Shown piece after piece: positions 1-64,000 of a stretch of 64,000 nt of DNA. The position numbers were made by a program, and so were the translations under genes. Location of the stretch: contig NC_058064.1 of assembly GCF_020085105.1 (NCBI RefSeq), positions 14,746,501-14,810,500 on the forward strand, given 5' to 3'. The notes beneath the pieces are model-generated. The model searched no databases, was not told the origin of the DNA, and worked only from the letters and a program-made list of their open reading frames with translations. The DNA is from Siniperca chuatsi. Taxonomy: Eukaryota; Chordata; Actinopteri; Centrarchiformes; Sinipercidae. Positions within the stretch are counted from its first letter, which is position 1, and each line of letters begins with the position of its first letter.

Positions 1-636
1 AGCAATAGTGCCAACACAACAAGGCTATTGTGTTGCTCTTCGTGTGATGTGGCCAGGTGGGGAAGTTTGCAGAGAAAAACAGAGACAGGGAGGGGAAAAT
101 CCACATAAAACAACAACCAACGGTGTTATACTTTTGACAACACACACGTTGTTTAGCCTGCAGACAGGTGTGAGTGAGGCCGTGTTACACTGAAAAGACA
201 GAGAGATAGACGGAAAGGCAAGACAGACTGAGAGGAGACAGAAATAGCGTTCGAGACTCTCTCCTTCACACATACTTGCTCACGCTGCCTGTGTCTCCCA
301 GGTTGTGGTGGTGCTGGGTGAGTGGAGAGTCACGTACCCCCTACCTAACCACCCCCCCGTAGGCCCTCCTGCACCCAGACAGAGTGGCCTGTGTCCGGTG
401 GAGGAGCAAAGTGACGCCAGTGGGCCACACTGAGCCTGTTGTTAAAACCTGCACGTTAAGAGTGGGGGATAGGGGGTAAGAAGAGGGGCTGGGGTGTAAG
501 ACGTGGTGGTGTTTGGGGAGAAATGTAAGGTAGCAGGGGAATAAGGAAGAAAAAAAAGGAGGGAGGCAATATTGAAAACATGCTCTGAGGGGAGGACACG
601 AGTTAAAGAGAGATAGGGAGAACAAGATTAAGAGGC

Positions 637-667
<31 letters not shown>

Positions 668-3590
668 TGGCATAAGTTACATCTGTTCCCAGTTACCCCC
701 CTCACCTCCAACCCCCTTTTCCTCCCCAACTCGTAAATGGTAGCATTCTGCCAGCCATGTGGGGCTGTGAGGGGCAGGGGTTTCGCTGCTTGGCGGGAGA
801 TGAGGCAAGATGCACTCGATTAACAGTCAAATCTTGTTCTCTCGCAACCTCTAGTTGTGTAACCACTTCCTTGACAGGGTGAAAGTTCGAAATCATTACA
901 AATCCTGCTCATTGAAAGTGGAGACAAGTACAGATTTGAACATTAGCTAAGGCTATAGGTTTCAGTAAAGTCAGCTTAGGGAGACTTCTCTGTCTTATGG
1001 ATGCACTTTGTGCCCTTGTTGAGAAGAGTGCTAAAATAAATTGTTGTTACTATCATGATCAGTTTTAGTGTTTACATGATTGTTTAAATGATAACAACTT
1101 GGGTCTTATTTTTGTAGTTTTGGCCATTATTTTTTATCTGTAACAATAACATCATCAACTTAATTGGTGAGATCTGAGAACACATCAACAGGGTCACTGC
1201 ATAAGGCGTAAGTAAGCCAACTTCAGCAGGCTAACAACTCGCTTGTCTAGCTTGTGAGAAAGTAATTAGTGAAGAAGCATGTAACACAACTTTGTAAAAA
1301 GTCTGACAAAGCAGTACCTTATATCTGCAAACATTGAGATAACGAAGATACTGCAGAGGGAACAGCTCAGTGTAACTGTGTTGTGTTAGTGAAAACTCAA
1401 CAGACATCATTTTTAATAATCAATTCCTTCTGAAATGTATCTATTGTAAAAAACATTTACTCACAAAACAACATCAAACCCAGAGTCAGTGTGGCCTATA
1501 AGATAACATTGTAATAATAATAACACTGAGCACAGAACATGCTAACAGATTTGCTCACTAGCGTTAGAGCTAGCTTGGCTAGGTCGATCACGTAAGCTGG
1601 CCGTGCCAGTGAGAGTCTCCCATCATGGTTCACAAACCATCGTCCCAGTTCAACTTTAACCTTCCGTTCCGCTGCTGTTTTGTGTGCGCACACTTTCCTG
1701 TGCAATGAGGGATTATTCTTAACATTTCGGCTGTGCTCACTTTTTGTTTTGTGTCCATAAAAGTGGTTTAGATAATCTAGTGAAACTGTTTGCTTGCTTC
1801 CAACCTGTCTAGACCATTGAACTGCTTGTGTTTTAGCAATGTCAGTGTTCCCAGTACTCAGCAGTTACTTTAGTTAGTATGACATTGTCCATGGTCATCA
1901 AATGGTGGCCAAAACTACTAATATAAGGCCCAAGTTGTAACAAACTGCAATTATCCAGTAACCTCACTGTTAAAGAACCATTACAATGGTGGATATTTTT
2001 CAGCCATGGTGAGTATCAAAAGATGGCAAACATGCATTTATATGGAACAATATCTCTCTGTGCTTCGCTGTTAAAGTTTAAAGTTTGGAGTTTGAAACAG
2101 GCCTTTGTTACGTAATTCCTGCTCTGGTAGTAGTCCATCTGGGAGTACTCTATTGGCACATACAAACATGTGAGAGTGTGTCAGTGTGTGGGCGAGAGCA
2201 AGATGGAAAGAGTCAAGTGAGTGAGTGTGCATGTGTGTGTGAGTGAGCTTAGCCGCTTTGAATGTAATCGATTAAATCAAATTCATGGCAGAGTTTAATT
2301 TCGTCATTTCTATTTTTTCCACCTGATGATTTGAATAGAATGACAGTGCACCAAAGCCATCCTTGTTGCCAATAAGCAAGCGTTCCTGTACATGCGAGAG
2401 TATTTGTGTGCACACGTGTGTGTGTGTGTGTGCGCGTCTGCGTGCGGGGGGCAGAAGCAGGCTGGTGAGTGGGCTGCTCACTGCCTTCCATTCTCTCTGC
2501 AATCAGAGACACTTCCACGCCGTTTGCTACCAGAGCCATTCACAGCCATCACTAAAGAGTCCCAGAAACAGGATGTAGGCCAAGCTGGAGCTGCTATTGC
2601 TTGGCCACGGGAAACCGACTCAGTTCCAGCATTATGTAAGCCCGCCAGATCAAGCTGTGTAGTCATTTGGTCACACGGTTAATTTACATTTTCAGCGATG
2701 GAATGAAACACCGGAAGCCCTTCTTCTCTTCTCTTCTCTTTTCAACTTCTGCAGGTTGGAAAGAGGGGAAATACCTGAAAAAGCCTGCAGATCAAAGACA
2801 GAGGGTGTGTTATGTCACCATCATTTAACCTCTTACTGGACAGCTTTCAGGCCAAAATAACCTGCTACAATGATCCAATACTGTCCAGGAGGGAAAGGAA
2901 AGAGGCTGAGATCAGAGAGCATTGGTTGGAAGGAGGAATGTAATTGGAAGGAGTAATGAGTATAAATCTCTGGCTGTGGTTACATACAGCAACTGAACAA
3001 CCACCCTACATGTAGAAATTAGCATGCAAGCATGCATTCATGTGTACCAGGCACCTACACGGTAAGGCCTGCTTGATTGGCCTGCGGTGAGAACATACCA
3101 GCAACCTTACAAAATGACTGTGGCTCAGTCTCCTACAGTATGAGCCCTATTTGACACATACAAGACTGATCTGACTCAAGATCATCACCTGAGGGTATGT
3201 TCCACCAGAGGAGAACATAATGGGGAGGCACAGTGTTGTTTACGTAACTACAGTGAGGATCAATGTCTTCTATTGGCCTGTCGTAAACTAAAAGATTCAG
3301 GTCCTGAGGCGAAGAGGCTCATGCAGGCACCGACAGTAAAACAAAGACAGGCCGCCTGGAGGAAAACGCTCTGCTGGATGATTTCTGTCTACAGCTGTGT
3401 CCAGCCTTTGAATTGCCCGTGTGTCCAGATGTTTCTGGCTATTAACTCAGTACACGTGTGGGCCGCAGTGGGACGACTGACTGATCGCCTCTTACACCAA
3501 GGTCGCCATCTAGTGGCCAGATGTGTAAAGACAGGAGGAGAGACGTCAGTCAAATAGCCTCTGCCTGTGGCACCCAAAGTGTAGCCTTGG
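1..3590. other. gene-free non-coding stretch
   Basis: I see no convincing exon here. Open frames are short and without family resemblance. The stretch holds a (GT)n microsatellite at 637-664, a shorter TG run near 2416-2432, purine-rich low-complexity DNA around 480-620 and a CT run near 2720-2740. It may be intergenic DNA or intron of a gene whose exons lie to the left. Confidence 0.6.
637..664. repeat. (GT)n microsatellite
   Basis: Fourteen uninterrupted GT dinucleotides, preceded by a purine-rich tract. A simple-sequence repeat with no sign of other function. Confidence 0.95.
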
Positions 3591-3594
3591 TAGT

Positions 3595-3920
3595 GTCAAT
3601 GGTGGAAAGTAACTAGATACATTTACTCAAGTACTAAACTTTGAAGTAGAGGGAAATATTGTACTTTTTTCTTCTATAGTTACTTGACTGACAACACATT
3701 AATGCATCATCAATAATAATAGAATTTATAATGTAACACTAACATGACCACATTTTCTGCATCATCAGTACAATTACTTGATATTTTAAGTACATTTTGC
3801 TGATAATACTTCTGTTCTCTTACTTAAGTAAGATTTTAAGTGCAGGACTTTTAATGAAGTGTTTTTACATTGCAGTATTGCTACATTAACTTAAGGATCA
3901 GAATACCTCTTCCACAACTA
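3595..3920. repeat. MITE-like interspersed repeat (degraded)
   Basis: The left edge (ATGGTGGAAAGTAACTAGAT) and the reverse complement of the right edge (TTGTGGAAGAGGTATTCTGA) share the GTGGAA core of imperfect terminal inverted repeats. The body is rich in 'tacttaagta'-type steps. This edge pattern is a familiar abundant short non-autonomous DNA element of teleost genomes. The family name is not assigned. A related fragment ('ttacaagtaaaagtcctg') lies near 55480-55500. Confidence 0.5.
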
Positions 3921-4059
3921 GTGTAGATAAATAGTGTAGGTTTAAATACTGGGGGGATTAACAAAATGATGGAAACACCTCACAGAAAGGGAAGAAACTT
4001 AGTCATTAGTATAAACTCTGTAACAAAAGTTTAGAGTGAATGCCAATTAGCAACTATTA

Positions 4060-4385
4060 AAGGTGTACTCCACCTATTTTACACATGAAGTTCAGTTTAC
4101 TCGCCATTATGCGTACTACTGTGAAAACAGTTGTTTAATGTCTTCTGTGGCTCCGGACTGAGTTTTCCAAAGTCTGAGAAAATTACCCCTGATGATGTCA
4201 TCAGGGTCATCTTGGATTGGGCTTGATACGTAAAAATCTTAACAGAGAGCCTGTGTTACAAACTGGACATTGGTATTAAAGAGGCAATGAAGGTCTAATG
4301 AAAGATGTTCAATCAAGTTGCATTATAGGAAATGTAGGATCCAGAGTTTCTGGAGCTTGACCCATACTAGAGGGGACCTTTAATC
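4060..4385. repeat. probable fish interspersed repeat, followed by (AATC)n
   Basis: The stretch begins with 'ggtgtactccacctattttacacatgaagt' type sequence. It resembles, in order and wording, the start of the repeat at 59115-59510 ('acgccaccgattttacacatcaaagt'). It contains a 'gatgatgtcatcaggg' core and is followed at about 4383-4408 by a short AATC tetranucleotide run. Recognition is by internal similarity and familiarity only. Confidence 0.4.
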
Positions 4386-4765
4386 AATCAATCAATCAAT
4401 CAATTAGTCTATCAATCAACACACATTTGATATGAGAGTTTTCCAAGCGGGCCTAATTATTTGTGCCCAGACTGCAACTAAATTATGGAAACTTATACGA
4501 AATGTTGAGGGGAAGAAAAATAATGCCAAATGGCCTCGATAACGTTAGTTCGTTACAGTACGTAAATGGATAAAAAGGGAACGTACAATGCAAAAATCAA
4601 GGACCAAAAATGTAATAATATTTTTAACAATAATAAAATAATAAATTAAAGTCAATACTTCGCCTGTAAGAAAGTAAATACAATCAATTGACTTGTTGAT
4701 TGATCAGCCATATAAATCATTTAGTCCATCAGTTAAACATCCATTTCCTCTACTACTTCTCAAAG

Positions 4766-4774
4766 CTGTACCCC

Positions 4775-4808
<34 letters not shown>

Positions 4809-4860
4809 CTTTATTTATAGAGCACTTATCTTACTTGCTTCACAGCACTTTGTGTCATTC
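4766..4860 (-). repeat. L2-type LINE 3' tail fragment with (AAT)n
   Basis: An (AAT)n run is followed by 'aaactttatttatagagcactta'-like sequence. Read on the minus strand this is the usual tail of fish L2-clade LINEs ('...gcta-tataaataaag-tt'). Comparable tails occur near 38003, 25390, 46520 and 59690. Confidence 0.5.
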
Positions 4861-6239
4861 CCAAGTTTAATGGCATACCCTTCTATAATATATTATGTTG
4901 GGCCTCAAAATCATATAATTTATTCCGTTGGATTCTTGATTTCTGATTTTATAAGTTAGTCTCACCATCTCCAAAATTTGGTTTATTGTTAACTTGACAG
5001 AGAAGGTTGAGTGGGTTTTAACCAGGCCAGTGTTGTTTCATAGTTGTTTCATTGCTGCAATTCTGATGATCCTACATAGATATTGGTGTATTTCTAGAGT
5101 TGATTCAGTGGTGTTATACCTAAAATAAAACAATTCAGAGCTTGTTTAATTGGACAGATTTTTGAGTATGTAGTATTTTGTGACTGTGAAAAGTTATAGT
5201 GGGGATGTAAGAAGGGAGAAGCTTTAGCAGAGCGGGCTTCAGTGGGGAATGAGTGGCATGTCACCGGCCCAGCAGCTCTACAGATATATGTCCAAAAGTG
5301 CTGAGCTGACAGAGAGGTGTCAGGCAAGGCTTAGCTGACCCAGCAGTGCTGCTCTCTCTCTCCCCCTCACTCTGTCTGACTGCAGACTCATCAGCATAGC
5401 CTTCAATACAAAATGCACTCTCTTTGCCGGAAACCTGACCGTCCGATCCACACTTTGCAATAAAAAAGTATGTGCCATTTCAAAATCTGCCTTCACGAGT
5501 GCTGTCATCACAAAGGATTTTGTTTTTACCCTGAGGTTGTTGAACTGAACGTGAATCACCCCTTGCTCTGACCGAAAGTAGCCTTGTCAGTTGCATAACT
5601 GCCATCAGTGGGGTGGTCAGCATGGCTAAGCTGCTGAGCCCTCCTGTGATCGCGGCTCTCTCTTTTCTAGGGTCCCCCGTCCAGAAAAAACAAAGACATA
5701 TGAACTGATAACAGCCAGGAAATGAGTTCCATAGAGAATGGCACAGAAGCCCCCGGCCTGTTTCATATCCAGCCAATTATAATAAGGGGAAAATGGAATT
5801 GATGCCTGTTGTTTTTGTTGTGATAGGCCGCTCTTTGCTTTCATGTGGCCATGTGGCTTTGAAGGTTCATAAGAGACTCATGTCCTCTCTTATTATGTTG
5901 CAATGAAACACATCCACTGAACTACCCAATAAAACGCGGATCAGACCGAGTCACATTTAGGAAGCTGAACCAAAATGTGAGAATGTTTTGATGACCCAGT
6001 AGGCTGTATTTTGACTGTGCAGCTGAAAGAAATTTTAATTGAAAATATACCATGACTGCAATACCACAATTACCACAAATTAGACTTGTAGAGTGAAGCT
6101 ATATATACATATGTAGTTATTTGCAACCCACTCGTCAGCCAAGTGCCAGTCTTCCACTTCAGCCCCCAGAACAGCATGCGAGTCTGTCACAGTCTCCAAC
6201 AAGGAGACAGGGTTGCAGTCTCTCATACATCCGGCCTCT
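4861..6239. other. gene-free non-coding stretch
   Basis: No exon or repeat is recognisable. About 5080-5880 is non-repetitive and of balanced composition, so it could contain regulatory or conserved non-coding DNA. Nothing in the sequence alone proves this. Confidence 0.4.
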
Positions 6240-7725
6240 TTTAATGCTTTAACACTTTCAAGCCTCTTTTAAAAAAGAACAATTTAGACACCTCAATAAT
6301 GCAGAATTATAGACCTATATCAAACCTCCCATGTGTGGGTAAAATCATTGAAAAAACACCTTCTTGACACAATTGTTTTGATGTTCTCCATACTGGATTT
6401 AGACCACACCACAGCACTGAGACTGCTCTCATGAAAGTCTTAAACGACATCTATTTAAATACAGACAATGGTAAAGTCTTGGTCTTAGTACTGCTGGATC
6501 TCAGAGCTGCGTTTGACACAGTTGACCACAAGATATTACTGGACAGACTGGAAAACTGGGTGGGACTCTCTAGCATAGCCCTCAACTGGTTTAAATCCTA
6601 TCAGGATATAGACTATTTTGTGTCAGTTGGTAATTACAAATCTGAATGAACAGCAATGATGTGGAGTTCCCCATGGGTTCATTCTTGGTCCAGTTCTATT
6701 TAACATCTATATGTTCCCACTAGCTCCCATTCTGGAAAACAACAAAATATCCTACCATAATTATGAGGACGACACGCAGATTTACATAACAAGAAATCCA
6801 GATGATTATGGACCAATACAGTCACTGAATAAGTGCATTGAACAAGTAATAATTGGATGTGCCAGAATTGTCTCCAATTAAATAAGAATAAAACTGAAAC
6901 AATTATTTTTGGGCCAAAAAAAAAAAGATCAAAGGTCAGTTCTCATCTCGAAGCCCTAATGTTTAAGACTTCAAACCATGTCAGAAATCTTGGTGTAGTT
7001 CTGGACTCAGACCTAAATTTCTAAACCAACATCAGCCGAATTACAAAATCACCTACCACCTTGAAAATATAGCAAGACTTAAAGGACTCGTGTCTCAACA
7101 AGACTTAAATGTGTTCATGCTTTTGTTTTCAATAGGCTTGATTATTGTAACAGTGTCTTTACAGGTCTCTGTAAAAAATCAATCACACAGCTGCAGCTTA
7201 TACAGAACGCTGCTTCCTAAAACTAAGAAAGTGGAACACATCACCCCAGTTCTCAGAGCTCTGCACTAGCTTCCTATGCATCAAAGAACTGATTTAATTT
7301 ACTATTATTGACTTACAAAGCACTGAATGGTTCGGGGGCCAAAATACATCTCTGATATGTTGCTCTGTTACGACCCATCCAGAGCGCTTAGATCATCTGG
7401 GACAGGTTTGCTCAATATCCCCAAGGTCAGAACCAAACATGCAGCAGCAGCTTTCAATTTCTATGCACCACAGATCTGGAATAAACTCCTAGAACGCATG
7501 AGGTCTACCCCAACCCTGTGTTCTTTTAAATCAAGGCTTAAAACTTTTCTGTTTGCCACTGCCTTTCCCAGGGTCATTTAAAGATGTTACATTTTTATAC
7601 TTTTGCACTTCTTATTTTCTGTTTTATTTGTTTTGTATGTTTATGCTTTTATTAAAAAACTATTTGAATTGCCTTTGTGTATGAAATGGGCTATGTAGAT
7701 AAACTTGCCTTGCCTATTCTTAATG
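6240..7725 (+). mobile_element. L2-clade LINE, degraded reverse-transcriptase part
   Basis: A decayed copy of an L2 (Maui-like) non-LTR retrotransposon. A 72-residue open fragment at 6431-6649 carries the RT motif with 'AAFDTVDH', typical of L2-clade reverse transcriptases. Frameshifted continuations follow: the VPQGS-like region near 6670, a catalytic-box remnant near 6763-6778 reading YEDD rather than YADD, and an intact C-terminal stretch at 7327-7581 ending 'FKSRLKTFLFATAF'. The 3' end reaches 'aaacttgccttgcc' at about 7700-7720, a typical fish L2 tail. The copy is 5'-truncated and inactive. Confidence 0.75.
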
Positions 7726-8099
7726 TACAGTACCTTCCATTTTCAGACTCATTTCATTATGTCACTTTTTCTAATTCCTGCATTCAACTGGCCAAACTGC
7801 ACAAAGATGTTTCGTTACAACAACAAATTACGTTACAAATTTTGAATGGCCAACTCCCTGTGCACTGCAGTTTTTGTCTCTGCAAAAACTCCATGTGTTA
7901 CTTAGATTCTCCCCACACTGTGCAGATGCCCCAACCAACCAGTCTCTAGTGTGGCAACAAGGATGAAAAGTCAAGTTTTCATTCAGTTTTTGTTGATTTC
8001 GGAAAGAGTTAGGGTCAGGCTCTTAAACACAACATAGCATTTTGAAAATCCATCAAAAATTAACAACGGTTTTCTTATGATCTATGTAATCATAATATT
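7726..8099. other. short non-coding spacer
   Basis: Unique AT-rich sequence between the L2 tail and the next repeat. I see nothing in it. Confidence 0.4.
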
Positions 8100-8266
8100 A
8101 AAGCTGCACTATTTATTTTATATTTATATTAACAATAGATCAAATGACTATGTGTAATGTGAGAGGTATCTCTTGTAGTGACAATCACACAAATAATCGT
8201 ACTCAACTCTGCAGTCCCCCTAAGCATTTTAGTGTTTTTTAGCTAATTGCTTTGGTTTTATGGCCT
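8100..8266 (+). repeat. interspersed repeat copy A, left part (split by RTE)
   Basis: This segment begins 'aagctgcacta' and runs through a 'tgtgtaa-gtga-ggtatctct-gtagtgaca' block. It matches the copy at 15797-16125 base for base over long stretches. It stops at TTTGGTTTTATGGCCT, the same 16 bases that restart the repeat at 11405. Copies A and B are thus the same repeat, and A was cut in two by the LINE insertion. Confidence 0.75.
8251..8266 (+). repeat. target-site duplication, left
   Basis: TTTGGTTTTATGGCCT, identical to 11405-11420. The pair brackets the RTE element exactly. The undisturbed repeat copy B has the corresponding sequence once, near 15920. Confidence 0.8.
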
Positions 8267-11200
8267 AATGCAACCGCAAGGGGGCACAAGCCAGTGTCTT
8301 CTTGTGCCAGTCCCAAGTCTGGATAAATGCAGAGGGTTGTGTCAGGATGGGCATCCAACGTAAAACACATGCCAAATTAAAAATGCGAATCATGACAATG
8401 ACTTCCATACCGGATCGGTCGGGGCCCGGGTTAACAACGACCGCCACCGGTGCTGTTGACCTACAGGGTACCGGTGGAAATTGGACTACTGTTGGTCGAA
8501 GACGAAGAAGGAGAGGAGGAAGGTGTGTTCGTAGGCAGAGAGAGAAGAGGAAAGCTAAGAATGTAGGACTGACACTAGGGACTTTGAATGTTGGGACTAT
8601 GACAGGGAAGGCTAGAGAGTTGATTGACATGATGCAGAGAAGGAAGGTGGATATACTGTGTGTCCAGGAGACTAGGTGGAAAGGTAGCAAGGCTAGAAGC
8701 TTAGGAGCAGGGTTCAAGTTGTTCTACCATGGGTCAGATAGGAAGAGAAACGGAGTAGGAGTTATCCTTAAAGAGGAGTTTGTGAGGAATGTTCTAGAAG
8801 AAAAGAGTATCAGACAGGTTGATTAGTCTGAAGCTGGAAATTGAAGGGGTGATGTTCAATGTTGTGAGTGGTTATGCCCCACAGGTAGGATGTGAGTTAG
8901 AAGAGAAGGAAAAATTCTGGAGTGAGTTAGATGAAGTGATGCAGAGCATCCCCAGAGGTGAGAGAGTGGTGATTGGTGCAGATTTCAATGGGCATGTAGG
9001 CGAAGGGAACAGAGGTGATGAGAATGTGATGGGCAGGTTTGGTCTTCAGGACAGGAATGCAGAAGGACAGATGGTGGTAGACTTTGCAAAGAGGATGGAA
9101 ATGGCTGTGGTGAACACTTTCTTCCAGAAGAGGCAGGAACATAGGGTGACATATAAGAGCGGAGGTAGAAGCACTCAGGTGGACTACATCTTGTGTAGAC
9201 GTTGTAATATGAAAGAGACCAGTGACTGTAAAGTAGTGGTAGGGGAAAGTGTAGCCAGACAACACAGGATGGTAGTGTGTAAAATGACTCTGGTGGTGAG
9301 GAAGATGAAGAGGACAAAGGCAGAGCAGAGGATGAAGTGGTGGAAGTTGAAAAAGGAAGAATGTTGTGTAGTTTTCAGGGAAGAGCTGAGACAGACTCTG
9401 GGTGGTCAGGAAGTGCTCCCAGATGACTGGACCACTACAGCTAATGTGATCAGGGAGACAGGTAGGAGGGTACTCGGTGTGTCATCTGGAAAGAGAAAAG
9501 TGGACAAGGAGACTTGGTGGTGGAACGAGGAAGTTCAGGAGTGTATACAGAGAAAGAGGTTAGCTAAGAAGAAGTGGGACACTGAGAGGACTGAAGAGAG
9601 TAGACAGGAGTACAGGGAGATGCAGCGTAAGGTGAAGGTAGAGGTGGCAAAAGCCAAACAAAGAGCATATGAGGACTTGTATGCTAGGTTGGACACTAAA
9701 GAGGGAGAGGTGGATTTGTACAGGTTGGCCAGACAAAGAGATAGAGATGGGAAGGATGTGCTGCAGGTTAGGGTGATTAAAGATAAGGATGGAAATGTAT
9801 TGACAGGTGCCAGGAGTTTGATGGGAAGATGGAAGGAGTACTTTGAAGAGTTGATGAATGAGGAAAATGAAAGGGAACGAAGAGTATAAGAGGTGACTGG
9901 TGTGGAGCAGGAAGTAGCAAAGATTAGCAAGAGTGAAGTGAGGAGTACGTTGAAGAGGATGAAGAGTGGAAAGGCAGTTGGTCCTGATGACATACCTGTG
10001 GAGGTATGGAAGTGTCTAGGAGAGGTGGCAGTAGAGTTTCTGACTAATTTGTTTAACAAGATCTTGGAGAGTGAGAGGATGCCCAAGGAATGGAGGAGAA
10101 GTGTACTGGTGCCAATTTTTAAGAACAAGGGAGATGTGCAGAGCTGTGGCAACTACAGAGGAATAAAGCTGATGAGCCATACAATGAAGTTGTGGGAAAG
10201 AGTAGTGGAAGCTAGGCTAAGGGCAGAGGTGAGCATTTGTGAGCAGCAATATGGTTTCATGCCTAGAAAGAGTACAACAGATGCAGTATTTGCGCTGAGG
10301 ATGCTGATGAAGAAGTACAGAGAAGGTCATAGGTAGTTGCATTGTGTCTTCGTAGATTTAGAGAAAGCGTATGACAGGGTGCCGAGAGAGGAGCTGTGGC
10401 ACTGTATGAGGAAGTCTGGAGTGGCAGAGAAGTATGTTAGAGTGGTGCAGGACATGTATGAGAGTTGTAAGACTGTGGTGAGGTGTGCTGTAGGTGTGAC
10501 AGAGGAGTTCAAGGTGGAGGTGGGTCTGCATCAAGGATCGGCTCTGAGCCCCTTCTTGTTTGCTCTGGTGATGGACAGGCTGACAGATGAGGTCAGACAG
10601 GAATCTCCATGGACTATGATGTTTGCGGATGACATTGTGATTTGTAGTGAGAGCAGGGAGCAGGTGGAGGAAAATCTAAAGAGATGGAGGTCTGCTCTGG
10701 AAAACAGAGGAATGAAGCTTAGCCGCAGTAAGACAGAATACATGTGTGTCAATGAGAGGGACCCAGGTGGAATGGTGAGGTTACAGGGAGCAGAGGTGAA
10801 GAAGGTGCAGGACTTTAAGTACTTAGGGTCAACGGTTCAGAGCAATGGAGACTGTGGAAAAGAGGTGAAGAGGCGAATGCAAGCAGGTTGGAACGGGTGG
10901 AGAAAAGTGTCAAGTGTGTTGTGTGATAAAAGAGTATCAGCAAGAATGAAAGGAAAGGTGTTCAAGACGGTGGTGAGACCAGCGATGTTGTACAGCTTAG
11001 AGACAGTGGCACTGAAGAAAAGACAAGAGGCAGAGCTGGAGGTAGCAGAGTTTAAGATGTTGAGGTTCTCTTTGGGAGTGACGAGGATGGACAGGATCAG
11101 GAATGAATACATCAGAGGGACAGCTCATGTTAGATGTTTCGGAGATAAAGTCAGAGAGGCCAAACTGAGGTGGTTTGGACATGTTCAGAGGAGAGACTGC

Positions 11201-11404
11201 GAATATATTGGTAGAAGGATGCTGAGGTTGGAGCTGCCAGGCAGGAGGTCTAGAGGAAGACCAAAGAGGAGATTTATGGATGTAGTGAGAGAGGACATGA
11301 AGTTAATTGGTGTGAGTGAAGAGGATGCAGAGGACAGGGTTAGATGGAGGCACATGATTCGCTGTGGCGACCCCTGAAAGGGAACAGCCAAAAGGAAAAG
11401 AAGT
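8267..11404 (+). mobile_element. RTE-clade LINE, nearly full length
   Basis: A 3.1-kb non-LTR retrotransposon. It codes for an apurinic-type endonuclease followed by a reverse transcriptase with the FADD catalytic box at about 10624-10635. It ends with the C-terminal 'RWFGHVQRR ... GRRSRGRPKRR' region and 'RCGDP', followed by a short A/G-rich 3' tail (about 11379-11404). That layout and tail are typical of fish RTE elements such as Expander. Flanking 16-bp target-site duplications define the ends. There is no separate ORF1 and no LTR. The element sits inside an older interspersed repeat. Confidence 0.88.
8302..11377 (+). pseudogene. RTE endonuclease-reverse transcriptase ORF, broken
   Basis: The polyprotein reading frame is interrupted three times. 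A frameshift lies near 8795-8815, where the endonuclease moves from one frame to the next. An in-frame TAA stands at 9887-9889, between endonuclease and RT, and an in-frame TAG at 10334-10336, just before the 'FVDLEKAYDRVP' RT motif. The endonuclease motifs visible are 'LNVGTMTGKA', 'QETRWKG' and 'GADFNGHVGE'. The RT palm motifs 'GLHQGSALSPFLF' and 'FADDIVI' are intact. With so few lesions the copy is fairly young, but it cannot make a complete protein. Large open frames on the opposite strand (e.g. 9535-10152) are shadows. Confidence 0.85.
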
Positions 11405-11420
11405 TTTGGTTTTATGGCCT
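11405..11420 (+). repeat. target-site duplication, right
   Basis: Second copy of the 16-bp direct repeat at 8251-8266, immediately after the A/G-rich 3' tail of the RTE. Confidence 0.8.
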
Positions 11421-11760
11421 GCAACTTAACTGTTTGGGTTCAGTCTCACCGCTCTCATTAGCCTTGTTTCCAGCAATTGTTTTCAGTAAAAAAGCTCTGA
11501 TAAGCCCGCTCTATGCTACTTGTTGTTAGCAATTAGCTGGTGAACATAGGGGAGCATTTAGTTGCTAAAGAGCCACATATTTTTCTCGGGTGTAGTGGAG
11601 ACCAAAAACAGAGCTAAAAGGAGAGTGAATATTGGACTTACATTTGTCAGGTAGCCAGAAACATGATTCCAAATGAATGCTAATGTTGCTCTGTGTCTGC
11701 TGGATGTGTAAAATGGCAACTGTTTGTTAACATGTTCACCATAACAACTTTATAAGGTGA
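11405..11760 (+). repeat. interspersed repeat copy A, right part
   Basis: Continues the repeat interrupted at 8266. The blocks 'ttcagtctcaccgctctcat', 'ttttcagt...ctctatgcta', 'agctggtgaacat' and 'catttag..gctaa' have counterparts in order at 15940-16120 in copy B. Copy A extends about 180 bp further 3' than copy B, which is truncated. The repeat family is not named. Confidence 0.65.
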
Positions 11761-13370
11761 ACTTTTGCTTTTTCCAAAAAATTAATTAATAGAGCTTAAA
11801 TATGTAGCAGTCCTCGAAAGCCTTTATCAAATGTCTTATTTATAAACTCTTTGTTTGTTCAAAATGACCATAGGAAAATGTTGAGTTAACAGGGTCTACG
11901 GTCAATGGAGATACTGACAACTCTCTTTTTCTACCATGGAGTTCTCCCTGTGTGATTATTGAACATCTATGCAAAGTCTTTGAAATCCAGAGCTCCACTT
12001 CTGGCTGTGACAGATTAATCGCAGTGTTCAAGTTGCCAGGGTTTGTCCATTTATCAGTTAAATAAGAAAAAATGCATCAGACAAGTTTAAGTCTGTTTCT
12101 TGACAGTGTTTTAGTGCGGAGTTAACTGAATTACTGCACAGCTTACAGTAAAGGTACACACAGAATCAAACCTGTGACCTTCCAGTCTCACTAAACACTT
12201 ATCTCCCTGGCCGCCCAGACTGTGTTGTCTGTCTGAGCCTGTGTGTGATCTCTTCTATCCCCAACACACCACCACCTTGTTCCCTCTCCTCTACATCTGT
12301 TTACACCCTGCAGTGTCAACACCGCCTGAGCGCCATGGCAACACACACCACTAAGAGGAGAAGCGAACAGGGGCCTCTGCTTCCACCAGGGTTTTACAAC
12401 TGGTTTGAGAGAAAAAGGTTTGGGAAATACACTGTGTCCAGCACTGAGAGAGAAATATGCCTTTGATGTGGGGAGCCAGGTAGCGTTTTATGTTACTGCA
12501 GGTGTTAAAACAGGTTAACAATACAAAATACTGCCTATTCATACCACAAAATCCAGTGTGACGTAGGTCATACTATCACCTACACAATGACTGATACACC
12601 TTTTTTAAGGTTTAAACTCCTAATTTAGACCTATAGAAATAGAAATAGGACCATGAAAAAGTTGTTGACATGGTATGAACATGGTATGGTCCTGACACCA
12701 GGGTTTATCTAACCAGGTGTTGAACATCTGCCTGGACCTGTCAGGGTTATGTCTACAAGTTTATTGAACTTTTTGTTAGGCTCTGGAGATATTCAAAGAC
12801 AAATGTTTTGGGTCTTGGCATCCACATTTCAAATTTTATTGCCTGCAATCACATAATCTGCTGAGCATCAACATCTGGTTGGTTAGTTACAATGTGGCAG
12901 GGTGGAGATGGTCCTGCAACTGAAAGACCACAGGCTTGATCCGCACAGCAAACATGTGTCCTTACAGCTGGATTTATACTCCAAATGAATTCAAATTTGG
13001 CATGTTCACACATGAAATATGATGAAGTTATGGCAACCAAAAAGAGCCGAAGCTGGCCAGCCACAAATGCAGCTGCAACTTTTCATCAGTGGCATGTGAC
13101 TGGTTGCACGCTGTGGATTAGTTTTATTAAATTCATATAACTGTGCCAGTTTTTGTAAAACTCTGTTTATAAGTATTTATTTGCTCTTAGTGTCGGCTTT
13201 TATTCATTTTATTTTGGCTCACAAGATCCTTCATACTGTGGGGACACCATTTAACAAACAAACTGCAAAAAGTCTGCAAAAACAGCATAAACCCAGATTA
13301 AGGTCCATGTGACCATTACTTAATTTAAGCCACAGAAAGTAAGAAACGGCCATGCTACGGGCTCTGTGAG
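11761..13370. other. gene-free stretch with SINE-like scraps
   Basis: No exon is supported. Two tRNA-derived-looking fragments are described separately or in findings: minus strand around 12100-12225 and plus strand around 12890-12975. The remainder is AT-rich and unremarkable. Confidence 0.4.
12100..12225 (-). repeat. SINE-like fragment with RNA polymerase III B-box match
   Basis: On the minus strand the stretch contains GGTCACAGGTTTGATTC, close to the pol III box B (GGTTCGANTCC) with tRNA T-arm spacing. Similar 'ggtcacaagttcaaa' and 'ccacaggcttgatcc' sequences occur at about 17565 and 12925. This suggests remnants of one tRNA-derived SINE family. Box A is poor, so the call is tentative. 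Confidence 0.35.
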
Positions 13371-13905
13371 GCTGTACTTAGGCACAGTGGTGCTTTGAGC
13401 TTGCTAAGCATAGCATCTTTGCATGCTAACATTTGCTAATTAGCACAAAACACAAAGTAAAGGTGAGGCTAATGGGAGATCATTGGTCATGAACTAAAGT
13501 ATTGAACAAATTAAAATTTTGACCTGATGACCTGATGATGGTGCTAAATGAAAGGTCAGAGGATCACTAAAGTTATTACAATTCATCCTGAGGGGGCCAT
13601 GAACATCTTTATCAAATTTCATGGCAATCCATCCAATAGTTGTTGAGACAGTTCACTTAAAACCACAAATTTCATCCTCATGGTAGTGCTAGAGGAAGTC
13701 GGGGGATCACTAAAGTCATTAGGATTCATCCTTTGGTGACCAAGAATGTCCGTACCGAATTTCATGACAATCCATCCAGTAGTTGTCTAATTCTGGACCA
13801 AAGTGGTAGACTGCCCAACCAATAGACAGACAGACCAACCTTGCAATCCCTGCAGCCGTGCTGCTAGCATGGCTACAAAGTTGCAATCGACAAAAACTGA
13901 CCATG
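13371..13905 (+). repeat. abundant fish interspersed repeat with internal duplication
   Basis: The segment holds two internal copies of a unit beginning 'ggatcactaaagt.att', at 13561 and 13704 (offset 143 bp). Each continues through 'attcatcct', 'aatttcatg.caatccatcca' and 'agttgt'. It ends with 'gacagacagacc...' and 'gctagcatggcta'. This wording is very common across perciform genomes. The element class is not assigned, and there is no coding capacity. Confidence 0.6.
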
Positions 13906-15796
13906 GAGACTGAGCTGTGGTGATCTCATTTGTCTCCCAAACAAAGGGTTTGATGGGCTACCCAGGTCATCGTAATTTTCTGAACAAAATGACTTAATAA
14001 CATGAAAAGGTAGCATGATCAACCCAGACAGCAGCTAAAAATAGCACTGTTTGAAAGGCTGAGCGGAAAAATGGTTAAGGTTATCAGTTACCTACAGTAC
14101 CTGTGGGTGTCAATGCCCAAGTCTTCCAAAGAGGTCATGGGGCGATGACCCAAAAGTTAGCGGCACCTAATCTGGTTGAAATTTCTTTAATCCCCTACCC
14201 CAGTTACGTTTCTCGTTTACATGACGCTCAAGTAAGCTGATTGTAACCTGGTTACTTAAGTGAATGTATATTTACTGAGTATGACTAAAAATAAAAATAA
14301 ACCCTCTACCTGTTAGTTGAACTGGATTAGAGCATGAATTAAGAGCCTGTGATGTAAGACTAACAATGCACAGCAGGGAATAGATTTATTCAAGTGCTAT
14401 TTCTCCTTTGATTTCCCCATATAAACGTCTAAAATCCCAAAGATTTCAGAAAGGAAGACTGTTGCATCTCTTTAGAGGGAGATCAAAGTCGCCCTCTGTG
14501 TCTCCTCTCATTCCTCATGGGTGTGAGAGACGAGACCAGAGGCCAGACGGTGCAGTCACACTGTAGAGCTGCACACACACACACACAAGCCAAATCTCAT
14601 CACACTGTCATGCAGGCATACACATACACACAGATGCCTTCACGTGCAGACAGACCCACACATAGACATGGGCGCTGGCTTTAAGATCAAACAAAGGTGG
14701 GTAACATCAATCCATCCTACCCGTCTGCGAAATCTCTGTGCAGCAGAGAGCGTGCCAGCTAGCACCCCGCCACTCCCTGTCTCCTTCGCCCCTCCTCCTC
14801 CTCTTCCTCTCCTGAGAAATACAACTCAACAACAAAAAATTCAAACGTGGACTGTTTCTGAAAGACTGAACTGAAACTTTTAATAAAAGAAAACCGCAAA
14901 GAAGTGCAAAAGTCTCTGTTAAGATATGTTCTTCTGTAGGACATTTTAACAAAGAAAACTATGGTGTCACATTCACTCCCATATATACAGCAATTCTATG
15001 TGTATACGGTACTTTTATTTCCAGTAAAAGTACACACAATCTCAGCCGTTCATGGCGACATCTACTGCTCACTAGAAAAAAGAACACGGTGTTACAATGA
15101 AAAGAACTATTTTCTCTCTTTTCATTTTCAGCACAATGACCCAACAGGGGCCACATAACATGCTGAATAATTAAAATTGCTTGTTGGTTGGTTTCACACT
15201 CTTACTGAACAGAATAGTCCCAGGTAGAATATTGCTTTTACAAACGAGGGGAAAACACTGGTGTTATTGAATGTTTTGCTGATATATATATTATTTCTCT
15301 GCTGTTTCAGGCCCATGCGCACCTTGACCACCCTGTGAAAAAAAGTATCATGACCTCATGAGGTAAATAATTCAGATTCACATTTCCCTGTTTGCTCCTA
15401 TCGAAAGTCAACTGAAAATCGGACGTGTTCATCAATCCAAAAACAGACTCTGCAGTGCTGCTTAATTCAGTAAATTGAAACAGCCGTAATCTACTTTTAT
15501 ATATTAACTTAAAAATGTGAGAGCAAGAGGATCTATAATCACAGCATGAACAACATGCCTGCTTTTGGAAATAACAGCTATAAATTGTGATTATTCCTGT
15601 TTATTAGAAAGATACTGTACTAAGCAGCCTTTTGATTAAATTGGCTTAAATCTGCCCTAAAAAGCCTTAAAATTAAGTAAAATGTGGTTTCTATAAAGCA
15701 AACTATTGTAGCACTATTTAAATTGTGATGGACCTACTATCTAAAATACCCTTCAGCCACATTAAATCCAATTCATAATGAATCTAAATTCAATTT
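13906..15796. other. gene-free non-coding stretch
   Basis: No exon is supported. A short (CA)n run lies near 14571-14587. About 14330-14560 is non-repetitive with a balanced composition and could be conserved non-coding DNA. The rest is AT-rich. Confidence 0.4.
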
Positions 15797-16125
15797 AAAG
15801 CTGCACTAATCAATACTTTTATAGTAAAAATGGATCAAATGAATATGTGTAACGTGAAGGGTATCTCTCGTAGTGACAAGTCCATACAGAGTTATCATCC
15901 GGCAGCTCAGCTCATTGTTTTGGTTTTCTGGCCTGCAGTTTCACAGCTTTGGTTCACTCTCACTGCTCTCATCAACCCCATTTCCTGCTCCAGCAGGCAG
16001 CTGTTTTCAGCTCTGTATGCTACCCTCCCAGCACCAAATGGCAGACAGACAAAGGTAGCTAAGAAGGCTAAAGTTAACTGGTGAACATACTGGAATTGGA
16101 AACATTTAGCAGCTAAGGACATTAC
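15797..16125 (+). repeat. interspersed repeat copy B (uninterrupted)
   Basis: Paralogous to copy A (8100-8266 plus 11405 onward). It shares 'aagctgcacta', 'ggatcaaatgaatatgtgtaa', 'ggtatctct.gtagtgaca', 'tttggtttt.tggcctgca', the 'tcactgctctcat' block and 'aactggtgaacata'. It lacks the LINE and so shows the pre-insertion arrangement. Confidence 0.7.
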
Positions 16126-18150
16126 ACTTGTTTGGCATTTTATAGCTGCTCTTACAGTCACTCATAATGCAGTTACAGAAAGTATCAGTCCATTGCTCCA
16201 ATACACTCAATGGACATATATTCTGGCCTTTTAAGAAGTAAACCACTGTGACGTTTATCTGAACGATGAAGTCTAGAAATCTAGAAAATAGCTTGTATAG
16301 AGATAAAGATTCATGATTCCGCACTTGTGTGGACACAGGCCTGGATTTCAATTTAACTAGGTCAGATATAAACGTGCATATGTGTCATACCCTAGGATAT
16401 AAACTAGATAAGAAAAGAAATCGCCCCTCTGGTGAAATCCAGCATTTGGGTTTGTGTTTTAGGGGTCACACAGACTTCAAGTCGTGCGTTATATCTCTTT
16501 TGCACACAACACAAATTTCCAATTTCCCCTCCTTAACCTCAGGCAGGCAGCTATAGCTACACATGCAGCCCCAGCTGCTCCTCTGTCTTCCATCTAATGC
16601 TTTTATTTCCCGCCAAAGTCTCCATTTTATGAAGCATCTTGGAGCTGAAGTGCTGGGTTCATTCACTGAGGCTCCCTGCACCTCCTTCACAGTGCCCTGA
16701 AAGGAACAATTCCCAAACAGCACCTTGACGATCTATATTTGAGTTCCACTTGGGACTGCTCTGCAGAGTTTCCATTTTGTCTGGCTTAATCGTTGGTGGT
16801 TGAACGTCCAGCTGGGTGAAAGGAAGGCAGACACAACCGCATCAGAGAAGGCAGTTTAAGGAGTGCCTGACATCAGAGGCGGTGCAGGCCACTGACAGCT
16901 GAACAAAAGCACATGGTGCCACATCTGGCTTCTAGTTTAGCATGCAGTTTACCTCAGCACTATGATTATCTCTGTCCCACTGCCTTACAATGGAACAAAG
17001 AGGATTGTTGTCTAAGGATAGCTTTGGGAAACAGTAGAACTGAGATTTAACCGCTGATGAATGAGGATGTGGAGGAGAATCACAGTCACAATTTGATGCC
17101 AGGGAGAAGAGGGCAGGGTGTCCTGGCCTGCTAAAATAGAAAGCATATCTGACTGGAGGAGATTACAGTGCTATCAGCTCAGTGTCAGTGCATTTTCTTG
17201 CTCTGCATGCTCCTGGGTTTCCTCGGTAACCCTGTCAGTGTCCTCGTAGTCACCTCGCTACAGCTGGACCATGTGCTCCACAGCTGAGGTTTACTGGCAG
17301 AAGAAAACCACCACAAAGACAAGAGAAAAGAGCAGGGTGCCCCTCCAGCCACAGAATTATTTGTTCACGTGCTGCTCCAGTGTGTGCAAACACATGCATG
17401 GGCAATGCTGTGCATGTGCAGACACACAAACACCATCCACTTCTTGGTGTACGTTTTATGGAACCCAACCAGGGATTCACTACGCCACATGAAAGAGCCA
17501 GCATGTGGAATAAACAATACTCTAATTTCAACAGCAGGCAAGACCAGTGGTTAGAACAGCTGTCCCAGAAAGGTCACAAGTTCAAAATACTGAAAATTGT
17601 AAGCAAATAGTCAATGACTTGTCTATGAATCTAACCGAAAGTAAACAGCGAAAGAAGCTGATTGGGTTAGCTATTGTAGCTTACTGCAGAGGGATATACT
17701 TCCGGGGGAGTTCACGTTTCCTGAATCTACAATAGAGGTGGTGAGTGCAAAGTTAGCATGACCCATAGTCATTCTGTGACATGATCACAAACTTTCCTGG
17801 TCGAGTCGTTCTATCACTGAGGTGGTGAAAGGAGAGTCTCGTTTCCAAGCGATGAAGCATCATATCATAATATTTCTCCTCACTGCTCTAATAAAGACTA
17901 TGGGTGTTGTAGCGTCAATAATAGGATAACTGACTCATGTATTAGTCAGCATGCTGACTCATGCTAATGCCCTCCTTTGCTATCTCCACTGTCTGGGTTT
18001 TCATAACCTTTATTTGTTATCTTGCTGAGAGTCAGATAAGAAGATTGATACCACTCTCATGTCTGCCCATTAGATATAAAAGTACTGCCGGCAGACAGTT
18101 AGCTTAACTTAATAAAGACTGGAAACGGTGCCATGCCATTGTTTCAACGG
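16126..18150. other. gene-free non-coding stretch
   Basis: No exon is recognised. A possible SINE fragment lies at about 17530-17610 ('ccagtggttagaacagctgtcc' followed by 'ggtcacaagttcaaa'). The stretch around 16720-17260 is non-repetitive but without identifiable function. Confidence 0.35.
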
Positions 18151-18236
18151 CCCATTATTCTGAAACCCCAATAGTCCGAAAAATGTCCCAATGGACCGAA
18201 AGCCCATTTGTCCGACAGCCTGTTATTCCGAAAACA
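18151..18236 (+). repeat. degenerate ~17-bp tandem array, 'CCAATRGTCCGAAA'-like
   Basis: Five imperfect units follow each other: cccattattctgaaa, ccccaatagtccgaaaa, tcccaatggaccgaaag, cccatttgtccgacag, cctgttattccgaaaac. The recurring core is CC(A/C)(A/T)T(N)(G/T)NCCGA(A)A. No gene context. Confidence 0.6.
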
Positions 18237-18240
18237 AACG

Positions 18241-19505
18241 CTCCAAAAATACACACTCTCCCTGCAGTTCTTAGTTCAGTGACTGCTGGCCCATTTCCAA
18301 TTTTCTGTTAAGCTAAGCCAAGCTAACCGGCTACTAGCGGTAGCTTCTAGCAATCTTCTCGTTTAACTCTTCACAAGAAACCGAATAAGCACATTTCCCA
18401 AAATGGGGAACTATTAACACTATATAAAGTGCTGTGATAAAGAAATTTTAACTTATTCTGCTTCTGTGCGTTTATGAAATCATTCTGGATACGTTTTAAC
18501 TGTATGTTTTAATGCACATGTTGAAAAAAATTACACTTTTGTACATATACAGTACGTGACAAAAACAATTGTTTATATTCCTGACAAAAAAAATAAACAG
18601 AGGTTGTGAGGGGGGTGTGCAAATGTGATTTATTGGGCCTAAATTATGTCAAGATTATTATTCATTCCTAGGTTTTACATCTGTACTTGCAACTTGATAA
18701 CACTGTATATTTGGGAATCTCAGAATCAGAATTAGCTTTCTTGGCCAAGTATGTGTACACACACAGGAACGTTTTCCCATCCTCCCTGATAAAACCTTTC
18801 CATATACTGGAGTTAACATCCAGGATTGAAAAGTGGAGGAGTGGTTGGGGGGAGTCTGTGGTATGATTGCATCTTTGCTGCCTCGCTACCAGCTCAGACA
18901 GGTCTCGACTGGCTGCTCCGCCACCTTGGCAAGCCCGTCGAGTCAAAACTGCTGACATCATCCCGCAGGAAGCTGGGCAGCCTTATTGCAAGGTGAGACT
19001 TGGGTTAGAAAAATACGCTTTGATCCAAACTGGGCCAGAGGAAGATCTTTCCAAAAGGTACCCTGACACTGGAGTCGTGACAGTGCTGCCGACTTTCAAA
19101 AGACCAAAAATACATGTTCCAGGCCACACAGGGAAACTGGATTAATGCTGTGTGTGGAAATACATTAAAATTGAAGATATGGAACATGTAGGTATGAATG
19201 ATACAAAATATACAGTATGATTCCCTATGGTAAAACACACTCAAATCTGGTCATGCATCAAAATGGCTATGAGATATATGAATAAGAGATGAGTAAAAAA
19301 CAGTGTGAACACTTTCTAAATCAATTTAAGGCACTCATCTTAAGTAGTAAGCATGCATATTTCATATGGCTAGACTGCCACCATGTGGTCATCTATGATC
19401 ACTGCAACACAATGCAACCTGCGATTTTAACTTCCTAACTTAATTTAATCCACTGCACTACATTTGCTCCTCAAGAATAAAAAAAAAAGACACATTTTGT
19501 TGACG
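18241..19505. other. gene-free stretch downstream of creld2
   Basis: Contains a probable LINE tail remnant (18715-18965) and otherwise AT-rich unique sequence. No exon is supported. Confidence 0.4.
18715..18965 (-). repeat. probable LINE 3'-end remnant
   Basis: On the minus strand this ends with '...acatacttggccaagaaagct.attctgattctga'. This closely resembles the 'ttggccaaataaagctgattctgattct' terminus common to fish LINE 3' ends. A 97-codon minus frame over it is not a gene. Confidence 0.45.
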
Positions 19506-19526
19506 TGGGTTTATGTTAAACTCACC

Positions 19527-19532
19527 TTTATT
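19527..19532 (-). terminator. creld2: creld2 poly(A) signal
   Basis: TTTATT on the plus strand reads AATAAA on the minus strand. It lies about 280 bp beyond the creld2 stop codon, a plausible end for its 3' UTR (about 19510-19809). Confidence 0.55.
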
Positions 19533-19809
19533 GAAACACCTTCCATTTAAAAACCATACAACAAATAAAGACAACAAGTGGTAGTTTGAGCACACCAGAG
19601 AAAAGCAACAATGACCAGCATACTGAGAGCAAAAAATGTCTCTTTTTTTTGTCCTTTAATCCATGATCCACTGCTGGAAAGCTTTTGTTGATTCTAAGTG
19701 CAGCTGGTAAATTAAGTGCATGTAGTTGACAATTTAAAAATGAGCGGCTTCAGATGTGCAGAAATTCCAACCCTTCCTGATTTGCTCCCATTGGTCCCAG
19801 TTTTTAACA

Positions 19810-22800
19810 TCAAAGCTCCCCATGTGGACTTGTGGTCGTCTCGGATGCTCCAGACCCCTCCACTTTTTCTGATGAGAATGGACGCATGAATAAATAAATA
19901 ATAATAATAATAATCATAATCATCATCATCATCATCATCATCTAATATATTCACTTTTAGTATTGCTAATATTGTTGTGAAAAGTAATGGAGTACAGCAA
20001 AATTTCAGCCATTGCCTATGTATTTTTAAAATTATGCAATTTACTTTCAACTTGTTTCATAGGCTGTATCTGTAAACTCTGTAGAGGACAATGTCAACTT
20101 TCTGTTCAAGAAATATATATAACTACAGTATCTTTTCACTACTGTGATAAAAAAGGCAACTGCTAATATACACAACAGTTTTATAAAATCTGTTGAGCAC
20201 AAATCATACAAAACCAGTGCTTAAACAAACACTAATCCTCACCTGGCTGCAGCGTTTGGACACACTCGCCATCTTGCTCCTCGTAGCCACTCGAGCAGAT
20301 GCACTCATAGCTGCCTTTAGTGTTGACACACTCCCGGTGCTGCTCAGTGCATACTGGCTCTGGCTGGGAACACTCGTCGATATCTGAAAAACACAATGCA
20401 ACACTGATCTTCTGTCTTCTGATGTTTTCAGACAGAACGGTTTCATCACCAGTAAGTGGTAATATGTACAAAGTCAATGTAATAACAATTATAAAAAGGA
20501 CTCAGTCATAGGAAAGGCAGAGATACCTTCCTTTGACCACACAGTGTAAAATCACCAACAGGATACGGTAAGAAGGGGGACTGAATGTACAATCAAAATC
20601 TTACTATGCTAATGACACAAGTTCAAGCTTAAAGATTAAACAGAATCTGGTGATATTCTACATTTTTCTTACTCTCAACAAATCCTATAAATTCAAAAAA
20701 AGACCAAAACTGACTGACAATGTATTGATGCTACTAACAAGTGTTGTGTGTGTAGCCAAAGCCTGATGTATCTTATTCCTCAGAGCTACATTTTTTTTTC
20801 CAAAGACTATTAAAAAACCCATCAGTGAGTAACACCGTTGCACTGGGTGACATGTTCCTTCATTATGATGAACACCAGGAGTGCAGTTTATTTTGGTTCG
20901 ATCACATGTACTGTCCTGGTGCCTTAAATACTCACTTAAATGTAGAAATCAATCAATCTGCAGCTGAAAATAGTCCCCCCAAAAAGCGCTGTGTACTATT
21001 GTTTGAGTAACGTTTGCTAAAAACTACACTGCCCTGCTGCTCCCCCCCCCTAAATGAATACAACTATATATGTGTGACCTGTTTTATAGCCTTTCATCAT
21101 CAGTAGGAACAAATGGGTTTGGGTCTAAAAGCCACAGATAGGCTGTACAGTGCTGAGAGATGCATTAACACATATTTTCATGGCATTTGTTGACAATAAG
21201 AAAGATACTGAATATGTAAAAATGTATCTAATATATATATCTAAAAATGTCAGACTTTTAGACTGTTCATTCTCCAAAACATAAGTTGTTAATATAACAT
21301 TTAAGTAATTAATAATTAATAGTAATTAATGTAACGTTTTTCAACATTCTTTTTAAGGAATTGTGTGTACCAATGCAGATTTACTCAAGAAAGAATCCCA
21401 GTGCATGCAACAATCTTTTGTCCTCTACCTACAAAAAAAAAAAAAAAAAAAAAAAGAGCCTTGACCCTTGGCTATGCACAACAGCATAAAAGGAGTGAAA
21501 CCTTTCAAATAGGAAATTATTTACATCATACCTGTGCAGATGCCCTCTGTGTCTTGGTACCCGCTGGCACAAGCCTGGCACTTATCTGGACCGTCTCCAG
21601 TGCAGCCGGAGCACACTTTGTCACAGGCTGTAAAGGACAAACACACAAAACAACTTTCTATTAGATGAATCTCACTAAAAAATATATTTAAATGAAGAGG
21701 GAAATTATTTTCCTGTTTGACAGCTGTAAATTTGTGAAATATGATGCATTTTGAAATAGTTCATGGCCCCATTAGTCATGAGACTTGTTCAGCATACCAA
21801 AGTAACCAAATTTACAAATTACAAATTTTAAAAGCAACATTGGAATTGGGTATTTTATACTGTATATGACAGTAGAAATACACATTACACTATTGGTAAT
21901 TTCATTATACCTACTGTTGTGTCCTTACAAACCACAATGTTGTGCAAAAATAAAAATAAAAAAAAGTGATAAGTTGACACCTATGGCATATGTCCTCTTA
22001 CCCTTGCAGGAGTAGGAGCCTTCTGTGTTGAGGCAGTATTCATCTTCTTTACATGGAGAGGAGTCATTGGAGCACTCGTTTACATCTGTAACACATCAGA
22101 TGGACTAGAGTGAGGTTAAGTGTGCTCAGAGCATAATGTCCTTTACATTCTTTATGCCTTTTACCACATCAGAACGAAAACTACCAAGCGTCAAACGTGG
22201 CAGTCAGATAAGGGATCAGTCAGGGATCACGCAGTATTTATGTTCTTTGATACTGAACTGTGCGCATGTGTGAAGTCTGGAGACTAACAGGCACTAGTCT
22301 CCAGACACTCAAACTACTTCATGGAGACTTTTTACTGGTCCTCTTACCAACACAAGCTTCCTGGTCATCCTCCTCCCAGCCTTCCTTGCACTCATCACAA
22401 TCCTGATTGGTGGCTCCGGTGCAGGTTTTGCAGGAGGAGTGGCACTCTGTAGGAGAAAGAGAAGCCCGAATCCAGAATCACGACAGATTATTTACCACTC
22501 ACTCCTCCCCCCACCCCTTGCGTATATACAAAGGTGAGTGACGTGTCACCGAAAAACAGCAGCTGCTTGTTCCGTTTATGGGTGTTTAAGTGTACCTGTG
22601 CACAGAGAGAAAGTGTCGTTCCTCACTTCGTTGAAGTAGCCGTCGATGCAGTCCAGGCAGAACTCCCCTTTGTAACCGTGGTCACAGCTGCACTTTCCGT
22701 TCCCTCCACGAGTCCCGTCGCCATCACACATTCCGTTTCCATGACAAGGTCTGTCAGAGCCCCCCACACAGGCTTCAGAAAGTAAAAATCAGAAAGAGAG

Positions 22801-24227
22801 CACAAAACACAAAAATATTTAACCACGTTTAATATCCGTGCTGCTGCCACAGGTTCTATTATTTGTTGAAAATACATTATTTTTTTAGCTACGGTATATG
22901 TAGCCTGCCAGACACAGAACCAACGTACACACTAAGAATTTTCCTCACCATTGCAGTCTGGTCCAAATGTTCCCTTTGGACAGCACACTTTGATGGTTTC
23001 AATGCAGAACCATTTATGTAGATCAGGGTGTTTTGTTTTCCTGCATTGCAACAGGAAACAAAACAGGAAGAGATGAGGTTTACCACATTCTGAAACAATC
23101 TTTTAAACACACAAATAACTCAGATGCAGATGATAGCTCTGTCAGTATGCCTAATCATAATGGCAGGGCATCAATCTGCCTGTCTCTAACAGTTAAAAAC
23201 CAACCAAACTTGCCAATGTGGTTGACAGGTTAAACTTTCAAAATATTTGCGTTAACCAACACCCACCTCTTGAACCACCAAGTTTCAAAATGGTCTTCGT
23301 GCTCCTCTAGCATGCGGTTGCACTCAAAGCTGCTGCTGTCACACAGCCCCTCCACGATCTCCATCAGACGAATCTCGCTGCAAAGGAAGCATGGGACAGA
23401 CATGAAACATCTAACAAGAAGAATGGATCGAAGTTGAATGAGGTAGGCAGTAGAAATGAGCATATGCCACCACATAAAGTGCGTGATAAAAAAGGAAGTG
23501 CCGCATGGAAGTTAGTTCAAGATTGCACATGTTTGTGTAAAATGCAGGAAAGCAAACTGTTACTTAAGGTAGGCCTTGCCAGAGTGGGAAATAAACACCC
23601 TTCACCTGCCAAATGCAGCAGTTTAAAACTTTGCTTATGCTACCAGCTACACTTGGGTACACGGATAGCTATAGATTCAAACACATATTGCTTATCTAAA
23701 ACTTTGATACGCTTAATGTGCCAAGTACAACAGCCTGCAGCTCTGGTGCAAAGCAAACACAGCTCTGATGACCGGTTCCTGTGGCAGGGTGACCTGTAGT
23801 TTGGACAGGACAGGATGCACTGTCTCACCTTGTCTCATATTTGGACAGTTTTCTCTCTTCCCAGGCTGTGTTGCCTCCGCCAAAGTTCTGCTTTGCTGTT
23901 CTGTCAAAGCCCTAAAATACAAAAGTAGTGCCATTGTTTGTGCAGAAAGAAACAGGCAAGGGTCTGGCAGACATTTCAGGCATTTGGCACCATTTAAGGT
24001 AGCAGGAAACATTCACAATATTAGAGCAAGACATCAATACAATGAAATACAACATAAAAGGTGAGGTTTAGAAATGTGCCCTTTACCTTGTTGAAGTTAT
24101 CAGTAATTTGCCGACAGGTAGAACAGGCGCTTGAATCCCTCTTGGCGCCGGTGACTTGAAAAAGTAAAACAAGAGTTACACAAGACAATAGCCGCAGTAG
24201 CCGCAGCTCTGGACCGGTGGACAGCAT
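19810..24227 (-). CDS. creld2: Cysteine-rich with EGF-like domains protein 2
   Basis: An ER-resident, stress-induced folding factor. Ten exons rebuilt from GT-AG sites (minus strand order): 24227-24087, 23911-23829, 23377-23267, 23040-22949, 22772-22596, 22446-22348, 22085-22002, 21627-21532, 20383-20243, 19868-19810. The phases close to 360 residues (human about 353). A signal peptide spans about residues 1-27 and a CxxC motif (CSTC) residues 35-38. The CRELD-specific region (GGGNTAWEE, then SEIRL.EI.EGLC) follows. Then come an EGF-like/laminin-type cysteine module, furin-like repeats and two calcium-binding EGF modules (DVNEC, DIDEC). The protein ends HGEL, an ER-retrieval-like tail where mammals have an EDL-type end. 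The start is the first ATG of a frame opening with a hydrophobic signal. It is head-to-head with alg12 through an ERSE promoter, and no disabling change is seen. Confidence 0.95.
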
Positions 24228-24510
24228 CTCAGCCGATCAATTCAGACAGTTTCATATCAGGACAAACGCTTCAGCCACTAGCAAGCAAGCTTTCAACCAA
24301 TATTAAAGTGCTGCACGGTTCGGACACATCTACATGAGCAGTTTTTAACATTAAATCTGAGTTAGCGTTATCTATGCAAAGCGCAACAAAGTAGTATTTA
24401 CATGCCGGGTGTAGAAAAAAAACGGATGCGTTTTTAGATTTCCGCGTCAGCCTCTGGTCGATTGTGGCTTGCGCTGATTTGCTGGGATTGCCTGTCAATC
24501 AAATGTACAA

Positions 24511-24529
24511 CCAATCGCGGGCCGCCACG
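24511..24529 (+). promoter_or_regulatory. ER-stress response element (ERSE), perfect match
   Basis: CCAAT at 24511-24515, exactly nine bases, then CCACG at 24525-24529. This is the full CCAAT-N9-CCACG consensus bound by NF-Y plus ATF6/XBP1. It lies about 240 bp upstream of the alg12 start codon and about 285 bp upstream of the creld2 start. ERSEs work in either orientation, so it can serve both genes. Confidence 0.85.
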
Positions 24530-24726
24530 CGCGGGACAAAAAGCTCCTTCCCCACGTGGAAAATTCAAGAATTCTAGTAGTAGTTTTTAAATAATTTAGT
24601 TTTTCATTGTGGATGAAGTGATTAATACAATTTCTAAACAATATCTTAATCCCATTACTAGAAAAAGGATATTATTTTTTTTTTAGCGATATGAAAACAT
24701 GTTGTGCAGCTCGCTTCCTGTCTTGA

Positions 24727-24734
24727 CCGGAAGT
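24727..24734 (+). promoter_or_regulatory. ETS/GABP-type site near alg12 start
   Basis: CCGGAAGT, the core ETS-family motif, typical of TATA-less housekeeping promoters. It lies 19 bp before the chosen alg12 ATG and so is probably at or just downstream of the transcription start. Confidence 0.4.
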
Positions 24735-24752
24735 GACAATCTTTCAGCTGTC

Positions 24753-27700
24753 ATGGCTGAAAAGAGGGATGTTATGGGGCTGCCACTGCTACTTTTATTA
24801 ATATCTGTGGCTCTCTTGCATTTATTAATATGCCCGTTTACTAAAGTTGAGGAGAGCTTTAATTTACAAGCGGTGCACGATATTCTGTATCACAGACTTA
24901 ACTTTGACAAGGTAAGCAGGTGTTATAGATGCAGGTACTAACTAGATGTGCTAACAAGCTATGCTAACTATTCACAGCACCAGTGAATGAAATAATTGTC
25001 TTTCTTAAATCAAACATTTGTGAACACGTTCCAAAAACCATACAGACAAACACTTACATTAACACAGTTTGTATGTATTTTAGAGCTTCACAGTTTTATA
25101 GCCTTATCATTTGTAGAAGGGGGAAATGTGTTTGAATGTAAAATTCCATAGCAGTCCCAAAGAGAGTACAATGAATGACATGTACGGTTTTGGTTAATTT
25201 ATACTTAATGCAATACAAAGCCATGAGTAAGATTTAAAAAAAATACATATGAGGAAGCATTGTGAAGTCATAGAAATGAATGCTGAATTATTCCTGCTGA
25301 ACTTTAAAATGTAATCTTACTGCTTTCAAAAAACGTATGCTGCATCATTTCCATATTAGCTAAAAACGATACATTTTGTTTGAAACATAAATTAGTGACA
25401 ATTTTATTTGTATAGCCCCAAATCATACACTTCAGTGGTTTTACAGAACCATTAATATTAAGTCATATAATCATACCAAAAGAATTGAGAAAACAGTTGA
25501 CACAACAGTCTCAGCTCAAGATCCATTTAGAGCTTTTGATCATGATGAGTTTGCCCAATTGTCATGACAACATTTTTTTTTAAACATCTACAGGTCCTTG
25601 ACAACTGTGAAAACTCATTCTGCTGATGAAATCAGCATGTGATATGATTAAGAACTCCAGATCAGCCACTAAATGGACCTTGAGATGCAATTGTTTTTGT
25701 CAACTGCTGTTTCTAAGGTCAAAAATTAACTTTGCAACTCAAGTAAAAAACATTTTCTGTATTAAGGTCTGGCTTGTATTAGTGTTGTTGAGACCAGAGT
25801 GTGTCCTGTCTTTCAGTATGACCATCATGAGTTCCCTGGTGTGGTGCCACGGACTTTCCTTGGCCCCCTGTTTCTCTCCACGCTCTGCTCCCCCATTGTG
25901 TTTCTGTCCTCTCTGCTGGATGCACCGAAATTCTACACACAGCTGACAGGTAAATCGCTAATTGGTACTTTCCAATCCACTGATATGTTAAAAACAATGT
26001 TGCCTCTTTGGTTTAAACAAATGTGCTATCTTGCTGTGTCCTGTGCAGTCCGAGCTTCCCTGGGAGTGTGTGTTATCAGTGCACTGTGGCACATGCAGAG
26101 GGAGGTGAGGAGGCAATTTGGCTCCACAGTTGCAGGGCTCTTCTGTCTGATGTGTGCTTCTCAGTTTCACCTAATGTTCTATAGCACCAGGACGCTCCCT
26201 AATGTATTTGCACTGCCAATAGGTAAGATACATTGGTAAAAATCATCATAATCCAGAGACTCTGGATTAACCTTTTTATTTTCCTGTTTTCCTGAATTAG
26301 TGAGTAAATCTACAAGTGACATGATGACAGTACATTTTTCTTCCCAGTTCTGGTAGCATTCACATCTTGGATGGCTCAGGAACACGGCCGGTTCGTCAGC
26401 CTCTCTGCTTTGGTCATCATTGTGTTCCGGTCGGAGCTCTGCATCTTCTTGGGTCTCATGTTACTAATATCACTGCTGAGCAGGAGGCTGGGACTGCTGC
26501 AGCTGCTTTACTATGCCGTTCCTGCTGGGATCTTATCACTGGGTGAGTAGTAAATGTACAGTATATGAAAAGTACATACTCAATAAACAGTAAATTGCCC
26601 CTGCTGTCCAAACAGATTTTAACTTCCTTTGTCTTTTACAGCTCTGACAGTGGCCATTGACACCTTCTTTTGGGGGAAGTTTTTGTGGCCTGAAGGTCAG
26701 GTTTTGTGGTACAACACTATTCTCAACAAAAGTTCCAACTGGGGAATATCCTTTCATTTACTTGAGTACACTCCCACTTATGTTTAGCTATCACTTGTGC
26801 ATTCACTTGAACTTTTTGTTAATTTCAAGGATGAGCTCCACCTTCCCAGTTCTCCTTGACTCTCTTCTCCCCAGTAAACCTCCCCCTTTCTGTGGTATTT
26901 TTACTCTGCTGTGCCCCGCGCCCTGGGCTGCACGCTGCTCTTCGTCCCCCTCGGCCTCCTTGACAGGCGGATGAGGCTGCTGCTGCTACCCACCGTGGGC
27001 TTCATCCTCATCTACTCGCTGCTGCCCCACAAGGAGATGCGCTTCATCATATACACTTTCCCTATGCTCAGCTTGGTGGCTGCCCGAGGCTGTTCTTTCA
27101 TGTAAGTGAAAACATATTACCCTAATGCTTACATTCAAAAATACAGGGCAGGAAATTTACATTTTATCAACCAACAAGAGTGTCCGATGGACTCCAACAC
27201 AAACCAGACATTTATTGCTTTGTAAGCCAGATATGACCTATAGAGTACAGAAATCCTTTGGAAGGTGAGACAGTTGACTTGGCTGGTGGATGTTGATTAT
27301 TTCGTGCTCTTAAAATAGATACAAAGCAGCTATTCTCCAGATATTGATATCAGTGCCATCAAAAGAAAGACATCCTGTGTCAACAGTGTGGCAGGATACC
27401 AGTGTCTGACATTAGCTGCTCTTTTATATGAGACACTGCAAAAGCTCACTCTCTTCTTCCTTTGTACTTTAGTTTGTGCAACTACCAGAAATCCTGGATG
27501 TATAAACTGGGCTCTGCGGTCGTGGTTGGCCAGCTGTTGACCAATGCTGCGTACTCTAGTATTTGTCTCTACGTTTCCCACCACAACTACCCAGGCGGCC
27601 GAGGAATGCAGGAACTACACAGGCTGTTACCAGTCACAGCAGGTTGGAATCACTTTGAGCACGTTTTTATTTGTGGAGAGTTTACAAGAAATAGTCTTAT

Positions 27701-28521
27701 ACAAGAAATCAGAAACACTATTAATCCTTGCCACTTTATAACACGAGCTAATAAGTCAATTAAGTCTTTTAATCATTGAAAATGTGGAAAAAACTTCAAA
27801 ATCATATGTGCTTGTAATGTGCAATTTAGGGGGTGCTTCTTAGATTGCCTTTTAATTTTCCTTGTTGTGCAATTATCTCAGCTAAACTAGACTGACTTTA
27901 TTTATTTGCACATGTATGCAAACCATGTTAGTATGATTAACTATATTAAATGTGCATAAGACAAAAGAATCTTGGCTTTTTTACTTTTTCAGTAATTATA
28001 CAAAATACTGTATACGAATATAATCCTTTTTTACATGCATAATAGGTTTGTTCAGAGAACACTGTTCTCACATTGTTACACAATGCCTTTGTCCCCTCAG
28101 ATGTCTTTGTTCATATTGACACCTATGCAGCTGAAACTGGAGTGTCTCGCTTCTTGGAGCAGAACAGAAAATGGAGGTTATTGTATTTTTCATTGTTTTG
28201 AACTAAACTTTGCCAAAAACAATGTACTCAATATTATCACTCTTGTAACGTTAAATTTTTATTTTTATTTTTTACAGATATGACAAACGTGAGGACCTGA
28301 ACCTAACAAATCCTGAGATCAAAATGTACTCGCACCTCCTGATGGAGGCTAACGTCACCAAGATAAAGCTACTCCAGGACACTCATCAGCCTCTGGCCTT
28401 CGTAGAGGGTTACAGCAACATTGCCTTCAACTTGTTTCAATTCCCTCCTGTCAGTGTGCGATTAGAGAGAAAAACCGTGCTAATGGAGAGAGGGACTGCA
28501 ACCGGGCAACAAAAAAAGTGA
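24753..28521 (+). CDS. alg12: Dol-P-Man:Man7GlcNAc2-PP-Dol alpha-1,6-mannosyltransferase
   Basis: An ER membrane GT22-family mannosyltransferase. It adds the eighth mannose (alpha-1,6) from dolichol-P-mannose to the lipid-linked N-glycan precursor. Exons: 24753-24911, 25817-25949, 26049-26222, 26348-26542, 26642-26745, 26878-27101, 27473-27642, 28101-28176, 28278-28521, closing to 492 residues (human 488). Visible family blocks are '[14 protein letters not shown]' just after the first membrane segment, '[12 protein letters not shown]', '[13 protein letters not shown]', '[13 protein letters not shown]', '[12 protein letters not shown]' and 'VSHHNYPGG'. Several leucine-rich membrane spans are seen. 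The intron between exons 5 and 6 has a U12-type AT donor (separate entry); all others are GT-AG. The start at MAEKRD is preferred to an in-frame ATG 54 bp upstream because it matches the family's N-terminal length and has a better Kozak context. Confidence 0.95.
25390..25535 (-). repeat. L2-type LINE tail fragment in alg12 intron 1
   Basis: 'caattttatttgtatagcccc...' is the minus-strand tail of a fish L2-like LINE. It is only the 3' terminus, with no coding sequence. The rest of the 905-bp intron is unremarkable. Confidence 0.45.
26746..26877 (+). other. alg12: U12-type (minor spliceosome) intron of alg12, AT-AA ends
   Basis: The intron opens with ATATCCTTTC, a full match to the U12-dependent AT-class 5' splice site. 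TCCTTGAC at 26853-26860, with branch A at 26859, fits the U12 branch-site consensus TCCTTRAC and lies 18 nt before the exon. The flanking exons read ...SSNWG and TSPFLWYFY..., the conserved ALG12 order, only if the next exon starts at ACC (26878). The intron then ends in AA. The nearest AG (26873-26874) would put an in-frame TAA in the message, and ending at AC (26879) would shift the frame. Length 132 bp. Confidence 0.8.
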
Positions 28522-28932
28522 CTTTAACAGGAATGATGTGTTGGATTAAAGAGTCATGCTTTCTTAGTGACCAAAATATAAGACCCAAGGTGACAATAAC
28601 AAGTATCTCAAAGGTTATTCAAATGTAAAGGCTATTTTTCCAGGTATGAAAAGAATAACACGTCTGTCATCCATCACATTCCACCACAGATCAACTGCTG
28701 ACGTGCTACCAAAGTAGATAAATATGTTGCACTGAACTGTCATACATCTTTTCTGATGTTTAAAATGGTTCACTATTCTCATGCTGATGTGTAATGCATT
28801 GCGTTTCCCATGAATAGCAAGGAAAAAATTTAATGTCTTCTTGCAGACAAGGAAACTTATCTTCTACAGACAGTTTGGTATTCTTTACCTCAGGCTGTGA
28901 TTTGTATATTTTATAGATAGATTTTATAGATG

Positions 28933-28938
28933 AATAAA
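28933..28938 (+). terminator. alg12: alg12 poly(A) signal
   Basis: AATAAA about 410 bp after the alg12 stop codon, in AT-rich 3' UTR. Cleavage would fall near 28955-28965. Confidence 0.6.
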
Positions 28939-29089
28939 GTTGAAACTGAGTGGAAGAACCTTGTTTCCGAAATTGGACTTTTATGTATCAAGCCTGCACA
29001 TGAGAGACAACCCTGTAAACTCCATGATCTGAACATTAAAACATCTCTCAACCAAAGAAAAACCTCTGCAATATTGCATTAGGAAAACC

Positions 29090-29095
29090 TTTATT
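29090..29095 (-). terminator. zbed4: zbed4 poly(A) signal
   Basis: TTTATT on the plus strand gives AATAAA for the minus-strand zbed4, about 800 bp after its stop codon. The 3' UTR (about 29075-29902) is AT-rich with an A-run at 29343-29359. This end lies only about 110-120 bp from the convergent alg12 end. Confidence 0.55.
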
Positions 29096-29902
29096 TACAA
29101 ATGACCACAAAATTTGCATGGTTCCAGTCTCAATGCTAAAACATTTATCAAATTAGGTTCAGAAGTCATTTAATATAAAAATGTACAGTACATTGTTTTA
29201 CTCAATAATAAACCCATAATTTAATCCCCTGGACATAAACTTAAATTGTGCTTTAGAGACAAATTGTATATTCCAAACAAACTGCTTATTCTAAAAATAC
29301 AGCAATATCATACATGATCTTATTAAAAACATTTCAGCAAGTTAAAAAAAAAAAAAAAAGGTCTATTTCTAAATGACAGTACCATGAGCCACAAATTCAC
29401 AATGAAAATTAAATAACATTAACTTAAAACATCTTTCAGTCACAGCATTTATTTTTGGGCCATGTTTTCATTCAGAAAACAACTCTGCATTTATCTATCA
29501 TTTAATACATAATAATCAAAAAGCATCCTGACGTGATTTTCGCAATTTAACAAAATATTTACAGCATTTTGACCTGAAGTAGTTTTGGATAAGGCACAAG
29601 AAGAGAGTAGACAGAAAACAAAAACATCGATTTACAAGCAAACACATTATCACCAACCCCTACAGCTAGAAAAACCCTCCCTCCCTGATACACTTCTGAC
29701 TGAGACGTTTCATCACAACAGCTCCAAAGTGTTTAACAGTAGTACACAGAATACAATAAAACCTCCAAATCTGGCCTTTGCATTGAGATTCAATCAGTGT
29801 ATAAATTGATATTTTACAATTTGCCCAAAAGAAAACCCCCATTTCACAGCTAATCAACTTGGTCCTTGATAAAAGGGTTTTCAAGTTAATGCTCAATGAT
29901 AA

Positions 29903-32900
29903 TCAGTACTGAAAATAAATCAAAGGGAGGTTGACCTTGAGGAACACCAGACCCTCCATGTTTTCCAGTAAAGGCCTGGGCTGATTTAGGGCACAGTTGA
30001 CACTAGCTGTGCTGAACAGTGTCTCTGCTGGGACGATGCTGGGAGGGCAGCCCACGTAACGGGCAGCTACTTTGGCAAGATCAGGCCACAGGAACTTTTT
30101 CAGGTTCCAATAGTCGAGGGGGTCACAGCTTTGATCAAGTATGTCTTCCTCAAGGTACTCCAGCACTGCCAGCTCTGAGGACTTCGGCTTCTCCTCGTGT
30201 TTTATCTTTTGTCGGATGTCAGCCATTAGGGACCAGAGGTTGTCCTTGTTTGAGTGGGAGGTGTTGGATGAAACGGGGGCCTCATTGCAGCCATTGGGCA
30301 GCAGAGGCTTAACTGCCACTGAGGTAGAAGACGACAAGTCCAGCTCCCGGATTAGATCTTGTTTACATTGTTCAGCTTCTTCCTCTGTGAACAATGAAGT
30401 CTTGTATCGTGGGTCCAGCATGGTCGCCCAGGTGAATCGTGGGTCGTGCAGAGTTGCGGACATTCTGCTCACCATGGCTTCTTTTAGAGATTTGAGCATG
30501 TTGTCTATGCCCACAGTTTCATCAAACAGCAGGTCTATCTTTCTATTGAGGATGTGAATGAGTGGTATCACTTGTCCCAGAGTGGCAGTGCGGTTGCTCA
30601 TCTCCCTGTAGGCGACTTCGAAAGGTTTCATTGCATTGCAGACTGACAGCATCACCTCCCACTGATCGCAGCTGATCATTTCCCTGAAATTGCACTCGAT
30701 CGACATCTCGTCGATGGCTTTCTTCTGTTCCACCAGCCGCTCCAGCATGAAAAAGGAGGTCCTCCATTTGGAGGGAACATCCTGAATCAGTTGGTTCTCT
30801 GGCAGCTGGTGGGCCCTCTGGAGCTCAGCCAGCTTCTCCTTGGCTTTTGCTGAGCGGTGCACACGTTCACAGATCTTTCGTGCAATACTCAGAAGGTTCT
30901 GAACCATTCTCTGGCTCTTTATGGCTTCGCTAACAATGAGGTCTATAGTGTGTCCAAAACACTGCATGGTGACATGGCCACGGTCCTCCAAGGTGTTTCT
31001 GATGGTGTTGTTATCAGTTACAGTGAACCCCTTTTTCAGCCCCGATGAGGTGATCCAAGAATCCCACAGATACTCGAGCTGCTTTGGGATGTCATGCATA
31101 TTGTGATCACAGTCTATTTGTGAGACACTTAAGAGAGCGGAGCAGTGAAAGTCCTGACCCTGGGGTCTGACACTTGACTCGTACGTCGCCCAGTGGGCGG
31201 TAAGGGTCAGGTATTCCCTTGTCTGGCTACTGACCCAAATACTAGTTGTAAAATGGACAACACCACCTTCAGCCTCTTTCAGATGGGTCAGCACAACATC
31301 CTTCACCTTTTCGTACATATCTGGTATGGCAGTGCTGGTAAAGTAAGAAGAAGGTGGTAGAGAATACTGAGGCTGGAGGTACTCTAGTAGTCTGTTCAGT
31401 CCAGCATTCTCCACGATAGCTGATGGCTGAAGATCCAGTGCGAGCATTTCTGCAATAAGTTTGGTTATTTTTTTGGCAATCGGGTGGTGTTCATCAAACC
31501 TCTCACGGTTCTGTTCTGTTTCATAAACGGAAGTGTCCATGAGCTCTTGTTTAACGTGAATTTCAGCAGACGGCACATCACCTGAGATAGCTTTGTTACT
31601 TTCAAGAACATGTCCATGAAACCTCTGCATATGCCTAAAGAGGCAGCTTGTGCCGAGGTTTGTAGTCTTTTTGCCTCTGCTAATTGTGCGGCTACAGTGC
31701 AAACAAATCACCTTTGTGGGGTCAGCAGGTGAAATGGAGAAATGGTTCCACAGTTTTGACGTCTTTTTGCTGAAAACAGGCAGGGTTTGTGGCTTTTTCT
31801 CACTGGCAGGGCTCTCAGTTTCTTTGGTTGAAACTGCGTCTGTTGTGGTGAGATTGGTGTAGGGATGAGGGGAAGATTCCTTCTCATCTGTGCTTTTTTG
31901 GTTTTTGAGGACGTCTGGGTGGCGTCTCATAAGATGCCTCATCAGACAGCTTGTACCAAAGTCGCCCCGTTTCCCCCGACTGATGACGCATGGACAGTAA
32001 CGGCACAGTGCTTTTAACTGGTCAACTGGTGACACTATGAAATGGTGCCACACTTCAGATTTCACCCGTTTCATGATCTTCTTGTTTTGCTGGAAAACTG
32101 AATGATCCTGATTGAGGCTGGGGCCCTCTGAGAGGTCGCATGGTGAGGAAGTTAGGGGTGTATCCTCCCCTTGAGTTTTGAAGGAGAGATTGAGAGAGGA
32201 CTCCTGCCCTGACAGATGCATCATGTCATCAGATTCCTCTTTTATATCCATGCTTTCCTCCATGCTTTGGGGCAGTTCATCTGATATGGTTTCTGGTGAG
32301 GATGGAAGAAGGGGTGATTCTTTTTTTACTTCAAGTGGATCCTGTAGTTGTGTGCGGGACAACAGTGAGGGCGGGTTTGTATAGGGTGGGGGAATGTGAT
32401 TTCCCTGTCCATTTTCCTCAATGACAACCTCTTTGTGGGCCCTCCACATATGACGAATCAGACAGCTTGTCCCTAGATCCTTCCCATTTTTACCCCTACT
32501 GAATTCATTCATGCAATGGATACATACTGCTTTGGAATTGTCAGCAGGCGACAGGTAGAAGTGTTTCCATACAGCTGATCTTCGACGGGAACTCGAGCTT
32601 TTAGGGGTCCCAGAAAGGCGCTCGGGCCCTCCGTCTGACATGTCTTCAAGGTTGTTTTCATTGGAATGTGAGGATGACAGCGTGCTGCAAACAGTGTCAG
32701 TGTTGGCATACGGTTCTAGTTTTGGTTCGACTTTGGGTAACACTTCTTTGGATGACAGATCCGAGTTGTCAGCTGAGGAGGTGGACGGTGAAGTGTTCTT
32801 TGAGGCAGAAGAAATAACACTATTTGTCAAGTCTCCGTTTTTTGGTGAGTTTGGGGAGGGAGGTATCAAAGATGAGGCAGGAGAGCTAGTCAGATGATTG

Positions 32901-33685
32901 GAGGATGCATCTGCTCCATCTTGTAAAAGCACATTGGGGTGAGCCCTTCGTACGTGCCTCATTAAACAGCTTGTACTGAGGTCTTTCTCATTCTTACCCC
33001 GACTGAACTCTTTCATGCAGTATAAACAGATTGCTTTGGTACTGTCTCGTGGAGATATGCAGAAATGATTCCATGCAGGGGATTTTTTCCTTGGGTTGGT
33101 ATTACTCCTTATAGATGACAAAAGGCTCTGAGTGACAGCATCCATGGCAACATCATAAAGGGTGCTTGTGTATCCACTTAGTAAATTATTATATTCATCG
33201 CCATCTCTAGTTACAAAAGGGCCAATTGAGCTACCAAATGCTAGCCTTTCGTCATCCTGGATTTCCTCCTCGATCCCATTTGCATCCCCAGTCTCCTCTT
33301 TGATATGTTGACTTGCTTCATTACCATTTTCATACTGTTCATTCTCCGCATTCCCCTCAGTATCATTATTTGGGCATTTGTTTGAAAGAGTGGGAGAAGC
33401 TGGATCAGTCTCACTTGCTTGGTCTGACTCCAACTGTTTGTCACCCTGAGAAGATAAATCAAAAGAAGGGGGAGAGTCTTTATCCAGTGTTATTGAGGAA
33501 CAAGCAGGTGACTTTGCATTCGCAGTCTCATGAGGGTTAATGCTGTAGGATTTGAACACATAGCCATCCTGGCCCTCAATTTTCAAGCAAGTCCCTTTTG
33601 CCTCTCTTTTTTTACTTTCTATGGAGCCATTAGGTTCACTGACCATATCCTCACTCATGTGAGAGACCTCCTCTTCCCCATCCAT
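29903..33685 (-). CDS. zbed4: Zinc finger BED domain-containing protein 4 (domesticated hAT transposase)
   Basis: A nuclear DNA-binding protein derived from a hAT transposase. One uninterrupted coding exon of 1260 codons (human ZBED4 is 1171). Four BED fingers lie at about residues 203-250, 370-418, 543-590 and 644-691. Each has the W-x-HF...SP start, a CxxC pair and the SRGK..., TSCL..H(x)4-5H end. They are separated by long Ser/Pro/Glu-rich linkers containing SUMO-type VKxE/IKEE motifs. The transposase-derived region follows ('GFTVTDNN', 'CFGHTIDLIV', 'DVPSKWRTSFFML', 'ATMLDPRYK'). The C-terminal hATC dimerisation domain is at about 1186-1258 ('DPLDYW', 'PPSIVPAETLFSTA'). The ATG is in good Kozak context (gccATGg). 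A CTACAG acceptor 20 bp upstream and a second at about 33882 show that the 5' UTR is spliced. Confidence 0.95.
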   Translation of the reverse strand: MDGEEEVSHMSEDMVSEPNGSIESKKREAKGTCLKIEGQDGYVFKSYSINPHETANAKSPACSSITLDKDSPPSFDLSSQGDKQLESDQASETDPASPTLSNKCPNNDTEGNAENEQYENGNEASQHIKEETGDANGIEEEIQDDERLAFGSSIGPFVTRDGDEYNNLLSGYTSTLYDVAMDAVTQSLLSSIRSNTNPRKKSPAWNHFCISPRDSTKAICLYCMKEFSRGKNEKDLSTSCLMRHVRRAHPNVLLQDGADASSNHLTSSPASSLIPPSPNSPKNGDLTNSVISSASKNTSPSTSSADNSDLSSKEVLPKVEPKLEPYANTDTVCSTLSSSHSNENNLEDMSDGGPERLSGTPKSSSSRRRSAVWKHFYLSPADNSKAVCIHCMNEFSRGKNGKDLGTSCLIRHMWRAHKEVVIEENGQGNHIPPPYTNPPSLLSRTQLQDPLEVKKESPLLPSSPETISDELPQSMEESMDIKEESDDMMHLSGQESSLNLSFKTQGEDTPLTSSPCDLSEGPSLNQDHSVFQQNKKIMKRVKSEVWHHFIVSPVDQLKALCRYCPCVISRGKRGDFGTSCLMRHLMRRHPDVLKNQKSTDEKESSPHPYTNLTTTDAVSTKETESPASEKKPQTLPVFSKKTSKLWNHFSISPADPTKVICLHCSRTISRGKKTTNLGTSCLFRHMQRFHGHVLESNKAISGDVPSAEIHVKQELMDTSVYETEQNRERFDEHHPIAKKITKLIAEMLALDLQPSAIVENAGLNRLLEYLQPQYSLPPSSYFTSTAIPDMYEKVKDVVLTHLKEAEGGVVHFTTSIWVSSQTREYLTLTAHWATYESSVRPQGQDFHCSALLSVSQIDCDHNMHDIPKQLEYLWDSWITSSGLKKGFTVTDNNTIRNTLEDRGHVTMQCFGHTIDLIVSEAIKSQRMVQNLLSIARKICERVHRSAKAKEKLAELQRAHQLPENQLIQDVPSKWRTSFFMLERLVEQKKAIDEMSIECNFREMISCDQWEVMLSVCNAMKPFEVAYREMSNRTATLGQVIPLIHILNRKIDLLFDETVGIDNMLKSLKEAMVSRMSATLHDPRFTWATMLDPRYKTSLFTEEEAEQCKQDLIRELDLSSSTSVAVKPLLPNGCNEAPVSSNTSHSNKDNLWSLMADIRQKIKHEEKPKSSELAVLEYLEEDILDQSCDPLDYWNLKKFLWPDLAKVAARYVGCPPSIVPAETLFSTASVNCALNQPRPLLENMEGLVFLKVNLPLIYFQY

Positions 33686-36120
33686 GGCAGCAGCCCAAGG
33701 GTTTCTGTAGAATAGTCAGGTCTGCGTTGTCAAATGTAATCAATGTTTTCAGGTGTAGTCATCGATACTGCAGCTCTCAAGCAGGTGTTCTAATGATTGT
33801 GTGGCTGCCCAGGACACAGGGTGCCTGCTTGTCCCTCTCCATTTATGACTGAAGCAGTTCCACCTCTCCGCACACAACCTAAAAAGAGACAGAGAGAGAG
33901 AGAGAAAATGGATCACAGTGTAGTCTAAAGAAATACTTAAGAATCCAAAACAACAGGTAATACAGGAATTCTGCAATCACACAGAACTCCTGTACATGAC
34001 ATTTTAATTTCAATCTAATTTTCTAAAACTGTTTGACCGGGCTCTTTATATAAGGTTTGGCAGCAACAAATGGTGTGTTGAAGTTAAAAGTCACATCTAC
34101 GGCTGTAAAATCAAGTTACATAAAAGTCCCAATTTACCGCCCGTATTTACCACTATGATTTTTGTTTGAAAGTTACTTTGTGGTAATAAACATGGAAATG
34201 TTAGAATTTGCAAGTTGACAAGCACCAACCAAACACACTATTAATTTTAGTCTCTGTCAGGCTACACAGTCTCATTTACATGTGCAGTTTCAGCCACCGC
34301 ATTCATGGCCCACAGCTTACATATGCAAGCAGCCACCTGGGAAATGGCAATCATCCATCAAGAGCAGGAACACCTCTCCAAGCTTCTTCCACAGAACTGT
34401 TGCTACATTCCGTCAGCTTTCTCAATTACAATAGCCTGCGCTATTACATACTCTTTCTTGCCACCCTTTAAAACTGTATGCAAATCCTTTCCCATTTATT
34501 GGAATAACTGTGCTTACCACAGAAATATTCACAATATTTATACTAAGACTATCTGGATGAAATGGGGCCTATCTGTGTGCTCTGTAATGCCAGTAACTTT
34601 TTCTTATCACATTTGATTATGCATAAGTGCTTCATGGTACAATAGATCTATGCACAACTGAAAATGTGCTACAACTCTACATACATGCTACTTAAATCTT
34701 TAATATTCTGAATGTTGATCCTTACATATACACACATGTTTTCATTACACCGAAACACTTCAGCAGCTGAAAGCACTGATTTGTACATTTTGAGAAACTA
34801 ATGACTGAAATCTTTTAGGTGGTAGTGTCTGGTTAAAAAAGAATCAACCTAGTGACTCACGTTTTTAGAGACACCCAGTCTACCATTTTTACAACTAGGA
34901 TCTTAAAATACTGAATTAGAATTAGAGGGAATTATCAGCACCACACTATCAAAATGATGATCCTGTGATAATGAAGGTAGGTCTATGTATGAGTATGTAA
35001 TGTAATGTATCAATACACATGGTGAAATGTGCCAAAACACAAACGACTAGTACCTCACTTTGCACTGAATGTTAAGTCTATGTATCATTATTTTCCTTAT
35101 GTCAACAAGGCTTGTGTTACTATGGACCCAATGCAATCAAGATCAAGCATGTTGTACATACAGCATAAAATAAGTAAGGAAAAACAGAGACAAAATTTAG
35201 TTTTATCTTTAGCAAACAATACAGACAAAGACCGTGTACACACAAGACACATAAGCTGAGAACATTAGCCTTTAGTACACAAGTAACACCCAAATGCAGT
35301 TTAATTTGTAGCTATCTCTAATAAATAGTCCTAAAAAATAATTGTTCATTAATCTAAATCTAACCTCGTGAATGTGGCCAACATACGTAATTGTATCCCT
35401 AATTGTTAATACATGATCCAAAAAACAAGTAGCGTTAAGCCATTTCCTAAGTGAACAGTGACAGCCAGTTTTTCCGGGTTTGGCTTAAGTACTAGACAGG
35501 AAGATGCGAGAGGGCAGCAGAAACTTGCCAACGCTGACTAGCTTTCATCTTCACATAACACACCAATGGGATCTAACTACGTACCGGCTTTCGGCTTCCC
35601 CGCGTTGAACAACGGCTAACACAAATCCTGAAACTTGTGCAACCCTCATACTAATAAATATTTAACGTTATAATGAAACATTGCTGGCATTTACGCTACA
35701 TCATCAGTAAACACCACGGTGGCTATCATGGTGCTAACTGGGTTAGCCGCAAGGCTAACAAACACACAAAAACAACACAGGTAACCTACAACACTTGAGT
35801 CACGTGGATTTGTAGCACTGATATTCAAGACAATGTAACTTCTACAACTATCCCATTAACGTTGTGATTGCCTGGGAGAGGCGTTTAGTAAATTTCGGAC
35901 CAAACCACGACTGCTAGCTGGTTAGCTGCCAGCTAGGCCACACACAGGACATACTAGCCAACCTGGCGAGGCAGAACCCAGCCGTGGCAACACACGAACC
36001 ACACGGGATCCGAATCAGACCAACACTCACCACGACGTCCTGGCCACATTAAACCCTCCTCAGACGTGTACATGTGCTCAGGATACTTACTGTGACGGTG
36101 TAATCACTGGGTTTCGGATC
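33686..36120 (-). other. zbed4: zbed4 5' UTR exons and intron
   Basis: Minus-strand splice signals suggest a non-coding leader. An acceptor 'ctctttttag' lies at about 33882-33890, with leader sequence running down toward the ATG. Candidate first-exon donors are GTG|GTGAGT near 36028-36033 and CACA|GTAAGT near 36090. The intervening ~2.1 kb (33.9-36.0 kb) is AT-rich and I see no exon or clear repeat in it. Exact exon borders are uncertain. Confidence 0.4.
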
Positions 36121-37640
36121 CTAAACAGTTAAATTTGACACATTTGATTGATCCGGAGGGGGGTTCACTTTGTTGCTTTTGTCTCCTGGTTTGCTAGCAG
36201 TTCACGTTCGGCCGAAGCAGCTCCACATAGCGTCGGACGGAAGGAACATGTTTTAATGATGTCACCGGGCACAGGGTCTTCAGTATGGCGAAGGGCTAAT
36301 ACATTTAAGCAATGTCACATAACACCCTGCTTTACTTTGATTTTTCACTCATTAAAATCAATTATGGGCGACAAATTAACACAATGACAAATTGAGTGGT
36401 CAATTGGGATTTGTTGCGTTATGTATAACAAGCGAAAACATATTATATTAACAGTAACGGCTAACTTATGGAACGATTTCACTATATAAGTAACTTTGTA
36501 CTGTAATAATAAAAATACAGTGTTATTTTTCGCCAAGCCATATATGTAGTTCTTGAACAGTTGCTAAATTATAGTAGTTAGTGGTAGATTCGGTTTGCAT
36601 ATTAGCCGAACTAAATTTACTTCGGCTTCGAACATAACTTGGAAAGAACCGTAGAGCGACTGTTCGTTTACAAGCGAACACAAATCGACAACACATATGG
36701 TAGCTTGTTACTACGACATAATTAATGCTCAATGAATAAATGACTTCTGTTGTGTGTTGCATTCACTGTCTGGGGCAACGGCTTGGATTTTCAAACAGGA
36801 ACATACAATATAGATATATGGTTTCATCACAACACGTACGTTATTATTGCTTTAAACCGACGGGGTTTCTTGACCTCAAGGATATCGTCTGGGGCGAACT
36901 GGTCACCAGGGTGGGGCATATAGCAGTGGTTTGTTGTTGTTATGCCTGTGTCCGGACTGTCCTCTGTCACTAGAGGAGAAATGCTGAATCAATAATCTAG
37001 ACCATGACAGACAGACATACATTTGAAACTCATACCCGTTGGTTATGACTTAACACCCCGTTCCGGAGAGCCAAAATAGCGATAGGTCTCCGATTTACTC
37101 AGACAGTGCTACTACCCTGATTCGCGCTTTGTTTGGAGCTTTGTCTGTGTATGGCTAGTAAGAATTGACAAAAGGCAATGCATTGATTGTGTGACAGATG
37201 GGCTTTTGTGTGAAATCTACGACTCACCACCAACATGACCTCCAGCGTCACACGTAGAGTAGTGCGTACGGGTGGGAGTTGTCTGGTGAAACGCATTGTT
37301 GTGTTGGGGGATGAGCCGTTCGTAGTGCTGTTGCTGTTACTGCTATTTGCTCCTGGTCGACTGTGGCTAGCGAGTGACTTTAGCCTATGCATGGTCCACA
37401 AAGCAAATAATTGTGTGTTCTCTGTGGCATTTAATATCGAAACTTCACAGACACCAAGCAGGCCTCTTTCTCTTTTTATTAGTAACTGAAAATACCCCAG
37501 TATCGGCCGTTGGATGAGAACACTGTGTGCGGAATTAGAGCCACTTAGCAGGCCGTATCGCCATTGCTTTGTAAGGCTGCTGGCTAGCTACCGTCTTCTT
37601 CAACTAGCAAAACTGTTCGTGAATCTGAGGTATGTGTTTT
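36030..37640. promoter_or_regulatory. divergent zbed4-brd1 promoter region
   Basis: The 5' ends of zbed4 (leftward) and brd1 (rightward) face each other across roughly 1-1.5 kb. CpG-containing segments (about 35920-36260 and 37060-37700) lie at each end, with an AT-rich middle. No TATA box or clear shared motif was identified. Confidence 0.4.
37500..37629 (+). other. brd1: candidate non-coding first exon of brd1
   Basis: GC-balanced sequence ending ...CTGAG|GTATGT, a good 5' splice site. It would join to the acceptor at 40041-40051 ('gtctccacag'), 18 bp before the brd1 ATG. The start of the exon is not defined. A cDNA would be needed to confirm it. Confidence 0.35.
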
Positions 37641-38002
37641 GGATTTCTTTGCTTTTCTGCGCTCTATGCGGTGACGACGAGAAGGCATACGGTGCATCTG
37701 CAAAATGTGTGTTTAATGTTACACATTGGGTATGAATTTACAAACGTTTTAAAGAGCTCTTGTTTTGTTTGACGCCATTTGCTCCGTTTAGGGGGTGGCT
37801 AGCTCCTCTTGCTAGTTAGCTGGCTGGCTAGCTAATGTTATTGTTAGCAACTTGGCCACTTTGACTGTTAGTGAAAAGGCAACTGCATCTCTGCACAAAA
37901 TGGGCAAGTGCTAACTCCTGCGCAGTCATTTTGAAAGTGCCCTGTGTGGCCGCCTCCCACCGCATTTAAATGCCTCAGCTCACTGACAAAGCTGTAACGT
38001 TC

Positions 38003-39560
38003 AGTTAAATTTTATTTATATAGCGCCAGTTCATAATAGAACTTATCTCATTGCACTTTTCCTATAGAGCATGTCTAGACCGTACTCTTTATAATATTAT
38101 TTACAGAGACCCAACAAATCCAACCATGAGCAAGCACTTGGCGACAGTGGCTAGGAAAAACTTCCTTTAAGAAGCAGAAACCTTGGACAGAAACAGACTC
38201 AGGGTGGGCGACCATCTACTGCTGCCGGTTGGGTTGAGAGGGGGGGGCACAATGCAAATTCCTCATAGAATTTTAAAATAATAATGTAATGGTAGTATTA
38301 ATATTAATAAAATAATAGTAATAGGAATGATAGTGATAGGAATAATAATGATAATAAGACTAATAATAATAATTGTAGCAGCAGTCATCAAGCAGGGGTG
38401 CAGCAGGTGGCCCACAATCACAGATTCAGACTGCAGCTCCGGAGGCAGAAATGCTTGCTGAAAGCGACAGAAGGAGAGAGACGAGAAAGCACAGAACTAC
38501 AGGATGGAGAAGATGTCGAGTTAGTAACATGCAGTAATGGGATTAGAATGCATACAGATGGAGAGGGAATGGAGGAGAGGAGCTCAGTGCATCATGGGAA
38601 GTCTCCCAGCAGTCTAGACCAATAGCAGCATAACTCAGGGATGGTTCAGGACTCACCTGTGCCAGCTCTAACTATAAGCTTTATCAAAGAGGAAAGTCTT
38701 AAGTCTACTCTTAAATGTGGTGGTGGTGTCTGGGCTCTGATTCCACAGGAGAGGAGCTTGATAGCTGAAGGCTCTGGCTCCCTTTCTACTTTTGGAGACT
38801 GTAGAAACCACAAGTAACCCTGCATTCTGGGAGCGCAGTGTTCTAGTCGGGTAATAAGGTACTATGAGCTCTTTAAGATATGATGGTGCCGAACCATTAA
38901 GAGCTTTGTAGGTCAGGAGAAGGATTTTAAATTCTGTTCTGAATTTTACAGGGAGCCAGTGCAGAGAAGCTAATATTGGAGAAATATGGTGTCTCTTCCT
39001 AGTCTTTATCAGGACACGTGCCGCAGCATTCTGGATCAACTTAAGGGACTTATTGGGGCAGCCTGATAATAAGGAATTGCAATAATCCAGCCTAGAAGTA
39101 ACAAATGCATGGACTAGTTTTTCTGCATCATTTTGAGACAGGATGTGCCTGATTTTTGCAATGTTGCGTAGGTAAAAGAAGGCAGTCCTTGAAGTTTGTT
39201 TCATGTGGGAGTTAAAGGATAAATCCTGATCAAAGATAACTCCGAGGTTCCTTATGTTGGTGCTGGAGGCTATACCATCTAGAGTAACTATATCTTTAGA
39301 TAACGTGTCTCAGAGGTGTTTGGGGCCAAGTACAATAACTTCAGTTTTGTCTGAGTTTAACATCAGAAAATTGCAGGTCATCCAGGTTTTTATGTCCTTA
39401 AGGCATGCTTGAAGTTTAGCTAACTGATTAGTTTCATCTGGCTTGATTGACAGATATAATGTGCATGTGCGTAACAATGAAAGTTTATGGAGTGTTTCCT
39501 AATAATATTGCCTAAAGGGAGCATATATAAGGTGAATAGAATTGGTCCAAGCACAGCTGG
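38003..39560 (-). mobile_element. L2-clade LINE remnant in brd1 intron 1
   Basis: A 5'-truncated L2-type LINE in antisense to brd1. A minus-strand open stretch of 178 codons (39204-38668) carries the RT C-terminal region typical of the clade ('SRLDYCNSLLSG', 'IQNAAARVL', 'SLHWLPV', 'FKSRLKTFLF'). Upstream (39.2-39.55 kb) lies the decayed catalytic region, where the YADD box is mutated. The 3' UTR runs to the 'tttatttatatagcgcc' tail at about 38008-38028. It includes an AT-rich ATA/ATT-repeat stretch near 38270-38380. Confidence 0.75.
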
Positions 39561-40068
39561 CTACTACATTACAGTTCACAACATGGTCACTCACTGTAGT
39601 TTGAAGCAGTAACATCAATGAAAGTTGCACCGTCCTTTTGCTCTCTTAATCAGCTGGCTAACTGTAATGTTATTAAAGTATAATGCAATCAAATCACACA
39701 GTGTTAAACTTTCTGTGTTTTGGTCCAGAGGACTTTGGATTAAATTAGAATACCTTATTTCTCAGTGTAAAACACATACATCATCATAGCAATCAGTTAT
39801 AATGAATGTTATTACTTGTGAAACTGTCTATATTATTTGTTATCTTACTTGTGTGTTACACATTATTTTGATAGTCATGCTGTCATACTTACCTTTTGAA
39901 CACAATTTAGGCTTAGTCAATTATATTGCTGTTAGAATGTTTCGTACTGTGAAAAGTAGGAGTATATGTTATATCATAAATAAGTGTGTATGGTTTAACT
40001 TACTTGACCCCAATGAAACACATGCAGATCTCTAACTGTTTGTCTCCACAGCAACACGGCGCGTCAAG
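39561..40068. other. end of brd1 intron 1 and exon 2 leader
   Basis: AT-rich intron sequence ending in a pyrimidine-rich acceptor at 40041-40051. 17 bp of leader precede the ATG. Nothing else is seen. Confidence 0.5.
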
Positions 40069-43000
40069 ATGAAGAAGAAAGCTCGGCAGCACCGGGTTGC
40101 GGTGCCGCAGAGGCCGCCCTCTCCCATCAAGCCTTCCCCCAACAAGCAGATCTTGACTTACGCCCAGGCTCAGCGCATGGTGGAGTTCGATATCGATGGC
40201 CGCATCCATCGGATCAGCATATATGACACGCTGGACGTGATCTCGGATGATGACCCCATGGTGCAGGAGATGATGGAGTGCACCAGCAATAAGGAGAATG
40301 CTGAGAAACCGCAGCAGCAGGTCCTCCTGAGGTCAGTCAGACTAAAAAACAACCAGGAGAAGAGAAACGCTGCACTGGGCATCACTGGTCATGGAGAGGG
40401 AGGGGGACATAATGCCGGTGTTAATACTGGTCCAAAGCTTCCAGAGCCTAAGTTTCGTACAGTGGAATATAATCTTCCAGCAGTTCCTAAGCGCCAAGCT
40501 GCCTTTTATAAATACACAGAGAAGACGGAAGAAGAGCTGGATGAGGAAACAGAGTATGACATGGATGAGGAAGATTATGCCTGGCTGGATTTGGTCAATG
40601 AAAAACGGAGAAGCGAAGGGGTCAGTCAGGTCTCTCACAACGTCTTTGAGTTCCTTGTTGACCGCTTTGAGAAAGAGTTGTACCTGGAGAGTTTGGATCA
40701 AGGCAGTGAAAAGCAAGCCCCCATTGATGAGGACGCTGTCTGCTGCATCTGCATGGATGGAGAGTGCCACAACAGCAACGCTATCCTGTTTTGTGACATG
40801 TGCAATGTGGCTGTGCACCAGGAATGTTACGGTGTGCCCTACATTCCTGAGGGCCAATGGCTTTGCAGACACTGCCTCCAATTACCTACCCATCCCTCAG
40901 ACTGCATACTTTGTCCTAACAAGGGTGGAGCAGTGAAAAAGACAGATGATGACCGCTGGGGCCATGTGGTGTGCGCTCTCTGGATTCCTGAGGTCGGCTT
41001 CTCCAACACCACCTTCATCGAACCCATTGATGGTGTCAGCCATATTCCTCCAGCCCGCTGGAAGCTCACCTGCTACCTCTGCAAGGAGAAAGGTGTTGGG
41101 GCATGCATCCAGTGCCACAAAGCCAACTGTTACACCGCCTTCCATGTCAGCTGTGCCCAAAAGGCTGGCCTTTTTATGAAGATGGAGCCAATCAAAGAGG
41201 TAACAGAAACAGGAGAGCCCACCTTCTCTGTGAAAAAGACAGCTTACTGTGGAGCTCACACACCTAATGGGTGTGTAAGGAGGCCGCTTACAATCTATGA
41301 TGATGCCAAACCCAAAAACGGACTATGTAAGAAACTGGACAAAGGGAGAGGCTCTGGTAAAGGACAGTCAAAAGGAAAGAAGAAGCGTAAGAGTAAGAAG
41401 CCTGAGCCTGAACCTGAAAGTGAAGCTGCAACCCATGCTACTGTGCCTACTTTTCCTGCTCACAGGTATACTTATGAGTTGTATGAGTGATGGGAGGTAT
41501 AGTATTTGGTTAGTTGGGATGGCTTGTTCAGTTGCATTTACTTTTACGGCGTTGATGCTTGGTGAGTGAGTGGTGGGATAGGGAGGGCTTTTCTGTCTTA
41601 CTCAAGGACACTGACAGGACAAATGGTTGTTGATGTACAAACATTGGCTGTTGCAGGATTTGAGCATGTGACACTGGCGAATGTTTGCCTTCACAAATAG
41701 AAGCTTCAGTGATCTGCATGCATGTATTTGGTCTGTATCGGGTGGTGAGTGCTAGTGAAATGCTGGTTAAAGTTTGTCTGTGGCTGTTTAGTTTAATATT
41801 ACTCAGGTAACCAGCCACTGTTTCCATAGTCATGTATAATCCTGCAAGCAGCTTGTGACTTTTGAGATGTGCTAGTTGTTGGTATCTCTCCCTGTATCCT
41901 TCTAATATCCGTCTTCCTGTCTCCTCTAGGTTACAAACCATTCTGAACCAGGTGTCAGTCCAGAAGAAGAAAGCATTTGTTGAGCTGGTCCTAAATTACT
42001 GGACACTAAAGAGGCAATCCAGGAACGGGCTTCCCCTCATCAGACGCCTTCAGACAAGCCTGCAGTCTCAGAAGAATGCACAGCCGGTTTGTTCATCTGT
42101 CAGTCAGCCACAGGAGACTTTCAGTCTTCATTTTGCCATTTACTGAAGTACCAGTAGATTTTAGAACTTGGAACCTTTGTAATAATTTTTCACACATTTT
42201 ATTATGCCTTTTACGTGTTAATGTTTTGCCTAGTATGCTTTTCAACACTTTATTACTGCTATTAACAAGGTGTTTGACAATGCTGTGTGTATACATGCTA
42301 GTTTACTACTAAATGTGGATCTGTGTGTCATAAAATAATATGATACCTTTTATGGAAAAATTTGTCTTGAGAAACATGTACCTGTTATGCAAGTTGATCA
42401 TATTTCACTTCTCTGTTCTTTAATGCATGTATTTTTATTCTCCAGAGGCAGAATGAGGAGGAGAGCAGGGCACTGAAGGACCAGTTGAAGGAATGGCATC
42501 GTCTCCGACATGACCTGGAGAGAGCCCGACTGCTGCTGGAGCTAATCCGCAAGAGGGAGAAGCTCAAGAGGGAAGAGGTAAGAGTGGAAGAATCAACGGG
42601 TATATGGGCAGACTTCTGACTAACCTGTGGTCAGAGAAATTCTGCTAAATATATGAAACAATGTGATCTTCTAATGGTTTCCTTCTGTGCTGTGTTGTAG
42701 ATTAAACAGCAGGAAACCCTTCTAGAGATGCAGTTGACTCCCTTCAGTATTTTGCTCAGAGCTCTCTTGGACCAGCTCCAGGCAAAAGACCAGGCTAGGA
42801 TCTTCACCCAGCCAGTTGATGTCAATGAGGTGAACTTCAGTAGACACTTTTTTTTAAGTTCTGTTGTTGCATTTGTCCACACAGAATCTTGTTTTGTTTT
42901 TTCCTTTGGATGCCACAAATTCATCCTAACCATTTACCTATGGAAGAATATGAATACTATGAGTACAATGGGCTGCGAAACAGTCTTATTTCATGTACAC

Positions 43001-46000
43001 AAATGTTGCATTTCTTGCGGGATGATTTTGTTTTGTTGTCATGTGTATGTACTTTATCTCAGTCTATGGTACTGTTTACCGTTTATTGTGCTCAAATGTT
43101 GTATATTATAGCGTTGTAGCATATGGTGGGCTCATTGATGGAGCTCCACTATGGAAACACAGATAGTGCTGCAAAAAAAGCTGATTCTGGCCGTACCTTG
43201 TGCCCCATGTGCAAGTTCACATAATTTGTTGTTTGGCTCTCAGGCAATGAGTTGGAGAAGAAAATAACTGCAGCCATGATTAACTTTTTAAGAGGTGTAC
43301 AATCCGGCTTTAAACAAATACAAGGACCCACATAGCCGTCCTGAGACTTCCTGTTTGATAAGCCTTCAAACTGGACTTGCTGGTTCGTATTTCAACACAG
43401 CCCTTTGCATTTTGCCATTGTGCTACTGTCAGGATAAAAGCTGTTTTACCTGCCTGATTGTCAGATAACTGCTTCAGAAATGTTGAAATGATGGCATGAA
43501 TTATGATGCGTATTTCTATAGAAGTTATACAAACATTTACTTAATTTAAACTATTTTTGTGTTTTACCAAAGCAAATTGTACATGGGAATCCAGGGGAAG
43601 ACAACACAGAGTGTGATCTTGTTAGGTATCAAAGCATTGATATGAGTTTCCCTAATCTTTAAGAGCCCTGACACACTTACCCTTACAAAGGGAGAATAAT
43701 CACAGCCTTTGCTCGCCCTTATATCGCCACACATCTGTTAAACATTGCACTTGAACACACCACAAAGACTACAGCCAGCAGACAACTGCTCGCTCCACGG
43801 TTACACCCCCCACCCCCTCAACCCCACCCCCTCATGTAGACAGGGTTGAGCAATGTGACTTCTTAGTAAGTGAAAGATTAAGGTCCACTGGCTGACATCT
43901 GTAAAGAAGAATATGAATACTATGAGTACAATATGCTGCAAAACAATCTTATTTCAGGTTATAAATCAACATAGCATCTTAATCACCCCCCGTGTAGACA
44001 GTGTAGTGCAAAGTGCCTCTTATTAAGTGGAATGTGTAACTTGAGATTAAGGTCCACTGGCTGACATCTGTAAAAGGTGTAGGGTGTCTTGCTATGTTAG
44101 CCCGGCTAGCTCAGTCGGTAGAGCATGAGACTCTTAATCTCAGGGTCGTGGGTTCGAGCCCCACGTTGGGCGTAGTTTTTGATCACTAGTAGATTATTCA
44201 TTTTCTTCAAGTTTTAAGACTTTGTAACAATCTGGAAAAATATGGAATAGTATTGATGTTTATATACAGTCTTTTTAAATGTTATTGTCATGTAAAAGAC
44301 GATATGCCCCAACAGATTAATAGTCTACTTCACAGTCATGTTGCCCGGCCACTGCTGACATGAATGACTTTAGATACTGTATCTAAAGTAATCATATGTG
44401 GTCAAGAATGTTGGGTTAACATAAATGATATTTGCTTCATATTTTTAAAAATGGTCTAAGTAATTTTAAAATAATTCATTATATTTGCTGTTTCCTGTAG
44501 GTGCCTGACTACCTCGACCACATCAGACACCCAATGGACTTCTCCACCATGCGGCAGCGCATCGATGCACAGGGCTATAACAACTTGGAGCAGTTTGAGT
44601 ATGACTTCAACCTCATTATTGATAATTGCATGAAATACAACTCAAAGGACACCTATTTCCACCGGGCTGCCGTTCGCCTCCGAGACCAGGGCGGGGCCCT
44701 GCTTCGAAAGGCCCGGCGAGATGTGGAGAAAATCGGCTTTGACACGGAAAGCGGCATGCATCTGGCCGAAGCTCCTGAAATCAAAGCACCGCCATCCTTT
44801 TCTTGGGAGGACGGTAAGGGCAGTAGCAAAGACACATGCCTCTGTGATGTGTTTGCATCAGAGCAAGTCAATGAGAAATATTCATGAGATGTGTTGAGCA
44901 AAACATGTTTCAATTTCCTACTGATTAATTGATTCTCTCCTTAGTGGACCGCCTACTAGTGCCAGCCAATCGGGAACATCTGTCTCAGGACAAGCAGCTG
45001 CAGCAGCTGCTGGAGAAATTTGACCTGACCTGTGCCATGAAGTCCAGCCCCTCCCGCAGCAAGCGCCTAAAGCTGCTCAAAAAGACCATCAACGATGTGC
45101 GCAATGAAATGAGCCTAAAGAGAGTCCTACCCTCCGACCCCCACTGTTCTTCCTCCACAACTCCCTCCACATCAGCATCATCTTCATCAGCTGCCTTCCA
45201 CCCAGAGCTGGGTAAACCTAAAGAAGAGAGATTGAAGCCCAATGGACTTTTTTCAGATGATGAGGGTATGTGTGGTGTGCAGGTCAGACCCCAGGGATTA
45301 GCCCCCAACCCAAAACATAGCCTCATAGAGCAAAGTCACATGCTGTTCCCCATTACCTAGTGTGTCTACAACATGGTAGTATTGTCATCTTTGCTGCTTT
45401 CAGTACTATAACACTAGCCTGGTTCCAGACCTCTGACTTGCCTCCCACTTTTCAGATTTTTTTAGTGATTCGAAGAGAACAAAATGGTGATTAAGTCTGA
45501 TTATCAGGCTACTATAACACGTAATCATTATAAACCCTGCCCTGTTTGTGTTGAGGTGAGGTCTGTCTGCTGTGTAGGGGAAATTTGCTAAAAACAATAC
45601 ACATGTTCCTGGTATTTGGGAAAGCAGAGCCTATTGACCATTAAACCTTAATTTCACAAAACTAGAATCAAGAAAGCCAAAACCATCTTAGTTATGTCAT
45701 TAACTGATAAAACCATTGCGTGTTAATAGGATTATTAGTGCTAATATTATTTGTTAATGTCTAATAGCATTTTTCAGTGATATTGGCAGATACAAAGTTC
45801 ATTGCCGGTGGAGCACCTGCAGGTTTTGTGTCCAAATGGTATCATAGATTTAAGTCTGATTCACTGGGTTCTAACTGTGAGAGAGAGAGTTGTTAAAAAA
45901 AAAAATAATTAAACAAGAAAACTCAGAACTCCTCCTAGGTCATTCTATATAACAGATTGTTAAATCAAAAGGCTTACTGGCACGCAAAACCTTTTTTTGA

Positions 46001-49000
46001 ACTGCTAATTTCAAATCACAGAACCAGACAGTAACAACTTTAGGATTACACGGATGTGATGGTTGTGCTGTAGCAGCAGAGAAAAAGTGTTACTGGCGAA
46101 TCCTGACAACATTCTTATGTCTCTCTCTGGAACTGATCCCTGAATAGATAGCGTTATAATGAGCTAGTGGGGTAAAAAAGAAAAGAAAAAGTAATTTTTC
46201 TCTCATTTTTTATTTATAAAAGTGCCTCAGTGTTATGCTGAACAGTGCCTTGCTATACGATACTTTTATGATAAACTCAAAAGCCATATGATAATGTGCA
46301 GTGTCAGCATTTCTACAAACACAAGGACAAAGTGTGGGTGTTGCAGCGTATTACTGTTGGAAATCGTGTTATACTGTAGGTCATAATTCTTTTTGTCTTT
46401 GTTGTGATTGGACTGTTATATTGTTTATGTTTGTACTTTTTATCAATAGATTTTTCTTCCACAAGAGTATGCTAAAGATTTATATTCTTCTGCATAGCCA
46501 ATCCTTTACTACAGTAAAATGTATTATACTTTATTTCTATAGCACCATGAGGAAATGGTAATGATGATGAAAGAGAAAGGAGAAATACATTAATATAAAT
46601 AATAAAAACCTAAAAAGAAACTTGGAAATAACTGTAAAAACAGCCTGTGTGTCTTAACATGAATAATGTGTGTTAATGTACTTAGTGATTGCAGTTTAAG
46701 TGATTAATGTTGGCTCTATAGTCAAAATTACAGCTATAAACAGTTTTTGTGCTTTTTCTCTTCTTCTCCCCTACAGGAGACAAGTCTCTTCCTCCCAAAC
46801 TGGAGCTTTCAGACTCCATCCCTCCCCTCATCCACTCAGACACAGACCCCGAGCCCCCCACCCTCAAACCAATCGACGACGCCCCAGACTGCGAAGACAA
46901 GACTCACAGCAAGCATTTTAAGTATGACGTGGAAATACCACACCTGCTCTCCTCTACGCCGCACCTCAACGGCTACTCCCACGACAGCCTCCAGAACTCT
47001 TTATTGGACGGAGATGTGAGCGTAGTGGCCACATCGACTCTCGCCGAGCCCACGGGCACAGTTAACCGCCGGACCGCAGTGCTCTTCCGCAAATCGAAGA
47101 CCGCCAGTCCCCACAAGCCCTCGAGGGGCGGGAACCAGGGGGCTGACGGAGTTAAAGAGGGTGAGGGGGAGGGAGATGAAGACGGCGCACAGCTGGGCTC
47201 CAAATCCTTTCTGTCAGTGGTCATACCAAGGCTGGAGACGCTACTTCACAGCAAGAAGAGGAAGCACAGCGGCAGCAGAGACAGCGAGGAGGAGGGAGGA
47301 GAGGGAGAGCATGAAGAGGAGGGAGAGTCCCCTGTGAAACGACTTGACACTGGTAAGAAGTGTACAGAGAAAAACTGGCTTTTAAATGAGCTGTATATCA
47401 CTGAATATGATTTTTTATTTATGTCTGGTCATTCAGTGCCTTCAATATTTTCACAGTCTAACAGTAACGGGTTTTTTTTTCCCTCAAGCATTTTCACAAT
47501 TTTCTGCATGACTAAATGACATTTCTTTGAGTTACCATATGTTAGACTTTGAATGACATTTCTTCAACGCTCTGATTAAATTAGCACAGCAGTATTTAGC
47601 TCTGCTGCCATCCCCCGAAACTGGCAGTGCAAACATTGCAATGAGCTGTTACACTGCTTACAAGTCATCGCAGTCAAACTTCCAAACAGCACAGCAGTAA
47701 GTAACAACAGTTTACTCTTTTACATCAGTTTGCTGAAATTAGACTAGAGGTTGATTGAACAACCTGTAGCCCAATGCAGATGAATTAACATTTGACAGGA
47801 CTGGCTTGGATTCACATTCTGGCTTTTGGATCAGGGTATTCGTAATATACATTTTTGTGATCGGATGGAAAACTTTTTTGCCTTCTGTCGTGTTGTGTCT
47901 CCCCTCAGGCCTGTCACGAGGTTTTCTGGAGGTGGAAGAGGAGAAGGAGATAGAAGACTCTAGTAGGGCCAGCAGACCTGTGGAGCCACGAAGACGCTGT
48001 GCCTCTGAGTCCTCCATCTCCTCATGTAGCAGTCTGCCAGGAAGCACCAGGTAATCCAACAGATATAATATGTTTAATCTTGTGATTTGATTTTGATTTG
48101 ACTTAGAAGCAGGGCCTAAAGCAGTGTCAGCTGGTCTGTCTGTTCTTCCATCCTTCTATTGTTCAATTAGCTGGTTGTTAACCAGATGTTTACCAGCCGC
48201 AACAGCATGGCTGGAATTGTTTTCACCTTGTGAGTCTGTGTGTGTGTGTGTGTGTGTGTCATCATGGCAAAATGTGGTGGTGGAGACACCTACTGTAGCG
48301 GGAACTACCACAGAAGCGGTTTTGAGTACAGTGTTTACATGTCTGTCTGTGGACAGATTTTGTCAACAGGATAGCGTCACAACCGTGCAAGATGCAGTCA
48401 CGAAACTTTACAGGTGTGTAGTTGAGATCAAAATGAAGGCTGGGTTCGAAGATGGGTGTGGTCCGAGCAAGGGCGGCCCCTTACCTAGAAGAACTAGGTA
48501 AGGGGCCGCTTGCCCCCCCACTTTACGACTCTGGCCCACATTCGTTTTAATCTGTACATAATTATTACCGGCTGCAATAGCACCCTCGCGGGTGGTGTGA
48601 TCCCTTCTCAAGATGGTCTCTAGTTTGTTTCTGAAGTTGACTCTGGTGTGTCTTTTTTGTTCCTAGCACTATTCTCAGTCTTCCAAAATGTGGGAAGGGG
48701 AAACCCGCCTTGGTCCGGAGAAACACTGTGGACGATAAGAGCGAATTAATCGCCTGCATCGAAACCGGGAATTTTGCAAAAGCTGCACGAATCGCTGCCG
48801 GTAAGTTGGCTGCTTTATGTGTCAAAAGAATCTGCATGCATGTGTGAGATGAACACTATGTATACAGACTACCTTTTTTATTCACCATTTCAAATAAATA
48901 TACTGGATTTTTCCAGTGAAATATTGATATTTATTTGCTCTTGTGAAATTCTGTACTTCAGTGCTACACGCTACACAATTGTTGTCTTTCTGTTTTCTGA

Positions 49001-50145
49001 TAACTCATACAGTAAACATGCTTCGCATAGAGCCCTCAAATTTGACTATGACTTGACTATCAATTAATTTAAAACAAAACACAACATTTATTGTAGCCTG
49101 TTGCACTCAGTCTTGTCCAGTAATCAGTGTGGCCAGTAAGAAATAGAGTACAGTAAGTAGTTGTGTATATTCCTGGATGTCTGCAGGGCATGTGCAATCT
49201 TAAAAAGCCTTAAATTACGTCATGAAAACTACATATTACTTCTCCTGTTGAACTGGAGAATTGGCCTTATGTTTCCTTCTAGCTTCAGCATCAATTTGGT
49301 CTTAAAAGTTTAACTTGAAAGAACTTGCAGACACCTGGTATTCATACACACATGAAAAGCAGGGTTGGAAATTAACGGCACCTACCAGCCAACTTCTTGT
49401 GACTTCTGGCAGTGACCGGTGAGTCTTTATACTCACATGACTGTCATCATGGCATATAACCAGCCAGCATCTGGAGACTCCCTCATGTAAAATTCACATT
49501 TGGCTAATAAAATGCTAAATGTGGCTGGTGCATTTTAATAACTGTCTTTCACTGTGGCTCTAAAGGGAAAAGTTCATTTCCCACCCTGATTTGCTGTGTG
49601 CACATACAGCATGGCTTTGGAAATGTGTTTCTTTCTGTGTTTACACCCACATATAACTTCTTTGGTGTTGTTCCTGCTTCCATAGAGGTTGGCAACAGCA
49701 ATATTTGGATGCCCGCTAGTGCTGCAACAGTTGCATTGGAACCCCTAAAGCTAGTTTGGGCCAAATGTAGTGGATACCCTTCCTACCCTGCCTTGGTGAG
49801 TGTTTGTGGGAGAGAAAGCATGACAATCACTGACTGAAGTCTTTTTACTCTGAAGTTTTTTTGTCCTCTCTTCACATTGGGACACATTGGAACCTAATTA
49901 TGACACTCTTGTCCCACAGGATGAAGCAATAGTTTTACTACAGCTGTTCTTTTAGGTGTCCAGTGGACAGTTTGGGGGAAAAAGACAGATTGCCCACTTT
50001 TCAAAATGTCCTCTGTTTTCCTCTAGGTGGCAGCCTTTCACTGTTAACCAGTTTAATTTGACCTTAGCATGAAAGGACAAATGAGGAAAAGAATCTTATT
50101 GCCACAAGCTGGTTGTGTGCATGCATTTGTGTATGTATGTATGTA

Positions 50146-50189
<44 letters not shown>

Positions 50190-52092
50190 CAGTATAGACA
50201 TCTTTACTGTATGCTTTAGTGATTCTGTGGGTGTATGTTTGCCATGCATTTGCATTCATGAGCATGTGTGTGTAACTCCGTCCCCTCTCGCCTCTGTGTG
50301 TAGATCATCGACCCCCACATGCCGCGTGTTGGCTGCCAGCACAACGGGGTGTCCATCCCCATGCCCCCCATGGACGTGCTCCGCATCGGGGAACAGATGC
50401 AGTACAAAGCCGAAGAGAAACTCTACCTCGTCCTCTTCTTCGACAACAAGCGCAGCTGGTGAGTGCCGCTATGTGTAGGAATGATTTAAGCTGACGCAGG
50501 TTCCTACAAGGGTAAACCTGTCAACCTCACTGTCAGCTGATCATTATTCTCTTGTGGCTGCGTGACATCAATTGTCAAGAGACAACAAATGGCCCTCACA
50601 TCAAGAGGCATTTGAAAGTTTCACTTGGACTCCCATCAATGGGAAAATGTTTTCCAGTCTTTAACAGTGATGGTATTATCTTTGTGTCACACTGTTAACT
50701 GGCTTTTTATCTGCTGCTAGCAAAGAATATTCCACATGTTGGAGTGACCACTGTGGAGCTGAAACTACCTAGTTAAATAATTAAAATGGAGTGTAAAAAG
50801 GATTATAAGGCTTTATAAGTTTTCTTTGAATTCCAATCAATTGATAATCAGTTTTGTCCTTTTACCACCAATGCGTTGATTAAATACCCCCTAGTTCTAT
50901 TTTTTGTCTTGGCACACATTTAATAATTTATTTTCCCTAAGAAACATTTTCCATCCCTTAGACATTTGAGTCATCTGCAGTGTCAAAGTAGCAATAGAAG
51001 TATTTTAGGACTATTGTTACTTTTGCTAATCTTGCTGAATATCAGGAACTAAGGTTGCAGCATTTACTGGGAGTTTTGCCACAATTTTCTCCCGTTTTCC
51101 TGCAAAAATATCTGCCTAAAACCTGTGATTTTTAGTGCACGTGTGTGTGTGTGTGTTCACACACGAAAACAAAGACACTTTCTCCAAATAAGTGTTGGAA
51201 CAATTATTTGAGAATTAATGACAGAAAATTGATTTGTCATTTATCAAGGAAAAATTCCAAATGTTTGCTGATTGCAGCTTTTAAAACATGAGGATTTACT
51301 GCTTTACTCTGTTTTATATTATTGTAAATTGAATATATTTGGGTTTTGGACTGTTGGTTGAACAAAACAAGGAAAAAACTATTGGAAGACATCACCTTTC
51401 GCTTTCAGAACGTGTGATAGCCAGAGAAAATGATTATTTGAAAAATAATTAACAGATTAATCGATAATGAACGTAATCGTTGAACTTCAAATCTCTTCAA
51501 CACTTCCACACAACTGTTAAATACTAGTCAGACCTCACAGTATCGTTGTTAATGTATTATAACTGTATCAACTTTTCAGCTGCAGTGGTTTCTTCCAAGT
51601 TTCATGCTAAAATGGTCGTCGTGTGGCAAGAACAAAGCACAGTGCAAAATCTGTGAATAAGATAGATATGCTGAAACATGCAGTATGGTTGGCATTGTGT
51701 TTTTTCACCTCAAATGAAAGAATAACAACAAATATGAGAATAAACACCATTTTATGACTAATTATCTGTAGTTCTTTGGTTAAAATCTTGTGAAAAGAGT
51801 AATATATATTCGATTCCTGGGAAGTAATACTTACAGAATCATGAAAAAACATTTAACCGTAACCGCTGTTCAGGTGTTGTAATATAGATGCTGCCTTTTC
51901 CCTCTCAGGCAGTGGCTTCCTAGATCCAAGATGGTTCCTCTGGGAATGGACCAGACCATAGACAAAATCAAGATGATGGAAGGACGCACATCCAGCATTC
52001 GCAAGGCTGTCCAGATCGCCTTCAGCCGTGCCATGAACCACCTGAGCATAGTGCAGGACGAGCCAGTCAGCGACCTCAGTGACGTGGACTGA
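40069..52092 (+). CDS. brd1: Bromodomain-containing protein 1 (BRPF2), HAT-complex scaffold
   Basis: A chromatin reader and scaffold of HBO1/MOZ-type histone acetyltransferase complexes. Coding exons: 40069-41465, 41930-42086, 42446-42577, 42701-42829, 44501-44813, 44945-45265, 46777-47352, 47909-48050, 48667-48800, 49686-49795, 50304-50458, 51909-52092. All phases close, giving 1249 residues (human long form 1189). Domains: an N-terminal EPL-like part; PHD1 from about residue 225 ([13 protein letters not shown]); a zinc knuckle and PHD2 (to about 400); a bromodomain at about 575-680 with the acetyl-lysine Asn in 'NCMKYN'; and a PWWP domain at about 1110-1235 ('[12 protein letters not shown]', '[15 protein letters not shown]'). 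It ends SDLSDVD like other BRPF2 proteins. The donor after exon 41930-42086 is weak (GTTTGT). Synteny with zbed4-alg12-creld2 separates it from brpf1 and brpf3. Confidence 0.95.
42943..42991 (+). repeat. dispersed duplicate of 43905-43955
   Basis: 'gaagaatatgaatactatgagtacaat.gctgc.aaaca.tcttatttca' recurs about 960 bp downstream with only a few mismatches. Both copies are in the same brd1 intron and same orientation. Confidence 0.75.
43838..44075 (+). repeat. partial tandem duplication upstream of tRNA gene
   Basis: A 30-bp block beginning GATTAAGGTCCACTGGCTGA is identical at 43876-43905 and 44045-44074 (offset 169 bp). Weaker similarity extends upstream of each ('tgtagacag.gt', 'cttattaagtg/cttagtaagtg', C-rich tract). 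The second copy ends about 25 bp before the tRNA. Confidence 0.7.
44100..44172 (+). tRNA. tRNA-Lys (anticodon CUU)
   Basis: A 73-nt cloverleaf. Acceptor arm GCCCGGC pairs with GTTGGGC (one G-U), with discriminator G. The D arm holds the intact box A (TAGCTCAGTCGG). Anticodon stem TGAGA/TCTCA encloses loop CTCTTAA with anticodon CTT at 44133-44135. The T arm holds box B GGTTCGAGCC at 44151-44160. There is no intron and CCA is not encoded, as expected for a eukaryotic gene. It lies inside a brd1 intron on the same strand, with a T5 pol III terminator right after. All arms pair, so it looks functional. Confidence 0.95.
44176..44180 (+). terminator. RNA polymerase III terminator of tRNA-Lys
   Basis: TTTTT four bases after the tRNA 3' end; the standard pol III stop. 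Confidence 0.8.
45266..46776 (+). other. brd1: brd1 intron, no internal gene
   Basis: A 1.5-kb AT-rich intron. A short L2-tail-like piece ('actttatttctatagcacc') lies near 46528-46546 and an A-run near 45896-45906. Nothing else is seen. Confidence 0.5.
46777..47217 (+). other. brd1: alternatively spliced long-isoform segment of brd1
   Basis: The first 441 nt (147 codons) of the exon 46777-47352 code for a Ser/Pro-rich segment starting DKSLPPKL and ending SFLSVV. An internal acceptor (ctttctgtcag|TGGTC) ends at 47217. Splicing from the preceding exon (phase 1 G) to 47218 keeps the frame and restores GTG-GTC before IPRLETLL. Human BRD1 long and short isoforms differ by a segment with the same start and end words, so this is a conserved optional segment. 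Confidence 0.75.
48236..48259 (+). repeat. (TG)n microsatellite in brd1 intron
   Basis: A short TG run in the intron after exon 47909-48050. No other role seen. Confidence 0.8.
48473..48509. repeat. perfect inverted repeat, 16-bp stem and 5-nt loop
   Basis: GCGGCCCCTTACCTAG (48473-48488), loop AAGAA, then CTAGGTAAGGGGCCGC (48494-48509). The flanks 'gcaag(gg)' and 'ttgc' continue the symmetry with a two-base bulge. It lies in the brd1 intron 48051-48666 and is GC-rich against an AT-rich background. It could be the fused ends of a small DNA transposon or a cruciform/hairpin-forming element. Confidence 0.8.
50129..50184 (+). repeat. (GTAT)n(GT)n compound microsatellite in brd1 intron
   Basis: GTAT tetranucleotides (about 50129-50150) pass into a GT run to 50184. 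It lies about 120 bp upstream of the PWWP exon at 50304. Confidence 0.9.
50459..51908 (+). other. brd1: last brd1 intron, no internal gene
   Basis: A 1.45-kb AT-rich intron between the PWWP exons. A small GT/AC hairpin-like run lies near 51137-51163. No exon or RNA gene is seen. Confidence 0.5.
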
Positions 52093-53775
52093 TGCCACTC
52101 ACTGACTCTCCCCTCTCACACAGACACACACACACAAACTTGTACCTCTCCTGTACCAAATACCCCCCTCCCCCCGTCTCTGCAGGAGACTCAAATGTTT
52201 ACTGGGCACCTGCTGTAACAGGTGGTGTCTCTTCCTCATCCATTCCTACTCGTACACACTCCTACGATGTGCCGATGGGATACGGCTGCTGCTGAACTGA
52301 ATGTGTCTGAATCTCTCCTCTCCACCTCCAGGCTTGTAACTGTGCTTAGAGACTGCTCTTTTTGTCCACCCGCCTCCTTCACTCCGCCAGTCACGACTAT
52401 CATTTTCAGTCATCATTTCAAGGCAAAAACGTTAGTGATTGATTTCGTACATTTTGGTAGCCTTACCAAATGTGGTTGTGGTATCAGGACTTTGTAGTAA
52501 GTCAAAGAGTCTTCACCCACCGTTAAATCTTGGCTGCAGCTGATAACGTTTTTCAACTCGGTCCGTTATTTTGGCAGGCAGCCAATCATCATTTCTCTTA
52601 CAAGTTGTTAAAAAAGAAGCATCTAGTAGCTGGTAAATTAGCTAAAGTAGACAAAAACATACATTTCCTGCCTACATGAGGACTTTTCAGTTGTAGCCAA
52701 AGCCTACGTTTATGTCAAGGTCACATTTACATACTGGTCATCTCCATTTACAAATACCTTCCTTTGTATTCAAATTGTAAATAATCTGTACAGTTGCCTG
52801 ACACTAACTTATTTTGTAGTTTTGACATAAATGGGTACTGTACAGAAGTTTTCTTAGTATTTATACTTGATGCATTCTTGGCACTAAGGAGTGAGTGCTA
52901 TTTTGGCAGTGCTGTATGTTCAAGAAGAGTAAAAAAATGTGCAAAAGCAGATTAGGGCTAAAATGTCATGTTTCTGAAGTATGAAAGTATTCCGTTTTTC
53001 TTTTTTTTTTTAAGTTATTGAAGTTTATAATCGTAAGCTTCCATTTGGCATTAATCCCTTTTGTATTAAACATAGTTTTCGTATATTTTTGTTCATATAT
53101 ATTTATATGATTTGAATACACGGTAATACAGTATGTAAGTCTCTGAAGCGCATACAGGCAGTCTGATGTTGTGGACAGATCGTATATATTGTTCTCAAGA
53201 AACCAAAAATGTTGCTACCCAGAAGTTTTTTGCTGATTCATTTTCTGTGATGTGTGAAATTGTTGCCAAAAAAAGACAAAAAAGTAAAGTGTATTTTTAC
53301 GTGATACATTTGACTGTTACTTGGTTTCGCTGTAGTCGTAGGGAGATGTGCCTGCGTTAACTTATTGTAAAGTATTTGCATTACTTTATATTCAAGGAAA
53401 GACGTGCAAACGGATTGTGGTCAAGTGGCACATCTTGTGGTGGATACTTGCCTTCTTTTTAAGTAACCTTTTCTAACTTTTTTTGTAGTTGTAGACTTCA
53501 AGACCTTTCATTTTATACTATTGCCTATTTTTTCTGGGTAACATTGGGTAGTTTTGGTATATTTCATTTTGTACTTAACTGTAGTAGTTTTTTTAATCGG
53601 GTCATATGAAATATTGCTGGGACTGTTTTTTTTTGTAGCAAAGCAAAAAATAAAAGATACAAATATGAACATGTGCCTCTTTTATGCAGTGTCTTTCAGT
53701 GGCATAGTGCAGTATTCAAAATGTGTTACATTCCCCTTTCTTGTTCAAATAAATGTTTCAAGCATCCACGAACTC
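52093..53775 (+). other. brd1: brd1 3' UTR
   Basis: A long AT-rich 3' untranslated region after the TGA at 52090-52092. It has T-runs and AATAAA signals at 53649-53654 and 53748-53753. No open frame has family resemblance. The end is inferred from the poly(A) signals. Confidence 0.6.
53649..53654 (+). terminator. brd1: brd1 poly(A) signal (proximal)
   Basis: AATAAA within 'aaaaaataaaagat', about 1.56 kb after the stop. A second AATAAA at 53748 could give a slightly longer transcript. Confidence 0.5.
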
Positions 53776-56700
53776 ACTGCAAAACTAACTGACCAGAAAA
53801 CTGTTAATAAAAAGAGCCAAAATTCAAATTAAATAAGTTACATTTTTTGAGCCTCATCTGGGGCACAAGAGGGACTCAACTAATTCATATGTCAACTAAA
53901 AGGACTGTACCTCCTTCATGGTTGGCAGAGGGCAGACACTAATTCAACCTCCTACTTGCCATATGGCACTCTACCCTGCTCGTCTACTCAGCCGATGATT
54001 GTCCACTTAAATTGCAAACTGTGTCCTGTAGGTTGCCAGCTATGTAGCACGGGCCGCAGAGAAGGATCAGCTTATGAACTGTGACAGAATAAGTTGCTAT
54101 ATTGCGTGGACCAGACATGATCTTGCCAGGCTGTTGTGCACTTTGCATGTGCTAGTTAATGGTCAGGGCAGTACTTCAAAAGTTTTAACATAAGATGTGT
54201 GCTGGCAGGAGGCCGTTATCCTTACCCGTTAGTTTTGTTTATTATTATTTTTATTCACTTTTCTGGCATCTAATTACTCCCCAAACCCCATAAATGAATA
54301 TCAAATTGTGCAGCTCAATGAGTGGATGTGGGCTATTACTTTTGGTATGTCAAGCGTATTCCAGCAATTTCATATGAATTTTTGAAGATCATAATTTTAT
54401 AATGGAAGTCTATGAGAGGAATGATTCGACTCAATTCAGACCTACTCAACTTTGACAGTAAACTGCTCTGACATTAGTGCAGCTACGGAATCTGTAAATC
54501 CATTTAAAATGCCAACGAGACTTAGAAGTTCGTAAATTGTAATCTGTGTCTTGATTACTGTTACAATTTTGGAGCAATTTAAGATTAAAGTGACTGCTTT
54601 TACAGCCGTTTTGAGACTTCTGTATGTCGTGATCAACTAGCGTGGAGCAGTGTTTTTTCTAAACCAGAAAAAAAATTCTAAACTGCTCTCAGTAGCACAG
54701 TTGTAACTCTACAAGCACACGATACCTTAAAATATAGCCACAAGCCTCATCTCTCTCAAAATGTAAACATCCCACAGGAGTTATAGTTCTTGAGATCTAT
54801 ACCTTAAAGAGCACTGTCCTTCCTCACTTTCCCCTTTCTTAAACTTAAATACTCTCCCTTCATTTTAACATTGTGTAAGCATTGTTCAAATCAGTCTTAG
54901 AGCTACAAGCTTTAGTTTTTTGGAAGCAAACTTCTCAAGAAAATGTAAACTTGTGCTGTGTTTTTCCGGGGATACCGGTCGACTCAGTGGTTAACACACT
55001 TCTCTGAGGAGAGTGCTCCATACAACACTGCTCTTATAATTCACAGCCAGAAGGTTATGAGTTTGATCCCCACTGTAGGCAACTAACTTTAAACTTAGTT
55101 GACACAGATGATCCTGACAACAGTGTTCTAGAAATTGAAGTTACTAATTGAAGTTGACTGCTTTCTCAAGACTATCTGGCCCACAAAATGAAATGAAATT
55201 AAACATTGTGTAGAAATTGCTCATATCAACACAACTTCTACCTCTTCTTGATACAGTTGTTTTCTTCTTCTTATTATTTTTCAGCTTGGTACAGCATGCA
55301 CTTGCCAGCTCTCGCACACATTTTCTTCAGGAAATGCCTTCTCTAGTTATTTTTAATGCTTCTAGGTATAATATTCTGAATTTCCAAATTATGCTCCAGC
55401 TGAACAATTCATGGTTACTAGTAAACATAGGCCTATAAGGTAGGATTTTAGAGTTAGAAAGTTCATACAGCCATTATCCATTACAAGTAAAAGTCCTGGA
55501 CTCAAATCCCTATAGTTAAAGAACAGTAGAATTATCAGTAAAATGACTTATTATGCAGAAGAAATGGCCCCTGGGATTGATATTACTAGATTGTTCCCCC
55601 GTTCAACACAAATACAAGTTTGGTATCAGCTCAACAGAAAGAGGCGGTCACTCTCAGTCTGTCCACAGAGAGGCGCTGTGGCTCCACATAAAACCTCCCT
55701 TTATTTTGCCGAGACGTCGTCTACAAACCCGGCGTACCTGAGAGTCCACCTACTCAGCTCCACTCGGGTAAGGTTAGGCATCAGTATTCATTATATAAAC
55801 CGTTTTCATTACTGTGTTCAAATGGTGAATGCACCGATTAGAGAGAATGCCAATTAATGCTAAATCAGTTTGCTGCTGGTTTGGCGCCTCCCTCTCTCTC
55901 CTCCAGCTCAGATAAAAGTCTGCTAATGCCAATCACTGGCCGTCTCCCCCCTCCATTTTCTTTTTTTCACAGAGAGTGGGCAGACAATTCTCCTCTTAAG
56001 TGTTTTATTTGTTTATATGCTAATATTCGGATGAAAGTTAGCTAACAAAGATGGAGGGGTAGAAGCGTAAACAGCGCGGTGTGGGCAGGAGTTGAACCTG
56101 CGCCTTCACACTTGTGGAGTTTGCTCTGTGGGTTCATTCACAAGTGCATCGTATAAGGCCAAAGCGAGGCACGTCTTAAATGCAAATTTGGACGAAAACT
56201 GTTGAAATATGCATTTTACTTAAGCCAATCCAGCTTTTGTTTCTTCAAGCTACTCACATTCAGAGAGGTAAAGCAGCGTTATGGGGATTAAATGAGCTAG
56301 TAATGGCCCCTGTGATATAGAAAGCCACCTTCAAGCCACGCTGAAAGACATCTCCCATCTTTCTAAACAATTGGAGCTAATGTAGTCGCACGCAAACACA
56401 CAGCAGAGTCTGACTCCATCCCTCTCTCCTCTCTTTGTCTGTCTGTCTTCACCAGATACTAATTGTGTGGGGAGGTAAACACAGCAGTCAAGTGGAGAGG
56501 ACGGCGAGTCAGGCGTGAATATCAATCTCCCCACATCAGTGTCATCAGATGACTTTGACTGAGTTGAGGCGGGCTCATTAGAGTGCCGCGGGCGGCAATA
56601 ACATCCAGGTGGAGGCCAGGCTCTGAAGTTATGGAAGCCTGCAGAGCTCACCAGTTAACCGGTGTGAGCGCGCGCGTGTGTTAGTGTGTGTGTGTGAGAC

Positions 56701-59114
56701 AGGGGATGTATAATCCAACGCCCCGTACAGAGGTGTCACCAGGGTTCAGGGAGGAAATGTCACGTTCCCACGCAGATACACTCCTCTGCATGTGTTCACG
56801 CAGGCGCAGGGAACCGCACAAGACCATAGCTGTAAATGTGCGCGCGCGCATATTCCATATTCATGCATCTGATTATTGTGAACTCGTGCCAGCAGCAGTT
56901 CTTTGGCTCCCACGTCAGGAGGTGACAGCAGCAACTGGCTGGGTTGCACACCAGTGTCAGACAGGCAACTAATTCCTGATAACGTTTCCTCCGACCTCCC
57001 AAGATTTTGGCGATAAGAAAGGGGGGAAAAATGGTCTTTTCTTAGATTTTCTTGGCACTTTTGACTTTTCTCACCAGATTAATTCAAGTCACTAGGCTGC
57101 TTTTATTTTGCACCTGAGCCACTGTTGGTTTTCTGACAACAAACCCGAAGCAGAGATGGAAAATAGTTTTTAAAAAATGCTACACAATCTCTAGTTTCAG
57201 CTTCTCAAATGGGAGAATTTGCTGGGGTTTTTTGTAATATATCATTGGAAACTGAATGTCTTTGGGTTTTGACTTTTGGTCGGACAAAATGAGAGATTTT
57301 AAGACGTCATCTTGGAATTTGGGAAGTTGCAATGGGAACAATTTATAGACTGAACAATCAGTCGATTAACCGAAAGATTAATCGAAAATAGTTGCATCGT
57401 TAGTTAAAATCCAGTTTCCCCCTCATATTTCCCCTTAAGTACCTTTTTAAGGTTGGAAAAATAATTTTATTCTGTCTCTCTGACATATATATTGAATATC
57501 AGCTTGTTCCAGTTCTTTATTGAAGCTAGTGTTGTTTAAATCTAATATATTAAAACCCAGGAGTCCATGTTTTTTCTGGCTGGGGTATATTCTATATGTC
57601 TTGTGCAATTTTTTTTTTTTAGACACATTGCCTCTAGATCTCCACTAGAATATAAAATAAAGTTCTTAGGGTTTAAACAAAGATTGAGTTTGTTTGAGGG
57701 ACCTACCTGCGAATCAGTGGGGTTGAAGAGGTCAAACGTGTGAATTTAAGACAAAAAAAAAAGTTCCCTACAAGCACAAAAACTCTTAAAAATGCAGCTG
57801 AGACTCTTCTTATTTGTGACTGAAAGTTTGGAGGTGTGTGAGGTGACTCGTAAAGGAAACACTCTGAACCCTGCCCCGATCCTCCTGCATTAAACATCAC
57901 GCAAACCGTCCACTTTTCATTTTTGAACATGCACAAAAATATTATCCTCCACTGCTCCCTTCCAGCTCCCTCGCTCTCCCCCCCCCCCCCTCTCTCTATC
58001 TCTCTCTCTGTGTCCCAGTCTCTCTCTCTCTCAGCGGGTCCCTGATAGGCCCAATCTCCAGTGGCTATGTTCAAAACACTGGGCCAGAATAGCACGGGCC
58101 CTAGGTAGATGCATATTTATGGGGTGCGTTTACTTCTTACCACAGAGGAGAAGTAGAAATAGTGTGTTTCCAAGGTGAGCATAACAAACAACTTCAAAGG
58201 AATTTAAATGCAGTTCATGTAAATGTTCTCCTACAGTCACATGTTTCTGCAGAGATTATCGTTAGATTGTTAATGAAGGATTCACGCCTGATGCCGGATG
58301 ACCTGATTATTGTCTGTTTGCAGAAACCGGAGCCCAGAGGCATTGGCGACTTAAAACATATGCACACAAATATGTGCTGTATATACACAGTCGTGAGGTC
58401 CTGCCATTAAGTCGTGGCTTTTGGGCAGCTATCAAACCAGCAGCTACATCGTTCATTGATCAGAGTGGACTGTGATCAGAAAGAGCACCGCTAATGGATG
58501 AGATAAAAGAGCTGCTCAGCATGGATGAAGCCAAAAAATAATAATTAATCAATTGTCCCTTGGGGTGTCATTTATTTACTGGTAATCTGTAAACTATATA
58601 GGCTTCCACCCAGTCGAAGCTTAACAGCTGAGATCTAATAGCTGCTGTTAAATCTGTGTATAATATCTCTCTGGATTCAGTAACTCGACTCGTAGACGGC
58701 TGCTCGTCACACGTGCCCCCATCAAACGCAGCCAGGCGATCGTCTAATTATCTGTTAATGTCATGATTCAGCTGGCTCCGGAAACGTGGTGTGTGTGTGT
58801 GTGTCGAGGGTTGGTTGGTTGGGGGGCACCAGCAGGGCTCAGAGCGAGGCCCTTTGATGTGAAAGATAATTACTTGTGTAATTAAGATAATTAGCAAAAG
58901 TCCAGAATAAAAGTAAATAGGCTAACTGTCGCTTCCACTGTAGCCTGAATGAACTCAAGCTGCGAGCCAAACAGCGTGTGATTTTTTTCCCCCCTCTTTG
59001 CTGAGAGTTAAATTAGATTTAGGATGTGCACTTTGGCACAGGTCTGGTATATGAATGAATGTGTTTGTTTGTTGGATGTAAGTTTCTTCACAGAGACATA
59101 TTGCCCTACATGTT
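53776..59114. other. gene-free stretch downstream of brd1
   Basis: No exon is supported. It contains a tRNA-like/SINE-like piece (54965-55082), a MITE-edge fragment near 55480-55500, CA/TG and GCGC-rich runs around 56660-56850, a C9 then CT-rich run at about 57977-58035, and a non-repetitive AT-rich island at 58845-58925. The rest is unremarkable. Confidence 0.4.
54965..55082 (+). repeat. tRNA-derived SINE-like fragment
   Basis: 'gtcgactcagtggttaacac' resembles a tRNA D-arm/box A. About 85 bp later, 'agaaggttatgagtttgatcccca' resembles box B. The spacing is too long for a tRNA gene, and the arrangement is that of decayed fish tRNA-derived SINEs. Confidence 0.4.
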
Positions 59115-59510
59115 TTGGTACAAGGGGAACGCCACCGATTTTACACATCAAAGTCTGTTTATAGGTCTTGGGGAGTACTACTGCCTATGTGAAAAAAAGT
59201 TGTATAAAGCCTGTGGTGTCTCCAGATAGAGCTGCATGAACATTGATACATTGCCTTAAGTGATGTCACTTGAGTCAACGTCGGTCGGGGCTGAAGACTA
59301 CAAGACAGAAAATGAAAAAAAAATCTGGTGGTGTGGAGTTAGAAAGAAGTGAGCTCACCAGACCTCTGGCCGGCTCCTCATCTCTGCTTGAGGCTAGCGG
59401 CTCAAGGCTACATTAGCCACTACTAGCATAACACACCCGAATCTCTAACCGAATTGTCGGCAGTTGAGTTGCATTGTGGGTAATGTAGGCGCCTGGTTTT
59501 GACAATGAAG
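59115..59510 (+). repeat. probable fish interspersed repeat
   Basis: Begins 'tacaaggggaacgccaccgattttacacatcaaag' (wording shared in part with 4060 onward). It continues through 'gatgtcacttgagtcaa', 'gaggctagcggctc' and 'cattgtgggtaatgtaggcgcc'. Familiar as an abundant teleost repeat; class not assigned. Confidence 0.45.
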
Positions 59511-59654
59511 AAGAATGCATGGAATAAAAAAAGATGATATCTCTGGTTCTGCTGCATCGATTTTTATCCTTTTTTTTAAAAAAACTCTCCATCGTGAGTC
59601 CGACAATGTTATAGGAGTGTAATGCTAAATCAGTGGAGTACTCTTTTAATAAGA

Positions 59655-59820
59655 GCAATGATAATAATGGTAATAATGACAATAATAAAACTTTATTTAT
59701 ATAGCACTTCTCATACAAAGAGCTGCAATACAGTGTGCTTCACAAAAGATGAAAAAGACACAAAAAAAGACAGATACGAGCCTCTACTGGAGGCTAAAAT
59801 TAAGCAGCTGTCTATCTAAA
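59655..59820 (-). repeat. L2-type LINE tail fragment with (AAT)n
   Basis: An ATA/AAT run is followed by 'aaactttatttatatagcacttctcata', the minus-strand tail of a fish L2-like LINE. The same tail type is seen at 4800 and 38010. Confidence 0.5.
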
Positions 59821-62800
59821 TGTCGAACCACGGAACATACCAACTTTGACCCACTGCTGACCGTATGTAGTATCTAATGAGAGCATTTGGTTCCCAATAT
59901 TAGCTTATTGCAGATATATCGGTATCAGTATATATGTGGGCTGATAAGTAACAAGAAACTGCAGCACAAAAACAGCAAACTAGGTTTGAGGTAATTTAGA
60001 AAATGTGTCACCGTTACAGTTTGTCCACCAGAGAGCAAGGACAAGTAGATTTTTCAGCTGTAAAATGTTCTGCTTAGAACTGCCTTATCAGAACTTAACA
60101 ATTTTAAGTGATCAGTATCAAGATTGTTTATATTATGTTTGTCAAATTTTTTATCAGTCAGTCAGTATCAGCTATACTAGTCACCAGCAGGGCTGTATCC
60201 AGGATTTTAGAAATACTGAGGTCATGAGTATAAGTCCTCCCAGTGCAACCCACCCCTCTTAGAAACATTTGACCAGACACCAAAAGGAAAGTCTGTAAAA
60301 TTGTCTTATTATTTTGATTTATTAATATTTTCTTATTTGAACTGTTCAATTCTATTTTCTGTAAATTGTATTTTCCTACATGAAAGTCTAAGTGTTACAA
60401 AGCTTTCTCCACAGTGCCAGGAATAAAACTTTGGTCGGGAAATACGTAATCCATTACTTGCTTGTTCTTTTGTTGGCCTGAAAGTAGTAAAACAAACACT
60501 TTGAGTGTAAAAATACTTGAGTTGAGTTGTAGACATGTGGATCATGTCCTACAGTTGCATGTGTGTGTGTGTGTGTCTGGGTGGGTTTAAATATGGGGAC
60601 CCCTCAGGGTGATGTGAGTTTTTGTATGTGCCTGCACAGATGTGTGTTTAAGTGGCTTCATCCCGGCTCTTGTGGAAAAGAGACTCCCTCGCCGCTCTCA
60701 TCACCATTCTGCCGCATTCCAAGGACACTGTTGTGATTGACGGGGCTTAATGTGTGTCTTGCCAGAATTGGATTTGATCCTGTGGGCTCTGCCATGGGGC
60801 CCCTGTGTTAGATTTACACCCCCTTTTACTCCTATCTTCCCCTCCCTTTTCTCTGTCGAACAAACAGAAACAGAATTACCTCTTCTGGAGCAGCTCCTGC
60901 CCGTCCGCTTGCTGCATTGTGGCGAGATCATGTGCGGATCTGTGTCGCTGGGCGATTGTGCTGCCTGTGTTTTTCCAGGCGATGGCAGGGACGTAGGGGA
61001 GGATTTGTGCATGTAAAACACAGACGGAAAAAGAGCAGGTGCGACTGTGCAAGCTTGTTTTGATGCGTGCGTATGTATTTTATGTACAGGTGTGTGTTGC
61101 GGCATATGTGTCCACGCCTGCTTATGCCTGAGGATGAGAGGGGGGTGATTGTAGATGCACCTGCTGCCACAGAGCTGTAATTTCCCTCGCAGAATTTAGC
61201 TGAATAATCACACTTCCCCCGCTGGCGACCCACGCTTCAAAGCACTGATGAGATGAAACAAAACAATGATTTGTGGCGGGCTTGTCAGAAACGCCACACC
61301 CCGCTCTGTCTGGGGTGAGGTGGCGTGGCAACTCCTGGTTGCATAAGAGGCAAAACTTTTCCCACCCCATATGCATCAAGGCCTAATCACGTCCATAAAA
61401 GGCAGCATGGTGCCTGAAATAAAACTGGGTTTCAGTCTGAGGCATTTGAACTGTCTCCACAGTGACATTAGCTGTCAGTGTCTCCATAAAGAGACTGCAT
61501 TTTATACCAAGCTACCATCAATCGCAAAGACAGCCAGAATAAAGATACCTCGAGCTTGTCGTTACTGCGATACCATTCAAATCTTTGAAAACTGTAGCAT
61601 CAGCTCACCACGCTCCATGTTGTGAAGCTGTGGCATACGAGCAGGGCCCCATTCTCCCCGGCTTTTAGATAGCCGACACTTGTCTCCCACAGATCTGTGG
61701 CAGTAACATCCTTATCGCCGGAGAAAAGCCTGCCATCCAGGTTTATCCATTTGGCTGAAGACTGACATTACTGCAATAGCGTCCCTCCTTATCTCGGTCT
61801 GTTTCTGAGGCTGAGGGAGAGAATGCAGACCAAGACAGATTCCTATTTCAGCTGAGAAGGAAACAATGGGTTTCTGTCTTGGTTCCATGTGGAGGCACTG
61901 CTGAAGTGGCATCCTTTATCCATTCATACATACGTGTGGATGTGCACAAACAAACAAAGTGTGATGTGCTGGTTTTAATCTGGGTTTGTGTCCTATAGGC
62001 TCTTTGTTATCAACTTGTTTATTACAAGTGCTGCAATTTTCTTTCAAAACCTGGAAATTTTCCACAAAAAAGGTCAACAGAAGCTTTCTGCACAGGCCTA
62101 AAACTGAGACCCTACCCAAAACTATATTTTTAATCCATTACTGAACATCAGCCAAGGTCAAATGAAAAGGAAGCTTTGTTCTCTACAAACCAACCTTTCT
62201 TTAAATACAGTGGAAAGGACTTTGTTTCCCCAGAACTTGTCTTCTCAGGAAGTGCTTTTCCCCAGGCTATGTATAGCTCCAAAGCTTCTCAATTTTTAAA
62301 GTTAACAAAAGTGAAGCATTTCTAATGTAATAAAACGATGTAGAGCTGAAACAATTAGTCGATTTAATTGATTGACAAAAACTTAATTGGCAACAACTTT
62401 GATCGTTTTAAGTTAAAATCCCACAAATTCACTTGTATCGGCTTCACAAATGTGAATATTGGCTGGCTTTCTTTATCTTCTATTATGGTAAATGAATATA
62501 TTTGCGTTGTGGACTGCTACAGCTACCAACAGATTTCCCCCAAAACGGCATTCTTGAGATCCAAATAGACCCTAAACATATCATAAAATAGCACAGAAAT
62601 GGTTGAAAATGTTAGCCCATTTTTAAAGAAAAGACACATCAAATACAGTCATTTTGGGCCACAATAATCCCAAAAATACTCCGGAGATTCCGGAGTGACT
62701 GATATACACTGTATGTATTGTAGTTATAGAGGGTTATACAGTGAGGCCCTTATTTTGGGAAGGGGATAAGTTCATATAACCTCCCTCGGTGTTTGCTGCT

Positions 62801-63607
62801 CTGGGTGAAGATGCAGGAGAACGCAGTGCTCAGGTTGGAGATTGTTAAAAAAATAAAGGATGGTCTATCTAACAGGTTAGAGGAGGAACAGTGATGTACT
62901 TTCTTTCCTGCTCTGCTTCTTTTTTTATTACTGGGTCTGGCGCCATTCTCCTGTCAAATAAACTCACTAAGTTATCTTGCTAGATGGCGACAGTAAAGTC
63001 ACTGCTGTTTCTTTCCCCACAGATCACTGGATTAAGTAAAAGTGATTATTTCTCTCTCCAGCCCTCTTCAGCTCTTTTATTGTGCCTCCTCCTCCAACCA
63101 ATCTGTTTGCAGGGTATAGTCCCTGTTTTTCCTGTAGGGGCCTGTTAATGCCACCAGATATTTCCCTGTTGCACCTGACTACTTAAGTGTTTGTGTTCTA
63201 CTGTGTTTTTGCTCCCCCACCTGCCCACACTCATGCTGTTAAATGATTAATGCTGAATATAAGGACTCACCAACTTTCTCGCGCTGTCTCTTCCCTTCGC
63301 TTCCTGCCGATCTCTCTTCCTCGCTCTCACCACCCCCTTTCGAGGCCATTGATTGTAGAACAAAGGGGAGAGACACGAGCTGACCCCCAGATTACAAGTG
63401 TATGGAGTATAATTACCTGCAGCGCTCTCTCCCCGCGCTCTCCTCGCATCCCTTCACCGTCTCCCTCTCTCTAAACAAAAACACAGCCGAGCCGATAAGG
63501 CAAAAAGCTCAGCTAAATTAAACATGTCAGTTTTTTTAATGGAGTTTATTTACTTTGGTGTGTTTACCTATTAATGTCGACTATGATTTCATCTGCATAC
63601 TGGTCCT

Positions 63608-63647
<40 letters not shown>

Positions 63648-64000
63648 GCTTGCCTGGAGGCTTAACCCTGCTCTGTATAATGCAGCAGTAGCTGAAAGTG
63701 AGGCTCTTGTCACTTAAGCCCACAGGAAACAGGAAGTATTATCCAACTAGGGAATCTGTATTTGGGCATAAGATAGGCTTCACTGACAATATCCATCATT
63801 ACATCCTTTTTAAAAAGTAGGGCAAGGCCATTGTGAAAGTAAAAGTCTAATGAAAAGTCTTTAGTGGAAATATTGATTCCTTAAGAGGGGAAGAAGGTAG
63901 TGGTTTTGCATGTTATAGCTCATTAACTAGAAATACTTGCATAAAATTAATTAAGGTTGATTAAACTACTGAAAGAACTTTCCACAAAAAGGAATAAAAT
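59821..64000. other. gene-free stretch with candidate conserved non-coding DNA
   Basis: No exon is recognised on either strand. Non-repetitive, compositionally balanced blocks stand out at about 60660-61350, 61400-61920 and 63250-63520, between AT-rich spacers. A (TG)n microsatellite lies at 63610-63644. The blocks could be enhancers of brd1 or of a gene beyond the right edge; this is inference. Confidence 0.35.
63610..63644. repeat. (TG)n microsatellite
   Basis: About 17 uninterrupted TG units. Confidence 0.95.

Follow-up and report, generated by a model that had tools for sequence, protein, structure and literature searches.

Results

The alg12 gene and its neighbours

In the window, the whole 64-kb stretch of DNA that was analyzed, the alg12 coding region lies on the + strand at 24753..28521. 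Its 9 exons, whose ends we picked by eye with the open reading frame as a check, form a full open frame encoding a Glyco_transf_22 mannosyltransferase of 492 aa. The product shows what is looked for in an ALG12 mannosyltransferase: a full-length protein match, to PDB chain 9s6t_A ('Mannosyltransferase'; residues 1-483, E 2.2e-204), and a Pfam Glyco_transf_22 domain (PF03901, E 6.8e-47). At E 0.001 the second match of the product was the ALG9 chain 9s6s_A (8e-05), and there was no third. Given that the ALG9 chain scores far lower, 9s6t_A would be ALG12, and we use it as such below. Seven of the eight alg12 introns are GT-AG introns without a U12 donor; the exception is intron 5, the subject of this analysis.

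Two protein-coding neighbours flank alg12, both on the - strand. A 1260-aa frame at 29903-33685 adjoins it and contains four BED zinc-finger stretches together with a hAT dimerisation domain; we take this gene to be zbed4-like. On the other side, exon fragments at about 20240-24240, presumably of a creld2-like gene, stand head to head with alg12, with 525 bases between the presumed start codons, and a reading joined by hand from these fragments contains EGF_CA and DUF3456. The order of these neighbours around alg12 is presumably that of human chromosome 22. A scan of the window with Rfam at gathering thresholds gave one match, a tRNA; the tRNA-Lys (CTT) gene lies at 44100-44172 on the + strand.

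U12-type signals of intron 5

U12-type introns begin at the exon end with the donor consensus RTATCCTTT and carry, near the 3′ end, a branch site close to the consensus TTCCTTRAY. Intron 5 (26746..26877, + strand, 132 nt, with inferred AT-AA ends) separates exon 5 (26642..26745), which ends AAC TGG GGA (N W G) in phase 0, from exon 6 (26878..27101), which starts ACC TCC CCC TTT (T S P F). Its terminal sequences are ATATCCTTTC at the start and CCCCAGTAA at the end. The preliminary description of this DNA had named the donor a minor-spliceosome AT-class site, and ATATCCTTTC is indeed found at 26746..26755, in agreement with RTATCCTTT. It had also placed a branch site 18 nt before the exon: the U12-like element TCCTTGAC, which follows the pattern TCCTTRAY, occupies 26853..26860, with the presumed branch A at 26859 and 18 nt from there to the exon. 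Read against the longer consensus, CTCCTTGAC, ending at 26860, agrees with TTCCTTRAY at 8 of 9 bases, counted by eye.

Neither motif is unusual by itself, since RTATCCTTT occurs twice across the 64-kb window against 1.35 expected, and TCCTTRAY nine times against 10.89 expected. With motifs this frequent, the evidence lies in where they sit relative to the junction that the protein fixes. We therefore evaluated this position with 20,000 dinucleotide shuffles of intron 5 plus 10 nt on either side, accepting a donor start from -2 to +3 of the junction and a branch site that falls entirely between 7 and 38 nt upstream of the exon. The donor was reproduced at its protein-fixed position in 4 shuffles and the branch site in 178, while both together appeared in none of the 20,000. 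Within the gene, intron 1 also contains TCCTTGAC, but 215 nt from the intron end, and intron 5 is the only one of the 8 alg12 introns with both signals in place. Intron 5 is thus, as judged from these sequence signals, very probably a U12-type intron. The earlier claim of a U12-type AT-AA intron stands well as to class, through the donor, the branch site and the place in the protein; its AA end is the best reading, drawn from the protein only.

Choice of the 3′ end

The 3′ end of intron 5 offers three dinucleotides in close succession: a competing AG at 26873..26874, the inferred terminal AA at 26876..26877 and an AC at 26878..26879, respectively 15, 18 and 20 nt past the branch A. The AG closes a CCCAG ending at 26874, and TAA follows directly (26875-26877), so that use of this AG puts the TAA in frame; indeed, an exon beginning at 26875 or earlier always runs into it in the proper exon 6 frame. 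With the donor fixed at 26746, the AA end gives the full 492 residues, and the junction protein NKSSNWG-TSPF (split after the glycine) is identical to 9s6t_A there. With AG 26874 the same donor yields 255 residues and then immediately the in-frame TAA that the preliminary description had noted for the nearest AG; with AC 26879 it yields a frame shift and a stop after 282 residues. Two further forms were rejected: the AG at 26849, again with the donor at 26746, shifts the frame and leads to a stop after 292 residues, and retention of intron 5 as a coding form ends after 268.

To compare donors and acceptors without fixing either, we scanned 18,395 pairs, with the last exon base at 26690-26829 and the first exon base at 26800 to 26959, at least 60 nt further on; these yielded 2,016 distinct open mRNAs. 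Pairs were ranked by the alignment score of residues 201-310 against a 102-residue stretch of 9s6t_A. None of the 395 AG-ended pairs was open with any donor, the acceptor range scanned (to exon start 26959) containing only four AG. When the ends were canonical or a mix of canonical ones, the open pairs comprised 4 AT-AC and 8 GT-AC; GT-AG, GC-AG and AT-AG gave none. The top score among all 18,395 pairs, 395, belonged to the AT-AA mRNA, and the best canonical-ended pair, AT-AC 26748-26879, reached 389. The statement that only an AA-ending intron keeps the reading was therefore too strong: it is right for AG, which leaves no open pair in the range scanned, but the shifted AT-AC pair is open, at the cost of changing Thr to Ile.

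The AT-AA mRNA can be cut in more than one register: AA-TA (26745-26876), AT-AA (26746-26877) and TA-AA (26747-26878) all give the same product. Because this mRNA is identical, cDNA is unable to separate the three, and the AT-AA register is preferred because it fits the U12 donor. Taking these results together, we consider it likely that intron 5 is spliced as AT-AA, at 26746/26877, within an A-class (AT-AN) U12-type intron, and the reading frame points to AA as the main end, over the AG or the shifted AC.

Predicted folding around the branch site

A hairpin is predicted over the branch site at 26825..26859 on the + strand (-12.9 kcal/mol), in which TCAAGGA pairs with the branch-site bases TCCTTGA, leaving seven of the eight branch-site bases paired. 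Only 2 of 200 shuffles were as stable (z -3.34), for a region chosen post hoc from the whole-intron fold; intron 5 folded as a whole is unremarkable (z -1.38, 19 of 200 shuffles). Across the alg12 introns, 12 of 1,922 windows of 46 nt are as stable as the branch-site hairpin, itself counted. Among the best 10 of these 12, eight are the hairpin itself (starts 26815-26822), and the two others, in intron 1, are more stable. When 26700-26930 is folded, the first seven branch-site bases have unpaired probabilities of 0 to 0.14, the two bases of the AG 0.01 and 0.03, and those of the AA 0.52 and 0.32. Folded alone, 26850-26910 does no better than its shuffles (z -0.29, 66 of 200). The predicted hairpin might leave the branch site harder to reach; it bears on accessibility only, and we give it little weight.

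Alternative readings of the junction

The points that speak against AT-AA are the predicted hairpin over the branch site, the open AT-AC pair and the spacing: the part of the review PMC3584512 on this last matter gives 11-13 nt as the optimum from branch site to 3′ end in U12-type introns, and the distance of 18 nt exceeds it, with an AG nearer at 15. All three candidate distances (18 nt for AA, 15 for AG and 20 for AC) are short and fall outside that optimum. Use of AG 26874 to a real extent beside AA, with the TAA presumably leading to mRNA decay and the pair of ends forming a productive/unproductive switch, gains from this nearness, and AT-AG minor introns are on record in the sections of PMC8280824 and PMC4176328 that treat them. 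As a sole form it would destroy the reading, however, and the portion of PMC3584512 concerned describes AT-AG combinations as disfavoured. The AG is also paired in the single-sequence fold, which is weak evidence because the local region shows no more stability than shuffled sequence (z -0.29, 66 of 200). We regard such use of the AG beside AA as rather unlikely. Decidedly improbable is the more specific proposal that the tandem end CAG-TAA-ACC and the branch-site hairpin together make up a switch, in which AA would give ALG12 protein and AG a stop codon at the junction; if it were true, alg12 output would report the state or fidelity of the minor spliceosome.

Could the intron instead be an ordinary AT-AC intron? 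The preliminary description had dismissed AC as breaking the frame, which is correct for the donor at 26746 but not for the donor at 26748, the best in-frame partner of this AC: the intron 26748-26879, with its donor moved 2 nt, is open and reads SSNWG-I-SPF. It is the best-scoring open pair with canonical ends, and the part of PMC4176328 on this point states that introns with A as first base splice to any last base, with AC preferred. Against it, its donor ATCCTTTCA is 2 nt off the ATATCCTTT register, its branch distance rises to 20 nt, and it drops the Thr that 9s6t_A shares with the ALG9 chain 9s6s_A, which carries Gly-Thr at the place of the exon 5/6 junction, two homologues being few. On account of the 2-nt displacement from the donor consensus and the missing Thr, we rate this shifted intron as very improbable. 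An AT-AC intron in the same place as the AT-AA one would also result if a sequence or assembly error beside the acceptor masked it. From the sequence, a single base difference would suffice to give the canonical AC, and five consecutive C follow shortly after the acceptor (26882-26886). The coding sequence is intact on both sides, with 492 codons, but this is weak evidence against an error, because an error at the intron end is invisible in the coding frame; on balance we think such an error quite unlikely. Finally, an intron of the major spliceosome (U2-type) at this place has in its favour the C/T-rich stretch upstream of CCCAG at 26874. It was rejected for want of an open AG-ended pair in the scanned range (0/395, to exon start 26959), it leaves the U12 signals unexplained, and it is exceedingly unlikely.

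Discussion

The results indicate that AT-AA remains the preferred reading of intron 5, which sets it apart from the GT-AG U2-type introns: the seven other alg12 introns are GT-AG, and intron 5 is without an open AG-ended reading in the range scanned. In U12-type introns the U11/U12 di-snRNP recognises donor and branch site together, U6atac then takes the donor, and the intron is cut at its 3′ end a little downstream of the branch A. For intron 5, the donor and the branch site would be bound jointly by the U11/U12 di-snRNP, U6atac would replace it at the donor site, and cleavage at the 3′ end would follow shortly downstream of branch A 26859, at AA. On this sequence evidence, intron 5 would be removed by the minor spliceosome.

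Such an intron has a place among those already described. It shares with the AT-AA subtype of U12-type AT-AN introns the donor ATATCCTTT, a branch site TCCTTRAC near the 3′ end, the AT start and the AA end; unlike AT-AN introns in general, it has a distance of 18 nt where 11-13 nt is the optimum, and the nearer AG is apparently skipped. The preliminary description had called AT-AA minor introns rare, and this is right, although AT-AA is the commonest of the non-canonical endings, which occur in ~3.8% of orthologous minor introns in animals according to the relevant part of PMC10639083. In the portion of PMC8280824 devoted to the A-type set, which includes AT-AA, 92% of the introns are affected by CENATAC depletion. 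The alg12 intron 5 is probably a further case of this known type.

The human gene provides a second comparison, one that speaks for the minor class of intron 5. In the section of PMC4667643 that deals with human ALG12, retention of the minor intron in Roifman syndrome is 38.5% in affected and 8.0% in unaffected individuals; the likeness to intron 5 is that of the same gene and the minor class, and it stands at the gene level only. A literature search including full text found no published ends of the alg12 minor intron; U12DB and IAOD, outside the scope of that search, may well list them. Related DNA was also sought in two collections without animal genomes, viral_contigs (27 pattern matches) and genome_contigs (99 pattern matches), and none of these matches was confirmed, as expected because the collections lack animal genomes.

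The known picture of minor introns is unchanged by intron 5. It seems to offer a natural example of the minor spliceosome skipping a nearer AG in favour of AA, and it is therefore a possible test of last-base choice in AT introns. Gene predictors that accept no intron ends other than GT-AG or AT-AC may get the alg12 model wrong at this junction.
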